A model generated the notes under the pieces. The model was not told the origin of the DNA, did not search any database, and worked only from the letters and a program-made list of their open reading frames with translations. Below are positions 1 through 64,000 of a stretch of 64,000 nucleotides of DNA, piece after piece. The stretch comes from Gemmatimonadaceae bacterium (GTDB taxonomy: Bacteria > Gemmatimonadota > Gemmatimonadetes > Gemmatimonadales > Gemmatimonadaceae): assembly GCA_013697785.1 (NCBI GenBank), contig JACCWE010000101.1:62001-126000 (forward strand), read 5' to 3'. The position numbers and the translations under genes are program-made. Within the stretch, counting starts at the first letter, position 1. Every line of letters starts with the position of its first letter.

Positions 1-1
1 A

Positions 2-2044
2 CCGACTTCGTTTCGCTTCGGATCGAACGCGTACTCATTCAACAACAAGAAGAACGCGGCGGTCGCGCAGCTATTCACGAACTGGAACAACGGCGCGAAC
101 AACGAGCTGTTCCTCGGATACACGACCATTCGCGACTTCCGTCCGCCGAATGCGGACTATCCGTCGATCACGGTCAACACTGGGATTACGGGCACGCTGA
201 TCGCTGGAGCGGAGTCGAACTCGCAGGGAAACTCGCTCGACCAGGACATCTTCGAGATCACGGACAATTTCACGATCCCGGTCGGCGCGAAGCACCGGAT
301 CAGCGTCGGCACGCACAACGAGTTCTACAAGATGGACAATCTGTTCGCGCGCAATTCGCAGGGCGCGTATACGTTCGCGAGCCTCGATTCGCTCGAGGCG
401 GGGAATCCGAACGCGTACACGATCGGTCTGAATCTCGGACAGGGTTTCCATTCGAAGTTCGACGCTGCGAACTACTCCGTGTATGCCGAAGACCAGTGGA
501 CGATCAACGATCGATTCAACGTTCTCTATGGTATACGCCTCGACGTGCCGTCGATCAGCTCGCACCCGGCCACCAACCAGCTCATCGACAGCCTCTTCAA
601 TCGCGATACCCACGAACTTCCGACCGGCAACGTGCAGTGGTCGCCGCGCGTGGGCTTCAACTGGGATGTTACCGGGAAGCAAACGGACCAGCTGCGAGGC
701 GGTGTCGGCGTATTCCAGGGGCGTCCCGCCGCGGTGTGGCTCGAGAACACGATTGCCAATTCGGGCTTCGGACTCGGGCTGCTCTCCTGCGGCGCCGGAG
801 GGCTCGGCCGTGCTCCCGCCTTCAATAGCGACATCAACAACCAGCCTCAGACCTGTCTCGACTCAGCGGGCAGTCCGATCGGCGCCGGCGCATACAGCGA
901 AGTGGATCTGCTCAACAAGAAGCTGAAGTATCCGCAGACGCTGCGCGCGACGTTGGGCTTCGATCACCAGTTCAGCAACGGCTTCGTCGGAACGCTCGAG
1001 GGGATCTACACGCGCGGGCTGAACTCGTTCTTCTATCAGAACCTCAACGTCGGTGATCCGACGGGTGTCGACCGGTTCGGTCGCGTTATCTACGCGACGT
1101 CGTTTGCGACGAACGGAACGCCGACCACGAATCTCGTCAGCAAGCAGTTCAAGGCTGGCGGCGTCTACGATGTGAAGAATCAGTCGAAGGACTATTCGTA
1201 TCAGCTCACGGCGCAGCTGAAGAAGCGATTCTCAGACGCGCTCGAGGCGAGCGGTGCGTTCACGCATGGTCACTCGTACACGGTTTCGGACGTGACGAGC
1301 AGCACTGCGGCGTCGAACTTTCGCTTCGGCCGTGAGCTCGCCGGCAATCTGCTCGGGGAGAACACCGGTATTTCCCAGTTCGACATCCCGAACAAGGTGC
1401 TGATCGCCGGCACGTACACAGCGCCGTGGAAGACGTGGGCGACGACCTTCTCCATGATTTATGTCGGAGTCTCCGGAATTCCGTTCGACTATGTGGCGAC
1501 GGGGCGCGGAGCCGTGGGTGACCTCAACGGCGACGGCGTAAATGGAAACGATCTGCTCTACGTTCCGCGGAACGCGCGCGATCCGAGCGAAATGTTGTTC
1601 GCGAACGAGATCGTGAACGGGCAGGTCATCACGGCACAGACGCAGGCCCAGCTCTTCGAGCAGTTCATCGATGGGCAGAAGTGTCTGAGCGACCATCGCG
1701 GCGAGATCATGCCGCGCAACGCGTGCCGCTCGCCGTGGCAGAACAACATGAACGTGACGGTCGAGCAGACCTTGCCGAGCGTGATGGGAAAGACGCTGTC
1801 CCTCCGCCTCGACGTGTTCAACTTCCTGAACATGATCGACCACGACTGGGGCAAGGTCAAGCTTCCCTCGATCTCGCCGAGCTTCAACAATCAGCCGCTG
1901 GTGACAGAGGTCGGGCAGACGACGGGAGACGTGCTCGACACCCAGCCGATATTCAACTTCGTTCCGGCGAGCGCGGTGCGATGGACGTCGAACGTGATTC
2001 CATCGTACTATCAGATCCAGCTGTCGGCACGGCTCGGATTCTAG
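2..2044 (+). CDS. TonB-dependent receptor, C-terminal part (5' end outside window)
   Basis: The reading frame is open from the first bases of the window to the TAG at 2042-2044, about 680 residues, so the start lies upstream. The sequence is that of an outer-membrane beta-barrel: alternating aromatic strands, long polar loops, and a final strand ending in Phe (QLSARLGF), the usual C-terminal signal for barrel insertion. Segments such as EDQWTINDRFNVLYGIRLD and SLRLDVFNFLNM are typical barrel strands of large TonB-dependent receptors of the OAR/carboxypeptidase-regulatory type. It would import a siderophore, glycan or peptide with energy from TonB. The substrate cannot be told, because the N-terminal plug domain is missing from the window and no transport neighbour is present. 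A methionine at 332 is internal, not the start. Confidence 0.9.
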   Translation, partial: PTSFRFGSNAYSFNNKKNAAVAQLFTNWNNGANNELFLGYTTIRDFRPPNADYPSITVNTGITGTLIAGAESNSQGNSLDQDIFEITDNFTIPVGAKHRISVGTHNEFYKMDNLFARNSQGAYTFASLDSLEAGNPNAYTIGLNLGQGFHSKFDAANYSVYAEDQWTINDRFNVLYGIRLDVPSISSHPATNQLIDSLFNRDTHELPTGNVQWSPRVGFNWDVTGKQTDQLRGGVGVFQGRPAAVWLENTIANSGFGLGLLSCGAGGLGRAPAFNSDINNQPQTCLDSAGSPIGAGAYSEVDLLNKKLKYPQTLRATLGFDHQFSNGFVGTLEGIYTRGLNSFFYQNLNVGDPTGVDRFGRVIYATSFATNGTPTTNLVSKQFKAGGVYDVKNQSKDYSYQLTAQLKKRFSDALEASGAFTHGHSYTVSDVTSSTAASNFRFGRELAGNLLGENTGISQFDIPNKVLIAGTYTAPWKTWATTFSMIYVGVSGIPFDYVATGRGAVGDLNGDGVNGNDLLYVPRNARDPSEMLFANEIVNGQVITAQTQAQLFEQFIDGQKCLSDHRGEIMPRNACRSPWQNNMNVTVEQTLPSVMGKTLSLRLDVFNFLNMIDHDWGKVKLPSISPSFNNQPLVTEVGQTTGDVLDTQPIFNFVPASAVRWTSNVIPSYYQIQLSARLGF

Positions 2045-2107
2045 AGCGCGGCGCAGGGTGGAGAGAGCAGGGCGGGACGGCCGATCACTCGGCCGCCCCG
2101 CTTTGCG

Positions 2108-2545
2108 TCATGGTGAGAGCTCTGCTCCAATCGCACGAGCAATGATCTTGAAATCCGCGCCGGAGATCTCGAAGATCCCGCGACGAAACGGCATCCCCCA
2201 GTGTTGCTTGTCGGGAAGAAAGCTCAACTCCGCGATGAGGGGCCGAATCGGTGCTTCGGTGATCGGGAGGAACTCGATCCGTCGCCGCCAGGTGCGGAAG
2301 GTCGGCGTCTACTGCTCTTCGTACGGCTCATCATCGGCGACGCGCCCGAGGGCGGTAAAGCGCTGCAGCGACTCGCCGCCCTCGAATGCGGTCTTCGGCG
2401 AATAGAAGACGACCAGATCACCGCGCTTCAGCTGACGCTACCCGGTCGCTCGTCCGTGATTCGCCTGCGTGAAGCCGCCGGCAACGCCGCGCAGCAGATG
2501 ATCGCGCGAGACCGTGTTCACCCAGTAGCGGCTCGCCGCCGTCAC
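2108..2545 (-). pseudogene. EVE-domain protein (UPF0310-like) interrupted by two in-frame TAG codons
   Basis: Reading the minus strand from GTG at 2545 gives a full-length EVE-domain protein of 145 sense-or-stop codons before TGA at 2108-2110, with no frameshift. Recognisable blocks in order are SRYWVNTVSRDHLLRGVAGGF at the N-terminus, LKRGDLVVFYSPKTAF, LQRFTALGRVADDEPYE, WRRRIEFLPITEAPIRPLI and LPDKQHWGMPFRRGIFEIS. EVE domains bind modified bases in DNA or RNA. Two amber codons interrupt the frame, codon 36 (2438-2440) and codon 79 (2309-2311). Every family block on either side of them is preserved. The simplest reading is a recent pseudogene; sequence error or amber read-through are less likely alternatives. 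The GTG overlaps the stop of the monooxygenase remnant upstream. Confidence 0.82.
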
Positions 2546-2622
2546 GCGCCGCCGGGATAGATGTTGGCGGAGATGAAGCCTGGAAGACTTCTCTTCCGCT
2601 TCTCCGTCGCTTCGGCGAGCAT
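2542..2622 (-). pseudogene. Remnant of an antibiotic-biosynthesis monooxygenase (ABM) domain
   Basis: From the ATG at 2622 the minus strand reads LAEATEKRKRSLPGFISANIYP and stops at 2542-2544. This resembles the helix-to-strand segment of ABM-domain proteins, where a charged helix leads into PGF-x-SANIH, but the rest of the domain (the DGTRVxNYxQW part) is absent. It lies directly between mlaD and the EVE pseudogene and shares a GTGA overlap with the latter. I see it as a gene fragment left by deletion. The match is short, so confidence is moderate. Confidence 0.4.
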
Positions 2623-2638
2623 GTCGCCCCAGCCTCCC

Positions 2639-3592
2639 CTAGAACACCTTCACGTTGATGTACCGCTTCGGATTCGCCTTGATATCCGTCACCAGCGAGT
2701 CCATGCGACCGAGCAGCTCGTGCAGATTGTTGTAGACGCCGGGATCGTTCAGGAACTTCGCCGCGGTTCCGTTCCCCGTCTGCAGCGTGGTCATTACCGC
2801 GCCGAGCTTCTTCGTCGTCGAGTCGAGACTCGCCGTGAGCGTCGACAAATTGTGCGTCGTCGATTGCATGTTGCGCACGGTGGAGTCGAGCGCCAGCGAG
2901 TCGATCGCCGTCACCCGACTACGCACCGCGTTCATGGTGAGCGTGAGCCCCCGCGACTGCTCCGCCGCGACGGTGTTGAGCTCCTGGACGAGCGCGTTCG
3001 TCGACGCGATCGACTTGCGGAGATCCTGGATTCCACCCTGCTGCACGAACTCGATCTTCACCGTCTTCGCCACGTCGGAGAGCGCGCTGCTCACGCTGTC
3101 GACTCGCATCAGCAGCATGTCCATCGACGGCGCCGCACGCCCTGCCGGGATCGTGTCGTTCGCCGTCATGAAGCCGTTGAAACGGCACGTCGACGTCATT
3201 GGGCGCGCCGCCGTCGGCGTCGATGTGTCTGCGGACACCGGAGCCGGTGCAGCCGTACACGGCGTGAGCGAGATCGACTTGTCGCCGAAGAAGCCCTCGT
3301 TCGTCACCGTGGCCGTCGTCCCCGACGGAATCTTGCGCTGCTTGTCGATGGACAGCCGCACGTTCAGATAGCCGGTCTCGTCGAGATCCACCGCATCGAC
3401 GTAGCCCACCTGCACGCCCGCGAGATTCACGGGCTGGCCGGGCTTCACGTTCTGCCCCCACGCGAAGCGCGTGTACTCGTTGTACGACTTGCTGAAGCCG
3501 CGCCGTGCGAGCCAGAGCGTGCCGCCGATCGCCACGACCACCGCGATCAAGGTGAAGATGCCGACGACGACTTCGTCCCGTTGTTTGGTCAT
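2639..3592 (-). CDS. mlaD: MlaD/MCE-family lipid-binding protein
   Basis: This 317-residue protein begins with MTKQRDEVVVGIFTLIAVVVAIGG, one N-terminal membrane anchor of the MlaD type. An MCE domain follows (roughly residues 35-125: NVKPGQPVNLAGVQVGYVDAV, and later GFFGDKSISL), and then a long helical C-terminal region rich in heptad-like repeats (about 170-317). MCE proteins form hexameric periplasmic rings that pass phospholipids between membranes. The extended helix may form a needle-like tunnel, as in longer MCE proteins. Its ATG overlaps the TGA of mlaE (ATGA), which supports this start and translational coupling. A cysteine-bearing loop (PCTAAPAP...STCRF, about 115-145) with low-complexity Ala/Pro/Thr interrupts the MCE domain and is unusual. 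Confidence 0.9.
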   Translation of the reverse strand: MTKQRDEVVVGIFTLIAVVVAIGGTLWLARRGFSKSYNEYTRFAWGQNVKPGQPVNLAGVQVGYVDAVDLDETGYLNVRLSIDKQRKIPSGTTATVTNEGFFGDKSISLTPCTAAPAPVSADTSTPTAARPMTSTCRFNGFMTANDTIPAGRAAPSMDMLLMRVDSVSSALSDVAKTVKIEFVQQGGIQDLRKSIASTNALVQELNTVAAEQSRGLTLTMNAVRSRVTAIDSLALDSTVRNMQSTTHNLSTLTASLDSTTKKLGAVMTTLQTGNGTAAKFLNDPGVYNNLHELLGRMDSLVTDIKANPKRYINVKVF

Positions 3593-4428
3593 TGAATCTC
3601 TTTTGCGAGATAGAGAGCCGTGAGCGCATCCAGGAGCAGGATCACCACGGAGGAGATGACGACGGCGCGCGCGGTCGAGCGGCCCACACCCTCGGCCCCC
3701 GATCCGGTTATGAATCCCTCGTACGAGCACGTCATGGCAATGGCGCCGCCGAAGAGCGTCGCCTTGATGAGCGCGTACCAGATCTGGAACGTGTTGAACG
3801 TGAGATGCAGCCCCGCGGAATAATCCGCGAGCCGCACGTTCGTCGCACCGACGACGGCCAGCCCGCCGGCGCAGATTCCGACGAAGATCGCGACGATCGT
3901 CAGCATCGGCACCATCGTCACTCCCGCGATCACGCGCGGCACCATCAGATACGCGACCGGATCGTACGCGAGCGTCTCGAGCGCATCGATCTGCTCGGTC
4001 ACGCGCATCGTTCCGATCTCCGCCGTCATCTTCGCGCCGATGCGCCCCGCGAGCACGAGCGCCGTGAGCAACGGCCCGAGCTCGAGCACGATGCTCTGGC
4101 GCGTGATCCATCCAACCACGGAGAACTGTACTCCGGGAAAGAGCTGGTATGTGGTCTGATACGCCGTGACCGCGCCGATGAACGCCGACACCGTCGCCAC
4201 CAGCGGAACCGAGTCGACGCCGATCTGTCGCATCTGCGCGATCGTCAGCGGCAGATACGTCTTCGGCTCCATCAGCGCACGGATGAAATCGCGGTGGAAG
4301 AGGACGCGCTCGCCGAGCTGGCCGAAGAGCGAGTTCGTCCCGCGCCCGAGCGCGCGAAAGAACCCGCCGAACGGGCCGAAGCCCGTCGTCGCCGCCGTCG
4401 TCTCCTCAGGAAAGAGCGTCGAGCTCAC
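3589..4428 (-). CDS. mlaE: MlaE-family ABC transporter permease
   Basis: This 279-residue integral membrane protein matches the MlaE (YrbE) permease family. The signature stretch GPLLTALVLAGRIGAKMTAEIGTMRVTEQIDAL is present, with about five or six hydrophobic segments and the family C-terminus ending in a membrane helix. It forms the membrane channel partner of MlaD in phospholipid transport. I chose the GTG at 4428 because it overlaps the lptG stop (GTGA); a further in-frame ATG at 4488 would reach 60 bases into lptG and adds an Arg-rich, unfamily-like leader. The gene order lptF-lptG-mlaE-mlaD places it in one envelope-lipid operon. No MlaF ATPase gene is in the window, so the ATPase must come from elsewhere. 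Confidence 0.92.
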   Translation of the reverse strand: MSSTLFPEETTAATTGFGPFGGFFRALGRGTNSLFGQLGERVLFHRDFIRALMEPKTYLPLTIAQMRQIGVDSVPLVATVSAFIGAVTAYQTTYQLFPGVQFSVVGWITRQSIVLELGPLLTALVLAGRIGAKMTAEIGTMRVTEQIDALETLAYDPVAYLMVPRVIAGVTMVPMLTIVAIFVGICAGGLAVVGATNVRLADYSAGLHLTFNTFQIWYALIKATLFGGAIAMTCSYEGFITGSGAEGVGRSTARAVVISSVVILLLDALTALYLAKEIQ

Positions 4429-5510
4429 GTGCGCACCCGCGCGAGTAGCACCACGCCGATCGCGCCGAAGATCATGTTGGGTATCCACGCCGCCAGATAC
4501 GGCGGAATCGCGCCACCCTCGCCAATCGCCTTGGTGAGCTGGATGAGCATGAGGTATATGATGGTGGTGGCGAGGCTGATGCCAATGCCGAACGCGGTGC
4601 CTCCCCGCTGCGTGCTAGTGGCAAGGGGCGCGCCGAAAAACACGATGATCACGCACGCCACCGGGATCGCGATCTTGAGCGAGAGCTCCACCTTGATCTC
4701 GTTCGAATCGGCCCCCGAGCGCTCGAGGGACCGGATGAACCGCTTCAGCTCTCGAAAACCCATCTGCTCGGGGCTCTTCGGGGCCGACGTCAGGTCGATC
4801 GGCGCCTCCAGGAAGTCCGCGTCGCGTACGCTATCGAATTGAATCGCGTAGTTGCGCGTCGAGTCCGGAAGGATGTGCAGGTCCCCGGCCTTGAGTGTCC
4901 ACCGCTTGTGCGTGGTGTCGTAGTTCGCCGTGCGCGCGGCCAGCAGATACGTGGGATAGTCCGGCCCGCGCCCCCGCCGCTCCACCTCGAGATTGTCGAT
5001 CAGCCGCCGCTCTACGTTGAGCGCCGCGATCTTGTAGACGCGCCCTTTCGGCGCGCTGTAGGCGAAGTTGTAGCGCTCGTTCCCCGGCTTGTAGCGCCCT
5101 TCCTCGAGCAACTCGTTGCGCTTGATGTCGGAGATCGGCACGAGCTCACCGAGCGCGAACGCGAACAGCATCACGATCGCGGCGCCGCCGAAGATCGGCA
5201 CGAGCAATCGATAAAAGCTGATCCCCGACGCTTTCGCCGCCGTGAGCTCCGAATGTCGCGTCAGCGATCCGATCGTGAACACGGTCGCAAACAGCACCGC
5301 GGCCGGCAGTACCATGTAGATCGATTCGGGAAACCAGTAGACGTACGCCATCGCGATCTGCTCGGGCGTCAGATGGCGATTGAGATATTTCCCGAGACGG
5401 TCGGTCAGGTCGATCACGATCACCAGCAACGGGAAGCCGAGCGCGGTGATGATGAAGATTTTCGTGAACTCGGTCGCGACGTAGCGATCGAGCGGGCGGA
5501 GTATCCTCAC
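4425..5510 (-). CDS. lptG: LptG-type lipopolysaccharide export permease
   Basis: The 361-residue product has the LptF/LptG layout: three N-terminal membrane helices (starting LDRYVATEFTKIFIITALGFPLLVI), a periplasmic jelly-roll domain (about 130-265), then three C-terminal helices including IPVACVIIVFFGAPLATSTQRGGTAFGIG. With LptF and LptB it would extract LPS from the inner membrane and feed it into the Lpt bridge. It is the second YjgP/YjgQ-type gene in the operon. Its GTG overlaps the lptF TGA (GTGA) and its own stop overlaps the mlaE GTG, so all three genes look coupled. Length is normal for the family. Confidence 0.9.
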   Translation of the reverse strand: MRILRPLDRYVATEFTKIFIITALGFPLLVIVIDLTDRLGKYLNRHLTPEQIAMAYVYWFPESIYMVLPAAVLFATVFTIGSLTRHSELTAAKASGISFYRLLVPIFGGAAIVMLFAFALGELVPISDIKRNELLEEGRYKPGNERYNFAYSAPKGRVYKIAALNVERRLIDNLEVERRGRGPDYPTYLLAARTANYDTTHKRWTLKAGDLHILPDSTRNYAIQFDSVRDADFLEAPIDLTSAPKSPEQMGFRELKRFIRSLERSGADSNEIKVELSLKIAIPVACVIIVFFGAPLATSTQRGGTAFGIGISLATTIIYLMLIQLTKAIGEGGAIPPYLAAWIPNMIFGAIGVVLLARVRT

Positions 5511-7501
5511 GCGGGCACGCGGCTGCGCCGATCCGCACGAGTACCCACTCGTCGTACGTGCTTTGCGACCCAGCTACGCACCGTGTCGAAGAGCTCCGAC
5601 GCATCGCCACCGCGCGCCGAGCCGCCACTTCGCTGTACCCGGATGATCCCGAAGACGCCGACCACCGTGAACAGCGCGTTCGCCATCCACATCGCGATCA
5701 CGGGATCGAGAATCAGCTTGTTCGCGAGATCTTCGCCCACGATCAGTCCGACATAGTAGAGCGCGAACACCGCAATGCTCACACCGATCACGAGCCCGAC
5801 ACCACCGCGCGGAAAACGAATTCCAATGGGCGCGCCGAGCAGCACGAAAACCACGCATGCGGCCGCGAGCGCGAACTTCTTCTGAATCTCGACTGAGTAG
5901 CGGCTCATCGTCACTTCGGAATCGTGCACCCGCGCCTTCATGACCTCGATCTGCGCCGCGGAGCTCAGCAGATACGCCGGGCTCGTGAACGGACTCGGCG
6001 CGTTGGCCGGTGCATCGAAGCCGCGGCCATGCGCACCATTCGCGCCGGGAAGCTGCGGAATCGCCTTCGCCGCATCCTGCTGCCGGCGAATGGCCTCAGC
6101 CGCGGTCGTCGGAGTGAGCCCACTGCTCGGTGCCACGCCGATTCCCTGAGCCATCGCACTGCTCGGCGGATAAATCTTCTCGGGCGCACCCTTGGGCGAC
6201 CTGTTGCCCTTCGCCGCGGCCTTCCCCTTGGCCACGGGCTTCGCGGGCGGCGCGCGAAAGCCGCCGCGCACGGGAGCCTGCCCCGGTGCACCGAATTGCG
6301 GCATGCGCGCGGCGCCGCTCGATGGCGGCGCGCGAAAGCCTCCGTTCGCGACGCCACCGCCCGCGCTCGGCGGAATCGCAGCCGCGACGGCAGTGGTCTC
6401 CGGTTTCACGGGGGTAGCCGGTGCCGGCGTCGCAACCGCAACCGACGCGCCCTTCGCGCCCGCGGCTGCAATCGTCGATTTCTTCGGAGCCGTGACGGTG
6501 GTGTCGGTGTCTGCGATTGCGGCGTTGCCGAAGATCGGCATCACCAGCTTGCAGTACAGCCCGCCCGTCGTCATCCGCACCTTCGGCTTCGGCACCTTCA
6601 CCGCCGCGATCTGCTCGCCCGTCGCGAGGTAGTGCGTCGCCGCGACGAGCGTGTTCGCCAGCGTTGCGCGCGCCTGGTCGAGATCCTGATTCGCATCCTC
6701 GAGCCCCTTCGCCATCTCGCACACCGACATCTCGCGCTCGGACTTGTAGTCGTCCTTCTCCGTCTGCTCGAAGCGATTGCCGACGCCACGCACGCGCACG
6801 AGATCCGTGCGGAAGTAAAGCCTCGTGAGCTCGCCGAGGTTGTCGCGGGGAATCTGCTGCATGTAGCCATCGTGCAGCGTCATCTGCAGATCCTTCTGGT
6901 CGGGCGTCATCCCCATCTTGCCCGAGTCGGAGTAGATCGTCTTCCTGCGCTCCGGGTCATCGAAGTTGTAGATGGTGACCTCGCGCATGCGATCGGTCGA
7001 CTCGTCGATGTGACTCGTGCGCAGGAAGAGCTTCCCGGGCATGACCTCGTTGATCACCTGCTCGCGCAGCGCGAACGTCGGCTTCTTGCGCGCAATGTCC
7101 GTTTGCAGCGTGCGGAGCCGGTGATTGCTCCTCGGCAGCACCTGATCATTGAAGACGAGCATCAACAGGCCAAGCGTCGCGCCGAAGAGAATCGCGGGGC
7201 GCACGAGTCGCATCACCGAGATCCCGCTCGCGCGGAGCGCCGTGATTTCGTTCTCCGATGTGAGCCTGCTGAACGCGTAGAGCACCGCTACGAGCACGCC
7301 CATCGGCATCGTCATCGCGATGATGAACGGGATCGAGAGCAGGAAGAACTCCCCGATCACGTCCCAGCCGAGCCCTTTGCCCACGAGATTCCCGAACTGC
7401 TTCGCCACCTGCTGCAGCAACAGCAGCGCGGTGAGCGATGACAGCGCAAAGACGAGCGGGCCGAACTGCTCGCGAAGGATGTAGCGGGTGAGGAGCTTCA
7501 A
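5507..7501 (-). CDS. lptF: LptF-type LPS export permease with a long low-complexity insertion
   Basis: The 664-residue product starts (TTG at 7501) with MKLLTRYILREQFGPLVFAL and three membrane helices. It continues with an LptF periplasmic domain (TSHIDESTDRMREVTIYNFDDPERRKTIYSDSG) and ends with three helices (FALAAACVVFVLLGAPIGIRFPRGGVGL). Family members are usually near 370 residues. Here about 250 extra residues (roughly 245-500) lie between the jelly roll and helix 4. They are rich in Ala, Pro, Gly and Lys and contain a repeated GGFRAPP motif. The insertion should be periplasmic and disordered. The C-terminal tail (about 40 residues, Arg-rich) is also extended. It is the first gene of the lpt-mla operon and is divergent from the M28 peptidase gene. 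Confidence 0.88.
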   Translation of the reverse strand: MKLLTRYILREQFGPLVFALSSLTALLLLQQVAKQFGNLVGKGLGWDVIGEFFLLSIPFIIAMTMPMGVLVAVLYAFSRLTSENEITALRASGISVMRLVRPAILFGATLGLLMLVFNDQVLPRSNHRLRTLQTDIARKKPTFALREQVINEVMPGKLFLRTSHIDESTDRMREVTIYNFDDPERRKTIYSDSGKMGMTPDQKDLQMTLHDGYMQQIPRDNLGELTRLYFRTDLVRVRGVGNRFEQTEKDDYKSEREMSVCEMAKGLEDANQDLDQARATLANTLVAATHYLATGEQIAAVKVPKPKVRMTTGGLYCKLVMPIFGNAAIADTDTTVTAPKKSTIAAAGAKGASVAVATPAPATPVKPETTAVAAAIPPSAGGGVANGGFRAPPSSGAARMPQFGAPGQAPVRGGFRAPPAKPVAKGKAAAKGNRSPKGAPEKIYPPSSAMAQGIGVAPSSGLTPTTAAEAIRRQQDAAKAIPQLPGANGAHGRGFDAPANAPSPFTSPAYLLSSAAQIEVMKARVHDSEVTMSRYSVEIQKKFALAAACVVFVLLGAPIGIRFPRGGVGLVIGVSIAVFALYYVGLIVGEDLANKLILDPVIAMWMANALFTVVGVFGIIRVQRSGGSARGGDASELFDTVRSWVAKHVRRVGTRADRRSRVPA

Positions 7502-7645
7502 GGGCTCGCTAGCCGGAGGGTAGCACGAGGGCGCGGGCGCCCCGAATCGAGAAATCTAAGCGCCCCGCCGGCCCCTGGCGCCAGAGCCGAAGCTCAGAGC
7601 CCCTACTATCTTACGACGACTCCAACCCGTCTCTGCCAACTCCAC

Positions 7646-8560
7646 GTGCGCACCACACGCTCGATCCTCGCCCTTATGGCCGTCGCCACGCTCGCGCTCG
7701 CGTGTCATGGCGATCGCTCGCAGACTGCCTTCGACGGCACCGTCGCCCTCGGCTACGCCAAGACGCAGCTCGACTTCGGGACGCGCATTCCCAACTCGAT
7801 CGGGGCGCAGCGCACCGGCGACTGGATCGTCGCGCAGATGAAGAGCCGGGCGGACTCGGTGATCGAGCAGAAGTTCGATCATGTGACGGCGAAGGGAGAC
7901 ACGCTGCATCTCCGGAACATCCTCGCGCGGATTCACCCCGCGGCTGCGCAGCGGGTTCTGTACCTGACGCACTGGGACACGCGGCCGATGTCCGATCTCG
8001 CGAGCGACCCGGCGCGAAGGAGCTTGCCGATGCCCGGCGCCAACGATGGCGCGTCCGGCGTCGCGCTCCTGATCGCGGTGAGCGATGCGCTCAAGAAGTC
8101 TCCGGCGAATGTCGGCGTCGATCTCCTGTTCGTGGACGGCGAGGACTACGGCGAGGATTTCAGCGGGCCGGATGTTCTGCTGGGCTCGAAGTACTTCGCG
8201 ACGCATCTTCCGTCGCCGGGCTACAAGCCGCTCTACGCGGTGCTCTGGGACATGATCGGCGACAAGGATCTGGGCATCTATCAGGAGCCGATCTCGCTGA
8301 ACCGCGCGCCGGAAGTCGTGTCGCACGTGTGGAATCAGGCGCAGGCGCTGGGCTACTCGCGCTACTTCATCAACAGCCCGTCGAACCAGGGCGTCACCGA
8401 CGATCACGTGCCGCTGCTCGACGCGGGGATCCACACGATCGACGTGATCGACTTCGACTACCCCGCGCACCACACGCCGGACGACACTTTCGACAAGATC
8501 TCTGCGCACTCGCTGCAGATCGTGGGCGATGTGGCTACGGGACTACTGACGTCGAAATAG
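7646..8560 (+). CDS. M28-family metallopeptidase lipoprotein (glutaminyl cyclase-like)
   Basis: This 304-residue protein carries a lipoprotein signal with lipobox LALAC (Cys20). The catalytic domain is of the M28 family: LTHWDTRP, GANDGASGVA and DGEDYGED supply the His/Asp/Glu zinc-ligand and catalytic positions, and HTPDDT lies near the C-terminus. M28 lipoproteins of this size include aminopeptidases and bacterial glutaminyl-peptide cyclotransferases; the WDTRP and DGEDYG wording is closest to the latter. It probably acts on peptides in the periplasm or on the outer membrane. The start is GTG at 7646, giving an ideal signal peptide. It stands alone, divergent from lptF. Confidence 0.85.
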   Translation: MRTTRSILALMAVATLALACHGDRSQTAFDGTVALGYAKTQLDFGTRIPNSIGAQRTGDWIVAQMKSRADSVIEQKFDHVTAKGDTLHLRNILARIHPAAAQRVLYLTHWDTRPMSDLASDPARRSLPMPGANDGASGVALLIAVSDALKKSPANVGVDLLFVDGEDYGEDFSGPDVLLGSKYFATHLPSPGYKPLYAVLWDMIGDKDLGIYQEPISLNRAPEVVSHVWNQAQALGYSRYFINSPSNQGVTDDHVPLLDAGIHTIDVIDFDYPAHHTPDDTFDKISAHSLQIVGDVATGLLTSK

Positions 8561-8625
8561 CTCGGCGCGACTCAGCGCGCGTCGACGTCAGGGGTGAGTA
8601 GTTAACTGCAATTTGAAAACGATTG

Positions 8626-8698
8626 AACGGACTGGCACGGACAAAAAACGGACAATTCGCCGCGTTGCCCTTTCCGGTTTTGTCCGTGCCAGTCCGTT
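8626..8698. repeat. Perfect 21-bp inverted repeat, 31-base spacer
   Basis: The arm at 8626-8646 (AACGGACTGGCACGGACAAA plus A) is matched exactly by its reverse complement at 8678-8698. Pairing can continue after a two-base bulge (CGG with CCG). The element lies in the 262-base gap between the M28 gene and the ComEA-like gene. As RNA it would form a very stable stem, and the T-run at the end of the right arm means it could terminate transcription from the M28 gene. Its length and the separate inner spacer also suit a mobile miniature repeat. The rest of this gap shows no gene. Confidence 0.85.
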
Positions 8699-8822
8699 TT
8701 GTCGCTCCTACAAGTTGTTACGACTCGGGTCGCGCGACATCTGCCGATCAAACGTATCACTTTCGTCATAGCTCGGAATCGTTCGATGACCGTCGCCCGC
8801 GGAGCTTCAGCGATCTTCGCGC

Positions 8823-9467
8823 ATGCCGACACCAGCCGAAAAGCGCGCCCTCGTGTTTCTCTCCGCCATGCTCACGCTCGGCGCCGGGGTTCGCGCAACC
8901 AAGGCGCTCAGCGCCGAACCGCCGCCGCCCAGCGCCGCGGCCCGAGTAGATCTTCACCGCCAGATCGTTGCCGTCGACTCGGCAGACTCGGTCGAGCGGA
9001 GCGGCGGTGGGAAGCGACATCGGTCGAAGCGACCGGTCTCGATTGGGATTTCGACGTCGGATGGCTCCGACGCGGCAGTGCGGATCGACAGCGGAGTAAC
9101 ATCGTCGCGTAAGCGCAGAAAGGGGACGAAGATTGTGCCGCAATCCACCGAACAACCGCGCGATATCGGTGTCTCATCAGCCGGGCCCGTCGATCTCGAT
9201 CGAGCTCAGGAGTGGGAGATTGTCGCTCTTCCAAAGGTCGGGCCCACACTCGCGCGGCGGATTCTCGCGAACCGGGACTCACTCGGCCCGTTTGGATCGC
9301 TAGTCGAGCTCAGGCGGGTAAAAGGGGTTGGCGAGGCAGTGGTGGACGCGATCACGCCCTACGTGACGTTCTCCCAGCAACCGCGTCAATCCCGTGAGAA
9401 AGAGGGTGATGGAGTGACCGTTCAGCGCCTTAAAAAGCGCCGTAAACGTCAGACACCATCACAATAG
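8823..9467 (+). CDS. ComEA-like helix-hairpin-helix DNA-binding protein
   Basis: The 214-residue product has an N-terminal hydrophobic segment (RALVFLSAMLTLGAG), a low-complexity basic linker (about 30-125) and a ComEA-type helix-hairpin-helix domain at about 125-190. In that domain VDLDRAQEWEIVALPKVGPTLARRI is followed by ELRRVKGVGEAVVDAI, giving the two GxG hairpins. A basic tail (RLKKRRKRQ) follows. ComEA proteins bind incoming DNA in the periplasm during natural transformation. Its position 80 bases before the pilB-pilT-pilC genes, which encode the pilus motor used in DNA uptake, fits that role. The long basic linker is unusual. Confidence 0.75.
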   Translation: MPTPAEKRALVFLSAMLTLGAGVRATKALSAEPPPPSAAARVDLHRQIVAVDSADSVERSGGGKRHRSKRPVSIGISTSDGSDAAVRIDSGVTSSRKRRKGTKIVPQSTEQPRDIGVSSAGPVDLDRAQEWEIVALPKVGPTLARRILANRDSLGPFGSLVELRRVKGVGEAVVDAITPYVTFSQQPRQSREKEGDGVTVQRLKKRRKRQTPSQ

Positions 9468-9493
9468 TAGGTAGGCAGCTAACAACGACCCCC

Positions 9494-9523
9494 GCCCGGG
9501 TGGCGTCGCCGACGCCCCCGGGC
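9494..9523 (+). other. Strong GC hairpin just upstream of pilB
   Basis: GCCCGGG-T-GGCGTC (9494-9507) pairs with GACGCCCCCGGGC (9511-9523), a 13-bp stem with one bulged T and a three-base loop. It ends 22 bases before the pilB ATG. There is no T-run directly after it, so it is not a classic terminator. It could protect or attenuate the pilB message, or limit read-through from the ComEA-like gene. Confidence 0.6.
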
Positions 9524-9545
9524 GCTGTTCCCCCCTCCGAGAAAC

Positions 9546-11378
9546 ATGGCCGTAGCTCCAGCAGCTCAAGCCGCGGGTGAGCGCATCGGTGATCTCCTCA
9601 TGCGAGAGGGGCTCATCACGCGCGAGGCGTTGGACCGCGCGCTGCAGGAACAGAAGACCACCGGCATGCGTGTCGGCTACAACCTCGTGAAGCTCGGCTT
9701 CATCAACGAGGTCGAACTCACGCGCATGCTCGCGCGGCAGTTCCGCATGCCCGCCGTCGACCTCACGAACTTCGAGGTCGATGCACGCATCGCGAAGCTG
9801 ATTCCGGCCGAGCTTGCGCAGCGCCACCTGGTGCTCCCGCTCAAGCGCGAAGGGCGCACGCTCACGGTCGCGATGGCGGATCCGTCGGACCTCGGCGTCA
9901 TCGACGATCTCAAGTTCATCACGCGCTACGACATCTTCCCGGTCATCGCCGGGGAGTACACGCTGCGCAACGCCGTCGACAAGCACTACGGCGAGAATAC
10001 CGACGACGCGCTCCAGAACATTCTCGACGACATCGACGACGATGGTGATGTCGAAGTCGTCGAAGAACGCGAAGAGGAAGTCAACGCGAGCGTGCTCGCG
10101 GCGGCGATCGACGATGCGCCGGTCGTGAAGCTCATCAACGGCATTCTGACGGACGCCGTGAAGAAGGGCGCGTCCGACATCCACTTCGAGTGCTTCGAGC
10201 ACGAGATGCGTGTGCGCTACCGCATCGACGGCGCGCTCCAGGAAGTGATGAAGCCGCCGATGAAGCTCAAGGCCGCGCTCATCTCGCGCTTCAAGATCAT
10301 GTCGAACCTGAACATCGCCGAGCGACGCGTGCCGCAGGATGGGCGCATCAAGCTCAAGATCGGCAAGAAGGTCATCGACTATCGCGTGTCGACGCTGCCG
10401 ACGCTGTTCGGCGAGAAGATCGTGCTCCGAATTCTCGACAAGGGAAATCTGACGCTCGATCTGGAGAAGTTCGGCATCGAGCCGCGCGCAGAAGCGGATC
10501 TGATGGAGGCGGTCGCGAATCCGTACGGCATGGTGCTCGTCACCGGCCCAACGGGATCCGGAAAGACGACCACGCTCTACTCGGCGCTGTCGAAGGTCAA
10601 CAACATCGACGTCAACATCATGACGGCGGAAGATCCCGTCGAGTACAACATCTTCGGGATCAACCAGGTGCTCGTGCGCACCGACATCGGACTCTCCTTC
10701 GCGGCATCGCTGAAGGCGTTCCTTCGTCAGGACCCGAACATCATCATGATTGGAGAGATCCGTGATCTGGAGACCGGTGGTATCGCCATCAAGGCGGCAC
10801 TCACGGGCCACTTGGTCATGTCGACGCTGCACACGAACTCCGCGCCGGAAACGGTCACGCGTCTGATGGACATGGGGCTCGAGCCGTTCAACGTCGCCTC
10901 CGCGCTCAATCTGGTGCTGGCGCAGCGTCTCGTCAGAAAGATCTGCAGCACCTGCCGGGCGCAGTACCAGCCGGACGCGGTCGAGATGAACGCCGCGAAG
11001 CTCAAGCCCGAGATGAGCTTCCGCGACCTCGCCTACACCGAAGAGGCGATTCAGAACATGAAGCGCATGGCGACGAAGGAGGCCGCGCCGATCGTGAAGG
11101 ACTTCAACCTCGATACCACGATCGCCCAAATGCCCTTTTTCCGCGGGCGTGGGTGCGATACGTGCGCCGGAACGGGGCTTAAGGGGCGCCAGGGCCTCTA
11201 CGAGGTCATGATGATGACGCCGAAGCTGCGCAAGCTGGTCATGCAGAGCGTCGGCGCGGCCGAGATTCAGAAGGGCGCGGTCGAGGAAGGGATGCTTACC
11301 CTGCGCATGGACGGGCTGCTCAAGGTCATGAAGGGGATTTGCACCCTGGATCAGGTCATTCGCGAGACCGCCGCCTAG
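9546..11378 (+). CDS. pilB: PilB, type IV pilus extension ATPase
   Basis: The 610-residue protein begins with a MshEN/GspE N-terminal domain (GDLLMREGLITREALDRAL, about 15-150). The secretion ATPase core follows: Walker A GPTGSGKTT at about residues 334-342, the Asp box AEDPVEY, Walker B IIMIGEIRD and the His box TGHLVMSTLHTNSAPETVTRL. A four-cysteine zinc site is present (CSTC ... CDTC). The assignment to PilB/GspE is secure and the pilus subtype follows from the pilT and pilC neighbours. It drives pilin polymerisation at the inner membrane. A roughly 45-residue insertion (about 475-530) separates the two cysteine pairs, which is somewhat longer than usual. Confidence 0.95.
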   Translation: MAVAPAAQAAGERIGDLLMREGLITREALDRALQEQKTTGMRVGYNLVKLGFINEVELTRMLARQFRMPAVDLTNFEVDARIAKLIPAELAQRHLVLPLKREGRTLTVAMADPSDLGVIDDLKFITRYDIFPVIAGEYTLRNAVDKHYGENTDDALQNILDDIDDDGDVEVVEEREEEVNASVLAAAIDDAPVVKLINGILTDAVKKGASDIHFECFEHEMRVRYRIDGALQEVMKPPMKLKAALISRFKIMSNLNIAERRVPQDGRIKLKIGKKVIDYRVSTLPTLFGEKIVLRILDKGNLTLDLEKFGIEPRAEADLMEAVANPYGMVLVTGPTGSGKTTTLYSALSKVNNIDVNIMTAEDPVEYNIFGINQVLVRTDIGLSFAASLKAFLRQDPNIIMIGEIRDLETGGIAIKAALTGHLVMSTLHTNSAPETVTRLMDMGLEPFNVASALNLVLAQRLVRKICSTCRAQYQPDAVEMNAAKLKPEMSFRDLAYTEEAIQNMKRMATKEAAPIVKDFNLDTTIAQMPFFRGRGCDTCAGTGLKGRQGLYEVMMMTPKLRKLVMQSVGAAEIQKGAVEEGMLTLRMDGLLKVMKGICTLDQVIRETAA

Positions 11379-11503
11379 GCTCCGAAGGGCAGCGCGGGCG
11401 CCCGTTTCGGTGCCCGACGGTGCCACCCTGCAACGCTCGCCCTATTCCCTCGTCTATAGGGGTATCCTGTTCTGCCGGATACCGCCACCTCAGCAGGAGC
11501 TAC

Positions 11504-12667
11504 ATGACAGCCCCAGTCGCCAACACCGTCAACCTGCGCGCGTTGCTCGAGGAAATGATCGAGCGTGACGCGTCCGACTTGCACATCACTGCGGGTGACA
11601 AGCCGAAGATGCGCATCGACGGTGACATTACCGACGCGAACGTGAATGTGGTGCTGACGCCGAAGGACACGCTGCAGCTCGCGTACTCGATTCTGACGGA
11701 AAATCAGAAGAAGCGCTTCGAGACAGAGGACGAGCTCGACTTTTCATTCGGCATTCAGAATCTCGCGCGCTTCCGAGGCAACTGCTTCAAGCAGCGCGGC
11801 TGCGTTTCTCTCGTCATTCGACAGATCCCGTTCAACATCCGCACGTTCGAAGAGCTCGGCCTGCCGAACGCCGTGTCGAAGATGGCGGATCGCCCTCGCG
11901 GACTCGTGCTGGTGACGGGCCCGACAGGCTCCGGAAAGTCGACGACGCTCGCCGCGATGATCGACAAGATCAATCGCGAGCGTCGCGGCCACATCATTAC
12001 GGTGGAAGACCCGATCGAGTTCATTCATCGTCACCAGAGCTGCATCGTCAATCAGCGCGAAGTCGGAACGGACACCAAGAGCTTCTCCAACGCGCTCAAG
12101 TATTCGCTTCGTGAAGATCCCGATGTCATTCTCGTCGGCGAAATGCGCGATCTGGAAACGATGTCGGCCGCGCTGACGATCGCCGAAACGGGACACCTCT
12201 GCTTCGCGACGCTCCACACCAACTCCGCGGCCGAAGCGATCAACCGTATGATCGACGTCTTCCCGAGCCACCAGCAGGGCCAGGTTCGCGCGCAGCTCGC
12301 CTTCGTGCTCGAAGGGATCGTGACGCAGACGCTGCTGCCCCGCGCGAAGGGACGTGGTCGTGCGATGGCGGCGGAGATTCTCGTCGTGACGCCCGCGATT
12401 CGCGCCCTGATTCGTGACAACAAGATCCACCAGATCAATTCGTCGATGCAGGCGGGTAAGAAGTTCGGCATGCAGACGCTCAACGATTCGCTCTACAACC
12501 TGTACATGTCGCGCGAGGTCGTGCTGGACGAGTGTCTGCGAGTGTCCGGCGATCAGAACGAGTTCCTTCGCATGATCGGTGAAGCACCGCTCGAGGACGT
12601 TGGCAACGGTGATCCGCCGAAGCTCGCGGGACAGCACGCGAAGTACGCCGCCGCGGGCAAGCGGTAA
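11504..12667 (+). CDS. pilT: PilT, type IV pilus retraction ATPase
   Basis: The 387-residue product is a PilT ATPase. Landmarks are SDLHITAGDKPKMRIDG near the N-terminus, Walker A GPTGSGKST at about 139-147, the Asp box VEDPIEFIH, Walker B DVILVGEMRDLET, the His box FATLHTNSAAEAINRMIDVFP and the C-terminal PilT signature AEILVVTPAIRALIRDNK. It hydrolyses ATP to retract the pilus, giving twitching motility and DNA uptake. ATG 11504 is preceded by AGGAGC at the right distance. Upstream in-frame methionines lie in the pilB-pilT gap and give a non-family leader. It sits between pilB and pilC, probably in one transcript. Confidence 0.95.
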   Translation: MTAPVANTVNLRALLEEMIERDASDLHITAGDKPKMRIDGDITDANVNVVLTPKDTLQLAYSILTENQKKRFETEDELDFSFGIQNLARFRGNCFKQRGCVSLVIRQIPFNIRTFEELGLPNAVSKMADRPRGLVLVTGPTGSGKSTTLAAMIDKINRERRGHIITVEDPIEFIHRHQSCIVNQREVGTDTKSFSNALKYSLREDPDVILVGEMRDLETMSAALTIAETGHLCFATLHTNSAAEAINRMIDVFPSHQQGQVRAQLAFVLEGIVTQTLLPRAKGRGRAMAAEILVVTPAIRALIRDNKIHQINSSMQAGKKFGMQTLNDSLYNLYMSREVVLDECLRVSGDQNEFLRMIGEAPLEDVGNGDPPKLAGQHAKYAAAGKR

Positions 12668-12690
12668 TAAGAAACGTCTGAGGAGATTAC

Positions 12691-13881
12691 ATGCCAACTT
12701 ATGCCTATACGGCACGCACGCTGAGCGGTGAGCTCAAGAACGCCACGATGGAAGCCGCGACGCGGGATGAGGTCGTAGCGAACCTGCGGCGCCAGAAGCT
12801 CATCGTCGTGAAGGTCGATGAAGAGACGAAGAAGAAGAAGGGCGGGAAGGTCAAGACGCGCGATATCGTTATTTTCACGCGTCAGTTCTCGACGATGATC
12901 AATTCCGGCCTTCCGCTCGTGCAGGCGCTCGACATTCTCTCTCGTCAGAGTGAGAACAAGGCGCTGCAGGACGTGACGCACCAGGTGGTCTACGACGTCG
13001 AGTCCGGACACACCGTCGCCGACGCGCTGCGCCGGCATCCGAAGGCGTTCACGGATCTATACGTGAACATGGTGGCCGCCGGTGAGGCGGGTGGTATTCT
13101 CGACACGATTCTGATGCGACTGGCGACGTTCCTCGAAAAGAACGATGCCCTCGTCGGAAAAGTGAAGAGCGCGATGATCTACCCGGCCGTCATCATGAGC
13201 GTGGCCTTCATCGCCATCGTGACGCTCTTGATCTTCGTTATTCCGGTCTTCGAAAACATGTTCGCATCCGTGAATCTGGCGCTTCCGCTGCCGACGCGAA
13301 TCGTGATCATGTTGTCGAGCTTCCTGAAGCATTACTGGTGGGCGGTCGGCGGCGGCGCGTGGTTCACCGTCGTGTCGCTCAAGAAGTACTACAAGACGTC
13401 GAACGGCCAGCTCAACATCGACAAGATCCTGCTGAAGGTGCCGGTGCTTGGCGACATGCTCCGCAAGTCGGCCGTTTCGCGCTTCACGCGTACGCTGGGA
13501 ACGCTGATCTCCTCCGGTGTCTCGATTCTTGATGGTCTCGAGATCACGGCGAAGACGGCCGGTAATCGAGTGATTCACGATGCGATCATGGAGTCGCGCT
13601 CGAGCATCGCGGGGGGTGACACGATCTCGGCCCCGCTCGCGAAGTCGAACGTGTTCCCGCCGATGGTCATCTCGATGATCGCGGTCGGTGAGCAGACGGG
13701 TGGTCTGGACGAAATGCTCACGAAGATCGCGGACTTCTACGACACCGAGGTCGATACGGCTGTCTCGGGTCTGTTGAGCTTGATGGAGCCGGTCATGATC
13801 GTGTTCCTGGGTGTGATCGTCGGAGGAATGGTGGTGGCCATGTATCTGCCGATCTTCGACATGATCAACGCGGTGCAGTAA
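12691..13881 (+). CDS. pilC: PilC, type IV pilus inner-membrane platform protein
   Basis: This 396-residue GspF/PilC-family protein has the PTYAYTARTLSGEL start, two cytoplasmic GspF domains (about 60-185 and 265-390) and three membrane helices (SVAFIAIVTLLIFVIPVF near 170, HYWWAVGGGAWFTVV near 215 and IVFLGVIVGGMVVAMYLPIF at the end). It is the platform on which PilB and PilT act. ATG 12691 follows a clear GAGGAG ribosome site. It is the last gene of the pilBTC operon; a hairpin with a T-run lies about 45 bases after the stop. Confidence 0.95.
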   Translation: MPTYAYTARTLSGELKNATMEAATRDEVVANLRRQKLIVVKVDEETKKKKGGKVKTRDIVIFTRQFSTMINSGLPLVQALDILSRQSENKALQDVTHQVVYDVESGHTVADALRRHPKAFTDLYVNMVAAGEAGGILDTILMRLATFLEKNDALVGKVKSAMIYPAVIMSVAFIAIVTLLIFVIPVFENMFASVNLALPLPTRIVIMLSSFLKHYWWAVGGGAWFTVVSLKKYYKTSNGQLNIDKILLKVPVLGDMLRKSAVSRFTRTLGTLISSGVSILDGLEITAKTAGNRVIHDAIMESRSSIAGGDTISAPLAKSNVFPPMVISMIAVGEQTGGLDEMLTKIADFYDTEVDTAVSGLLSLMEPVMIVFLGVIVGGMVVAMYLPIFDMINAVQ

Positions 13882-14258
13882 GGGGCGAAGTGCTCCCGAT
13901 CTGTCAGCCGATGTTGAATTGAATCTGGCCCCGGGCGATGTTCTGCTCGGGGCTTGATCTTTTTACATGTGCATCGAATGCCGCACGACAGTTCGCCGCT
14001 CTCCCGGCGAGGACGAGCCGACGCATCGCGCTCGACGTCGGCATCCCGATCCGGTCGGCAGCGCCGGCGAAAATTTATCTACCGTTAAGCGCGCGTGCGA
14101 TCGCGGCGACGCCAGTCGAGAACATGTCCAATCGTGCGCTCGTTGGTTCATATATTGCGCACCACGCTCCGATCAATCACCTGCATCGTTCGACGCAATC
14201 CTGGCGGTGAACGTCGGATGATGTCATCCGCTCATACTCGCTCATACTCATCGATTCC
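13882..14258. other. Gap between pilC and the cytochrome genes
   Basis: This 377-base gap holds the pilC terminator (13928-13964). The remainder contains short AT-rich stretches (AAATTTATC near 14070, TTCATATATTGC near 14150) that could be promoter parts for the cytochrome genes. A small tandem repeat, CGCTCATACT twice (14229-14248), lies just before the next start. No coding sequence is supported. Confidence 0.5.
13928..13964 (+). terminator. Rho-independent terminator after pilC
   Basis: GCCCCGGGC (13928-13936) pairs with GCTCGGGGC (13945-13953), nine pairs including one G:T, around an eight-base loop. A T-rich run (CTTTTT, 13959-13964) follows within seven bases. Confidence 0.75.
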
Positions 14259-15476
14259 TTGCAGTTGCGCATCCTCGCAGCATTCTCGGCCGTTGCACTC
14301 TCGAGCTTCGCATCCGACGCTGGGGTGCACATCGCGTTCGCCGCGCCGGCGCAGCTGGGTGCCTCGGCTCACGTCGACGTCGCACGGCTGTATGACCGAT
14401 CGTATCGCGGTCGCGGCCATGCACCAGAGACCGGCGAAGAAATCTTCCGCGCCACCTGCGCAGGCTGTCACGCCGCCGATGGCAAGGGAGCACCAAAGAG
14501 CACCGTGGCGTTTGCCGTTCCCGTTCCCGACTTCACTGATTGCAAGGCAACGACCCCCGAGTCGACGGTTGATTACACGGCAGTCATTCGCGACGGCGGT
14601 CCGGTGCGCGGCTTCAGTCGCATCATGCCGGCATTTCGCGACCTGCTCACGCCCGAACAGATCCGCCGTGTCGTCACGTACATGCGCACGCTCTGCCCCG
14701 AGCCTTCATGGCCGCGCGGCGAGCTCAACGTCTCGCTCGCGCTGGTCACCGAGAAAGCATTTCCGGAAGACGAGGTCGTGCTTACGAGCACGGCCTCCAC
14801 ACGAGGACCCGCCTCGATCGAGAACCATTTCATTCTCGAGAAGCGCTTCGGAAAACGCGCGCAGCTCGAGGTCGACGTGCCGTACGGCTTCGTCGAGCGG
14901 CCCGGCAAATCCTGGGTCGGCGGCCTCGGCGACGCGTCGATCGCCGCCAAGCGCGTGCTCTACTCCTCCAGCGGCACGAGCGGTACGATCCTGAGTGGAC
15001 TGGCCGGCGTCGTGCTGCCCACCGCAGACGCGCGAACGGGACTCGGCACCGGCACGACATCATTCGAGGCAATCATGCTCGGCGCGAAGCTCCTTCCAGC
15101 GCGAAGCTTTTTCCAGTTCGAGGGCGGCGTGAACCTCCCAACCGATGTGTCGAGCGCGCCACGATCTGCGTTCTGGAGCGGTGCGCTCGGCAAGACCGTA
15201 GCCTTCAGCTCGATCACACGCATCTGGTCACCCGCGATCGAGGTCGTGGGCTCGCGTGATCTGGTGAGCGGCGCACCGGTCGACTGGAGCGTGGTGCCGC
15301 AGTTTCAGCTCTCGCTCAGCGCCCTGCAGCACGTGCGCGCTGGCTTCGGCGTGAACATTCCGCTCACGCAGCGAAAGACGCGCGACTCGCAGATCATGGC
15401 CTACCTCCTTTGGGATACCGCCGACGGTCCACTACTTCAAGGCTGGAAAGGGCGGTGCACCGGATGCGAGCACTGA
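14259..15476 (+). CDS. Secreted monohaem cytochrome c fused to an outer-membrane-like domain
   Basis: The 405-residue product starts at TTG 14259 with a signal peptide (MQLRILAAFSAVALSS...AFAA). A cytochrome c domain (about 55-150) has one haem-binding CAGCH and a later Met in SRIMPAF as likely axial ligand. It ends with the helix TPEQIRRVVTYMRTLCP. From about 155 onward the sequence is not cytochrome: repeated amphipathic segments such as SIENHFILEKRFGKRAQLEVDVPYGF and LQHVRAGFGVNIPL resemble small outer-membrane channel proteins. A function linking electron transfer to the outer membrane is an inference. The last 13 bases overlap the five-haem cytochrome gene. Confidence 0.7.
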   Translation: MQLRILAAFSAVALSSFASDAGVHIAFAAPAQLGASAHVDVARLYDRSYRGRGHAPETGEEIFRATCAGCHAADGKGAPKSTVAFAVPVPDFTDCKATTPESTVDYTAVIRDGGPVRGFSRIMPAFRDLLTPEQIRRVVTYMRTLCPEPSWPRGELNVSLALVTEKAFPEDEVVLTSTASTRGPASIENHFILEKRFGKRAQLEVDVPYGFVERPGKSWVGGLGDASIAAKRVLYSSSGTSGTILSGLAGVVLPTADARTGLGTGTTSFEAIMLGAKLLPARSFFQFEGGVNLPTDVSSAPRSAFWSGALGKTVAFSSITRIWSPAIEVVGSRDLVSGAPVDWSVVPQFQLSLSALQHVRAGFGVNIPLTQRKTRDSQIMAYLLWDTADGPLLQGWKGRCTGCEH

Positions 15477-17113
15477 GATTCATTGGCATTGCCGCCGCCT
15501 GCATCTCGACGACGGCGGTTCTCGTGGCGGCGGCCGGCTACGGCACCGCGACGCGAGGCAGCGTCGCGCCCGGTCCTGCGCACTTCCTCACGGCCGATCG
15601 GTGCATCGCATGTCATAGCAGCCTGTCGACACCATCAGGGAAGGATGCGTCGATCGGCTTCGACTGGCGCGCGTCGATCATGGCCAACGCGTCACGCGAT
15701 CCGTACTGGCAGGGGTCGGTCCGCCGCGAGGTGCTCGATCATCCGGCGAGCCGAGCGGCGATCGAGGACGAGTGTTCGACGTGCCACATGCCGATGCAGC
15801 GCTTCGCAGTGCACGCGGCCGGCGGCCAGGGCAAGGTGTTCGCCCGCTTCCCCACACTCGGGGGAACCGATCCGCTCGACAGTTTGTCCGCCGACGGCGT
15901 GTCCTGCACCATGTGTCATCAGATTCAGAAGGACCGCTTCGGAGAGCGCTCCAGCTTCAACGGCGGCTTCGCGGTCGATACGACGACGCGCGTCGGCAAG
16001 CGGCCGATCTTTGGTCCGTACGAAGTGGATCGTGGACACACGACGGTCATGCACTCCTCCAGCGGCTTCGTTCCGACGCAGGGTGCGCACATTCGCGAGT
16101 CCGAGCTGTGCGCGACCTGCCATACGCTCTACACGAAGTCGCTCGATTCGGCCGGTAAGGAAATCGGCGAGTTGCCGGAGCAGATGCCGTTTCTCGAGTG
16201 GAAGCACAGCGCCTACCGCACGGAGCAGAGCTGTCAATCCTGTCACATGCCGCGCGTCGTTGCAGAGGGCGACAGCGTTCCGATTACTGCGGTTGAGGGA
16301 CAGCCGCGCGCAGATGTGCGGCGACACTGGTTCCCCGGCGGAAATTTTCTCATGCTGGGAATGTTGAACCGTTACCGCGGTGAGCTCGCCGTCGAGGCGC
16401 TCCCCGCGGAGCTCGATGCCGCAGCGCTCGAGACGCGTCAGCTTCTCGCGCGGGCTGCGCGACTGCAGGTGACTGCGGGTCCGGCCGAGGCGGGACGTGT
16501 CGTGCTGGATGTGCTGGTGACCAACTTGAACGGACACAAGCTTCCATCGGCCTATCCGTCCCGCCGCGCCTGGCTGCACGTCACGGTACGCGATCGGTCG
16601 GGCGCAGCCGTGTTCGAGTCGGGCGCGATGACGTCGGCGGGCCGAATCGTCGGGAACGACAACGATGACGATCGCACCAAATACGAGCCGCACTATCGCG
16701 AGATCACGCGCCCCGACCAGGTGCAGATCTACGAGTCTATTCTGCAGGACCAGCACGGCGCCGTGACCACCGGACTGCTGTCGGCCGTCAGCTATGTGAA
16801 GGACAACCGCCTCCTCCCGCGCGGCTTCGACAAGACGACTGCAGGCCGCGACATCGCTGTGCAGGGCGATGCAGCACGCGACCCGTCGTTCGTCGGCGGC
16901 TCGCACCATACTCGCTATCGCATCGACGTCGCACGAAATCGGGGTCCCTTTCAGATCGACGCGGAGCTCTGGTATCAGCCCATCGGTTATCGCTGGGCAC
17001 ACAACCTCAGCCTGCAGCCGTCTCCGGAGACGAACCGGTTTGTCGACTACTATGAGTCGATGGCCGGCGCCTCGGGGATCGTGCTTGCGCGAGACAGTGT
17101 GACCGTGCGCTGA
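15464..17113 (+). CDS. Five-haem cytochrome c, secreted
   Basis: The 549-residue protein has a hydrophobic leader (RALRFIGIAAACISTTAVLVAAAGY) and five CxxCH haem sites in the first 265 residues: CIACH, CSTCH, CTMCH, CATCH and CQSCH. Their spacing and extra histidines (HVMHSS, HTT) resemble the NapC/NrfH and octahaem-like multihaem cytochromes. The C-terminal half (about 300-549) carries no haem site and looks like a beta-rich domain (VVLDVLVTNLNGHKLPSAYPSRRAWLHVTV). ATG 15464 gives a signal peptide; an earlier in-frame start at 15410 adds a basic non-signal stretch. It overlaps the preceding cytochrome gene, so the two are likely co-translated partners. Substrate unknown. Confidence 0.85.
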   Translation: MRALRFIGIAAACISTTAVLVAAAGYGTATRGSVAPGPAHFLTADRCIACHSSLSTPSGKDASIGFDWRASIMANASRDPYWQGSVRREVLDHPASRAAIEDECSTCHMPMQRFAVHAAGGQGKVFARFPTLGGTDPLDSLSADGVSCTMCHQIQKDRFGERSSFNGGFAVDTTTRVGKRPIFGPYEVDRGHTTVMHSSSGFVPTQGAHIRESELCATCHTLYTKSLDSAGKEIGELPEQMPFLEWKHSAYRTEQSCQSCHMPRVVAEGDSVPITAVEGQPRADVRRHWFPGGNFLMLGMLNRYRGELAVEALPAELDAAALETRQLLARAARLQVTAGPAEAGRVVLDVLVTNLNGHKLPSAYPSRRAWLHVTVRDRSGAAVFESGAMTSAGRIVGNDNDDDRTKYEPHYREITRPDQVQIYESILQDQHGAVTTGLLSAVSYVKDNRLLPRGFDKTTAGRDIAVQGDAARDPSFVGGSHHTRYRIDVARNRGPFQIDAELWYQPIGYRWAHNLSLQPSPETNRFVDYYESMAGASGIVLARDSVTVR

Positions 17114-17143
17114 GCCTGCGGTCGGGCCATGATCTGTATTAAC

Positions 17144-17172
17144 TTGACAGTGAAACGTTGCACTGTCATATT
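17144..17172 (+). promoter_or_regulatory. MerR-type promoter with internal dyad operator
   Basis: TTGACA (17144-17149) is followed after 17 bases by CATATT (17167-17172); TATTGC at a 19-base spacing is an alternative. An exact inverted repeat, TGACAGTG/CACTGTCA, spans 17145-17168 with AACGTT, itself a palindrome, at its centre. The dyad fills the spacer and touches the -35, the classic MerR-family arrangement. The regulator ATG lies at 17179, only a few bases after the -10, so its message would be nearly leaderless. Confidence 0.75.
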
Positions 17173-17178
17173 GCCGCC

Positions 17179-17829
17179 ATGTCTCCCGACTGCTACGACC
17201 TCCTCGAGCTCTGTGATCTCGCGGACGTCACCCCGCGAACCGTCCGCTACTATATCCAGCAAGGGCTCCTTCCTTCGCCGGACTCAAAGGGTCGCGGATC
17301 GCGCTACGACCGCACCCATCTCGAGCGAATTCAGCTCATTAAGCGGTTGCAGGGCAAGCACTTGCCTCTCGCGGAAATACGGACGCAACTCGCCGAGCTG
17401 AGCGACGCCTCGGTGGCGGCTCTCGTCGCGCAACCGGCATTCCCGGAGAAGTCGGGCTCAGCGCTGGCGTACGTGCAGGAGGTGTTGGCGAACAGCAAGA
17501 CACGCCTCTCGCTTGGTGGGAACGCAAGCTCACCGCAGGCGGTCCCCCCAGCGCCATCGCCGCGATCCGCTTCCACTCCCGCTGCGGCCCCTCCGCCATC
17601 ACCGCCATCGGCATCGCACCGGGAGAGCGTCACGGTCCCGCCTCCCGTCGCACCGGAGGAGATCGCAGCAACGACGTCTCTCCCGTCGCAACCGCGCTCC
17701 ACCTGGGAGCGCATTCCGCTCACGCCCGACATCGAGGTTCACGTTCGAAGACCACTGTCACGGCTGCACAACAAGTTGTTGGATCGCCTGCTCGAACAGG
17801 CTCGCAATCTCCTCTCCGACCAAACGTAA
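17179..17829 (+). CDS. MerR-family transcriptional regulator
   Basis: The 216-residue protein has an N-terminal MerR winged helix (YDLLELCDLADVTPRTVRYYIQQGLLP, then GSRYDRTHLERIQLIKRLQGKHLPLAEIRTQL), about residues 4-75. A Pro/Ala/Ser-rich linker (about 115-165) and a short C-terminal domain (IPLTPDIEVHVRRPLSRLHNKLLDRLLEQAR) follow. No metal-binding cysteine cluster typical of MerR/CueR is present. The dyad in its own promoter suggests autoregulation. It sits two bases before the VWA gene and probably controls that operon. ATG 17179 was chosen over an upstream TTG inside the operator. Confidence 0.85.
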   Translation: MSPDCYDLLELCDLADVTPRTVRYYIQQGLLPSPDSKGRGSRYDRTHLERIQLIKRLQGKHLPLAEIRTQLAELSDASVAALVAQPAFPEKSGSALAYVQEVLANSKTRLSLGGNASSPQAVPPAPSPRSASTPAAAPPPSPPSASHRESVTVPPPVAPEEIAATTSLPSQPRSTWERIPLTPDIEVHVRRPLSRLHNKLLDRLLEQARNLLSDQT

Positions 17830-17831
17830 GG

Positions 17832-19436
17832 ATGACGAACATGTCGACGTCGTCGCCGCTCGATCCGAACAACAATTCCAATGTGCTCGCGCCAACGCTC
17901 ACCGTGCAGGTCGATCGCACGCTCGTTCGCGCCGAGTCGCGCAGCACGCGCTATGCGCTGGTGAGCGTCGCCGCTCCAACCGCGATGCGAAACACACTTC
18001 GCATTCCCGTGAATCTCGCCATCGTGCTCGATCGCTCGGGCTCCATGGCCGGCGAGAAATTCGTGCTCGCCCGACGCGCGGTGGAGCAGGCGCTCGCTCA
18101 GCTGCAGTCCGGCGATCGCTTCGCGCTCGTCATCTACGATGACGCCGTAGATGTGCTCGCGGAGTCGACGCTCGCGACCACCGACGCGAAGCGGGCCGCG
18201 CTGGCGAAGCTCGCGCGTCTCGAGCCGCGCGGCTCCACCGATCTCTCCGGCGGATGGATGCGCGGCTGCGAGCAGGTCGCTTTCACGATGTCGTCGGACG
18301 CGCACACCAATGGCGCATCGATCAGTCGATGCCTGCTTCTCACCGACGGCTTGGCGAATCGCGGCATCACCGATCGCGATGAGCTCGTCATGCACGCCTC
18401 GGCGCTGCGCGCGCGTGGAGTGCAGACGTCGACGTTCGGAGTCGGCGCGGACTTCGATGAGCGGCTGCTCGCCGGAATGGCCGATGCCGGCGGCGGACAC
18501 TTCTACTTCCTCGCCGACGCCCGTCAGATCCCGGAGCTGATCGCGAGCGAGGTCGGCGAGGCGCTCGAAGTCGTCGTGAGAGGTGCGATGATCGAAGCGC
18601 GCTTGCCGCGCGGGATGACCGGCAAATCCCTGGGCCGCTTCAAGTCGCGGAGCGTCGAGTCAGAAGATGGCGTCACCACCCTCACGATCGACGTCGGCGA
18701 TCTCGTGTCGGCGCAGGAGCTGGAGATCGTCATCGCACTCGCATTTCCGAAGGCGCCGGAGCGTGAGGCGATCGACGCACAGATTCGTGTCACCGGCGGT
18801 GGTCACTCGTCCGCGGCCGCCGAGCGTCTTCGCTTCATTTTTGCCTCGCATGCAGAGAACGACGGCCAGCCGCGTAACCGCGCGGTCGACCGGCGCGTCG
18901 CGGCTCTGTTCGCCGAGCGTGCGCGGAGCGAAGCGCTGGAGTATCAGCGGGCGGGGCACTACGAGCGCGCACGTGGCGTGCTCACCGCGACCGCAGCACG
19001 AATCAGGCAGTACGCGGGCGACGATCAGGGGCTCGATCGCATCGCGGCCGAGCTTCGCCGCGACGTGGCGTCGCACACGGACGCGCCCATGCCGGCCATG
19101 GAAATGAAGGAGCGATACTTTCGGTCGTACGCCGCGGGACACAGCAGGGCGCCGAGCGGGAGGCGAATCGGAAGGGGTAAGGTAGCGGCGGCCTCGCCGA
19201 CACATTCTATTGATTCCTTCCATCACCCAACCACGCAGACCGGAGGTTCAGTTGAAGCGAGTCACTGGTATTGGCGGCATCTTTTTCAAGGCGAACGATG
19301 CGCCCGCGATGCACGCCTGGTACAAGCAGCATCTCGGCATCGATGTCCAGTCATGGGGCGGTGCTTCCTTCGACTGGGCGGACTCGGATGGCAAGCCCAC
19401 CGGTGGAACGACCGCCTGGTTGGTTGCTCCGGATAA
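17832..19436 (+). CDS. VWA-domain protein with run-on C-terminus
   Basis: The 534-residue product contains a von Willebrand factor A domain (about 60-230) with an intact MIDAS start, DRSGS at residues 67-71, a conserved Thr/Asp block (STDLSGG, LLTDGLANRG) and a following beta-rich part (about 235-330). A helical C-terminal region (FAERARSEALEYQRAGHYERARGVL) follows, as in bacterial chloride-channel-like VWA proteins. Such proteins bind partners through a metal ion. A natural end would be near APSGRR (about 465). Instead no stop is met and the frame continues across the start of the VOC gene to 19436, adding about 60 low-quality residues. It forms an operon with the MerR regulator. Confidence 0.85.
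   Translation: MTNMSTSSPLDPNNNSNVLAPTLTVQVDRTLVRAESRSTRYALVSVAAPTAMRNTLRIPVNLAIVLDRSGSMAGEKFVLARRAVEQALAQLQSGDRFALVIYDDAVDVLAESTLATTDAKRAALAKLARLEPRGSTDLSGGWMRGCEQVAFTMSSDAHTNGASISRCLLLTDGLANRGITDRDELVMHASALRARGVQTSTFGVGADFDERLLAGMADAGGGHFYFLADARQIPELIASEVGEALEVVVRGAMIEARLPRGMTGKSLGRFKSRSVESEDGVTTLTIDVGDLVSAQELEIVIALAFPKAPEREAIDAQIRVTGGGHSSAAAERLRFIFASHAENDGQPRNRAVDRRVAALFAERARSEALEYQRAGHYERARGVLTATAARIRQYAGDDQGLDRIAAELRRDVASHTDAPMPAMEMKERYFRSYAAGHSRAPSGRRIGRGKVAAASPTHSIDSFHHPTTQTGGSVEASHWYWRHLFQGERCARDARLVQAASRHRCPVMGRCFLRLGGLGWQAHRWNDRLVGCSG
19242..19246 (+). promoter_or_regulatory. Ribosome binding site GGAGG deciding the VOC start
   Basis: GGAGG at 19242-19246 stands five bases before TTG 19252. 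It fixes the VOC-family start and lies inside the run-on part of the VWA gene. Upstream TTG 19210 has no such site. Confidence 0.65.
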
Positions 19437-19638
19437 GAGCGACCAGTTTGCTCCAAGCAAAGCCTCGTTCATGGTCAACTACCGCGTTGATGACCTTCTC
19501 GCCCTGGTGACGGCGCTCAAGGCGGAAGGGTGCAACGTCCTCGACAAGATCGATGACTCCGAATACGGCAAGTTTGCCTGGGTCATCGATCCCGAGGGGA
19601 ACAAGGTCGAATTGTGGCAGCCGCCTGCCGGCCAATGA
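19252..19638 (+). CDS. VOC (glyoxalase/dioxygenase) superfamily protein
   Basis: This 128-residue protein has the layout of a small VOC-fold protein: an N-terminal strand-helix unit (VTGIGGIFFKANDAPAMHAWYKQHLGI), a central loop (SWGGASFDWADSDGKPTGGTTAWLV) and a second unit ending in FAWVIDPEGNKVELWQP, where the final Glu is the usual metal ligand. The fold serves glyoxalases, dioxygenases and antibiotic resistance proteins; the substrate cannot be told. The start is TTG 19252, read from a strong GGAGG. The gene overlaps the run-on 3' end of the VWA gene by 185 bases in another frame. Confidence 0.85.
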   Translation: MKRVTGIGGIFFKANDAPAMHAWYKQHLGIDVQSWGGASFDWADSDGKPTGGTTAWLVAPDKSDQFAPSKASFMVNYRVDDLLALVTALKAEGCNVLDKIDDSEYGKFAWVIDPEGNKVELWQPPAGQ

Positions 19639-19677
19639 AACGTGCTCGTACTTGCTCGCCCCTCTCACATCATCGGG

Positions 19678-20694
19678 TCAACCAACCGCCCTCGCCAGCC
19701 AGCTCAACGCCGCGATCAGCCCCACGTACGTTCCCGTCGCCTTGAGATCGCCCGGGCCCTGCTCCTTCTGCACCGCGCGCCAGACGGCGACGATTCCCAC
19801 GAGAAGCAGCAGTCGCTGATTCGTTAGCAGATACGCGATTGCGATCGCGCCGATCACCGCAATGCGCTGCGGCCTGTCGAGCGCGTGAAAGCCGCGCGAC
19901 CCATCGAGCTGCCACACGGGCGTGAGGTTGAACATGTTGATGAAGCCGGTCAAATGCGCGATTGCCGCCCAGATGGGGATGCGCGTAATCCAGAACACCA
20001 CGATCGATGCGAGTCCCGCGCCCAGTCCCCAGATCGGACCCGCGAGCCCGATCTCCGCATCGACGTGCGCATCGGCCGGATGCTCCTTCAGCATCACGAG
20101 CGCACCCACGCCCGGGATGAAGAGCGGCGCGCCAGCTCCAATGCCGAACTTCTTCAGCACCGAGACATGGCCCATCTCGTGAATGTAGATCGACACTACG
20201 AGCCCTGCCGCCAGCGGCCATCCGTAGATCTTCCAGTAGACCGCGAAGAAGCCGAGCATCGAGAAGAACGTGCTCGCCTTGGTTAGTCCGAGAATCAGGA
20301 ACTTCAGCTTTCCAAGAAGCAGCAGAAACCCAGTCGCCGCGGCACCGAGCGCGCGGCGCCAAGCGGGGTGATCGGGGTTGGTTGGTTTCTTCCCCGCCGC
20401 GCGAGGGTTCGCCGCATCGATGCGCGTCGTGAGCTCGGCGATGCGCTCGTCGATCGTCGCGTGCTGCTGCGAGTCCGGTGGCAGGAACTGAAGCGCCTCA
20501 CGCCACTGCTCGCGCGCGATCTCGAGATTGCCCGCGATGCGTGCCGCCTCGGCTCTCGCCGCGATGGTCTTCAGCTTCTCCGAGAATACGAGCGTGCCGC
20601 ACGCGGGACATGCGACCGCGTGCGGCGCGAGCTCGGTTCCGCAGTTCGCGCATTGTCCTCGACGTTCACCTGGCTGAACGCGAATCGATTCCAA
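19678..20694 (-). CDS. Zinc-ribbon M50-type (site-2-like) membrane protease
   Basis: The 338-residue product combines an N-terminal zinc ribbon (CANC at 15-18, CPAC at 29-32), a helical region (about 40-100) resembling a TPR-like hairpin, and an M50 membrane metalloprotease domain. The active-site helix reads IHEMGH (His172, Glu173, His176). The second metal motif is NLTPVWQLDGSRGF, matching the family NPxPxLDG pattern. Several membrane helices surround them. Site-2 proteases cleave within membranes, often releasing regulators. The TTG start at 20694 directly follows the stop of the neighbouring gene with no gap, so the two zinc-ribbon membrane proteins are probably co-translated. Confidence 0.85.
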   Translation of the reverse strand: MESIRVQPGERRGQCANCGTELAPHAVACPACGTLVFSEKLKTIAARAEAARIAGNLEIAREQWREALQFLPPDSQQHATIDERIAELTTRIDAANPRAAGKKPTNPDHPAWRRALGAAATGFLLLLGKLKFLILGLTKASTFFSMLGFFAVYWKIYGWPLAAGLVVSIYIHEMGHVSVLKKFGIGAGAPLFIPGVGALVMLKEHPADAHVDAEIGLAGPIWGLGAGLASIVVFWITRIPIWAAIAHLTGFINMFNLTPVWQLDGSRGFHALDRPQRIAVIGAIAIAYLLTNQRLLLLVGIVAVWRAVQKEQGPGDLKATGTYVGLIAALSWLARAVG

Positions 20695-21363
20695 TCAGAC
20701 CTTCGCCGCCGATGCGTTGCCGCCGATGCGATACGGGCCGGACACCTCGAGCACCGGCGCCGCCGTCATGGTCCACGCCTGACGCAGGCCGATGAAGATG
20801 ATGAACGCGCTGATCAACCCGGTCGGCATTGCGCCCACGCTCACCACGATCGGCAGCGCTGGAATCAACGCGGTCGCCGTCAGGAGCGATCTCTCCGTGC
20901 CGGCGGCGTAATACAGCGGAGCGTAAGCAAGCCCCACCGCGAGATAGGTGAGCGCAACGGCCAGAATCTGGAAGCGCCGCCCGCCTTTCCCCGCCGCTCC
21001 CTTTCGCACACCCCACCCGACCATCCAACCGATCAAAATCGCGACGATGCCGATCTCGAAATTCGTGATCGCGATGACGGCGTAGTACACGGCCGCGCCC
21101 GCGAGCGCCGCTCCGATGCCGAAGAGAGCGGCGAGTCCGAGCGCACCCGCTCCCGCGGGCGGAGCAAGCTGCGACTGGATCGCCTTGCGGCAGCTGTCGC
21201 ACGCGACCTTGCCATTGAGATGATAGTAGTCGCTGTCGATCGCCTTCTTGCACACGACGCACGTCGCTACCGGCGGGCCGTTGGATGCGCCGCCAGACGC
21301 GCTGCTCACCACTCGATCGAACTGCAAATCCTCGTTTGCGGTACGAGCGTCGTCGGCGGTCAT
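20695..21363 (-). CDS. Zinc-ribbon integral membrane protein, unknown function
   Basis: This 222-residue protein begins with a LIM/zinc-ribbon-like site (CVVCKKAIDSDYYHLNGKVACDSC, about 34-58) followed by about five hydrophobic segments: GLAALFGIGAALAGAAVYYAVIAI, IGIVAILIGWMVGWGV, FQILAVALTYLAVGLAYAPLYYAA, LIPALPIVVSVGA and GLISAFIIFIGLRQAW. I do not recognise a named family. Its stop abuts the start of the M50 protease gene, so it may be that protease's substrate or partner; this is inference from position and the shared zinc-ribbon layout only. Confidence 0.75.
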   Translation of the reverse strand: MTADDARTANEDLQFDRVVSSASGGASNGPPVATCVVCKKAIDSDYYHLNGKVACDSCRKAIQSQLAPPAGAGALGLAALFGIGAALAGAAVYYAVIAITNFEIGIVAILIGWMVGWGVRKGAAGKGGRRFQILAVALTYLAVGLAYAPLYYAAGTERSLLTATALIPALPIVVSVGAMPTGLISAFIIFIGLRQAWTMTAAPVLEVSGPYRIGGNASAAKV

Positions 21364-21559
21364 CGATCCTCCGGATACGGTCCGACACGTTGCCTTCGCC
21401 CGATCTCATGCGAGTCGGGCGCGCACTACTGTAAAAGATGACGAGTTGCCGGGCCGGATGGCATTCTCGGACACGCGCGGAAACAACTCTCTCCCCACCT
21501 CCGTACTGTCCACTACGAAGCATCGCTGCTGCCCATGCTCCTCATTCGTTGGAGGCATC

Positions 21560-21811
21560 ATGATCTGGTGGATCTGCGTTGGGCTCGTGGCCGGTTGGGC
21601 AACGGGCAAGTTGATGAAGGGCAGTGGCTATGGCGCCCTCATGGACGTCGTCATCGGAGTCGCGGGCGCCGTCATGGGCGGCTTTCTCATGCGCACGCTG
21701 GGTTTCGCGGGCGCCGGCGGCTTCATCTACACGGTGATCGTTGCCGTCATCGGCGCGGTCGTACTACTCTGGCTCATTCACGCGATCACCGGCAAGCGGC
21801 CCAACCCGTAG
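21560..21811 (+). CDS. GlsB/YeaQ/YmgE-family small membrane protein
   Basis: The 83-residue product is almost entirely hydrophobic with three membrane segments and the family pattern MIWWICVGLVAGWATGKLM ... DVVIGVAGAVMGGFLMRTLGF. The family is often named transglycosylase-associated but has no shown enzyme activity; members are commonly stress-induced. ATG 21560 is preceded by GGAGG at 21551-21555. It stands alone between oppositely oriented genes. Confidence 0.88.
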   Translation: MIWWICVGLVAGWATGKLMKGSGYGALMDVVIGVAGAVMGGFLMRTLGFAGAGGFIYTVIVAVIGAVVLLWLIHAITGKRPNP

Positions 21812-21877
21812 CTCGAGGGCGAGCTGCAGGGCGGAGAGTGAATGCGCGCTCGTGCTGCACCACTCTCCGGCTTCACA

Positions 21878-21955
21878 TCACGGCTTCACTCCCACCGTCG
21901 CGTACAGCTCCTTCGGATCGAAGCGAATTCCATCCTTCACGACCATCAAATGCCG
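21878..21955 (-). pseudogene. C-terminal remnant of an amidohydrolase
   Basis: The minus strand reads RHLMVVKDGIRFDPKELYATVGVKP and then TGA (21878-21880). This matches the usual tail of imidazolonepropionase-like amidohydrolases, where VMKDG is followed by a short xDPxxLYxxVGV end. Nothing of the upstream metal-binding domain remains; it is cut off near the adaptor gene start. The fragment is short, so this is a moderate call. Confidence 0.45.
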
Positions 21956-22070
21956 ATGGGGCAACGAAATCCGTCCCACCCTACGTCACAAATGGATGGT
22001 GTTTCGCACGAGCGAATGGCACGGTCATCGTCTCGCATCGAGCGTCCGCGCGCCGTAGTTTAGGATCGAT

Positions 22071-23315
22071 ATGACGAGCCCCGCCGATCTCTCCCGCCTG
22101 CGCATCAATCGCGACGCGCCCGCCGCACCAGTCCGCCGTGCGCTCGTGCGAAAGCTGATCATCCTCGGAATTGTGATCGCCGTGATCGCCGCGGTGGTGC
22201 TCCTGCTCAAGGCGCGCGCAGTCCCGACGGTGCAGGTGGTGACCGCCGCTGCATCCGGTACGTCGAGCGCCGCGGCCGGTGGAGCGACCAGCGTCACCGC
22301 CAATGGATACGTCGTCGCTCGCACCAAGGCGTCGGTGTCCGCCAAGATCGCGGGGCGCCTCGCCTCTCTCGGTGTCAGTGAAGGATCCTTCGTCCACAAG
22401 GGCGACATCATCGCGCGGCTCGACAACGCGGACCTCCTCGCCGCCGTCTCGCAGGCGCGCGCCAATGTGTCGTCCGCGCAGGCGAGTGTGATCGAGACGG
22501 CCGCCGATCGCGACCAGCTGGCGCGAGAAGCCGCGCGTGTCCGCGACATTCGGGCGAGCAATCCCACGCTCCTCTCGTCGCAGGATTACGAGTTGGCCAC
22601 CAGCCGCTCGGCGCAGGGCGATGCGCGGAGCAGCGCAGCGCTCGCGCGAAAGCAGAGCGCGGAGGCGGCGCTGGAGCTCGCCGAAGCGACGAACGACAAC
22701 ACGATCATCCGCGCGCCCTTCACGGGCACGGTGCTGCGAAAGGATGCGGAAGTGGGCGAGGTCGTTGCGCCGTCGGTTGGCGGAGGGCTCACGCGCGGCG
22801 CCGTCGTCACGATGGCCGATCTCACCACGCTCGAGGTCGAGGTCGATGTGAACGAAGCCTATATCGGTCGCATCAGCAATGGGCAGGCGGCGCGGATCAC
22901 GCTCGATGCCTATCCCGATACGTCGTTTCGCGGCGTGACGCGACAGGTCGTCCCCACCGCGGACCGCCAGCGCGCGACGGTGCAGGTGAAAGTCACGATC
23001 TCCGATCACGACTCCCGCATTCTTCCGGAGATGGGCGCGAAGGTCGACTTCCTCGCGCCGGAAGCGGCGCACGATGACAAGTCCGTGATTGCACCGCGCG
23101 CGCTGATCCGCGTACCGGAGGGGGCGGTGAAGACGGACAGCGGCGCGACGGTCGTGTGGATCGTACGCGACGGTCACCTCGTGCGGCGTGTGGTAACGAC
23201 GGGACCGGCGAGCGGCGGCTACTTCGAGATTCGCTCCGGACTCAATGGTGGCGAGCAGTTGCTCACGGGTGGCGTCGATGGGCCCGTGACCGGAATGCGC
23301 GTGAAGGTGCCGTAG
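22071..23315 (+). CDS. HlyD/MacA-type periplasmic adaptor of an efflux system
   Basis: The 414-residue protein has one N-terminal membrane anchor (LIILGIVIAVIAAVVLLL), a first lipoyl half (VTANGYVVARTKASVSAKIAGRLASLGVSEGSFVHKGDIIARLDNADL), a helical hairpin (about 125-210), the second lipoyl half (FTGTVLRKDAEVGEVV) and the beta-barrel and membrane-proximal domains. It would link the inner-membrane transporter to an outer-membrane channel. It lies 48 bases before an ATPase and two FtsX-type permease genes, which makes a MacAB-like exporter. Confidence 0.9.
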   Translation: MTSPADLSRLRINRDAPAAPVRRALVRKLIILGIVIAVIAAVVLLLKARAVPTVQVVTAAASGTSSAAAGGATSVTANGYVVARTKASVSAKIAGRLASLGVSEGSFVHKGDIIARLDNADLLAAVSQARANVSSAQASVIETAADRDQLAREAARVRDIRASNPTLLSSQDYELATSRSAQGDARSSAALARKQSAEAALELAEATNDNTIIRAPFTGTVLRKDAEVGEVVAPSVGGGLTRGAVVTMADLTTLEVEVDVNEAYIGRISNGQAARITLDAYPDTSFRGVTRQVVPTADRQRATVQVKVTISDHDSRILPEMGAKVDFLAPEAAHDDKSVIAPRALIRVPEGAVKTDSGATVVWIVRDGHLVRRVVTTGPASGGYFEIRSGLNGGEQLLTGGVDGPVTGMRVKVP

Positions 23316-23363
23316 GCATCTTCGCTGCGAGCTCATTTCTCAAACTTCAACGACGGAATTCCC

Positions 23364-24068
23364 ATGGCGCTCGTCGAAATCCGCAATGTCTACAAGTCGT
23401 TCAAGCGCGAGGCGCAGACGGTGGACGTCTACAGCGGTCTCTCGATGGACTTCGAGGAAGGGAGCTATACGGCGCTCATGGGGCCGTCGGGCTCGGGCAA
23501 GTCGACGCTCCTCAATCTCATCGCAGGGCTCGACAAGCCAACGAGTGGAACCGTGCGGGTCGAGGGCTCCGAGGTGAGCTCGATGACGTCGGCGCAGCTC
23601 GCGCCGTGGCGTGCTCGCACGATCGGCTTCGTCTTCCAGTCGTACAATCTGCTCCCGGTGCTCACCGCGCATCAAAACGTCGAGCTGCCGCTTCTCCTCA
23701 CCAACCTCGGCAAGAAAGAACGGGCCGAGCGCACGGAAATCGCGCTCGGTGTGGTGGGGCTCGCGGATCGCATGGATCACTTTCCGCGGCAGCTCTCCGG
23801 CGGGCAAGAGCAGCGCGTCGCCATCGCGCGAGCGATCGTCGCCGACCCGACGTTGATCCTACTCGATGAGCCGACGGGGCAGCTCGACTCGAAGAGCTCC
23901 GAGGAGGTGCTCGAGCTGCTTCGCCGGCTGAACGATGAATTTCACAAGACGATCATGATCGTCACGCATGACGCCAAGGCGGCTGATCGCGCGAAGGCCG
24001 TGTTGCACCTCGAGAAGGGAGTGCTTCTCGAGCGATCGCAGCTCTCGGGCGCGGGAGTGGCGACATGA
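23364..24068 (+). CDS. ABC transporter ATPase, MacB/LolD type
   Basis: The 234-residue ATPase has Walker [10 protein letters not shown] (about 39-47), Q-loop [13 protein letters not shown] signature [14 protein letters not shown], Walker [14 protein letters not shown] and the switch His in [10 protein letters not shown]. The spacing and LxP motif are those of the LolD/MacB group that powers FtsX-type permeases. The usual TGNLDS/TGDLDS reads TGQLDS. Its stop overlaps the next permease gene (ATGA). Confidence 0.93.
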
Positions 24069-25207
24069 AATTTCTTCCGCTCGTCATAGCAAACCTCAAG
24101 CGTCACAAGCTGCGCACGTTGCTGACGACGCTGAGCGTGACGCTCGCGCTCTTCCTGTTCGCATCGCTGCGCAGCGTCGTGACGACGCTCAGCGCCGGCT
24201 CCGAAGTGAGCAGCGCATCGCGGATGGTCGTGCAGAATTCGACCGCGTTCGTGATCCCGCTTCCGATGAGCTACGCCAATCGGCTCTCGTCGGTGCCGCA
24301 CGTGAAGGCGGTGACGTGGGCAAACTGGTTCGGCGGCAAGTACGGCGACGGCAAGAAGTTCTTCGCGCAGTTCGCGATCGATCCGGCTAGCTACCTCGCG
24401 ATGTATCCGGAGATCCAGGTCGCCGAAGATCAGAAGCAGGCCTTTTTGAAGGAGCGAGCGGCGGCGATCATCGGCGAAGGGCTCGTACGCTCCTTCGGCT
24501 GGAAGGTCGGGGACAACATCACGCTGCAGGGAACGATCTTCCCCGGCGACTGGACCTTTACCGTTCGCGGGATCTACCACGCGACGCTCAAGGAGTATGG
24601 CGACGATCAGTTCATGTTCCACTACGACTATCTCTACGAGAAATACCCCGACCGCGTCACGCCGGGATGGTTCATCATGCAGATCGATGATCCGACCGCA
24701 GCGCCCGGCGTAGCGAAGACAATCGACGACCAGTTCCGGAACTCGAACGCACCCACGAAGACCGGAACTGAAAAGGCGTTCGCTTCCGGCTTCGCCAGCA
24801 TGTGGGGGAACGTGAAGCTGCTCATGAGCACGATCGGCATGGCCGTCGTGTTCGCGATCCTTCTCGTCACCGCCAACGCCATGATGATGAATCAGCGCGA
24901 GCGCACATCCGAGGTGGCGGTGATGAAGACCGTTGGGTTCTCCGATCGTCGGGTCTTCGGTCTGATCATCATCGAAGCCGCCGTCATCTCCCTCACCGGC
25001 GCTCTGCTCGGGCTGGGCGCCGCGGCGCTGCTTCCGATCGTTACGGGCTTCGGGCAGGGCGGATTTCTACCGGGATTTCACGTCACCATCGGCACGATGC
25101 TCTTCGGCATCGCCGTCGCGTTGCTGCTGACGATCGCGAGCGGCGTCTTTCCCGCCTGGCAGGCCGCACGGCTGCCGGTGGTGCAGGCGCTACGGAGAGT
25201 CGAATGA
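24065..25207 (+). CDS. FtsX/MacB-type ABC permease (first)
   Basis: The 380-residue protein has one N-terminal membrane helix (LRTLLTTLSVTLALFLFASL), a periplasmic domain (about 45-260) and three C-terminal helices including VVFAILLVTANAMMMNQRERTSEVAVMKTVGFSDRRVFGLIIIEA, the FtsX-domain signature. This is the MacB/LolCE mechanotransmission layout. ATG 24065 overlaps the ATPase stop; its own stop overlaps the second permease start. Confidence 0.9.
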   Translation: MKFLPLVIANLKRHKLRTLLTTLSVTLALFLFASLRSVVTTLSAGSEVSSASRMVVQNSTAFVIPLPMSYANRLSSVPHVKAVTWANWFGGKYGDGKKFFAQFAIDPASYLAMYPEIQVAEDQKQAFLKERAAAIIGEGLVRSFGWKVGDNITLQGTIFPGDWTFTVRGIYHATLKEYGDDQFMFHYDYLYEKYPDRVTPGWFIMQIDDPTAAPGVAKTIDDQFRNSNAPTKTGTEKAFASGFASMWGNVKLLMSTIGMAVVFAILLVTANAMMMNQRERTSEVAVMKTVGFSDRRVFGLIIIEAAVISLTGALLGLGAAALLPIVTGFGQGGFLPGFHVTIGTMLFGIAVALLLTIASGVFPAWQAARLPVVQALRRVE

Positions 25208-26370
25208 AGATCCCGTTCGTCTACAATTTGCGCAGCGTGACGCAGCGTCCGGTTTCGACCGCGCTCACCGCGCTCGGCATCGGGCTCGTCGTTGCGGTAT
25301 TCGTCGCCATGCTCGCGCTCGCGAACGGCTTCATCGCTGCACTCACGAAAACCGGATCCGCCGACAACGTGCTGCTCTTGCGCCGCGGCTCCGACAGCGA
25401 GCTCTCCAGCGGAATTCCGCGCGAGGCCATCAACATCATCGGCGCGTCGCCGCACATCGCCACCGGGGCGGACGGCCGCCCGCTCATGAGCCCGGAGACG
25501 TACATCGTCATCAACATTCCGCGCATCGGTGGCGATGCCTTCGCCGTCGCGAACGTGGTCGCGCGCGGAGTATCGGACAAGGCGTTCGAAGTTCGGCGCA
25601 ACATCAAAATCATAGAGGGACGCCGCTTCACGTCAGGTCAGAGCGAGATCTGCGTCGGCGCCAAGCTCGCCGGCCGCTTCAACAACGTGAACGTCGGCGA
25701 CGTGCTGCGCTTCTCCAACCGCGATTGGAAAGTCGTCTGCCGCTTCACGGCCGACGGCTCGAGCTTCGAGTCGGAGATCTGGGGAGAGAACGAGCAGTTC
25801 CAAGGCGTCTTTCGCGGCAACGTTTTTCAGGATGTCGCATTCCGGCTGAAAGATCCGGCCGGCTTCGAGGAGGCGAAGCGCGCCTTTCTCGCGGACCAGC
25901 GCCTTCAGGTCGACGCGCACCGCGAGTCCGATTTCTACGCGGACCAATCGCAGCTGCTCGGCAACATCCTTCGCTTCCTCGCGATCATGATCACGTCGAT
26001 CATGGCCGTCGGCGCCGTGTTCGGCGCCGTGAACACGATGTACGCCGCCGTGAGCTCGCGCACGCCCGAGATCGCGGTGCTGTTGACGCTCGGGTTCCCA
26101 CCGCGCAGCGTGCTCGCGAGCTTCCTCGCCGAGTCGGCGGTGATCGCATTCATTGGCGGGATCATTGGCTGCCTGCTCGCACTTCCGATCAACGGCGTCG
26201 TGACGAGCACGACGAACTGGGCGAGCTTCAGCGAGATCGCTTTCGCCTTTCGCGTGACGCCGCAGCTGCTCGCAGCGGGGCTCCTCTTCGCCGTCGTCAT
26301 GGGACTCGTCGGCGGATTCTTCCCCGCGCGACGCGCGTCGAGGCTTCCGGTAATTGAGGCCCTTCGTTAG
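25204..26370 (+). CDS. FtsX/MacB-type ABC permease (second)
   Basis: The 388-residue product repeats the layout of its neighbour: N-terminal helix (STALTALGIGLVVAVFVAMLALANGF), a MacB-like periplasmic domain (about 45-270), then three helices with the FtsX signature VFGAVNTMYAAVSSRTPEIAVLLTLGFPPRSVL. The two permeases share a fold but diverged in sequence, so the transporter is probably a heterodimer, like LolC/LolE, rather than a MacB homodimer. ATG 25204 overlaps the previous TGA (ATGA). Substrate unknown. Confidence 0.9.
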   Translation: MKIPFVYNLRSVTQRPVSTALTALGIGLVVAVFVAMLALANGFIAALTKTGSADNVLLLRRGSDSELSSGIPREAINIIGASPHIATGADGRPLMSPETYIVINIPRIGGDAFAVANVVARGVSDKAFEVRRNIKIIEGRRFTSGQSEICVGAKLAGRFNNVNVGDVLRFSNRDWKVVCRFTADGSSFESEIWGENEQFQGVFRGNVFQDVAFRLKDPAGFEEAKRAFLADQRLQVDAHRESDFYADQSQLLGNILRFLAIMITSIMAVGAVFGAVNTMYAAVSSRTPEIAVLLTLGFPPRSVLASFLAESAVIAFIGGIIGCLLALPINGVVTSTTNWASFSEIAFAFRVTPQLLAAGLLFAVVMGLVGGFFPARRASRLPVIEALR

Positions 26371-26468
26371 CGAGTTTGCCAGACTCTGGACCGCCGTACG
26401 ACCCGGCGCCTAGCTTGCCTCATCATCGTGCACGGTGATGTCGTCCACTCCTCTCGACCAGCAAACGT

Positions 26469-27863
26469 ATGATCTCGATTCGAACGCTCGTTCTCGCCGC
26501 GATGATGGCGGCCCCGCGTCGCGCCCATGCGCAGGGTGCGAACGCGCGCCTCTCCGCGCTGGTCGACTCGATAGCCGGCGCCGTTCTCGCGAGCACCGGC
26601 GTGCCCAGTGCGACGGTGGCCGTCGTCACGCACGGACAGCTTGCGTATGCGCATGCGTACGGCGCGGCGAAGCTCGAGCCGCAGCTCGCGGCGAGGCCGG
26701 ACATGCGCTATGGCATCGGATCGATCAGCAAACAGTTCACGGAGGCGTGCGTGCTGCTCTTGCAGCAGGACGGGAAGCTCAAGCTCGATGATCCAGTGTC
26801 GAAATACCTCCCCGGTCTCACGCGCGGGAACGAGGTCACGATTCGCCAGCTTCTCTCGCACACTTCCGGCTATCAGGATTTCTGGCCGCAGGACTATGTG
26901 CCGCCCGCAATGGAGAGGGCTATCACCCCGCAGGGGATTCTCGATCACTGGGCGAAGCAGCCGCTGGACTTCGATCCTGGCACGCGCTGGCAGTACAGCA
27001 ACACGAACTTCGTGATCGCCGCGCTCATCGTGGAGAAGGCGAGCGGCAAGCCGTTCTTCCAGTTCGTTCGCACGCGTATCCTCGATCCACTCGGTATCAC
27101 CACCGCCGTCGACTTCGATGCCCTCGGCCCCTCCGCCGTACAGCCCACCGGCTATCTGCGCTACGGTCTCGGTCCGCTGCGCCCCGCGACCTCGACCGGA
27201 GCGGGGTGGATGTACGGGGCCGGCGAGCTCGCGATGACCGCGAGTGATCTCGCGAAGTGGGACATCGCGATGATCAGGCAGTCGCTGCTCGAGCCCGAGT
27301 CGTACCGCGCACTGCAGACGACGGTGCTGCTCAAGAGTGGCGTCAGCGCGAACTACGGACTTGGCGTCGATGTCGACATGGCGGGCGGGCACCGCACGAT
27401 CGAGCACAGTGGAGAGGTCGCCGGCTTCACCGCGGAAAACATCGTGTATCCCGACGACAGCGCCGCCGTCATCGTCCTCACCAATCAGGACGCCGTTCCG
27501 GCATCCGCACTGATAGCGAGCGCGATCGGACGCACGCTCTTCACCACCGAGGACGCCGACACGCAGAATCGCACGGCGCGAGCGCGCGCGATCTTCGACG
27601 GCTTGCAGCACGGAACGATCGATCGCTCACAGCTCACCGCGGACGCCAGCGCCTACTTCAGCGCCCAGGCACTCGGCGACTTCCACAGTACGCTCGGCCC
27701 TCTCGGCGCGCCCACCGCCTTCGTCCAGACGGCGCAACGCGAGCGCGGCGGGATGCTCGAGCGGATCTACCGCGTCACTTTCGCCGGTCGTACGCTACGC
27801 GTGTGGACGTACGAGCTGCCGGACGGGAAGCTCGAGCAGTATCAGTTGGCCCCAGCGGGGTGA
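26469..27863 (+). CDS. Secreted serine hydrolase, beta-lactamase class C-like
   Basis: The 464-residue protein has a signal peptide (MISIRTLVLAAMMAAPRRAHAQ) and a serine beta-lactamase/DD-peptidase domain. The catalytic SxxK is SISK (in GIGSISKQFTEA), the YxN motif is YSN (RWQYSNTNF) and the third motif is HSG (IEHSGEVAGF). The order and distances fit class C beta-lactamase-related esterases and D-aminopeptidases. The last part (about 345-464) is a smaller C-terminal domain common in these proteins. The 3' end overlaps the convergent SDR gene by 89 bases. Confidence 0.9.
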   Translation: MISIRTLVLAAMMAAPRRAHAQGANARLSALVDSIAGAVLASTGVPSATVAVVTHGQLAYAHAYGAAKLEPQLAARPDMRYGIGSISKQFTEACVLLLQQDGKLKLDDPVSKYLPGLTRGNEVTIRQLLSHTSGYQDFWPQDYVPPAMERAITPQGILDHWAKQPLDFDPGTRWQYSNTNFVIAALIVEKASGKPFFQFVRTRILDPLGITTAVDFDALGPSAVQPTGYLRYGLGPLRPATSTGAGWMYGAGELAMTASDLAKWDIAMIRQSLLEPESYRALQTTVLLKSGVSANYGLGVDVDMAGGHRTIEHSGEVAGFTAENIVYPDDSAAVIVLTNQDAVPASALIASAIGRTLFTTEDADTQNRTARARAIFDGLQHGTIDRSQLTADASAYFSAQALGDFHSTLGPLGAPTAFVQTAQRERGGMLERIYRVTFAGRTLRVWTYELPDGKLEQYQLAPAG

Positions 27864-29331
27864 CGTCGTCGACGGCGCCCGCCTTCGCGATCCCGCGCAG
27901 CATGCCGCCGAAGATGAGTCCGTGCACGGGAAGGAGCGCATACCAGTAAAGAAGGCCCGCGAGACCGCGCGGCTCGAAGATCGCCGTCTGTCTTATCGTG
28001 CTGCCGGTGCCGCTGCCGCACACCTCGAACTGCAGCCACGCGCGCCCCGGCACCTTCATCTCGGCGCGTAGGCGAAGCAAATGGTCCGGTTCCACGGCCT
28101 CGACGCGCCAGAAGTCGAGTGCATCGCCCCGGCGCAGCGTGTCGGGATGACGTCGACCGCGCCGCATCCCCGCGCCTCCGAAGAGAAGGTCGACGCCGCC
28201 TCTCGCCTGCCACATCCAGTTTCCGTAATACCAGCCGGCCTTCCCGCCGATGCGCTCTATGGCCTTGAACGCGGCGGATGGCGTCCTGCTCACATACGTC
28301 TCCCGTGTATCGATGAGGCGTGAGCTGGACTCAACGTCGACTTGCGTCGGAGTGCTTCCGAGTGACGAGGATGCGTCCGACCACCGCGTCTCTGCGAACT
28401 CGCGATCCTCGTTCCGCATCGCCAGCGCGATCGCATCCGACATTCCGCGCGGATGTATCGAGGGAAACAAAACCGAAGCATCCTGCGACTTGACGACGGT
28501 CTCGTTGCGCACGCTGTCGATCAGCTTCGCGCCAACGCGTGCATACACGGGCGTGATGAGCCCGAGCCAGCGACTCGAGAGCCACGGCGTGAGCACCGGC
28601 ACCTTGAGAAACCATCGCCCGAGCCCGCGCTGCGCTGCGTACTCGCGCATCAGATCCAGATACGAGACCTGCTCCGCACCTCCGATCTCGACCACTCTGC
28701 TCTCGGCCAGTGCCACATCGGCGGCAGCGAGGAGATAGGCGAGCACGTCGTCTACCGCGATCGGCTGCGTGCGTTGAGCGACCCAGCGCGGAATCAGCAT
28801 CACCGGCAGCCGTTCGACCAGCGCGCGCACGAGCTCGAAGGAGAGGCTCCCTGAGCCGATGATCACCGACGCGCGCAGCTCGACGGTGAGCACTCCGCTC
28901 TCGCGCAGGATTCGCCCCACCTCCTGCCTGCTCTCGAGATGCTCCGAGAGCTCGGCGCTCCGACCAAGACCGCCGAGATAGACGATTCGCTCGACTCCAG
29001 CCTCGGCCGCCGCTCGCGCGAAGTTGCGCGCGCCTTCGCTCTCTTCGCGCGCGAAATCATCGCCTCCCGCCATCGCATGAATGAGGAAGTAGGCTGTGTG
29101 AACCCCATCCAACGCGGAGGTCAGCGAGGCGGGATCGTTGACGTCGCCGCAGACGATCTCGATGTCTGACTCCGCCTCCCCACGCGCATCTTCCGGACGC
29201 CGCACCATGCAGCGAACGCGATCGCCGCGCTCGTGCAGTGCGCGCACGAGCCGCCCGCCGATATATCCCGTCGCGCCCGTCACCAGACGCAGGGGCTTCG
29301 ATTCGAGAGTGTCGTGCGGCTGGGGGTTCAC
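27775..29331 (-). CDS. NAD(P)-binding SDR protein with DUF2867 domain
   Basis: The 518-residue product starts with an extended-SDR/NmrA-like Rossmann fold: VTGATGYIGGRLVRALHERG binds the dinucleotide, and GDVNDPASLTSAL and VYLGGLGR follow (about 12-300). A C-terminal DUF2867 domain (about 335-500) contains GWYYGNWMWQARGGVDLLFGG and DFWRVEAVEPDHLLRLRAEMKVPGRAWLQFEV. Fusions of this kind are found next to light-responsive regulators in other bacteria. GTG 29331 overlaps the stop of the CarH-like regulator gene (GTGA), so the two are co-translated. The substrate is unknown. Confidence 0.85.
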   Translation of the reverse strand: MNPQPHDTLESKPLRLVTGATGYIGGRLVRALHERGDRVRCMVRRPEDARGEAESDIEIVCGDVNDPASLTSALDGVHTAYFLIHAMAGGDDFAREESEGARNFARAAAEAGVERIVYLGGLGRSAELSEHLESRQEVGRILRESGVLTVELRASVIIGSGSLSFELVRALVERLPVMLIPRWVAQRTQPIAVDDVLAYLLAAADVALAESRVVEIGGAEQVSYLDLMREYAAQRGLGRWFLKVPVLTPWLSSRWLGLITPVYARVGAKLIDSVRNETVVKSQDASVLFPSIHPRGMSDAIALAMRNEDREFAETRWSDASSSLGSTPTQVDVESSSRLIDTRETYVSRTPSAAFKAIERIGGKAGWYYGNWMWQARGGVDLLFGGAGMRRGRRHPDTLRRGDALDFWRVEAVEPDHLLRLRAEMKVPGRAWLQFEVCGSGTGSTIRQTAIFEPRGLAGLLYWYALLPVHGLIFGGMLRGIAKAGAVDDVTPLGPTDTARASRPAARTSTRVAYDRRK

Positions 29332-30281
29332 TCCGCGTCGCTGTCCGACCGAAGCTCGGCCAGAAGGCCCGAGACGCTCGATTCGACACGCACACCGATC
29401 GCGGCGAGCTCTCTGCCGAGCATCGCGGCGCCAGCGCCGCCTGCGATCAGCGTCACGTCGCCAGGGATCTGCGCGCGCAGATTGCGCATCTCGCCGACGA
29501 CCCGCGCGCTGTCCTCGACGTAGACGATGCTCACCGCGACGAGCTGTGCATCCGACTCTTTCGCGGCCCTCGCGATTTCCGCTGCGGGGAGGTTGGCTCC
29601 GAGGTAGAGGACGTTCCACCCTTCGAGCGCCGCCGAGGCGCCGACGAGCGATGCGCCAATGACGTGTCGCTCACCGGCGACGGTCGTAACGAGAACCGTC
29701 GGAGCGTCGGGTCGGCTGGTGAACGCGCGCATCATCGCCATGATGATGTCATGCAGCGCAGACGTGACGAGATGCTCGTGTGCGGGGGCGAGTCGCCCGG
29801 CATGCCACTCGTCACCGATGCGGCGCAGCAGCGGCGCAGCGACGGTCTCGAGAAACGCAGGCATCCCCATGACGACCGCCGCACGCCTGAGCGCCTCGTC
29901 GAGCGCCGACGCGTCGAGCATTCTGGCGAGCGATAGCGATGCGCCGACGACATCGCCGGGCGCGTAGGCGATCGTCTTTGCGGGTGCGCGCTGCTTGCGC
30001 GCGACGCTGTCGTCTTCGACGAGCGCGGCCAGAGTTTCGTTCGGCAACCTCGCGACGCGACCGATGCTGCGGCCGCCACGCATTGCGGTTTGGATCAGGA
30101 CGAGGCGATGGACGTCGTCATCGGTATACAGGCGAAGCCCGGAAGAGGCCCGAACCGGCGAGACCGCGCCGTATCGACGTTCCCAGACGCGCAACACGTC
30201 CTGCGAGAGCCCCGTGCGCTCGGAGACGACGGCAATGGGGTGGCGCTGATCGTGGTCGAGAGGCGAGATGAACGTTTCCAT
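29328..30281 (-). CDS. CarH/LitR-like B12-binding MerR regulator (light-sensing type)
   Basis: The 317-residue protein has an N-terminal MerR helix-turn-helix (HPIAVVSERTGLSQDVLRVWERRYGAVSP, about 14-80), a helical cap (about 105-190) and a cobalamin-binding Rossmann domain (about 193-300). The residues expected for adenosylcobalamin photoreceptors are present: Trp159 followed by His160, the W-x9-EH motif (Trp159, Glu169, His170) and the B12 ligand motif E-x-H-x-x-G at 204-209 with His206. In known CarH proteins the dark AdoCbl form represses DNA and light releases it. Family assignment is by motif; light response here is inference. It is divergent from a DUF378 gene and co-translated with the SDR gene. 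Confidence 0.87.
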   Translation of the reverse strand: METFISPLDHDQRHPIAVVSERTGLSQDVLRVWERRYGAVSPVRASSGLRLYTDDDVHRLVLIQTAMRGGRSIGRVARLPNETLAALVEDDSVARKQRAPAKTIAYAPGDVVGASLSLARMLDASALDEALRRAAVVMGMPAFLETVAAPLLRRIGDEWHAGRLAPAHEHLVTSALHDIIMAMMRAFTSRPDAPTVLVTTVAGERHVIGASLVGASAALEGWNVLYLGANLPAAEIARAAKESDAQLVAVSIVYVEDSARVVGEMRNLRAQIPGDVTLIAGGAGAAMLGRELAAIGVRVESSVSGLLAELRSDSDAE

Positions 30282-30287
30282 GGGCGT

Positions 30288-30338
30288 AATCTGGCATCAT
30301 GTCCAAGGATTGTCAAGCAAATTAGCTAGACATAATAT
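30288..30338. promoter_or_regulatory. Overlapping divergent promoters of the CarH-like and DUF378 genes
   Basis: This AT-rich gap carries TTGTCA (30310-30315, plus) with TAATAT (30333-30338) after 17 bases, and on the minus strand TTGACA (30316-30311) with CAGATT (30293-30288) after 17 bases. The two -35 boxes cover the same bases, so one bound repressor could block both. A loose dyad, TTGTCAA and TCGACAA (30310-30344), could be the operator. The regulator ATG lies only seven bases after its -10. Confidence 0.6.
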
Positions 30339-30445
30339 CGACAACGGCACCGCCCTTGCTCTAGTAGCCCCACACGATCGGAACCCACCATGAAATCACT
30401 TGCGGCCGTTCGATGACCGCTTTTCGCCTCTCTCGGAGCACGACA

Positions 30446-30670
30446 ATGAAGAATCTCGACGTAGTAGCCGCAGTCCTCTTGGTCGTTGGTGGCCTGAACT
30501 GGGGACTTGTGGGCGCAGCGAATTTCGACCTGGTTGCGACGATCTTCGGCGCGATGTCGCCGCTCAGCCGCATCGTCTACATCCTCGTCGGTCTGGCCGC
30601 GATCTATCAGGCGCTTCAGTGGAAGGCGATCCAGCGCCGCTGGCTTTCGACCGCACGCGCGCACGCGTAA
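30446..30670 (+). CDS. DUF378-family small membrane protein
   Basis: The 74-residue product has two membrane helices (LDVVAAVLLVVGGLNWGLVGAANFDLVATIFG and LSRIVYILVGLAAIYQAL) and the family core GGLNWGLVG. Function is unknown. ATG 30446 follows GGAG; an earlier in-frame ATG at 30413 adds eleven residues not seen in the family. It is divergent from the CarH-like regulator and probably under its control. Confidence 0.85.
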   Translation: MKNLDVVAAVLLVVGGLNWGLVGAANFDLVATIFGAMSPLSRIVYILVGLAAIYQALQWKAIQRRWLSTARAHA

Positions 30671-30680
30671 TGGGTAAGTG

Positions 30681-30764
30681 AGGGAGCAACGCTCCCTTCG
30701 AGGTTGCGAAAAAATGGCCGGAGAATCCTCGACGCATCTCGCGTCGCAGATTCTCCGGCCATTT
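30681..30764. terminator. Two tandem hairpins between convergent genes
   Basis: AGGGAGC/GCTCCCT (30681-30697, three-base loop) is followed by a perfect 16-bp inverted repeat, 30712-30727 with 30749-30764 (AAATGGCCGGAGAATC and its complement), with an inner GACGC/GCGTC stem. A-runs on the left and T-runs on the right flank the long stem, so it can terminate both the DUF378 gene and the convergent lipoprotein gene. Confidence 0.75.
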
Positions 30765-30813
30765 CGCATCTCCGCCTCGCACCGCGCATGGCGCGCGGTG
30801 CGAGCTTCATCAA

Positions 30814-33072
30814 CTACGGCGTGCCGACGATCGCGAAGATCCCCGTGCTGCTGACCGGCGCGAAGACGATATGCGACGTCGTGTTCACCCCTCCGTTCGG
30901 AATCAGCTGCCAGCTTCCAGCAACGTACCGGTAGAGGCGCAGCGTGCTCTGACTGACGCCAGACGGCAGCGTCGCGGGATCGTAGTTGATACCCAGCTCG
31001 CCGGTGACCGCGAACGTCACCACGGGCGAGACGACGTACGCCGTGCCGCCGATGAGACCCGGCAGCGGGGTCGGAGCCGGCGTCGTCCACACGAAGAACG
31101 TCGTCGTCGAAGACAACGCACCCTGCGGGAAGAAGAGTGACAGGTGACACGACTCGACGCAGAGCGAGCCGCCAGCCGATCCGATCGACTGGCTGAACGC
31201 AACCGTGAAGCTCATCGTCGCCGTCCCATGCGCGCCCTTGGAATCGGTCGCGGTGAGCGTGATGATGTGGGGTCCGCCCGAGAGAGTCGCGAGTGGGAAC
31301 GACGTGCCCGTTCCGATCTGACCCGAGACGTTGTCCGTCCACACGAGAGACGCACCCGAGAGCGTGCCGTCCTCCGGGTCCGTGCCCGTACCAGCGAACG
31401 AGATCGACGCGCCCGGTAAGATCACCGCGCCGCTGCTCGGCGACGTGATCTGCGCGGTCGGCGCCTGATTCTGTGCGGGCGCAGTCACCGTGATCGTGAC
31501 CGATGCAGTTCCCGTCTGTCCCTTGCTGTCCTTCGCGGTCAGCGTGATCACGTGCGAGCCGACGGCGAGAGTCGTGAGCGAGAACGACGTCCCCGTCCCG
31601 ATCTGCGTGGCGCCATCCGTCCACACGAGTGACGCGCCTGTGAGCGTTCCGTCTTCCGCATCGTGGCCGCTGCCAGCGAAGCCGACCGACGCTCCCTGCA
31701 CGAACGATGCGCTGTTCGCCGGAGACGTGATCGTCGCCGTTGGATGCTGGTCGACCGGAGCTCCGGTAATCACGATGGTGACGGTCGCCGTCCCCTTCGC
31801 GCCCTTGCTATCCGTGGCCGTGAGCGTGATGACGTGCGTGCCGACTGCCAGCGTCGAGAGCGAGAACGACGTTCCCGTCCCGATCTGCGTCGCACCATCG
31901 GTCCACACGAGCGACGCGCCCGTGAGCGTGCCGTCTTCCGGATCGACACCCGTGCCCGCGAAGCTCACCGTCGCACCCGAGACGAACGACGCATTGTTGG
32001 CGGGCGAAGTGATCGTCGCCGTCGGCTGCTGGTTGAACGGCGGCGGTGCATCCGCCTGCGCCGACACGAGCGACTGCGAGACCGTGCGCGATCCGCCCGG
32101 CGTGAGTACGATGGCGTTTGCGGTGCTCGATCCCCAGAAGTAGAGAATCGCGTTGTCGTTTACGCCGCTGGCGGGATCGGAAACCGTGAGCGTGGGCGTT
32201 ACCGTGTACGCAAATGGCGAAGAGACTGCATCCGGCCAGGAAACATTCTCCAGAAGATCGGGGGCAACTGGTACCGGCGTAATGGTACTCGGTTGCGTCA
32301 CTGTACCAAAGACGCTGAAAAGCGGAGAGGGGATGTTGCCGTCGTTGTCCTGAATTCGGAAGAAACCAAACGAGGGGGACGTGTACGACTTCTCGGTGAA
32401 CACCACAGCGGCGTCCGGGCTAAGCTGCTGAAATGTCGGCCCGTCGTCGTCTCCGATCTGCATGTCCCACAAGTAGCGAATTCCAATCGACACGTTCGAC
32501 CCGCCGTTGTTCATCACCTTCGTCGTGACTTCGACCGTCGACGTTTCAAAGGTCGAACCGTGGGTGTCGACGTCCTCGACGATGGTGAGCGCATCCGGGG
32601 TGTTCGGCGGACCGGAGAGCACATACGTAGTGCGAAAGCCTGTCGCTCCAAGGGCGACAACAGTCGCGGTGACGCCAGCATGCGTCGGATTCAGAAGGAA
32701 TGTCGCTGCTCCGCGTGCGTGACTCCCGTCGTCATTGACGTAATCGGTATTCGTGGTGAACGAATGGATCGTGTTGTAGGAGGTTCCGGGAGCACCGAAA
32801 CCGAAGAGCACATCCTGCGGTGTGCCTATCGAGAGTGTGACCGGATGACTTGGCCCGGTTCGCACCGTGTACTGCCCTACGCCTGCACCAGCGAGTTGAT
32901 TGACGAATACGGAGTAGAAGCCGTTCGTCGCGCTTCCGACCGCATCGGCCGAGGCATGCACTCGTGCTTTCTCGGCCATCTTGTTCTTGCCGTTGTTGCT
33001 CGGCGATGTTCCCTCGCTGCACGCCGCGAGGGCGAACACCATTGCCAGCCCGATAACCACTGTGCGCTTCAT
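30814..33072 (-). CDS. Secreted lipoprotein with three tandem Ig/PKD-like repeats
   Basis: The 752-residue protein starts MKRTVVIGLAMVFALAACSEG, a lipoprotein signal with Cys18; GAGGAG precedes the ATG at 33072. An N-terminal region of about 290 residues is beta-rich, with GFYSVFVNQLAGAGVGQYTVRTG near its start and IRYLWDMQIGDDDGP further on. Three near-identical units of about 90 residues follow, each with TSPANxASF, EDGTLTGASLVWTD, QIGTGTSF and HVITLTATDSKG. These are Ig-like/PKD cell-surface repeats. A C-terminal domain (about 640-752, GSLCVESCHLSLFFPQGALSSTT) resembles ZU5-like folds. Likely a surface adhesin or matrix protein. The repeats are also visible at DNA level. Confidence 0.8.
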   Translation of the reverse strand: MKRTVVIGLAMVFALAACSEGTSPSNNGKNKMAEKARVHASADAVGSATNGFYSVFVNQLAGAGVGQYTVRTGPSHPVTLSIGTPQDVLFGFGAPGTSYNTIHSFTTNTDYVNDDGSHARGAATFLLNPTHAGVTATVVALGATGFRTTYVLSGPPNTPDALTIVEDVDTHGSTFETSTVEVTTKVMNNGGSNVSIGIRYLWDMQIGDDDGPTFQQLSPDAAVVFTEKSYTSPSFGFFRIQDNDGNIPSPLFSVFGTVTQPSTITPVPVAPDLLENVSWPDAVSSPFAYTVTPTLTVSDPASGVNDNAILYFWGSSTANAIVLTPGGSRTVSQSLVSAQADAPPPFNQQPTATITSPANNASFVSGATVSFAGTGVDPEDGTLTGASLVWTDGATQIGTGTSFSLSTLAVGTHVITLTATDSKGAKGTATVTIVITGAPVDQHPTATITSPANSASFVQGASVGFAGSGHDAEDGTLTGASLVWTDGATQIGTGTSFSLTTLAVGSHVITLTAKDSKGQTGTASVTITVTAPAQNQAPTAQITSPSSGAVILPGASISFAGTGTDPEDGTLSGASLVWTDNVSGQIGTGTSFPLATLSGGPHIITLTATDSKGAHGTATMSFTVAFSQSIGSAGGSLCVESCHLSLFFPQGALSSTTTFFVWTTPAPTPLPGLIGGTAYVVSPVVTFAVTGELGINYDPATLPSGVSQSTLRLYRYVAGSWQLIPNGGVNTTSHIVFAPVSSTGIFAIVGTP

Positions 33073-33477
33073 GAGCTCCTCGTCGACGCTGCCAGAGTGC
33101 AAAAGCGGAGGCGATGGACGCCCCCGTCGGTAGATCATCGCGGCACATGTTCGGACGGCTGCTCGTCGCGAAACGGGCCCACCGCCGGCACCTCGCGATG
33201 ATCTTCCACAATTAGAATTTGCCCAGAATGTCGATGTCCGCTGCAACTATAGCAAGAGGATTTTGCATCCGGGCGGTAACGATGACTCGAACTGGAACAC
33301 ATCTTTACGGAAGGCGGCTCAATCCGTACGCCCGGGCACCTTCGACATGCCTTCGGTAAGCGGGATTAGTGCTATGGGGTACGTAAAGGGAGTACGTACA
33401 GGGTGTGCTCACGGGACCGACGACGCGGTCGCGCCGCTCGCTTCGAGGGTCGTCCGAAGGGGTGGAGTTTCTCGAGG
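33073..33477. other. Non-coding gap between the Ig lipoprotein and the frameshifted gene
   Basis: This 405-base divergent gap has no supported gene. It includes a possible minus-strand -10, TATAGT (33251-33246), for the lipoprotein gene, and a pair of perfect TACGTA palindromes at 33380-33385 and 33393-33398 about 80 bases before the pseudogene start. Confidence 0.5.
33380..33398. promoter_or_regulatory. Paired TACGTA palindromes, possible regulator site
   Basis: TACGTA occurs twice, 33380-33385 and 33393-33398, 13 bases apart from start to start, in the context GGGTACGTAAAGGGAGTACGT. Two palindromes a little more than one helical turn apart suit a dimeric or tandem binding site. The regulator is unknown. 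Confidence 0.4.
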
Positions 33478-34262
33478 ATGAGAGCCCCACTTCGCAGCTC
33501 GTGGATAGCGGTGTTCATCGCGGCGGCGGCAGCGGCGCCCGCGCTCGTAGCCCAGGCGTCATCGCTCCCTCACCGGCTCACGATTCTCGATGCGAAGAAG
33601 ATCGAAGCCGTGGAGCGCGGTGAGGCCGTGGCGGTCACGATCGACGCGCCGGAGAAGACCGAGATCGTCACGCTGGGCATCGTGCGCCTCGCGGTGCCTC
33701 GCGCATTCTACCTCGAGCGCGTGCGCCCGCTTACCGGCTTTCTCTCCAACGGCTCCACGCCGCTGTCGGGAACCTTCAGCGAGCCTGCGAGGCTCGAGGA
33801 TGCTTGGCGCTGCGCTCGTGCTCGACGCCGCAGACTCCAGGATGCTCGCGAAGTGCAAGCCTTTTCGTGTGACGTGAAGCCGCGGCGAACGAGTTGGAGA
33901 ATTTTCGCACAGCGCTCGCGAAATCGCCGAACGCCGCCGCGCGTGCTGACTCGCTCATCGGCCTCGAGGTGGTCGAGCGCTCAATTTACTCGTCTCCATC
34001 CCATCCCGAGGAAAGCTGGCTCGCGAGCAAGCTCCTTTACGCGTCACACTACTTCGAGTCACAGATCGACTTCATCACGATCGCCGACGCCCCAGCGGAA
34101 ACCGGCAGGAGCGGGATGTACTTCGTGATCCTGCGTCGGTCGAAGTTCGACGATCTGCCCAGCGGCGGACTTTCCAATATTCGCGGTAAGGCAGTGAAGA
34201 AGCTGCGCGACGCACTCATGGTCATCCTCACGGGCACGCGCGCCGAGGTCGAGAAGGCGTAG
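33478..34262 (+). pseudogene. Frameshifted secreted protein gene
   Basis: ATG 33478 starts a signal peptide (SWIAVFIAAAAAAPALVAQA) and a domain reading LDAKKIEAVERGEAVAVTIDAPEKTEIVTLGIVRL ... FSEPARLED. After about 33800 sense passes to the next frame (ALVLDAADSRMLAKCKPF), then back (FSCDVK), then near 33883 into the third frame (NELENFRTALAKSPNAAARADSL). That third frame continues without a stop to 34262 (SHPEESWLASKLLYASHYFESQIDFI, IRGKAVKKLRDAL). At least three indels lie within about 90 bases. The join near LIGLEVVERSIYSS also looks short of sequence, so an internal deletion is likely. I know the pattern only as a secreted protein of unknown function. Confidence 0.78.
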
Positions 34263-34724
34263 GCGCGTACGGCACGCGCCATCCGAAGGGGTACGCGGTT
34301 TTCCTGCGGCTGCGCTCGGATCGAATGCATACAGCGGAAGGGATGAAAGGGATGTAAGTGCGACTCGTCGAATCACGGTTGTGGGAGAAACACCGGAGTC
34401 GCGGCCGCCGTAGGGGTTGGCACCGCCTCTTTCCGGAAATCGAATATTCTTTCTCTGCTACCGCTCCTCGTCGCGCTCCAGGGCGCAGTCGCGACTCCTG
34501 CGCGCGCCGACACCGGCATCACCGCGCGCAGCCATCGCGATAGGGTCAAGGCGCGCGATGCCCAGGATTCGGTTCGCCTTGCGCAGTGGCGTGAGCGGCG
34601 CAAGATCCCGCTCACGCCGGATCTCGAGGCGAGCGCATTTCGCGACCCGGTCGCTCGCGAGATAGTTCTCCATGCGAGAAGCGCGCGGCTGTCGCAGGAT
34701 TCTTCGCTGACGGCGTACGATGCG

Positions 34725-36863
34725 ATGGCGCACGAGCGCCTCACTGTCGGGCTCGGCGTCGGAAGCGTCGGTCGCGAGAAGCTCTTTCTTCGTAACGAAA
34801 CTGCGTCGCACGTTCGGTGGCAGCGCGGGCGTGGCGCTGTCGTAGATGTCGTGGGCGCACGATCGGCGTTTCCGATGGTCACCCCTGGCGTGCATGTCAT
34901 GACCGACATGCTGCATATCGATGCGATCCCGTACTACCCGGGGCGCGAGAGTCTGCTTCGCATTGCGGGCGTCAATCGCTCGAGCGATACGGAGAACAAC
35001 GAGCAGATTCTGATCAACCCTCTCGCCTCCGGAGGCGAGGCGTACTACCGGTATCAGAGCGGCGACTCCGTGTCCTTCCTGCTCCCCGATGGCACCAAAG
35101 GACGGCTGCGCGAGGTGAAGGTCGAGGCGCGCCAGCCGCGCTTCGATCTCATCGTCGGCTCCCTCTGGTTCGATGTGAAGACCGCGCAGCTCGTTCGCGC
35201 GGTGTATCGGCCGTCGCTCCCGATGGACATCGTGAAGTTCGTCGAATCCGTGGAAGAGGATCCCTTCGACGATGTGCCGAGAGCGGTCAAGCCGCTCATC
35301 TTCCCCATGTCGCTCGACATCACATCGCTCACCGTGGAATACGATCTCCACGAGCAGCGCTGGTGGCTTCCGCGACTCGAGACCGTCGAGGGACGGATGC
35401 GCGTCGGCTTCATGCGCGCGCCATTCTCCGTGGAGCAGAGCTACCGGTACGCGAGCGTCAACGGTACCGACGCGCTTCCGCCGATCTTCGGCTCGGCAAC
35501 CGACTCGCTCGCATCGACGGAGCGCGACTCCACGCATCGCATGCGCCAGGACGCGCGCCGCGAGGCAATGGGAGACACCATCACGATGACGCGCGCGGAG
35601 CGAAGGGCCGCGCGCGCGAAGAGGCGCGAGGAGGGAGGCGACCGCGAACTGCAGGACTGTGCTCCGGGCGACACGATCACGCATCGCTCCGTACGCTACG
35701 GCGGCGCACTTCCGATCGCGGTGCGCATTCCCTGCGACACCGCGAGCCTCACGCACTCGAAGGAATTCTCGCCGTCGATCTACGATCCCGGAGATGAGCT
35801 CTTCGGCACGAAGGATCGCGAGGCGCTTCAGAAATCGCTCGACTTCGGCCTTCAGCCGGGATGGAATCCACAGCGTCCGACGATTCACTATGGAGTCGAT
35901 CATTCGATGCTGCGCTACAATCGCGTCGAGGCGCTGTCGGCTGGAGTGTTCGTCGAGAGCACGCTCGGCAGCGGGAACACCGCGAGTGCGTCGGCGCGCA
36001 TCGGTCTCGCCGACTGGATTCCGAATGTCGAGGCGCATCTAATTCGCGGCAACGGCGATCGGATCTACTCGCTCGGCGCCTACCACCGTCTCAACTCGGC
36101 GAACGACTGGGGCGACCCGCTCAGCGTCGGCAGCTCGATCTCCGCGTTGCTCTGGGCGCACGACGAGGGATTTTATTTTCGAAGCGCTGGCGCCGAGCTG
36201 TCGTCGACGACACCGCGCAATGGCGCGTTTACATGGCGAATCTTCGCTGAGCGACAGGACGACGCGGAGAAGCACACCAATCTCTCCCTGTGGCACACGT
36301 TGGGCGGCGCCGGCTTCATCCCGAACATCGGCGCCGAGGATGCGACGGCGTTCGGGATAGGCGCGCAGTATCACCGGTCGTTCGGCCTCGATCCCGAGAA
36401 GCTGCGTGGAGCGATCGATGTGCGCGGCGAAGGCGCGACGGGAACCTTCGACTACGCGCGCGCCTCCGCCGAGGCAACGGCCACCCATGGCCTGGGCTCG
36501 AAGCTCGATGGCGCGCTCACCGTGAGCGCTGGAAGCTCGGCTGGCGACGTGCCCGTACAGCGCGCGTGGTTTCTCGGCGGCGTCGCGACGGTGCGAGGGC
36601 AGGAGCCCGGATCGCAGGCGGGGGACGCGTACTGGCTAGGTCGCGTGGAGCTCGGTCGCAGCTTCTCGGGAGTGCGCCCGACGATCTTCTACGACATCGG
36701 CTGGGCGGGCGATCGCGAGAATTTCGCGAGGTCGCTTCGCCCCATCTCCGGCGCGGGAATCGGCGCGTCGATCCTCGATGGGCTGTTCAGATTCGACATC
36801 GCGCACGGGATCAATCCCAACCACGCGCTGCGAGCGGATCTCTACACTTCGGCGAGATTCTAA
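34725..36863 (+). CDS. Large outer-membrane beta-barrel protein; 5' end uncertain
   Basis: From ATG 34725 the product has 712 residues with a periplasmic part (HIDAIPYYPGRESLLRIAGVN, RQPRFDLIVGSLWFDVKT) and a C-terminal barrel in the surface-antigen/BamA style, with RAWFLGGVATVRGQEPGSQAGDAYWLGRVELG and a final Phe (DLYTSARF). The same frame stays open upstream to about 34440 and encodes a credible signal peptide (ILSLLPLLVALQGAVATPARA) and a matching N-terminal domain (DSVRLAQWRERRKIPLTPDLEASAF). No ATG, GTG or TTG occurs there, so the mature start may be ATT 34446 or CTG 34455, or may have been lost. Function is probably an outer-membrane channel or assembly role. Confidence 0.8.
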   Translation: MAHERLTVGLGVGSVGREKLFLRNETASHVRWQRGRGAVVDVVGARSAFPMVTPGVHVMTDMLHIDAIPYYPGRESLLRIAGVNRSSDTENNEQILINPLASGGEAYYRYQSGDSVSFLLPDGTKGRLREVKVEARQPRFDLIVGSLWFDVKTAQLVRAVYRPSLPMDIVKFVESVEEDPFDDVPRAVKPLIFPMSLDITSLTVEYDLHEQRWWLPRLETVEGRMRVGFMRAPFSVEQSYRYASVNGTDALPPIFGSATDSLASTERDSTHRMRQDARREAMGDTITMTRAERRAARAKRREEGGDRELQDCAPGDTITHRSVRYGGALPIAVRIPCDTASLTHSKEFSPSIYDPGDELFGTKDREALQKSLDFGLQPGWNPQRPTIHYGVDHSMLRYNRVEALSAGVFVESTLGSGNTASASARIGLADWIPNVEAHLIRGNGDRIYSLGAYHRLNSANDWGDPLSVGSSISALLWAHDEGFYFRSAGAELSSTTPRNGAFTWRIFAERQDDAEKHTNLSLWHTLGGAGFIPNIGAEDATAFGIGAQYHRSFGLDPEKLRGAIDVRGEGATGTFDYARASAEATATHGLGSKLDGALTVSAGSSAGDVPVQRAWFLGGVATVRGQEPGSQAGDAYWLGRVELGRSFSGVRPTIFYDIGWAGDRENFARSLRPISGAGIGASILDGLFRFDIAHGINPNHALRADLYTSARF

Positions 36864-36997
36864 TGCGCGCCTGACGGATCCACCGCGGGGATGAGCTCGT
36901 CGCGAGCGGGAGTCCTCCCAACGGCACAACGCGTGCGCTAACGTTGGCCTAACACTCAGTTACGAAATCACGTCACGCACCCCGGAATGTCCGCCGC

Positions 36998-38785
36998 ATG
37001 TCGAGTAGCGACCGCACCCCTGGCAGCTCCGCTACGAACACGCCCGAGCTCGATTATCGAGCGATCTTTGCCGCTTCACCCACTGCGTACCTCCTCGTTC
37101 GCGCCGACGCTCCCCGCTGGACGATTCTCGCTGCGAGCGACGAGTACTGCCGCATCACTCGCCAGAAGCGCGAGAATCTGGTCGGCCGCGGGACGTTCGA
37201 GGTATTTCCCGAGAGCCACGGCACCGAGAGCAGTCACGGCAAGCACAATGTGCGATCGTCATTCGAGGTTGCGCTCTCGATGAGCGGCCGCATCGTTCTA
37301 CCGATTCAGCGCTACGATCTCCCCCCGGCCGCCGATGGCGACGGCTATGCTGAGCACTACTGGCGCATGTCGTCTGCGCCGGTGCAGGGCGCGCACGAAG
37401 GCGCCGTCGCCGTGCTCCACGCCGTCGAGAACGTCACCGAACAGATTCTCGCGTCGCGCGCGCAGGATGAAGCGATCGCCGCGGCGCGCACGGCCGAAGA
37501 TCGGCTGCGGACAGTGTTCAGCGATGCGCCTGTGGGGATAGCGGTGCTGCGCGGGCCCGAGCACCGCTTCGAGTCCGCGAACAAGAGCTACATCGACGTG
37601 GTAGGCCGAGGGTCACTCATCGGGAAGACAGTGCGCGAGGCGTTCCCCGATCTGGAGGGGCAGGGGATCTACCCCGCGCTCGACAAGGCCTACGCGACGG
37701 GGACGCCGTTCGTCGCCGAGGAGATGCTCATCAAGCTCGATCGAAACGACGATGGCGTGTTGCTCGACAGCTATTTCGACTTCGTGTACCAGCCGCTGCG
37801 CGACCCATCCGGCAGCGTCGAGGGAATCGCCGTCATCATCACCGACGTGACGACGATCGCGCTGGCGCGAAGAAGCGCCGAGCAGCGTGAGCGTTCGACG
37901 TCGGAGCTCAACGAAGCGCTCGTCTCGCAGCAGACAGAGCTCGAGACGCTCAACGCGCATCTCCAGGAGCAGGCCATGGAGATGGAGCAGCGGACGGAGG
38001 AGGCGCAGACACTCAGCGAGGAGCTCGACGCCGCGAACCAGGCGCTCCGAACGAGCGCCGAGAGCGCGAACGTCGCTCGCGAGGCGGCGGAGAGCGCGAA
38101 CAAGACGAAGGCGGACTTCCTCGCGGCCATGAGCCACGAGCTGCGCACGCCGCTCAATGCCATCAGCGGCTACGCGCAGCTCATGGAGATGGGGCTGCAC
38201 GGACCGATCACGGACCAGCAGCGCACCTCGCTCGAGCGCATCAGGAGGAGCCACATGGTGCTTGCGCGCCTCGTGGAGGATGTGCTCAGCTTCGCGCGCA
38301 TCGATTCGGGGCACGTCGAATACAATCTCACGGACGTTCCACTCGATGCGCTGCTCGACGGCGTCGAGGCGCTCGTCTCGCCGCAGCTCGAACTCAAGAG
38401 GCTCGGCTACTCCTACTGCCACATCGACTCGCACGTGACCGTGCGCGCGGATCGCGACAAGGTCGAGCAGATCATGCTCAACCTTCTCTCGAACGCGATC
38501 AAGTTCACCGATGCGGGGAGTGTCGTCGTCGAATGCGACATGACGGCGAGCGAGATAAAGGTGCGCGTGCGCGACACCGGGCGCGGGATTCCCGCGAACA
38601 AGCTTCAGTCGATCTTCGAGCCGTTCGTGCAGGTGGAGTCCGGGCTCAAGCGCGGCGCCGGAGGGACCGGACTCGGTCTCGCGATCAGCAGGGAGCTCGC
38701 GCGCGGAATGTCGGGCGACATCATAGCCGAGAGCGTCGAAGGGGATGGCGCGGTGTTCACGCTCGTGCTTCTCCGCCGCAACTAG
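36998..38785 (+). CDS. Soluble PAS-PAS sensor histidine kinase
   Basis: The 595-residue protein has no membrane helix. In order it has a PAS domain (about 20-145, YRAIFAASPTAYLLVRADAP), a second PAS domain (about 170-285, LRTVFSDAPVGIAVLRGPEHRFESANKSY), a coiled coil (about 290-368), a HisKA domain with the phospho-His at 380 (MSHELRTPLNAISGYAQ), and an HATPase domain with N box (QIMLNLLSNAIKFT), DTGRGIP and GTGLGLAIS. It senses a cytosolic signal or a bound cofactor in the PAS domains. No response regulator is nearby, so it is an orphan kinase here. Confidence 0.92.
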   Translation: MSSSDRTPGSSATNTPELDYRAIFAASPTAYLLVRADAPRWTILAASDEYCRITRQKRENLVGRGTFEVFPESHGTESSHGKHNVRSSFEVALSMSGRIVLPIQRYDLPPAADGDGYAEHYWRMSSAPVQGAHEGAVAVLHAVENVTEQILASRAQDEAIAAARTAEDRLRTVFSDAPVGIAVLRGPEHRFESANKSYIDVVGRGSLIGKTVREAFPDLEGQGIYPALDKAYATGTPFVAEEMLIKLDRNDDGVLLDSYFDFVYQPLRDPSGSVEGIAVIITDVTTIALARRSAEQRERSTSELNEALVSQQTELETLNAHLQEQAMEMEQRTEEAQTLSEELDAANQALRTSAESANVAREAAESANKTKADFLAAMSHELRTPLNAISGYAQLMEMGLHGPITDQQRTSLERIRRSHMVLARLVEDVLSFARIDSGHVEYNLTDVPLDALLDGVEALVSPQLELKRLGYSYCHIDSHVTVRADRDKVEQIMLNLLSNAIKFTDAGSVVVECDMTASEIKVRVRDTGRGIPANKLQSIFEPFVQVESGLKRGAGGTGLGLAISRELARGMSGDIIAESVEGDGAVFTLVLLRRN

Positions 38786-38788
38786 TCC

Positions 38789-39778
38789 ATGAAGGCGGTC
38801 GTGATCACCGCGCCGGGCGGTGCCGATGTGCTCGAGCTTCGCGAGGTCGCGCGGCCGTCGCCATCGTATGGGCAGGTGCTCGTGCGCGTGCACGCGACGG
38901 CGCTCAATCGCGCGGACCTCATGCAGCGCGAGGGAAAGTATCCGCCGCCGCCGGATGCGCCGAAGGACATCCCCGGAATGGAGTTCGCGGGCGAGGTCGC
39001 GGAGCTCGGCCCGGGAGTGCAGCGCTGGAAGGTGGGGCAGCGCGTGTTCGGCATAGTGGGCGGCGGCTCGTACGCCGAGTATCTGGTGTCGCACGAGCGA
39101 CTGCTCGCGGCGATCCCCGATTCGCTGAGCTACACCGAGGCAGCGGCGGTGCCCGAGGCTTTCATCACGGCCCACGACTCGCTCGTGACGCAGGCATCGC
39201 TCCGCGCATCGGAGACGGTGCTGATCCACGCAGTGGCGAGCGGCGTCGGCCTCGCGGCGGTGCAGCTCGTACGCGCGCTCGGCGCCATTCCCTTCGGTAC
39301 CGCGCGCGAGAAGGGAAAGGTCGTGCGCGCGAAGGAGCTCGGCCTGGAGGATGGATGGGCGGCGACGGCCGACATGAGCGAGATGGTGTCGCTCGCGAAA
39401 GGGTGGACCGGCGGGCGCGGGATCAACGTCGTGCTCGACCTCGTCGGCGGCGCGTACTTTCCCGCGAGCATCGAGCTGATGGCGCCGCTCGGGCGCTTGA
39501 TGGAGATCGGCACGCTCGCGGGGCGCGACGCGCAGATCCCGCTTGGCCGCGTGATCGCCTCGCGCATCACGATTCGGGGAACGATGCTCCGCGGGCGCGC
39601 GCTCGAGGAGAAGATCGCGGCCACACGGGCTTTCGAGGAGCAGGTCGTGCCGATGCTCGCGCGCGGGATCGTGCGAGCGGTGGTCGATCGCGAGTATCCC
39701 CTCGCCGAAGTCCGTGCGGCGCACGTGCTTCTCGAGTCGAACGAGACCGTCGGCAAGATCGTCCTGCGCGTCGCATGA
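38789..39778 (+). CDS. NAD(P)H quinone oxidoreductase, PIG3/zinc-binding-dehydrogenase-like
   Basis: The 329-residue MDR-family protein has the GroES-like start MKAVVITAPGGADVLELREVARP, the substrate part LNRADLMQREGKYPPPPDAPKDIPGMEFAGEV, the NAD(P) fold VLIHAVASGVGLAAVQLVRALGA and the C-terminal RITIRGTMLRGRALEEKIAATRAFEEQVVP typical of PIG3-type quinone oxidoreductases. It lacks the catalytic zinc cysteines. Its stop overlaps the next start (ATGA), so it belongs to the downstream run. Confidence 0.92.
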   Translation: MKAVVITAPGGADVLELREVARPSPSYGQVLVRVHATALNRADLMQREGKYPPPPDAPKDIPGMEFAGEVAELGPGVQRWKVGQRVFGIVGGGSYAEYLVSHERLLAAIPDSLSYTEAAAVPEAFITAHDSLVTQASLRASETVLIHAVASGVGLAAVQLVRALGAIPFGTAREKGKVVRAKELGLEDGWAATADMSEMVSLAKGWTGGRGINVVLDLVGGAYFPASIELMAPLGRLMEIGTLAGRDAQIPLGRVIASRITIRGTMLRGRALEEKIAATRAFEEQVVPMLARGIVRAVVDREYPLAEVRAAHVLLESNETVGKIVLRVA

Positions 39779-40875
39779 GGATCGGTCGCGCCACGCTGGT
39801 GGTTGCCGCGACGATCGTCGCGGCCATGATCGTGGCATGCAGCGCGGCGATCCTTCCGGAGTATCGCGGGCCGCGCAGCGACCACTTCGACGGCCGGCAC
39901 TTCTACAATGAGGAGCCATTCGCGGAGCAGCAGCCCACGGAGCTCACGCGCTGGCAGCTCGGTCGGCATCGCGGCGCGTGGCCAGACAGCGCCGCGATCG
40001 CCGCACCAGCGCCGCCTCGGCGTGTGAGCGGCGGCGAGGTGCGCGTGACGATGGTCAATCACGCGACGGTGCTGATACAGCTCGACTCGCTCAACATCCT
40101 CACCGATCCAGTGTGGTCCAGGCACGTCGGCTTCGAGGGGCGGATCGGCGTGCGCCGACACCGGCCTCCGGGAATTCCGTTCGACTCGCTTCCAAAGATC
40201 GACGTGATCCTGATCAGCCACGATCACTACGATCACATGGACATGCCGACGCTGCTCCGGCTGCAACGCCGATTTCATCCCCGCATCGTCACGGGGCTCG
40301 GCAATCCGGGCTATCTCGCGTCGCAGGGAGTGCAGGGGGCGGAGCAGCTCGACTGGTGGCAGTCCGCACCGCTCGCGCCGGGCGTGCGCGTGACGGCGGT
40401 TCCGGCGAGACACTGGTCCGGACGTTCGCTCTCCGATAGATACGAGCGGCTATGGGAGGGCTTCGTCATCGAGGGCGCGCGCGACACGATCTACTTCGCC
40501 GGCGACACGGGATGGGGGAGGATGTACGAGGAGTTGCACGCGCGCTGGAGCCGCTTCACGCTCGCGCTGCTTCCGATCGCGCCGTTCCGGCCGCGGTGGT
40601 ACATGGCGCGCAAGCATCTGAGTCCGGACGACGCGGTTCGCGCGGCGATCGGGACGAGAAGCGCGACGGTCGTCCCGATCCACTGGGGAACATTCGAATT
40701 AGGCGACGACGGCGAGAGCGAAGCGGTGGACACGCTGCGCGCCGCGGTCGCAACGCTCCCCGCGCGCTGCCGTCCTCACCTCGCCATCTTACGGAATGGC
40801 GAGTCGGCTACCCTCAAACCTCTCGACGACAGCGATTCGTTGACTTTGTCAACTATTTGTCTCCGCTCGCGTTGA
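39775..40875 (+). CDS. Metallo-beta-lactamase-fold hydrolase, predicted lipoprotein
   Basis: The 366-residue protein has a membrane or lipoprotein leader (TLVVAATIVAAMIVACSA, Cys22). Its metal-binding signature is SHDHYDHMD (His149, His151, Asp153, His154), preceded by NHATVLIQLDSLNILTDPVWS and followed by FAGDTGWG and PIHWGTF. This is the NAPE-PLD/UlaG branch of MBL-fold enzymes, which act on phosphodiesters or lactones. An ATGA overlap joins it to the oxidoreductase gene, and its TGA overlaps the acyltransferase start (TTGA). Confidence 0.9.
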   Translation: MRIGRATLVVAATIVAAMIVACSAAILPEYRGPRSDHFDGRHFYNEEPFAEQQPTELTRWQLGRHRGAWPDSAAIAAPAPPRRVSGGEVRVTMVNHATVLIQLDSLNILTDPVWSRHVGFEGRIGVRRHRPPGIPFDSLPKIDVILISHDHYDHMDMPTLLRLQRRFHPRIVTGLGNPGYLASQGVQGAEQLDWWQSAPLAPGVRVTAVPARHWSGRSLSDRYERLWEGFVIEGARDTIYFAGDTGWGRMYEELHARWSRFTLALLPIAPFRPRWYMARKHLSPDDAVRAAIGTRSATVVPIHWGTFELGDDGESEAVDTLRAAVATLPARCRPHLAILRNGESATLKPLDDSDSLTLSTICLRSR

Positions 40876-42059
40876 CCGACGCGACCCACGCCCCGCGCGA
40901 CCAGGAGCGTCGCTGGCCGGATTGGCTGAAGCACCTTCGCCGTCGCACCACGACGGGGCGCTTCATCGCGGAGGTAGATGGACTGCGCTTCGTCGCCATC
41001 GCACTGGTCGTGCTCTTTCACGTGCACGATTACCTCACGACGAAGTTTCGCATTCCGGCGGGGACCGCCGCCAACGAAGACTGGCTCGATCGCTTCGCCG
41101 CGACCGGCCACTACGGCGTTCATCTCTTCTTCATCATCAGCGGCTTCGTTCTCGCGCTGCCGTTCGCGGCTCACCGCCTGGGTGCCCGGCCGCCGGTGAC
41201 GCTTCGCGCCTACTTCATACGCCGCCTGACGCGCCTCGAGCCTCCGTACATCATCGCGATGCTCGGACTCACGGCAGCGCTCGTGCTCACCGGCGCCGCG
41301 CACGGTCCGCTCCTCCCGCACCTGCTGGCAAGCCTCGGCTACGTGCACAACATCGTGTACGGCGCGCCGAGCACGATCAACGTCGTCGCGTGGTCGCTCG
41401 AGATCGAGGTGCAGTTCTACATCCTCGCGCCGGCGCTCGCGATCGTATTCACCATACGCGATCGCTGGGTGCGGCGCGGCGTCATCATCGCCGCGGCCGC
41501 GGCCGTACTCGCGGCGCAGAGCTGGCTCGCGCCCGCCCCGTGGGTGCCGCTCTCCGTGGTCGGCTTTCTGCAGTTCTTCCTCTGCGGCTTTCTCATCGCC
41601 GACCTGTACGTCACCGACTGGAAGGGAAAGCCGTCGCACTCGCTCGGCTGGGACGCCATCTCTCTCATCGGATGGCCCGCGCTCGCGTGGCTCTGGATGC
41701 AGGACGCCCAGTATCCGGCGATCTTCATCGCACTCGCATTCGTGCTCTTCTGCGCCGCCTTTCGCGGCACGATCACCTCTCGCGCGCTCGGCACTCCGAT
41801 CGTCGCGACGATCGGCGGTATGTGCTACTCGATCTATCTACTGCACTTCGCGCTGATCTCGATCATCGGCCGGCACACGTTATCGGTCGGCTCCAGCTCC
41901 GCGCAGTGGATCCATCTGCTCGTGCAGACGGCGATCATCGTGCCGCCGGTGCTGCTCGTCTGCGGAGTTTACTTCGCGCTGATCGAGCGGCCGTGCATGG
42001 AGCGCGACTGGCCCCAGAAGCTGATGGCGCGACTTCGCGGCAGCGCGCGGGCAGCATGA
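40872..42059 (+). CDS. Membrane acyltransferase (acyltransferase 3 family)
   Basis: The 395-residue protein has the acyltransferase-3 opening (FIAEVDGLRFVAIALVVLFHVHDYL, then HYGVHLFFIISGFVLALPFA) with the family His/Arg residues, and about ten membrane helices. Such enzymes O-acetylate or O-acylate sugars of the cell envelope. The start is TTG 40872, overlapping the MBL gene stop (TTGA); another TTG lies at 40857. The next gene starts at its stop (ATGA). The polysaccharide-like neighbours fit an envelope-glycan role. Confidence 0.9.
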   Translation: MTDATHAPRDQERRWPDWLKHLRRRTTTGRFIAEVDGLRFVAIALVVLFHVHDYLTTKFRIPAGTAANEDWLDRFAATGHYGVHLFFIISGFVLALPFAAHRLGARPPVTLRAYFIRRLTRLEPPYIIAMLGLTAALVLTGAAHGPLLPHLLASLGYVHNIVYGAPSTINVVAWSLEIEVQFYILAPALAIVFTIRDRWVRRGVIIAAAAAVLAAQSWLAPAPWVPLSVVGFLQFFLCGFLIADLYVTDWKGKPSHSLGWDAISLIGWPALAWLWMQDAQYPAIFIALAFVLFCAAFRGTITSRALGTPIVATIGGMCYSIYLLHFALISIIGRHTLSVGSSSAQWIHLLVQTAIIVPPVLLVCGVYFALIERPCMERDWPQKLMARLRGSARAA

Positions 42060-42823
42060 GCCCGAGCGTCGCCGTGGGCGCGCCTCCACACCTCTCGCTC
42101 GTCGTCCCCGTCTACAACGGCGCGGACCGTCTTCCGTCGAGTCTCGAGCAGCTGCGCACCTTTCTGCGCGCGCAGCCGTACACGTCGGAGCTCATTCTTG
42201 TCGACGACTGCTCGAACGCCGAGACCCGAACGGTTCTCGAGGAGTTCGCGAGCTCGATGGACGAGGTGCGGCTCATTCGCAACGATGAGAATCGCGGCAA
42301 GGGGAGCGCGGTGACGCGGGGGATGCGCGCCGCCGTGGGGAGCTATCGCGTTTTCACCGACGCCGATCTCGCGTACCCCGCGAGCGAGGTCGGAAAGATT
42401 CTCGCGGATCTCGAAGGCGGAGCGGAGGTCGCGATCGCATGCCGGGTGCTCGCGGAGTCGCGCTATCTCATGAGCCCGACATTCTTCTCGTACCTCTACA
42501 CGCGACATGTGATGAGCCGGGTGTTCAACGCTATGGTGCGTTGGACGCTCATTCCGCACGTGCTCGATACGCAGGCGGGGCTCAAGGGCTTCACGGCGCA
42601 CGCGGCGGAGATCGTCTTTCCGCGGATCACGATTCCTCGCTTCGGATTCGACGTCGAGGCGTTGTTCATCGCGAAGAAGCACAAGCTGTCGCTCATGCAG
42701 ACGGCGGTTTTCTTCCGCTACGACGAGGAGCCGACGACGGTGCGCTTCGCCGAGGACGCGCTGCGGATGATGCGCGACCTCGTGCACATTCGGCGCAACG
42801 ACTGGCGAGGGCGATACGCCTGA
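42056..42823 (+). CDS. Family-2 glycosyltransferase (dolichyl-phosphate-glucose/mannose-like)
   Basis: The 255-residue enzyme opens HLSLVVPVYNGADRLPSSLEQL, then ELILVDDCSNAETR, IRNDENRGKGSAVTRGM and the metal-binding DxD-type FTDADLAYP. The acceptor part has FFSYLYTRHVMSRVFN and DTQAGLKGFTAHAAEIVFP, which match the GT2 dolichyl-phosphate sugar synthases. No membrane domain is attached. It would make a lipid-linked sugar for the GT87-like enzyme. ATG overlaps the preceding stop. Confidence 0.92.
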   Translation: MSPSVAVGAPPHLSLVVPVYNGADRLPSSLEQLRTFLRAQPYTSELILVDDCSNAETRTVLEEFASSMDEVRLIRNDENRGKGSAVTRGMRAAVGSYRVFTDADLAYPASEVGKILADLEGGAEVAIACRVLAESRYLMSPTFFSYLYTRHVMSRVFNAMVRWTLIPHVLDTQAGLKGFTAHAAEIVFPRITIPRFGFDVEALFIAKKHKLSLMQTAVFFRYDEEPTTVRFAEDALRMMRDLVHIRRNDWRGRYA

Positions 42824-43655
42824 TCGCAAGCGACTCATCATCAACGCCGACGATTTCGGATTCTCCAGCGGCGTGACGCGCGGGATCGTCGAGGCGTTTT
42901 CGGCCGGTAGCGTAACGTCGACGTCGATCATGGCGAACGGTCTCGATTGGGAGAACGCGGTGCGCCTCGCGCGGGCGAACCGGAAGCTCGGCGTGGGGAT
43001 CCATCTCAACCTGGTGCAGGGAAGGCCGCTGCTCCGCGTGCCGACGCTCACCGATCCCGCGACGTCGGAGCTCTACCCTCTCGGCGCCCTCGCGCGCCGC
43101 GCGATACTCGGCCGCATCGATGCCGGAGAGCTCGAGGCGGAGACGCGCGCGCAGATCGAGCGCGTACGCGGCGCAGGAATCGGTGTGACGCATCTCGACA
43201 GCCACCGGCACGCGCACGCGATGCCGGGGATTTTCCCTGTGGTCGCGCGCGTGGCGGCCGAGTCGGGGGTGAGAGTGATTCGTATTCCGCGCGAGCCGCT
43301 TGGCATCAACACGCTCGACGCGGGCGCGACGTCGCGTAAGGTCGTGCTCGAGTGGGCGGTCGGCGCGGCACGCGCGCTGCCGCTTCCCTCTCCGCTCGTG
43401 ACGACGGACCACTTTCGCGGGATCTCGCTCCAGGGCGGGACGCACTTCGCGAGCCGGCTCCGACGCGCGCTCGACACACTCGAGCCCGGGAGCACGGAGC
43501 TCATGGTGCATCCGGGACACGTCGACTCATCGCTGGCTGCCCAGGATCCGTACACTGCACCCCGCGAGATCGAGCTCGCGGAGCTCCTCTCAGCTGGCGT
43601 GCGCGAGCGCCTCGCGCGCGGGGACATCGAGCTCGTGAGCTTCGCCGATCTCTGA
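42822..43655 (+). CDS. YdjC/ChbG-like polysaccharide deacetylase without a normal start codon
   Basis: The frame encodes a YdjC-family protein of about 278 residues whose N-terminal motif RLIINADDFGFSSGVTRGI contains the metal-binding Asp pair. Other landmarks are HLDSHRHAHAMPGIFPVV, GGTHFASRLRRAL and LMVHPGHVDSS. No ATG, GTG or TTG precedes NADDFG in frame; the first GTG (42873) would remove it. The upstream sequence is open only back to a TGA near 42770. The GT2 gene ends with TGA at 42821, and a +1 shift there would enter this frame exactly, so a fused product or a non-standard start is possible. The 3' end overlaps the convergent GT87-like gene. Confidence 0.75.
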   Translation, partial: DRKRLIINADDFGFSSGVTRGIVEAFSAGSVTSTSIMANGLDWENAVRLARANRKLGVGIHLNLVQGRPLLRVPTLTDPATSELYPLGALARRAILGRIDAGELEAETRAQIERVRGAGIGVTHLDSHRHAHAMPGIFPVVARVAAESGVRVIRIPREPLGINTLDAGATSRKVVLEWAVGAARALPLPSPLVTTDHFRGISLQGGTHFASRLRRALDTLEPGSTELMVHPGHVDSSLAAQDPYTAPREIELAELLSAGVRERLARGDIELVSFADL

Positions 43656-44786
43656 GGGCCGATAGGCGATCAGCTCACACATCATGGTGAGCCACGCGAG
43701 CGTGCAGGGGAGCGTCTTGAGCCGGTAGTGCACGAAGAAGTTCTGCTGCCAGCTCTTCGGCGTGATATCCGTTGATGAGATCGAGACGATTAGGATCGTC
43801 AGCACCATGATCGTGGTGTGCCACCAGCTCCGCGGCGTGGCGACGAACCAGATCGCGATTCCCGTCACCGCGATGACGAACGACGGGGATTCGGACTGGT
43901 GGTTGAAGATCACCATGTATACGAGCAGCGCGCACAGGAAGCGTACGCGGAAGGTCGCGAATGCCCAATTTCTCCAGCGCGCGAGCGGGGACATGAGCAG
44001 CACCGTGCCCGCGAGCTGCACGGGCCAGTTCGGCCAGCTCACTCCGAAGATGAGGCGCAGCTGCTGCATCACACCGCCATAGAGCCCGCCGCCACCGCCT
44101 CCGCCAACCGACAGCGCGTCGACCGCCTCGACCGCGCGCCACGACTGGTACTGCGCCGCGAGCTCGCTCGCGGACACCACGAGTAGCGGGAGGGCGAGCA
44201 CGACGGAAGTGGCGAGCGCCATCATGAGCGCGAAGCGGAACCGCCTCGGATAGATGACCGCGAGCGCCAGTGCCGCGAGCGGAAATATCTTCACCGCTGC
44301 ACCGACCGCGATCGCGAACGCCGCGCCGAGCTCCTGTCGCTTCTCGAAGCAGAGAAAGGCGAGGATCACGAGTGCAGTGACGAGCGAGTTGCTCTGCGAG
44401 CGCTGCATCGATCTAAGCGCTTCGAGGTAGATGAGCGCGAGAGCGATGGTTGCCTGGCGCGTCGGGAGGAGCTTCTCGACGGCGAAGAACAGCAGGAGCG
44501 TGTTGAGCGCATCCCAGAGCGCGAGCGACAGTGCGAACGGGAGCAGGGCGAACGGAGCGAACAGCACCGCGAAGCTCGGGCTGTATTTGTAGAGGTCCGC
44601 GTGATGCTGCAGCTGGGCGGCGTACATGTCCGCGCCTGAAGAAAGATTCAGAAACGACCAGCGAAAGATCAGGAAATTGTTGTCCGGTCCGCGATGTCCG
44701 TATGCCTTCCCGGCCGCGACTACGATGATCGTCACGACGTAGAGTGCGAGCAGCCAGCTGCGCGCCGAAATGCGGTACGATCGCAT
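43590..44786 (-). CDS. GT87-like (DUF2029) membrane mannosyltransferase
   Basis: The 398-residue protein has about nine membrane helices and a GT-C layout with the family blocks DNNFLIFRWSFLNLSSGADMYA, YKYSPSFAVLFAPFALLP, RSQSNSLVTALVILAFLCFEKR and VGAAVKIFPLAALALAVI. DUF2029/GT87 enzymes use lipid-linked mannose to extend glycans in the periplasm. The neighbouring GT2 gene could supply that lipid-linked sugar. A poly-Gly tract (SVGGGGGGGLYGG) sits in a loop near residue 235. It converges with the YdjC-like gene, overlapping by 66 bases. Confidence 0.85.
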   Translation of the reverse strand: MRSYRISARSWLLALYVVTIIVVAAGKAYGHRGPDNNFLIFRWSFLNLSSGADMYAAQLQHHADLYKYSPSFAVLFAPFALLPFALSLALWDALNTLLLFFAVEKLLPTRQATIALALIYLEALRSMQRSQSNSLVTALVILAFLCFEKRQELGAAFAIAVGAAVKIFPLAALALAVIYPRRFRFALMMALATSVVLALPLLVVSASELAAQYQSWRAVEAVDALSVGGGGGGGLYGGVMQQLRLIFGVSWPNWPVQLAGTVLLMSPLARWRNWAFATFRVRFLCALLVYMVIFNHQSESPSFVIAVTGIAIWFVATPRSWWHTTIMVLTILIVSISSTDITPKSWQQNFFVHYRLKTLPCTLAWLTMMCELIAYRPSEIGEAHELDVPAREALAHAS

Positions 44787-44863
44787 GCGGAAGTCTCGCT
44801 ATCGCGGCTTCTCACCGGAAGTCCGCCAGTTGACTCACCTACAGCTAGCGCCCACTCTTCGCC

Positions 44864-45535
44864 ATGCGCCGAGAACATCACCTCCCCGTATCGAGAACCG
44901 CCCGCTACTTCACGGTCGGGGAGCCGCACGCATCGCTGACCGAGCTTTGGTTCGTCTGCCACGGGTACGGTCAGCTCGCGGGTCGCTTCGTGCGCCACTT
45001 CGAATCCATCGAGGCGCCGAGCCGCCTGATCGTCGCGCCCGAGGCGCTCTCCCGTTTCTACGTCGAGGTGCCCGGGAAGACGCACGCGGACACGCACGTC
45101 GGCGCGAGCTGGATGACGCGCGAGGATCGGCTCAGCGACATCGAGGATTACGTCGAGTATCTCGACGCGCTCCACGCGCACGTGACTGCGCAGCTGAATG
45201 GCGCGAGGGTGCGCTTCACCGTTCTCGGCTTCTCGCAGGGGGTGGCCACGGTCGCGCGCTGGCTCGAACGCACGAAGGTGCACGTCGATCGCGCGCTGCT
45301 TTGGGGCGGACTCATGCCCACGGACATCGATCTCGCCGCAGCAACGGCGCTCCGCGGCGCGCGCATCACCTCGATCGCCGGCACCGCGGATGAGCACGCG
45401 ACCGCCGATCTGCTCACCGAGCAGAGCGCGCGCCTTACCGCGAGTGGGATCGCGAGCGAGCATGTGAGCTTCGACGGAAGCCACCGCATCGATCGCCAGG
45501 TGCTCGCCCGACTCGCGAGCGAGCCGGGCTCGTGA
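44864..45535 (+). CDS. Alpha/beta hydrolase, phospholipase/carboxylesterase-like
   Basis: The 223-residue protein has the nucleophile elbow GFSQG (VLGFSQGVATVARWL), an oxyanion-hole segment ELWFVCHGYGQLAGRF, a loop APEALSRFYVE and the catalytic His in GSHRID. This is the phospholipase/carboxylesterase (YpfH-type) subgroup. There is no signal peptide, so it acts in the cytosol. It is divergent from the GT87-like gene and stands alone. Confidence 0.85.
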   Translation: MRREHHLPVSRTARYFTVGEPHASLTELWFVCHGYGQLAGRFVRHFESIEAPSRLIVAPEALSRFYVEVPGKTHADTHVGASWMTREDRLSDIEDYVEYLDALHAHVTAQLNGARVRFTVLGFSQGVATVARWLERTKVHVDRALLWGGLMPTDIDLAAATALRGARITSIAGTADEHATADLLTEQSARLTASGIASEHVSFDGSHRIDRQVLARLASEPGS

Positions 45536-45597
45536 CGGCGGCGGAGCTCGCGGCCGCCCGCGCGCGCATGAACGTGAGCGCGCTCGCTAACGAATGC

Positions 45598-48438
45598 TCA
45601 GTGCGCCGGTAGCAACTGTACGACGACATAGCGCGATGTGTCGAAGTATTTTTTCGCAGCCGACTGGAGACCGGCCGAGCTGAGGGCGCGTACCTCGGCG
45701 TCGTACTTGAGGATGAGTGCCGGATCCCACGAGTTGACGTCATAGCTCGCGAGGAGGCTCAGCCAGGTGCGGTTTTGACGAAGGCTCGTCTCGCGCGAAC
45801 GCAGATCGGCCTCCCGGATCTTCTGCAGATCCTTCTCGGACACGCCGTTCGCCTTCACACTGTCGATCTCCGCGAACACCGCCTTCTGCAGTTCCGCCGC
45901 GCGCTCGGGCGCCGAGCCGAAATCGATGCGCAGCGAGTAGCTCTCCTTCGGAAAGTGCGATGGACTCGCGCTCACACCCACGCCGTACGTCCCGCCCAGA
46001 TCCTGGCGCAGCCGCTCGCGCAGCTTGATCTCGAGCAGATCCGCGAGCGCGCTTATCTGCTGCACGTTCTCCCAGGTGAACTCGAAGGGGCCCGTGAAAA
46101 CGATCGCCGTTTGCGCCTTCGGCTCGATGCCGCGCTTCACCTCGCGCGTGATCACGCCCGTGGGATACGACATGCCGATGTCCTTCCACTTCTCGCCGGC
46201 GTGCGTGGACGGCAGGCTCGCTATGTATTGCTCGACGAGCGGCTTCAGCTTGGTGGTGTCGATCGTGCCGACGAAGACGAAGGTGAAGTTGCTCGCATCG
46301 GAGAAGCGCTGTTTGTAGATCGCGATCGCGCGATGCAGGCGCACGTACTCCATGTCCTGCGCGGTCGGTGCCTTCGCTCGCGGATGATGCTGCGCGAGCG
46401 TCAGGTCGAGAGTGTCCGAGAATGCCGCCGATGGACTCGCCGCCCGATTCGCGAGCAGCACCTCGATCTTGTTTCGATATGCCTCGAAGGCGGCGCTGTC
46501 AGCGCGCGGAGCGGTGAAGGTGAGATAGATGAGCTGCATGAGCGTCTCGAGATCCTTTGGCGAGCCTCCGCCGGAGACTCCCTGCTGAATCGCCCCGATG
46601 TACTCGCCTACCTGTACCGACTTCCCCGCGAGCACCTTCTGAAGCGAAGTCGCGTTGAAGGTGCCGATACCGCCGGCGTCCACGGCTCCGGTCGCGATGG
46701 TCGCGTCGAGATAGTTGGAGTCGCTCACCACCGACGTGCCTCCGGGGGCATACGCGCGAAAGAGAAGCTCGTCGTCCTTGAAGTCGGTTGGCTTGACGAG
46801 CACGCGTGCGCCGTTCGACAGCTTCCACTCGGTGACGCCCACGGACGCGATCTGACTCGACGACACGACCTTTCCCGGTGTGGGAGCTGTTGGAATCAGC
46901 GGAGCCGAGGAGACCGAGTCCGTATACGCCGCGACATTCACCTTCGCAACGCTGTCGAGCACCGCGCGCAGCGCCTGCTCGCTCGGCAATCCCGCTGCGG
47001 CTTTCTGCGGCGCGTTGACGACGATCACGCGGCTGCGATTGCTCAGCCACTTGTGAGCGAGGGCATTTACCTCGGCGAGTCCGATGCCGGGGAGAAGCTG
47101 CTGATAGAGCTTGTATTGCTGCGCGATGCTCGGCGTCGCGGTCTTCTCCAGAAATGCGCTCTCATACTCCGCCACGAATGACGCCGACGGCGTCTTGTCA
47201 CGCTCGGCGTACGCGCTCTCCATTCCGCGCAGCATCTCCTTCTTCGCGCGCTCGAGCTCGGTCGCGGTGAAGCCGTGCTGCGCCACGCGCTCTCCCTCGG
47301 TGACGGCCGCGCGCAACCCGATCTCGACACCGCTGTCGGGAACGAGCGCCGTGAGCACGTACACTTCTTTCGAGCGGATCAGCCGTCCCTGATTCGAGAA
47401 GGCGCCGATGAACGGCGCTCCAGGTCGCTGTGCGATCTCCTGCAGCCGCGCATTCAGCATGTCGTTGTAGAGCGAGCCGAGCATCTCCGTGCGGAAGTCG
47501 CCGACGCTCTTCTGCGGCGATAGCGGCTGGAGGTAATAGACAGCGACGGTCGAGCGTGTCGCCTCGCTGTCCGTCGCGATCGTGACGAGCGTGGAGTCGT
47601 GATCGGGAACGGGAAAGGTCGCGCGCGGCTTCGCGCCCTTCTTCGCAGGCCAGCTCGCGAACTGTGCCTTGATCATGCGCTCGACCTTGACCTTGTCGAA
47701 ATCGCCGACGGCGACGATCGCCATCAGGTCCGGGCGATACCAGTCGTCGTAGAAGCGCTTCACCGTCGAGCGCGGCGCGGTCTCGAGGATGTGCTTGTCT
47801 CCGATCGGCAGTCGCTGTGCGTATCGCGAGCCGCTGAAGATCACGGGAAACTGCTTGTCGCGCATGCGGGCCGATGCGCCGCGCCCGAGCCGCCACTCCT
47901 CGATCACGACGTTGCGCTCGCGTGCGAGCTCGGTGGAGTCGAAGGTGAGGCCGCGCGACCAGTCCGCCAGGATCTGGAATCCCTTGTCGAACAGCTTCGT
48001 GCTGTCGGTCGGCACCGTGAGCTCGTACACCGTCTCGTCGAAGCTCGTCGACGCGTTGAGATCGGCGCCGAAGCGCACGCCGGTGGACTCGAGGTAGTCG
48101 ACGAGCTCCTGCTTCTTGAAGTGCGTGGTGCCGCTGAAGGCCATGTGCTCAACCATGTGCGCCAAGCCGCGCTGCGTGCTGTCCTCGAGCACGGAGCCCG
48201 CGTTGACGACCAGGCGAAGCTCGGCTCGCTTCTCCGGCTTGTGATTCACACGGATGTAGTAATGGAGCCCGTTTGGCAGCACGCCGGTGGTGACGGCCGG
48301 ATCGACCGGAAGCGGTGTGGCGAGCTTCGGTGGCGGCCCCACGTGCGCGCTGTCCTGCGCAGCGAGAGGAGCAGTCGAGAAGGCCGGGAGCGCCAGCAGC
48401 GCCAGCGCGCAAAGGCGCACGGATGCGTATGAATTCAT
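45598..48438 (-). CDS. M16-family zinc protease, PqqL-like, secreted
   Basis: The 946-residue protein has a signal peptide (MNSYASVRLCALALLALPAFSTAPLAAQ). Its first M16 domain has the zinc motif HMVEH (inverted HxxEH) in RGLAHMVEHMAFSGTTHF, with SFDETVYELTVPTD after it. Three further M16 domains follow; the fourth (about 720-946) has no HxxEH motif, as expected for the inactive half. M16 proteases form a two-half clam that degrades small peptides. It is divergent from the M20 peptidase gene, so the two may work in peptide breakdown. The start at 48438 is chosen for the signal peptide; earlier in-frame ATGs exist. Confidence 0.9.
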   Translation of the reverse strand: MNSYASVRLCALALLALPAFSTAPLAAQDSAHVGPPPKLATPLPVDPAVTTGVLPNGLHYYIRVNHKPEKRAELRLVVNAGSVLEDSTQRGLAHMVEHMAFSGTTHFKKQELVDYLESTGVRFGADLNASTSFDETVYELTVPTDSTKLFDKGFQILADWSRGLTFDSTELARERNVVIEEWRLGRGASARMRDKQFPVIFSGSRYAQRLPIGDKHILETAPRSTVKRFYDDWYRPDLMAIVAVGDFDKVKVERMIKAQFASWPAKKGAKPRATFPVPDHDSTLVTIATDSEATRSTVAVYYLQPLSPQKSVGDFRTEMLGSLYNDMLNARLQEIAQRPGAPFIGAFSNQGRLIRSKEVYVLTALVPDSGVEIGLRAAVTEGERVAQHGFTATELERAKKEMLRGMESAYAERDKTPSASFVAEYESAFLEKTATPSIAQQYKLYQQLLPGIGLAEVNALAHKWLSNRSRVIVVNAPQKAAAGLPSEQALRAVLDSVAKVNVAAYTDSVSSAPLIPTAPTPGKVVSSSQIASVGVTEWKLSNGARVLVKPTDFKDDELLFRAYAPGGTSVVSDSNYLDATIATGAVDAGGIGTFNATSLQKVLAGKSVQVGEYIGAIQQGVSGGGSPKDLETLMQLIYLTFTAPRADSAAFEAYRNKIEVLLANRAASPSAAFSDTLDLTLAQHHPRAKAPTAQDMEYVRLHRAIAIYKQRFSDASNFTFVFVGTIDTTKLKPLVEQYIASLPSTHAGEKWKDIGMSYPTGVITREVKRGIEPKAQTAIVFTGPFEFTWENVQQISALADLLEIKLRERLRQDLGGTYGVGVSASPSHFPKESYSLRIDFGSAPERAAELQKAVFAEIDSVKANGVSEKDLQKIREADLRSRETSLRQNRTWLSLLASYDVNSWDPALILKYDAEVRALSSAGLQSAAKKYFDTSRYVVVQLLPAH

Positions 48439-48541
48439 GGTGTTGGATCGCATTCGATTCATGGGGGAACGGATGCCTGAAGATAGTGGCCGGCCCCTCT
48501 CACCGCTCTGGACAGCAACGCCGCCGGCACCAAATTGCGGC

Positions 48542-50002
48542 ATGAAGAAGCTCGCTGTGCTTTTCGCCGCCGTCGTGGCGGCGATCGTGGTCGTCGTGAT
48601 CGTGCGCACGATGCGCTTCAACCCGGTTCACGGCGCAACACGTTCCGACGTGGTGCTTGCGCCCCAGAACGACACGCTGCTCGCTGCCCATCTCGCGGGC
48701 GCGATCAGATTCGCGACGATCTCGAAGCAGGACTCGGGTCCGGAGCTCGTTCCCATGCGCGCGCTGCACGCCTATCTCGCGCAGACATTCCCGCGCACGT
48801 ATGCGACACTCGCGCACGAGGTCGTTGCGCCGGCGAGCCTCCTCTTCGAGTGGAAGGGAAGCAACGCCTCGCTGGAGCCGATCGTGATGATGTCGCACCT
48901 CGACGTCGTGCCAGTGGAGGAGGGCTCCCAGAGCGCGTGGACGCACGCGCCCTTCTCCGGCGATGTAGCCGACGGCTTCGTATGGGGGCGCGGCACACTC
49001 GACGACAAGGTCGGCGTAGTGTCGACGCTCGAGGCGATCGAGGCGCTCGTCGCGAAAGGCTACGTCCCGAGGCGCACGATCTATCTCGCGTTCGGCGACG
49101 ACGAAGAGGTCGATGGGCACGGTGCAGGCGCAATCGTCTCGCTTCTCAAGTCTCGAGGTGTGAAGCCGCTCGTCGCGATCGACGAAGGTAGTGCGATCAT
49201 CCGCGGGATCATTCCCGGCGTCGCACGCCCTGCGGGGCTGATCGGCATCGCCGAGAAGGGGCACATGAGCGTGGCGCTGACGGTGATGGCGGCGGGCGGG
49301 CACTCCTCGATGCCGCCGCCGCAGACGGCGGTCGGCACCCTCGCGCAGGCGATCGACCGGCTCGAGAAGCATCCGCTCCCCGCGCATCTTGGCGGCGCGG
49401 CCGAAGGGATGCTCCAGCAGCTCGGCCCCGAGATGCCGCTCGGCGCGCGCCTGATGATGGCGAATCTCTGGCTCACGCGCCCACTCGTGACCTGGTCGAT
49501 GGAACGTTCGCCGGTGACGAACGCTTCGCTCCGCACGACGACGGCGCCGACGATGATTCAGGGGAGCCCGAAGGAGAACGTCCTTCCGATTCGCGCGCAG
49601 GCCATAGTGAACTTCCGCATCATTCCGGGCGAGACTCCGGATGCCGTCATCGCGCACGTGAAGAAGGTCGTCGATGACACCAGTGTCGTGGTCACGATTG
49701 CCGGTGTCGCGACGCCGCCGTCGCCTGTGTCGAGCACCACCTCGGCGGCGTATCGTATTCTCGCCCGCGACATCGCGGTGCTCGAGCCCGACGCGATCGT
49801 GGCGCCGTCGCTCGTCGTCGCCGCAACGGACTCCAGGCAGTACGGCGGCTATGCGCACGACGTCTACCGCTTTCTACCCGTGCAGATCGGCGGGAAGGAT
49901 CTCGAGCGCATCCACGGTACCAACGAGAGGATCGGCATTCACGACTACTCGCGCGGCGTAGCATTCATGACGCTCCTCATCTCCGATCTCTCCTCGCAGT
50001 GA
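48542..50002 (+). CDS. M20-family metallopeptidase, PM20D1-like
   Basis: The 486-residue enzyme has an N-terminal membrane anchor (AVLFAAVVAAIVVVVIVRTM) and an M20 dizinc site: MMSHLDVVPV, GRGTLDDKVGV, GDDEEVDGHGA and the later IDEGSAI. A lid domain (about 250-370) and a C-terminal HGTNERIG with the zinc His follow. It would cleave amino-acid conjugates or dipeptides in the periplasm. Its stop overlaps the GTG of the RDD-SpoIIM gene. Confidence 0.9.
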   Translation: MKKLAVLFAAVVAAIVVVVIVRTMRFNPVHGATRSDVVLAPQNDTLLAAHLAGAIRFATISKQDSGPELVPMRALHAYLAQTFPRTYATLAHEVVAPASLLFEWKGSNASLEPIVMMSHLDVVPVEEGSQSAWTHAPFSGDVADGFVWGRGTLDDKVGVVSTLEAIEALVAKGYVPRRTIYLAFGDDEEVDGHGAGAIVSLLKSRGVKPLVAIDEGSAIIRGIIPGVARPAGLIGIAEKGHMSVALTVMAAGGHSSMPPPQTAVGTLAQAIDRLEKHPLPAHLGGAAEGMLQQLGPEMPLGARLMMANLWLTRPLVTWSMERSPVTNASLRTTTAPTMIQGSPKENVLPIRAQAIVNFRIIPGETPDAVIAHVKKVVDDTSVVVTIAGVATPPSPVSSTTSAAYRILARDIAVLEPDAIVAPSLVVAATDSRQYGGYAHDVYRFLPVQIGGKDLERIHGTNERIGIHDYSRGVAFMTLLISDLSSQ

Positions 50003-51840
50003 CGACGGAATCGCTCGAGCGACGCGTCGAGATCGAGACGCCGGAGCAGACGATACTGTCGTACACGATCGCGGGTGTTGGCTCGAGGGCGGCTGCCACG
50101 CTGGTCGATCTCGTGATCATCGTCATCGGCCAGCTCGCCGTCTTTCTCGTTATCGCCGAGATCAGCAGCGCCTTCGGCAATCACACATCTACCGCGCAGA
50201 AATTTTCGGGCGCGTGGGTCACGGCCGTCGGCATCCTCGTTTCGTTCCTGATTCTCTGGGGCTATTACGTCTTCTTCGAGGCGATCTGGGACGGCCAGTC
50301 GCCCGGCAAGCGAATGTTGGGAATCCGAGTCGTGCAGGACGGAGGCTACTCGGTCTCGTTCGGGGCATCGGCCGCGCGCAACTTGCTCCGCGCGATCGAT
50401 GCACAGCCGGGGATCACGTACGCCGTCGGCCTCGTGACGATGATGATCTCGAAATCCGGCAAGCGACTCGGCGACATCGCAGCGGGAACGATCGTCGTGC
50501 ACGAGCAGCGTGCGCTCATCAAGTCCGCCACGCGAAGCGCCAGCGAAGTCGTCACGCGTGCCGCGATCACCTCTCGGCTCACCGAAGAAGAATTCGCGCT
50601 TCTGAGCCGCTTCGTAGCGAGACGCACGGAGCTCGACCCAGCGCTACGGAACACGTTCGCCGCACAGATCGCGAAACGGTATGACGCACACCTCGTCGAC
50701 AACGGCAGCGCTCCAATGGCGCGGCTCCTCCGTCTGTTCGAGACGGAGTCCGATTCGCGCGCGCGTGGCCTGCCATCCCCCGGCGCGAAGGGCGCGGCGC
50801 GCGAGCGACACGCGATAGTCGCGCTCAACGCCGGACGGTGGCGCGATTTCTCGGACGCGCTCGCAGCCGCGCAGAGCCGCGGGCTCCGCGCGATGACCCC
50901 CGATGAGGTGAGCCGCCTCGTCTCGCTCTATCGAGAAGTCTCCACCGATCTCGCGCGGCTTCGCACCGCGTCGGACAGCGAGGATCAGCAGGAAATCTTC
51001 TACGTGAGCCGCCTTCTCGGTGCCGGCCACAACTTTCTCTATCGCCAGCGTCCACTCTCCATGCGCGATGTCTGGCGCTACGTGTCGGTGTCGGTGCCGC
51101 GCGAGGTGCGGCGCTCGGCGTCATTCATCCTTGCTGCGGCATTTTTCCTCTTCGTGCCCATGGCGATCACCTTTGGAGTGCTCGTGAGCCATCCGGCACT
51201 CGCATCGGAGCTGCTTCCCGCGGGAATGATCGATCGCGTGGTGGAGGGCGCGCACCGAGACAGCACCGGGAAGCACGAGTACATCACGACGAACGATTTC
51301 GAGCGCCCGCCCATGGCGAGCAGGATCATACGCAACAACGTGCAGGTCACCTTCGGCGTATTCGCCGCGGGGATCACCGCGGGCATTCTCTCGGTGATCA
51401 TGCTCATATTCAACGGCGTGAGCATCGGCGCAGCCTTCGGACTCTACGCCAATCACGGAGTTTTCTATCAGATTCGAGACTTCGTGGTGGCGCACAGCGT
51501 GCTCGAGCTGGGCGCCATCTGCATCGCAGCGGGAGGAGGGTTTCTGCTCGGATGGGCGCTGCTGATCCCCGGCAACCGAACGCGCCGCGAGGCCTTCGTC
51601 ATCAACGGCCGCCGCGCCATACGACTGATCTCGGCGTCGACGCTCATGCTGCTCGCCGCGGGAACGATCGAAGGGCTCATCTCACCTCGCACCGACATCT
51701 CTTTTCCGGTGAAGGCCGCCGTCGCGACGTCGACCGCGCTCCTTCTTGCCTTCTGGTTCTCGCGCGGGCGCGGGGATGAGACCGGTGCGCCGGAGGAGGA
51801 ATTCGCCTACACCGAGCCGCGTGCCTTGAGCTCGAGGTAG
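49999..51840 (+). CDS. RDD-SpoIIM fusion membrane protein
   Basis: The 613-residue protein joins an RDD domain (about 20-165, GVGSRAAATLVDLVIIVIG, then EAIWDGQSPGKRMLGIRVV and KSGKRLGDIAAGTIVVH) to a soluble helical segment (about 185-340) and a SpoIIM-like domain (about 370-600, FGVFAAGITAGILSVIMLIFNGVSIGAAFGLYAN). These domains are commonly encoded apart near DUF58/MoxR operons; here they are one polypeptide facing such an operon. The function is unknown, perhaps membrane-complex assembly. GTG overlaps the previous stop. The 3' end overlaps the DUF58 gene by 34 bases. Confidence 0.85.
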   Translation: MTTESLERRVEIETPEQTILSYTIAGVGSRAAATLVDLVIIVIGQLAVFLVIAEISSAFGNHTSTAQKFSGAWVTAVGILVSFLILWGYYVFFEAIWDGQSPGKRMLGIRVVQDGGYSVSFGASAARNLLRAIDAQPGITYAVGLVTMMISKSGKRLGDIAAGTIVVHEQRALIKSATRSASEVVTRAAITSRLTEEEFALLSRFVARRTELDPALRNTFAAQIAKRYDAHLVDNGSAPMARLLRLFETESDSRARGLPSPGAKGAARERHAIVALNAGRWRDFSDALAAAQSRGLRAMTPDEVSRLVSLYREVSTDLARLRTASDSEDQQEIFYVSRLLGAGHNFLYRQRPLSMRDVWRYVSVSVPREVRRSASFILAAAFFLFVPMAITFGVLVSHPALASELLPAGMIDRVVEGAHRDSTGKHEYITTNDFERPPMASRIIRNNVQVTFGVFAAGITAGILSVIMLIFNGVSIGAAFGLYANHGVFYQIRDFVVAHSVLELGAICIAAGGGFLLGWALLIPGNRTRREAFVINGRRAIRLISASTLMLLAAGTIEGLISPRTDISFPVKAAVATSTALLLAFWFSRGRGDETGAPEEEFAYTEPRALSSR

Positions 51841-53156
51841 TGATTCACGACGGAGCTCGCCAACTGCTTCGGCGACACGTCGAGCACCGAAACACCCGCC
51901 CGGCGCATACGCACTATCGCCTCGTTGCGCGCGCCGAGCAGCTCCTCGGCCGCCGCGCTCCCGTAGAGATCGCTCGACGTGCTGTGGCTGGTCGGAATCG
52001 CCGCGCTCACGAGCTCGTCGTTGCGCAGCGCGACGACGACGAGCAGATGGCGCAGCGCACTTCGCACCGTGTGCGCGATCACTGCCTGTGACGAGCGCGG
52101 ATCGATGACATCCGTGAAGAGCACGATCAGCGAGCGCTTGCGGTGCCTCGTGGCGAGCGTACGGAAGGCGGTCGCGTAGTCGGGCTCCGTCATCGTCGCG
52201 CGCGCGGGGATGAGTGCCTGGCGAATTCCGCGCATCGCCTTGCCGCCGCGCGCGGGCGGAACGAATGCGCGAAGCTCGTTGTCGAAGAGCAGAAGGCCGA
52301 CCTGATCGCCGGCCTGCACCGCGACGGATGCGAGCAGCGTCGCGGCCGACAGTGCGTACTCGAAGCGTGGCACTCCCGACGCGAGCTGCGTCATCATGCG
52401 CCCCGCGTCGACCGCGATCATCACCGTCTGTCCCTGCTCGACGGTATACTCGCGCGTCATGATCTTCTGGCGCCGCGCCGTCGCCTTCCAGTCCACATGG
52501 CGCGGATCGTCGCCTACCGAGTACTCGCGCAGTGATGCGAAGCTGCTCCCCTCGCCGCGCTTCCGGATCGAGCGAATCCCGGCGTCCCGCAGCCGATGCT
52601 GGATCGCGAGCAGGCGGAGATTGCGAACGCCGGCGAGCGATGGCGTGACGACAATCATGTCTCCGGGCTCGTAGCGCAGGCTGTGCTGCACGAGCCCGAG
52701 CGCGCCCTGGACGCGCACCACCACGGGACCGAGCGCCCATGACCCTCTCTCGCGTGCCACGAACGTGAATGGGATCACGGTCTCTTCGTTCGCGGCGACT
52801 GCGTGTATCGCGCCGCGCGTCTCGGGCGATTCGAGCACGTGCGGAAGGGCGTCGAACAACGTGAATCGCAGCGCGCGCCGAGCGGTGGAGCGCACGCGGT
52901 ATTCGCCCCGCTCGGCGTCTCCGAGTCCGACGTTGGAGCGCACGATCCGCTCGGTCACGACCTGCCACCGCGCGGGAAGGAGCAGCATGTCCACGATGAT
53001 GGCGACTGCGAGCATCACCGTAACGACCACGCCCGCCGTCACCGAGATGAGCCAGACGGGCGCCGAGGCGGCGACGATGAGCACGAGCCGGCGCGTCGGG
53101 ATGACGCTCACCACAGAGCGCCCGATCTTCGCGAGCAGCTCGCGCGCACTCATCAC
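51807..53156 (-). CDS. DUF58-domain protein with VWA-like fold
   Basis: The 449-residue product has two N-terminal membrane helices ([37 protein letters not shown]), a beta-rich part and the DUF58 signature [45 protein letters not shown]-like domain follows ([18 protein letters not shown]). It acts with the MoxR ATPase in an assembly or chaperone-like system whose target is not known. GTG 53156 overlaps the moxR stop. Confidence 0.9.
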
Positions 53157-54112
53157 TTGGGCGCCACGATGCGCGTGAGGAGCGCGTCGAGCACGTCGTC
53201 GCTGCTGCGTCCCTCGACCTCGGCCTCCGGCGAAACCATCACCCGATGCCGGAGCACTGGAAGTGCGAACTGCTTCACATCATCGGGCGTCGCGAAATCG
53301 CGGCCGCCGAGGAGCGCGGCGGCGCGCGCGGTGCGGAAGAGCGCGACGCTCGCGCGCGGAGAGCCACCGAGGGTGAGTGAGGGGTCGTCGCGAGTGGCGC
53401 GCACGATGTCGGCGATGTACTCGCGAACCTCGGGCGCGACCTTCACGCCATCGACCGCGCCACGGAGCTCGCGGCACTGCGCCTCGTCGAGCACCGCGGG
53501 CGGCCGCACATCGGATGCGCGCTCGGCGTCGAAGCCGCGCGAATAGTTGTCGAGCATCCCGAGCTCCGACTCGCGCGACGGATACGTCACGCGGATCTTG
53601 AGCAGGAAGCGGTCCAGCTGGGCCTCCGGCAGCGGATAGGTGCCCTCGTATTCCACCGGATTTTGTGTCGCGAATACGGTGAATAGATCGCCGAGCGTGC
53701 GCGCCTCGCCGTCGATGGTGACCTGGCGCTCGCCCATGGCCTCGAGCAGCGCCGCCTGCGTCTTCGCCGGCGCGCGGTTGATCTCGTCGGCGAGAAGCAT
53801 GTCGGTGAACACCGGGCCGGCGCGAAACTCCGACGTGCGACCTCCATCGCGAAGCACGTTGATGCCGGTGATGTCCGACGGCATGAGATCCGGCGTGAAC
53901 TGGATGCGCCCGAAGCGCGTGTTGAGCGCACCGGCAAGCACTCGCACCAGAAGCGTCTTCGCCGTGCCGGGCACTCCCTCGAGCAGCGCGTGCCCTCTGG
54001 CGAGGAAGGCGACGAGCGCCTCGTCGATCACCCCTTCCTGTCCAATGACGCGTTCCGAGACCACTGCGCGCACGCGCGCGAGCGATTCGGTGATTTGCTC
54101 TGGTGTGATCAC
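53153..54112 (-). CDS. MoxR-family AAA+ ATPase
   Basis: The 319-residue ATPase has Walker [11 protein letters not shown] (Lys52), Walker [24 protein letters not shown], sensor 1 [23 protein letters not shown] and the helical lid (about 225-319). MoxR proteins act with DUF58/VWA partners to mature or insert protein complexes. The start is GTG 54112, overlapping the DUF4350 gene stop. Confidence 0.95.
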
Positions 54113-55335
54113 GTGATGATGTTCCTCTCGATGTGGTCGATTGCTGCGCCGGCGGAGACGAGCTGCTCGGCGGTTGGCGTCTGCACGAGCGCGCGCGTGA
54201 GTGTGTCGATGTCGTTGCCGAGCTTCGGGAGCCGTACGCTCAGGAGCGCGAGATACCCCTCATCGCTCAGCGCCGTTGCGGTGCCGAGCGGATGGCGGCG
54301 TCGCACGCCGCGCACGAGGCGCTGAACCGCGAGCGACGTGGCGCCGATTCCCTCGTACGCCCGCGAGAGAGCGCCCACATGTTCGAGCGGCGATCGCCGT
54401 TCCAGCTTCGCGCGCGACCTCGGAGCGATAGGCCGCACGCCGATCACGAGCAGGTAGAGAAGTCCCGCCGTGGCGAGCTGCAATGCGGCGTGCCCCCATC
54501 GCGTGCCAAGTAGCGCCTTCTGCAGGACATTGGTGAAGGAGATCGACCGGCCGAAGCCCTGATGATATTCGTCGAATATGATCGGCGACCTGCGAGTGGA
54601 GTCGAGGCTCTCGAGGATACGCACAGCCAGCAACGTACCGGCCGTCTTGCGCAGCACATCATTGCGGAAGAAGGTCGGATCGGCGACTGCGACGACCGCA
54701 CCGTGACCAATGGGGATGAGTGCTATCTCCGGGTGAACGCGCCTGCGAATCGGCGTGCGGATGGAGATGAGCGTGGTCGCCTGCACGGGCCATACGCCAG
54801 CCGAGTCGGAGTCGGATGCGGGAACGGCCTCGAGATAACGATGAAAGGATCGCGCATCGAAGATCCCGAATGCTTCACGAACGGTGTCGACGGGGTCGTA
54901 GCGCCCGAGTAGGCTGTCCTCCACCGGATAATACGTGTTGATCGACTTGCCCGTCGCGCGCACTCCGATCGAGTCTGCGATCACGCTGCCTTCGTCGGGA
55001 ACGACGACTGCCCTCGCGCCGCGACGCACGGCCTCGAGGAGCAGGTGAATCTCGACCGCGCTGGGATCGAGCGGCGTGTTCAGCATCACGTACGTCGATG
55101 TGGTGTCGAGCTCCTTCGCGTACGGAATGATCCGCTCTCTCGTGGTGTAGCCGAGCTTGTCGAGCACATCGCGCAGTCCGCGAGAGCCACGCACGGTGTT
55201 CGAGCGCGTGCTCAGGTAACCACCCTGTGCAACGTCGGCCGCCGGGGAGAGCAGCACGGCAAATACGAGCGCGAGCAGGAGCGCGGGGAGGATGAAGCGC
55301 GGCTTGAGCCAGCGCTCGGCGAAGCGCTCAGCCAT
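54109..55335 (-). CDS. DUF4350-domain membrane protein
   Basis: The 408-residue protein has an N-terminal helix ([19 protein letters not shown]), a soluble domain (about 40-265, including [25 protein letters not shown] and [25 protein letters not shown], then the family's [11 protein letters not shown]) and a second helix ([17 protein letters not shown], about 280). A basic helical tail follows. The domain is common in MoxR-DUF58 operons and resembles the glutamine-amidotransferase-like fold used for scaffold roles. It is coupled to both neighbours. Confidence 0.85.
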
Positions 55336-55966
55336 GCGGGCGCACTATCGGCAACGCGAGCGAGAGCAGACGCTCGTAGCGGTCGCGGTTGCATTCGCCG
55401 AATCCGTAGATCACGAGCTCGTAGGCATGCGCGAAATCGCGGAAGTTCGGGAAGATCGGCGAGGAGTGCCGGCGCACTTCGCGCACGTAATCTCCGGCGG
55501 TTTTGGATGGATGCAGGCGGAGCTGGTTCTGCTTCGCGCTCGCGTCGAGGAGTGCGGCGTAGAGTGCGTGCGCGGCGGCTGTGAAATCACCGCGCGCCGC
55601 GAGCTGTTGCGCGGCGCTCCATGCGTCGCCACGCGAAGCGCCAGCCTGCGTCTGCCACTGGCCGCCGATGCGCTGCGCGGTTCGCAAGCGCCAGAGGTAG
55701 AGCCAGCGCGCGATTACGGCGGCGGTGAGGAGCGCGAGCCCGATGACCACCGCCCAGAAGAGCGGCGGCGACTTGTGCAGCACACCGAAGGCGGGCGCGA
55801 GCCAGGCGACGAAGCGCCCGAGCATCTCGGATATCCAACCCCAGAAACGACTCAGCAGCGAAGTCCGATTGTACTTCGGCGTCCCATACACCGTTTCGAC
55901 GGCGCGCCTAATCGTCTGCTCGGGAAGTTGATCGAGGAGCACGCGCATTCGTGTCAGGGATTCCAC
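55328..55966 (-). CDS. DUF4129-domain membrane protein
   Basis: The 212-residue product has one membrane helix (PLFWAVVIGLALLTAAVIARWLYLW) and a DUF4129 domain after it (about 115-212, RGDFTAAAHALYAALLDASAKQ, TAGDYVREVRRHS, FAHAYELVIYGFGECNRDRYERLLSL). It is the first gene of the DUF4129-DUF4350-MoxR-DUF58 operon and overlaps the next by eight bases. Confidence 0.85.
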   Translation of the reverse strand: MESLTRMRVLLDQLPEQTIRRAVETVYGTPKYNRTSLLSRFWGWISEMLGRFVAWLAPAFGVLHKSPPLFWAVVIGLALLTAAVIARWLYLWRLRTAQRIGGQWQTQAGASRGDAWSAAQQLAARGDFTAAAHALYAALLDASAKQNQLRLHPSKTAGDYVREVRRHSSPIFPNFRDFAHAYELVIYGFGECNRDRYERLLSLALPIVRPHG

Positions 55967-56014
55967 GGGTGAGATCGACGCCTCAACATACCGCGCCTCC
56001 TCGCCACCGGCGAA

Positions 56015-56686
56015 CTACTGTGGATAGCTGTCGCAGACGGAGCGCACGGGACACGTCGGACAGCCGAGCGAACGCGCAGTACAGACGAGGGCGCCGAGTT
56101 CCATCAGTGCCTGGTTGTGCACGTAAGTGGTGGCCCCGGTACGCGGGAGCACGGCGCGCGCTATCTCCCACGTGATCTTGTGGCCGGAGTGTGTGCGCGG
56201 ATTCACCGTGGGGGCGAACACGCGCGTGAGCACGCGCGCGACGTTCGTGTCGACGAGTGGTGCGCGCCGCTCGTAGGCGAAGGAGGCGACGGCGCCGGCG
56301 GTGTAGGCGCCGATGCCGGGAAGCTTGCGGAGCGCGTCGGGGTGCTCGGGGATCGCAGAAGGCGCGCGATCGCGCACGATCGTTCGGGCGAGCAGCTGAA
56401 GGTTGCGCGCACGGGCGTAGTATCCGAGTCCGCTCCAGGCTTCCCTTACGCGGGCAGGGCGCGACTGCGCGACGGCCTCGAGTGTCGGGAACCGGCTCAG
56501 GAATTCGGCGTACTTGGGGATGACGAGCGATACCTGTGTCTGCTGGAGCATCAGCTCCGAGACGAGTATATGGTAGGGATCGCGGGTCCCGCGCCACGGC
56601 AGATCGCGCGCATTCAGCCGGTACCAGGCGCGCAGCTTGCGGCCGAAGGCTGCGCGTCGCTCTGGCGTTATCGATTGGTAAGTCAC
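56015..56686 (-). CDS. mutY: Minimal MutY-type adenine glycosylase lacking the C-terminal domain
   Basis: The 223-residue DNA glycosylase has the MutY core: catalytic Glu44 in SELMLQQTQV, the helix-hairpin-helix KLPGIGAYTAGAV, catalytic Asp146 in VDTNVARVL, and a four-cysteine [4Fe-4S] loop at Cys202, 209, 212 and 218 (C-x6-C-x2-C-x5-C). QQTQV and VDTNV favour MutY over endonuclease III. The NUDIX-like C-terminal domain (about 120 residues) that reads 8-oxoguanine is absent; the gene stops soon after the cluster. MutY-like short forms exist, so specificity for A:8-oxoG is uncertain. Confidence 0.87.
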   Translation of the reverse strand: MTYQSITPERRAAFGRKLRAWYRLNARDLPWRGTRDPYHILVSELMLQQTQVSLVIPKYAEFLSRFPTLEAVAQSRPARVREAWSGLGYYARARNLQLLARTIVRDRAPSAIPEHPDALRKLPGIGAYTAGAVASFAYERRAPLVDTNVARVLTRVFAPTVNPRTHSGHKITWEIARAVLPRTGATTYVHNQALMELGALVCTARSLGCPTCPVRSVCDSYPQ

Positions 56687-56808
56687 TCGGTGGAACGCTA
56701 TCTAGCCGTCTAAAGGCGTGCAACGGGGGCGTGCAACCGGGGCCGATGTTAGCTTTTGAGCTCGCCGCAAACCGCCGCGGGCCGTCCGTTCGACTAGAGG
56801 AGCAGAGT

Positions 56809-57615
56809 ATGAATGTCGTTCGTCTTTCCGCGACCCTGCTGGTTGCGAGCACGCTGCCGGCGCTTGGTCAGATCCATTATACGCCTACCGTGCAGCACTA
56901 CCGCCTTCATTCCACGGTCTCCCGCTCGCAGGAGATGAACGGGCAGAAGACCGACGGGCTCATCACCAACGAGCAGCAAGTGACGGTGACCATCCAGGCT
57001 CCGAAGTCGAAGGGCGCGGTCTCCGACAAGGACACGCTGCAGTTCGCGGTGACGCTCGACTCCGTCAACATGAGCTCCAACCTCGCCGTGCAGCTCCCGA
57101 ACGTGCAGGTGATGCAGGGAACCAAGGTGAGCGGAATCATGCTGCCGACGGGTAAGGTGTTGAGCTTCAGCTCCGACACAAAGGCGACTGACGGTGTGGA
57201 CCGCGAGTCCATCGTCGCGAGCATGGCGCACTTCCTTCTCACCCTGCCGTCGACGGCGGGCGCTGGCGCGAAGTGGGCCGACACCGCCACCACGAGCTTC
57301 GCGAAGGATGGGAGCTCGCTCAACACCCAGACGATCACGCAGTCGCAGGTCATCGGCGACACGACGGTGGCCGGGCAGGCAGCGTGGCGCGTGCACCGGA
57401 CGTCGACGCTCGTGATCTCCGGCACTCAGGTGCAGGAGAATCAGAAGATCACGATGGACGGGACAGGCACCGGCGAGGCGATGTACTATATCGGCACCAA
57501 CGGCGTCTACCTCGGCTCCACGTCCACGCAGACGATGAAGGAGACGGTGAAGGCGGCGGGCACGGTGATTCCGGTGACGCAGACGGCGACTTCGACCGTC
57601 ACCATCGCGCGCTGA
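56809..57615 (+). CDS. Secreted beta-rich protein of unknown function
   Basis: The 268-residue protein has a signal peptide (MNVVRLSATLLVASTLPALGQ) and then long beta-prone stretches, such as TNEQQVTVTIQ, ALDSVNMSSN-like segments and IGTNGVYLGSTSTQTMKET. Strong Ser/Thr content and no cysteine suggest an outer-membrane or extracellular protein. No family is recognised. ATG 56809 follows AGAGGAG. It stands between mutY and the DUF2339 gene. Confidence 0.75.
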   Translation: MNVVRLSATLLVASTLPALGQIHYTPTVQHYRLHSTVSRSQEMNGQKTDGLITNEQQVTVTIQAPKSKGAVSDKDTLQFAVTLDSVNMSSNLAVQLPNVQVMQGTKVSGIMLPTGKVLSFSSDTKATDGVDRESIVASMAHFLLTLPSTAGAGAKWADTATTSFAKDGSSLNTQTITQSQVIGDTTVAGQAAWRVHRTSTLVISGTQVQENQKITMDGTGTGEAMYYIGTNGVYLGSTSTQTMKETVKAAGTVIPVTQTATSTVTIAR

Positions 57616-57687
57616 TCTGATCTGCAATCGCGGCGCGCACACGCGCGACGTCGCAGTCGTTCGAGCAGCTTCACCAATGGGGGAGCG

Positions 57688-59673
57688 ATGGCGGACGAAC
57701 AGCGAATAGCGGTGTTGGAGCAACACGTGCGCGCGCTGTACGAGCAGATTGGATCGTTGCGCGCGCAGCTCGGAGGGTCTGGAGGCAAGTCGCAAGCGGA
57801 GGCGGCGCCGATTGCAGAGTCGGCTCCGATTGCAGACGCGGCGCCCATCGTACAAGCGGTCCCGATCATTGAAGCGGCGCCGGCATCGCCCGGGCCGCCT
57901 CCGATTCCCCCTCGCGTTGCACCACCGCCTCCACGGCGACCTCCACTGCCGCGCCCGCAGCCGGCGCCCGACATTGATTTCGAGAAATTCCTGGGCCGCT
58001 ACGGCACAATCGTCGTCGCGTCGCTCGCGATCCTCATGGGTGTCGGAACCTTCCTCTCCTGGGCGATCGAGCACGGGTATCTCGGTCCGACAGTCCGCGT
58101 CATCCTCGGCTTCATCGGCGCGGGCATCGTCGCCGCCGTCGGGCTCTGGGTGCGCGAGAAGCGCGACGTCCGCTTCGGTAATCTGCTTCTTGCGCTTTCG
58201 CTCGCCATCGTGCACGTCGATGCGTGGGCGGCGGGGCCGCACCTCCATGTGCTCAGCACCGTCGGCGCGCTCGCGATTGCAGCGATCGCATCGGCCGCGC
58301 TTGCGGCGCTCGCGCTCACCACGGAAGAGCGAACACTCTTCGCGGTCGGCTTCGCCGGCGCGATGTTGGCGCCGTTCGTCACCGCGAGCGAGCCCGGATC
58401 CGTGGTCATGCTCCTCACCTATGGCTGGGTAGTGATCGCGCTGAGCCTCTTTGCCATTCGCGAGAAGGGATGGCAGCCCGTGCTCTGGCTCATGGTGATG
58501 GCCGCCATGATCTACGTGCTCTCCGCCGCTCAGGCGGGACTACCGCTATTACCCGTCGATCACAGCTGGCTCACGGTCCACGCGCCGGTAATTTTCGCCT
58601 TGGCCTGCGCCGTTGCGGCCCTCCTCTTCGCGCGCGATTCCAATCGCTCCAAGCTCGGCCTCGCTTTCCTCCTGCTCGCATGCATCGCGACGTTCGGCTA
58701 CGCGGTGGCCGCGCGTCAGCTGGAGGTGGGCATCTCGCTCTTCGGAACGATCGCCGCCTACCTCATCGCGCGCGAGCTCGAGACCGACGAGCGCTGGCTC
58801 GTAGTCGGCAACGTCATCGTCCCTCTCGGATTCCTCTTCGCGACGATCGTCTCGGCCGGCGACCGGAACATCCAGGCTCTCGCCGCCGCCGCGCTCACGG
58901 TGGTCGCGGCAATCCTCGCCTTCGAGGATGAGGACGAGCGCGTTCATCATCTCTTCGTTACCGCGGTCGCAAGCGGCATTGCGATCGTCGTCTACCTCTT
59001 CGGGCACGAGGCGCGCTGCATCGCCGCACTCGCGCTCCACGCCGCGCTATTCTCCGTGATTCTGCGTTCGACGCGTGCGAGACCGCTCATCCCTACCATC
59101 AGCATGGGGCTCCTCCTGGCGTCGGGGATGTCGTTCCTTCTGCTGACGGAGCGAGGACGCTACGAATACGCGCCCTTTCTGACGATCGCCTCCGCATGCG
59201 CATTCGCGGTTGTCGCCGCGTGGGGGCTCTTCGCTCACGTGCTGCGCTCGATGGCGGAGGAAAAGGCGGACTACAGGCAGGTGGCGTCGTTCGTGGGAGG
59301 GCTCGCAATTCTCGCGGGTTTCACCTGGATCCGGCAGGAGCTCGTCGGTGCATGGTCCAGGGACACGTCGTCCTTCGCGCTCATAATTTATTACGCGCTC
59401 GCGGGGCTCGCGCTGATCTTCGCGGGCCGTTTCCGGCGCGTGGGTCTCTGGCGCGCAGCGGGACTCGCGCTCGCCTTCTACGCGGGCTATAAGGCGCTGG
59501 CCGAGACGTTCACGATTGACGCAGTCGGGCTTCGCGTCGGCGCGCGCATCCTCGTGGGCGCGTTCCTCATTGCGGTTGCATACTGGTACCGGGTGCCTCG
59601 CACTCCGGGCACCGAGAACGATTCGCCCATCCCGCCGCCGGTCGGCGCCGAGCAAGTTCCCGAACCCCTGTAG
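57688..59673 (+). CDS. DUF2339 polytopic membrane protein
   Basis: The 661-residue product has an N-terminal coiled coil (RIAVLEQHVRALYEQIGSLRAQL), an Ala/Pro-rich linker with an API-repeat (about 38-95), and then about eighteen membrane helices. The first block, FEKFLGRYGTIVVASLAILMGVGTFLSWAI, marks the DUF2339 family. Members are large membrane proteins of unknown function. GGGGAG precedes the ATG, and the next gene starts six bases after its stop. Confidence 0.85.
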   Translation: MADEQRIAVLEQHVRALYEQIGSLRAQLGGSGGKSQAEAAPIAESAPIADAAPIVQAVPIIEAAPASPGPPPIPPRVAPPPPRRPPLPRPQPAPDIDFEKFLGRYGTIVVASLAILMGVGTFLSWAIEHGYLGPTVRVILGFIGAGIVAAVGLWVREKRDVRFGNLLLALSLAIVHVDAWAAGPHLHVLSTVGALAIAAIASAALAALALTTEERTLFAVGFAGAMLAPFVTASEPGSVVMLLTYGWVVIALSLFAIREKGWQPVLWLMVMAAMIYVLSAAQAGLPLLPVDHSWLTVHAPVIFALACAVAALLFARDSNRSKLGLAFLLLACIATFGYAVAARQLEVGISLFGTIAAYLIARELETDERWLVVGNVIVPLGFLFATIVSAGDRNIQALAAAALTVVAAILAFEDEDERVHHLFVTAVASGIAIVVYLFGHEARCIAALALHAALFSVILRSTRARPLIPTISMGLLLASGMSFLLLTERGRYEYAPFLTIASACAFAVVAAWGLFAHVLRSMAEEKADYRQVASFVGGLAILAGFTWIRQELVGAWSRDTSSFALIIYYALAGLALIFAGRFRRVGLWRAAGLALAFYAGYKALAETFTIDAVGLRVGARILVGAFLIAVAYWYRVPRTPGTENDSPIPPPVGAEQVPEPL

Positions 59674-59678
59674 CCACG

Positions 59679-60527
59679 ATGAAGCGCAGCTCCTCTTCGA
59701 TCCGTGCCCGCACCCTCGCGATCGCGCCGCTACTCGCGCTGACCACCGCCGCGAGTTTTACCGCAAAGCCGAACGTCGTGACCGTCGTTGCAACCGACTT
59801 CGCCTTCGAGATGCCCGACTCGATCCCCGCGGGGCCCACCCGCTTCGAGCTGAAGGATCACGGAAAGTGGCAGCATCACATGGGCGTCTATCGGCTGGAT
59901 TCGGGAAGGACGGCAGCCGACGGACTCGACGCGCTCATCAAGGCGGGGAAGGGAGTTCGTCCCTCGTGGATGCATTCGATCGGCGGGCCGAACGCCGCGA
60001 TGCCGGGCGCTGCGGAGAATGCCACACTCGTGCTCGAGCCGGGGAGCTATCTCGCGTACTGCGAGATTCCCGGTCCGGATCCCGCGCGGCACTACGCGAA
60101 GGGAATGGTGAAGGGCTTCGTCGTGACGCCGCGCGCGCACGGTGGCGATCTCCCGAAAGCGGATCTCTCGATCGATCTCGTCGACTACGACTTCGTTCTC
60201 GCGCACGCGCTCACGCGAGGGCACCACGTGATCTCCGTGACCAACTCATCCAGGCAGCCGCACATGCTCGCGATCAGGCGCTTTCCGATCGATCATCCGC
60301 CTGGCATGGCGGGGAATGAGCTCGTCGCCTGGGCGGCGGATCCGAAGGGGACTATCGGGCCCGCGGAGGCCGCGGGTGGCGTGACGGAAATCGCTCCCGG
60401 AAGCCAAGTTGTTTTCGAGCGCGACTTCGAGAAGGGATTGTATCTGCTGATCTGCTTCACGGCCGATGCCGCGGATGGAAAACCGCATTTCAAACACGGG
60501 ATGCAGAAGGAGATCATCGTTCGCTAG
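59679..60527 (+). CDS. Secreted protein with two cupredoxin-like domains
   Basis: The 282-residue protein has a signal peptide (ARTLAIAPLLALTTAASFTA). Two similar halves follow: residues 35-150 (ATDFAFEMPDSIPAGPTRFELKDHGKWQHHMGVYRL ... GSYLAYCEIPG) and 165-282 (DLVDYDFVLAHALTRGHHVISVTNSSRQPHMLAIRRFP ... GLYLLICFTADAADGKPHFKHGM). Each has a His early and a Cys late. The second half completes the His-Cys-His-Met pattern of a type 1 copper site. The first keeps a Cys and a His but less clearly. It may carry electrons or copper in the periplasm. Confidence 0.7.
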   Translation: MKRSSSSIRARTLAIAPLLALTTAASFTAKPNVVTVVATDFAFEMPDSIPAGPTRFELKDHGKWQHHMGVYRLDSGRTAADGLDALIKAGKGVRPSWMHSIGGPNAAMPGAAENATLVLEPGSYLAYCEIPGPDPARHYAKGMVKGFVVTPRAHGGDLPKADLSIDLVDYDFVLAHALTRGHHVISVTNSSRQPHMLAIRRFPIDHPPGMAGNELVAWAADPKGTIGPAEAAGGVTEIAPGSQVVFERDFEKGLYLLICFTADAADGKPHFKHGMQKEIIVR

Positions 60528-60549
60528 TTGCGCGGCGGGAATCTCGAGC

Positions 60550-60981
60550 TCACCCGTCGAAGTCATCCCTCGAGCGCCGCTTCTTGATCTCCGAGCGTCG
60601 CTTCTTCGACTCGAGTCGCGCTACCTTCGACGCCCGCGTTGGAGCCGTCTTTCTTCGCGCGCGCGGCACGGTCAGCGCGCTCCGCACCAGCTTCACCAGT
60701 CGCTCCTCCGCCGCCTCGCGATTGCGCAGCTGGCTCCGATGCTCGCTCGACACGATACGAATGTAGCCGTCGGCATTCGTGCGCTTCCTGAGTCGGTTCA
60801 GCACGCCGTCGCGCACCGCGCCTGGTAGCGCACGCGTCGCCGCGATATGCCAGAGCAGCTCGATGCGCGTCGACGACGTGTTTACATGCTGTCCGCCCGC
60901 ACCGCCCGATCTGCTCGCACGGAGAAAGAGCTCGTCGCGCGGAATCGAGACCTCCTCCGTCACCTCGAGCGCATCGCTCAC
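60550..60981 (-). CDS. arfB: ArfB, ribosome-rescue peptidyl-tRNA hydrolase
   Basis: The 143-residue protein has the class-I release-factor GGQ motif (Gly29-Gln31 in RSGGAGGQHVNTSSTRIELLW) followed by IRIVSSEHRSQLRNREAAEERL and a basic tail (TRASKVARLESKKRRSEIKKRR) that enters the mRNA channel. It frees stalled ribosomes. Its GTG start overlaps the stop of the CNNM/CorC gene. Confidence 0.92.
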   Translation of the reverse strand: MSDALEVTEEVSIPRDELFLRASRSGGAGGQHVNTSSTRIELLWHIAATRALPGAVRDGVLNRLRKRTNADGYIRIVSSEHRSQLRNREAAEERLVKLVRSALTVPRARRKTAPTRASKVARLESKKRRSEIKKRRSRDDFDG

Positions 60982-62345
60982 GTCGTCGCTCCCGCCTCCC
61001 GCGCCGCGATCGCCTCAGGCGTCCGATGCACCCGCACCGCCGCCACGCGCCGCGAGTCCATCGCCACCACCTCGAGCTCGCCGCCGGTGAATGGAATGCG
61101 GTCGCCCACTCGGGGCAGCCGCCCGATGCGCGAGAACACGTAGCCCCCCAGCGTCGACCAGCTCCCCTCGGGAATCTTCACGCCGTGATCGGATCGCACG
61201 TCGATCAGCGACAACGATCCGGACAGCTCGAGCACGCCATTCATCTCGAGCGCCTCGCGCTGCGCCACATCGTACTCGTCCGCGATATCACCGATCACTT
61301 CCTCGACGAGATCCTCCATCGTCACGATCCCGGCGGTGCCGCCGAACTCGTCGAGCACGATCGCCATGTGCGCGCGCGTCTTTCGGAGATCATCGAGCAC
61401 GCGCTCCGCTGCGCGCGTATCCGGTATGTACAACGCCTCGCGCACGAACTGCTGCACCGTGAACGGCTGCTCGCCGTCGTACAGCCACAGATCCTTCGCC
61501 AGAAAAACTCCAATGAGATCGTCGAGATCCTCGCCATAGATGGGATAGCGCGAGTAGCGCTCCTGCCGTACCACCGCCCACACCTCTTCCTGCGTCGCCG
61601 TCGCCGGGATCGCGACGATCTCCGTGCGCGGCCGCATCACATCGCGCGCCTTCTTCTGATGAAAGTCGAAGACGCCCGCGAGCATCTGCGTGTCGCTCTC
61701 GTTCAGGAGCCCGTGCCTCCGCGTCTGCATCACGAGCAGCCGTAGCTCCTCCGGCGAATGCGCGCGGTCGCTGTCCGTCACCTGTGTCACACCCAGCAGC
61801 TTGAGCAGAGCATTCGCCGCCCCGTTCAGCACGTACGTCACCGGCAGCGCGATCATCGCGAACCAGCGGAGCGGGCGCACCAGCCAGCGGCTCGTCGCCT
61901 CCGGATTCGCGTACGCGATCGACTTCGGCACCAGCTCGCCGATCACGATGTGCAGGAAGGTTATCGTGACGAAAGCGACGATCACCGTCGCCGCCGCGTG
62001 CGTGATCACGGCCGCCGTGCCGAAGCCCAGCTTCTCGAAGAGCGCCGCGATCAACGACGCCACCGTCGCCTCGCCTGCCCAACCCAGCGCGAGCGACGCT
62101 AGCGTCACCCCGAGCTGTACGGCCGAGAGATACCGCGGGATGTCGTTGGCCGTCTCCTGGACGAGCTTCGCGCTCCGGTCCCCGCGCGCCGCCAGCGCAT
62201 CGATGCGTGACCGGCGCGCGCTCACCAGCGAGAGCTCGGCCGCCACGAAGAAGGCGTTCGCCAGCACGATCACCAGCACAGCGATGAGTCGCAGCACGAT
62301 CGCGCTCGCGGTCAGCGCGACAACTGAATTCTCCACGTAACTCAT
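60978..62345 (-). CDS. CNNM/CorC-family transporter (hemolysin-like)
   Basis: The 455-residue protein has a DUF21/CNNM membrane domain (about 10-185, with SAVQLGVTLASLALGWAGE and FLHIVIGELVPKSIAYANPE), two CBS domains (about 205-335, VMRPRTEIVAIPATATQEEVWAVV and VLDDLRKTRAHMAIVLDEFGGTAGIVTMEDLVEEVIGDI) and a C-terminal CorC/HlyC domain (TLGGYVFSRIGRLPRVGDRIPF). The family transports magnesium or cobalt. Start at ATG 62345; an upstream GTG at 62384 is possible. Confidence 0.92.
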   Translation of the reverse strand: MSYVENSVVALTASAIVLRLIAVLVIVLANAFFVAAELSLVSARRSRIDALAARGDRSAKLVQETANDIPRYLSAVQLGVTLASLALGWAGEATVASLIAALFEKLGFGTAAVITHAAATVIVAFVTITFLHIVIGELVPKSIAYANPEATSRWLVRPLRWFAMIALPVTYVLNGAANALLKLLGVTQVTDSDRAHSPEELRLLVMQTRRHGLLNESDTQMLAGVFDFHQKKARDVMRPRTEIVAIPATATQEEVWAVVRQERYSRYPIYGEDLDDLIGVFLAKDLWLYDGEQPFTVQQFVREALYIPDTRAAERVLDDLRKTRAHMAIVLDEFGGTAGIVTMEDLVEEVIGDIADEYDVAQREALEMNGVLELSGSLSLIDVRSDHGVKIPEGSWSTLGGYVFSRIGRLPRVGDRIPFTGGELEVVAMDSRRVAAVRVHRTPEAIAAREAGATT

Positions 62346-62465
62346 TGAAGGAGTGGGTCGTCGATCAGGTATAGCAAAATGCACTGATCGGCGGGCTACC
62401 GGAACTCTTGCGCTTTGCGAGTGACCCCGCCGGCCCCTCGCAAACCGAGCGTCCGCCCGGATTCA

Positions 62466-64000
62466 ATGGTCGAGCCCCGCCGCGTTCTCCGCTACATCTA
62501 CATTGGGCGCCTCTCGCTGGCGGCTGCGATCTTCCTCGCGGCCGTCTTCTCGTGGCACGGCGCCGACGCGCGCGACACCCTCCTCGCGACGCTGGCATTC
62601 TTCGCCGCAATAGCCTTCACGTCCGTCTCCGCCTGGTTCGGCCTCGCCTACCGCACCATGGTCGCGCGCGGCTTCTACTATACCCAGTCGCTCTTCGACG
62701 TCGCGCTCATCACGACGATCGTACACATCACCGGCGGCTCGCTCTCCCCCTTCGCTGCGCTCTACATACTCGCGACGGCCTGCGCGTCGCTCCTGCTCCC
62801 CGTCGGCGGCGGCCTCCTCATCGCCGCTCTCGGCAACGTTCTCTACTTCGCCGACGTCATCGTGCTCCAGGGCACGACGCTCGGCATGCCGGTCATCCTC
62901 CAGCTCGGCGTCTTCGCGATTACCGCCCTCGGCGTCGCCTACCTTGGCGCACGTCTGCAGGAAGCGGGCGTGAATCGCGAGGCGCTCGCGCAGCAGCTCG
63001 TCGTCGTGAAGTTGCAGGCCGAGGACGTGCTCAAGAACATCAGGAGCGGCATCATCACGATCGACGTGCAGGGGCGCATACTCTTCGCCAACTCGATGGC
63101 CGGAAAGCTGATCGGCTTCGACGACGAACAGGTGCGCGGCGAGAACATCAAGGACGTGGTCACCGCCCACGCGCCCGCGCTCGCTGCGGCGCTGGAAAAG
63201 GCGGTGCGCGGCCACGAGCGCGTCACGCGCGGAGAGGCCGCGATCACGGTGAGCGGCCGAACGTTCCCGATCGGCTTCACGACCACGACGATGAGCGCCG
63301 ACGGCACCCCCGGCAACACGTCGGGGACCGTGATTTTTCAGGACATCTCCGACAACAAGCGTCTCGAAGAGCTCCGGCTGCGCGCCGAGCGACTGGAAGC
63401 GGTGGCGGAGCTGAGCGCGTCACTCGCGCACGAGATCAAGAATCCGCTCGCGTCCATCCGGAGCGCCGTCGAGCAGCTCGGCGCGCGCGCCCGCGCGACC
63501 GACGACGAGAAGGTTCTCGCTACGCTCATCGTGCGCGAGTCCGACCGGCTTTCGCGTCTCCTCTCCGAGTTCCTCGACTTCGCCCGCGTGCGCGTGACGC
63601 GCGGGGAGCGCGTGAACATGGGTGAGGTCGCGCAGGCTGCTGTGCGCCTCGCCGACACGCACCCCGATCGCAAGGCCGGCGTCACCGTGACGTGCGTGAT
63701 CCCGACCGAGCCGCTGCTCGTCGAGGGTGACGAGGACCTTCTCCATCGCGCGATCTTCAACATCACGCTCAACGCAGTCCAGGCCGCGCCCGTCGACACC
63801 GGCCGCGTCACCGTCGAGCTGTCGCGGCTGAATGCCGAGCAGATCCCGACGGGCGTGCCGTTCGAGGTGAGCGCGATCGCACTCCGCGTGTCCGACAACG
63901 GCCCCGGTATTCCGATCGAGCTGCGCGAGCGTGTCTTCGATCCGTTCTTTACGACCAAGACCGGCGGCACGGGACTCGGCCTCCCGATCGTGCATCGCGC
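62466..64000 (+). CDS. Membrane-bound PAS histidine kinase, PilS/NtrB-like (3' end outside window)
   Basis: The frame is open from ATG 62466 to the window end (about 511 residues). It has about six N-terminal helices ([21 protein letters not shown], then [34 protein letters not shown] and following), a PAS domain (about 195-300, [24 protein letters not shown]), a HisKA domain with His322 ([20 protein letters not shown]), and an HATPase ([26 protein letters not shown]). The arrangement matches PilS, which controls pilin transcription with PilR. The pilB-pilT-pilC genes 50 kb away make that plausible but do not prove it. The partner regulator would be just beyond the window. Confidence 0.88.

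Follow-up and report, generated by a model that had tools for sequence, protein, structure and literature searches.

The window analysed here, a 64,000-nucleotide stretch of DNA from a soil-type Gemmatimonadaceae bacterium, probably contains a light switch of the CarH (class I LitR) kind that acts locally and regulates itself. The most likely role of the unit is in photo-oxidative stress, with a CarH-type B12 repressor in control. In the dark, this regulator would bind adenosylcobalamin (AdoCbl) and form dimers or tetramers, and this oligomer, sitting on four half-sites at 30300–30343, would block two divergent transcripts: that of the regulator with a co-translated SDR-DUF2867 protein and that of a DUF378 protein. 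Light would break the Co-C bond, the oligomer would fall apart and both transcripts would be made. The two proteins, an NAD(P)-dependent SDR-DUF2867 fusion and a small membrane protein, would then protect against photo-oxidative damage. By analogy with known CarH systems, we infer that the promoters are repressed in the dark and released by light, and likewise infer B12 binding, the light response, the direction of control and the function of the products.

Regulator and its predicted B12-binding residues

The regulator ORF runs from 30281 to 29328 on the minus strand and encodes 317 aa. It comprises a MerR HTH (residues 16–79; MerR_1, E = 8e-13), a four-helix cap (122–179; B12-binding_2, E = 4e-6) and a Rossmann B12 domain (195–297; PF02310, E = 3e-14). 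This Rossmann domain, which class II LitR lacks, speaks against a class II identity. In the cap, W159, H160, E169 and H170 form an intact Wx9EH with Trp followed by His, and the B12 domain contains E204-R205-H206-xx-G209, S251xV253 and G281G282. Residues W159/H160/E169/H170/E204/H206 align with W131/H132/E141/H142/E175/H177 of Thermus thermophilus CarH (TtCarH). The first-pass annotation had read Trp159-His160, W-x9-EH and ExHxxG at 204–209 from the sequence, and all were found at these positions. The recognition helix motif RxWERRY is kept as R31-V-W-E-R-R-Y37.

The CarH B12 motif, D/ExHx2G-x41-SxT/V-x22-27-GG (PMC9304148), is complete, with a spacing of exactly 41 residues between E204xH206xxG209 and S251xV253. 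Experimentally confirmed AdoCbl photoreceptors share a light-response signature of GxxW, EH, GxxH and GxxxP (SignatureFinder; PMC11796333), and the regulator has all four elements. The whole signature was present in 44 of 61 family regulators; 17 were without some part of it, so that some members of the family, like CarA, may work without B12 or light.

The best solved relatives by sequence were structures of TtCarH (E = 2e-26). An AlphaFold model of the regulator, built from 44 relatives, had a mean pLDDT of 92.6, and the best 50 PDB matches in a structure search with this model were all CarH (50/50). Its cobalamin domain superimposed on CarH structures with an rmsd of about 2.5 Å. The earlier assignment to CarH was thus borne out by both alignment and model, with the cap Trp/His/Glu residues aligned and the overall fold fitting CarH. 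The regulator did not pass the NCBIfam equivalog model for TransRegCarH (NF052513), scoring 114.8 bits against a cut-off of 400 bits. TtCarH scored 509.9 bits, and relatives inside clear light clusters reached 133–144 bits, also below the cut-off, which indicates that the model is narrow. A PduO-type cobalamin adenosyltransferase is encoded in the same genome. A P0001 search of genome contigs returned a single distant partial match only.

Among the oligomer-interface residues of TtCarH, Arg176 and Gly192 are kept (as Arg205 and Gly221), while Asp201 is replaced by Asn230 and Gly160 (placed by hand alignment) by Ser. In TtCarH, Arg176 and Asp201 form a salt bridge of the head-to-tail dimer. Given these two substitutions, oligomerisation of the regulator may differ from that of TtCarH.

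Predicted operator and divergent promoters

CarH binds tandem 11-bp repeats of the form nnnnTnnACAn (PMC9304148). The region between the divergent genes contains a palindromic 2+2 arrangement, TGTCCA-N5-TGTCAA-N10-TAGACA-N5-TCGACA (30300..30343), in which 16 of 16 specified bases match CarH half-sites. This predicted operator consists of four TnnACA half-sites in two tandem pairs of opposite orientation that lie over both divergent promoters: TTGACA (30316..30311) and TGGACA (30305..30300) on the minus strand (pair at 30300..30316), and TAGACA (30327–30332) and TCGACA (30338–30343) on the plus strand (pair at 30327..30343), each pair spaced by 11 bp. The presumed DUF378 promoter, TTGTCA-N17-TAATAT (30310..30338, plus strand), is located inside the operator, with its −10 box between two half-sites. 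The presumed regulator-SDR promoter, TTGACA-N17-CAGATT (30288..30316, minus strand), has a weak −10 box, and its −35 box (30316..30311) is also an operator half-site. This promoter would place the start site at about the ATG (a leaderless transcript), and relatives are similar in layout. Both promoters were read from sequence; a protein bound at the predicted operator would cover them both.

Half-sites were scanned over 280 bp at the start of each of 61 regulators. Of these regions, 39 had one tandem pair or more, where shuffles predict 0.2 regions; the background was 10 of 2693 control tiles from the same loci and 8 of 274 AT-richer tiles. As a positive control, the scan recovered the three tandem half-sites upstream of Thermus carH. 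The usual layout was TGTnnA-N5-TGTnnA-N9/10-TnnACA-N5-TnnACA, and a spacer of 9 or 10 gave the best fit in 24 upstream regions, that of the window among them.

Spacer-9 and outward-shifted forms of the operator also exist; the following genome-wide counts cover the spacer-10 form. In the genome of origin (a 3.81-Mb assembly in 169 contigs), the exact 2+2 site occurs once and is the sole site with fewer than three mismatches. Among 179 family genomes (at most one mismatch), the site was found in 17, one in each, and all 17 adjoin a regulator homolog; the reversed-pattern control gave no sites in the same genomes. An exact search of 395 genomes of the phylum yielded 25 sites in 24 genomes and none for the control. 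Since the pattern was absent from 162 of the 179 family genomes at this threshold and, as an exact match, from 371 of the 395 phylum genomes, the 2+2 layout is one operator class and not a universal one. We found no published report of such an opposed 2+2 arrangement of half-sites.

Neighbourhoods were read for 24 of the sites, of which 19 adjoin a regulator homolog, four a fasciclin-like gene and one an SDR-DUF2867 gene. The four fasciclin-adjacent sites have no regulator homolog within 1.5 kb. They belong to other families of the phylum, with the exact operator beside the fasciclin-like match (L163, L173, L175 and L177, around position 1501), and their placement suggests regulation in trans. 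Cu/Zn-SOD-like and FAD-oxidase-like genes are also present in L177.

Gene partners in the window, the genome and relatives

The SDR-DUF2867 gene (27775..29331, minus strand; 518 aa) begins with a GTG at 29331; in a frame-shifted GTGA, this codon shares bases with the stop TGA of the regulator (29330..29328). The first-pass annotation had noted this overlap and read the two genes as co-translated, and the GTGA supports this reading. As the gene ends at 27775, most of it is outside the region originally annotated (29328–30670). Its product has an NmrA/NDUFA9-like NAD(P)-binding domain followed by a C-terminal DUF2867 domain (E = 2e-33) of predicted mixed alpha/beta structure. The best structural matches were diverse and included NDUFA9, KstA11 and epimerases; the DUF2867 half alone had no match among the best 50. 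The literature search on DUF2867 returned nothing useful. E. coli YbjT (SDR + DUF2867) is a full-length homolog with about 33% identity. The last 30 residues of the window protein have low prediction confidence, and the 3′ end of its gene overlaps that of a beta-lactamase-fold gene (26469–27863, plus strand) by about 90 bases (27775–27863).

The DUF378 gene (30446..30670, plus strand; E = 1e-22) lies divergent from the regulator on the opposite strand, in agreement with the first-pass annotation. Counted from the start that homologs share, its product is a small membrane protein of 74 aa; the ORF is open from ATG 30413, and comparison with homologs makes ATG 30446 the likely start. A long inverted repeat follows at 30715–30775 (AAATGGCCGGAGAATC ... 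GATTCTCCGGCCATTT) and is likely a bidirectional terminator that separates the unit from the gene at 30814. That gene (30814–33246, minus strand) encodes a large, probably surface-exposed protein in which an Ig-like repeat (FAGTG.DPEDGTL.GASLVWTD...) occurs in three similar copies. A second MerR-like HTH protein (17158–17829; 223 aa, identified by eye), followed by a 534-aa gene, has no apparent relation to the CarH unit.

The main known role of CarH is the control of carotenoid synthesis. The absence of carotenoid genes from the window, noted in the first-pass annotation, extends to the whole genome: SQS_PSY (PF00494) had no matches anywhere in the assembly, rated 100% complete, and consequently no crtB-type carotenoid pathway was found. 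This result and the single intact operator speak against a carotenoid-controlling CarH system. The genome has one photolyase, on another contig (C67), with no tandem half-site pair nearby; it was considered as a further operator target, and no operator was found upstream of it. The single fasciclin match is a partial domain, also on another contig, so the fasciclin partner seen in relatives is not local here. With no phytoene synthase, a photolyase without an operator and no full fasciclin gene match, the switch seems to act on its own locus in this genome.

Related loci show either a DUF378-fasciclin pair divergent from regulator-SDR-photolyase or a set of photolyase, cyclopropane synthase and DUF1365, which in other organisms is induced by light or singlet oxygen. 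The order of DUF378 divergent from regulator-SDR, with the 4-nt overlap, recurs in L037, L039 and L078, whose regulators are only 38–50% identical to that of the window; in L039 the SDR gene is cut by the contig end, and in L078 the gene order continues regulator-SDR-photolyase. L081 has SDR and fasciclin genes on one side and regulator-photolyase on the other, followed by DUF2177, SRPBCC, CFA synthase, DUF1365 and FAD oxidase genes. L174, from another family of the class, has photolyase-regulator divergent from DUF378-fasciclin under an exact operator. Overall, a photolyase is joined in L078, L081, L174 and L176, sets of CFA synthase, DUF1365, FAD oxidase and DUF2177 occur in L043, L045, L047 and L081, and fasciclin genes stand beside 26 of 60 family regulators. 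A fasciclin gene is also found beside a MerR regulator in Eleftheria terrae. L043 (6879–7499), L045 and L047 share a conserved, roughly 200-aa protein that has no Pfam match (EGSNLEGRRFTLP...), thioredoxin/peroxiredoxin-like by eye, which is encoded between the fasciclin and desaturase/CFA genes of light clusters.

In the phylogenetic tree, the window regulator groups with L034–L036 (99/99); in these loci a fasciclin gene is the regulator's neighbour. L037 and L039, with SDR and DUF378, are nearby, and L078 branches deep. The module is either old with losses or was assembled more than once; under either history, its repeated association argues for function.

Known systems and alternative explanations

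T. thermophilus CarH (LitR, TTHB100) has the same MerR HTH, cap and B12 domain with all AdoCbl-contact residues, a −35 box inside an 11-bp half-site and a divergent operon layout. Its region also carries SDR-DUF2867 and photolyase genes; in Thermus HB8 the annotated SDR-DUF2867 protein (TTH_RS10455) is 46% identical over its length and is encoded about 3.6 kb from carH. In contrast, the two regulators share only about 33% identity with Asn replacing Asp201, the two opposed pairs of the window operator stand against three tandem repeats in Thermus, the window regulator has neither crtB nor a lycopene cyclase gene beside it, and DUF378 is divergent. The Thermus HB8 carH-ldrP operon continues into a gene for an NDUFA9-like protein (L180, 7425–8288). 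The best matches of the SDR-DUF2867 family include solved NDUFA9 chains, which makes this protein a second SDR-type companion of CarH. Myxobacterial CarH/CarA share the TnnACA half-site at 11 bp, and their CarH has an intact Wx9EH (PMC9304148), but five one-direction tandem repeats are found at the crt promoter and the targets are carotenoid genes.

Other light- and singlet-oxygen-responsive systems have similar gene sets. Pseudomonas class II LitR clusters (pmlR1/pplR1) contain phrB, SDR, FAD oxidoreductase and ufaM genes, so that photolyase, SDR, FAD oxidase and CFA-type methyltransferase are common to them and to relatives of the window regulator. Within the set around pmlR1, phrB and ufaM show 25–33-fold light induction (PMC9758184). 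Unlike the window regulator, class II LitR has no Rossmann B12 domain, works with a LOV protein and uses the site TGTACA-N12-TGTACA. The singlet-oxygen-responsive genes tabulated for Rhodobacter sphaeroides include cfaS, phrA, the SDR gene RSP_1087 and the fasciclin protein gene RSP_1409 (PMC7074977); these companions of the RpoE-ChrR regulon are the same, but a sigma/anti-sigma pair is in control instead of a B12 repressor. Together, the partners in relatives and the Pseudomonas, Rhodobacter and Thermus parallels point to photo-oxidative stress.

A B12-binding, light-independent regulator, sensing cobalamin level or redox in a CarA-like or ligand-switching manner and acting on the same promoters through the same operator, is unlikely. 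Such a regulator would be compatible with the Asp201 to Asn and Gly160 to Ser replacements at oligomer interfaces, with the retention of operator half-sites by family relatives that have lost the Trp or His, and with M. xanthus CarA, a B12-independent relative using the same half-sites (PMC9304148). However, the Trp and full Wx9EH lost in CarA are intact here with the following His, and relatives have photolyase and singlet-oxygen genes as partners rather than B12 genes.

Class II LitR keeps the four-helix part only (PMC9758184), whereas the window regulator keeps both B12 sub-domains and every ligand residue. No LOV-like gene was noticed next to it. It is very improbable that the window regulator is a MerR-type protein whose B12 fold is vestigial and which responds to another ligand or, in the manner of class II LitR with its short LOV protein, through a partner, although class II LitR controls a gene set of this kind via LOV (PMC9758184). 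Chance gene order, with the regulator acting elsewhere and DUF378 and SDR-DUF2867 being unrelated neighbours, would fit the three closest regulators by tree (L034–L036), which have fasciclin instead of DUF378 and no adjacent SDR, and the location of most family SDR-DUF2867 genes away from any regulator. Against this, the same order and 4-nt overlap recur in three loci with diverged regulators, and the only intact operator of the genome stands between DUF378 and regulator-SDR; we consider chance order extremely improbable.

Regarding the preferred CarH-type light switch, the first-pass suggestion of a new light-controlled stress unit stands in part. The partners in relatives are photo-oxidative-stress genes and no carotenoid target was found. 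Novelty of the unit as such is not supported: CarH, its half-site and the SDR-DUF2867 gene in the Thermus carH region were already known, and photolyase, CFA synthase, SDR and fasciclin genes occur in known light- or singlet-oxygen-induced sets (PMC9758184, PMC7074977). As far as the literature searched shows, the new elements are the operator class with its opposed 2+2 half-sites, the association with DUF378 and fasciclin, and the occurrence of a CarH unit where the genome has no phytoene synthase. We regard as evenly balanced the fuller proposal that Gemmatimonadota CarH uses a distinct 2+2 operator to lock both divergent promoters, and that here its whole regulon is DUF378, the regulator and SDR-DUF2867, for carotenoid-independent photo-oxidative membrane protection.

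With these findings, the known range of CarH-type B12 light sensing would come to include Gemmatimonadota. The layout of the operator offers a prediction of how a divergent promoter might be spanned by one CarH tetramer or by two dimers, and it may be of use for green-light optogenetics. The orphan families DUF2867, DUF378 and bacterial fasciclin gain a concrete context, photo-oxidative stress, and Thermus, which is genetically tractable, carries an SDR-DUF2867 homolog. The suggested retention of the switch without phytoene synthase would mean that a CarH gene need not imply pigment control.
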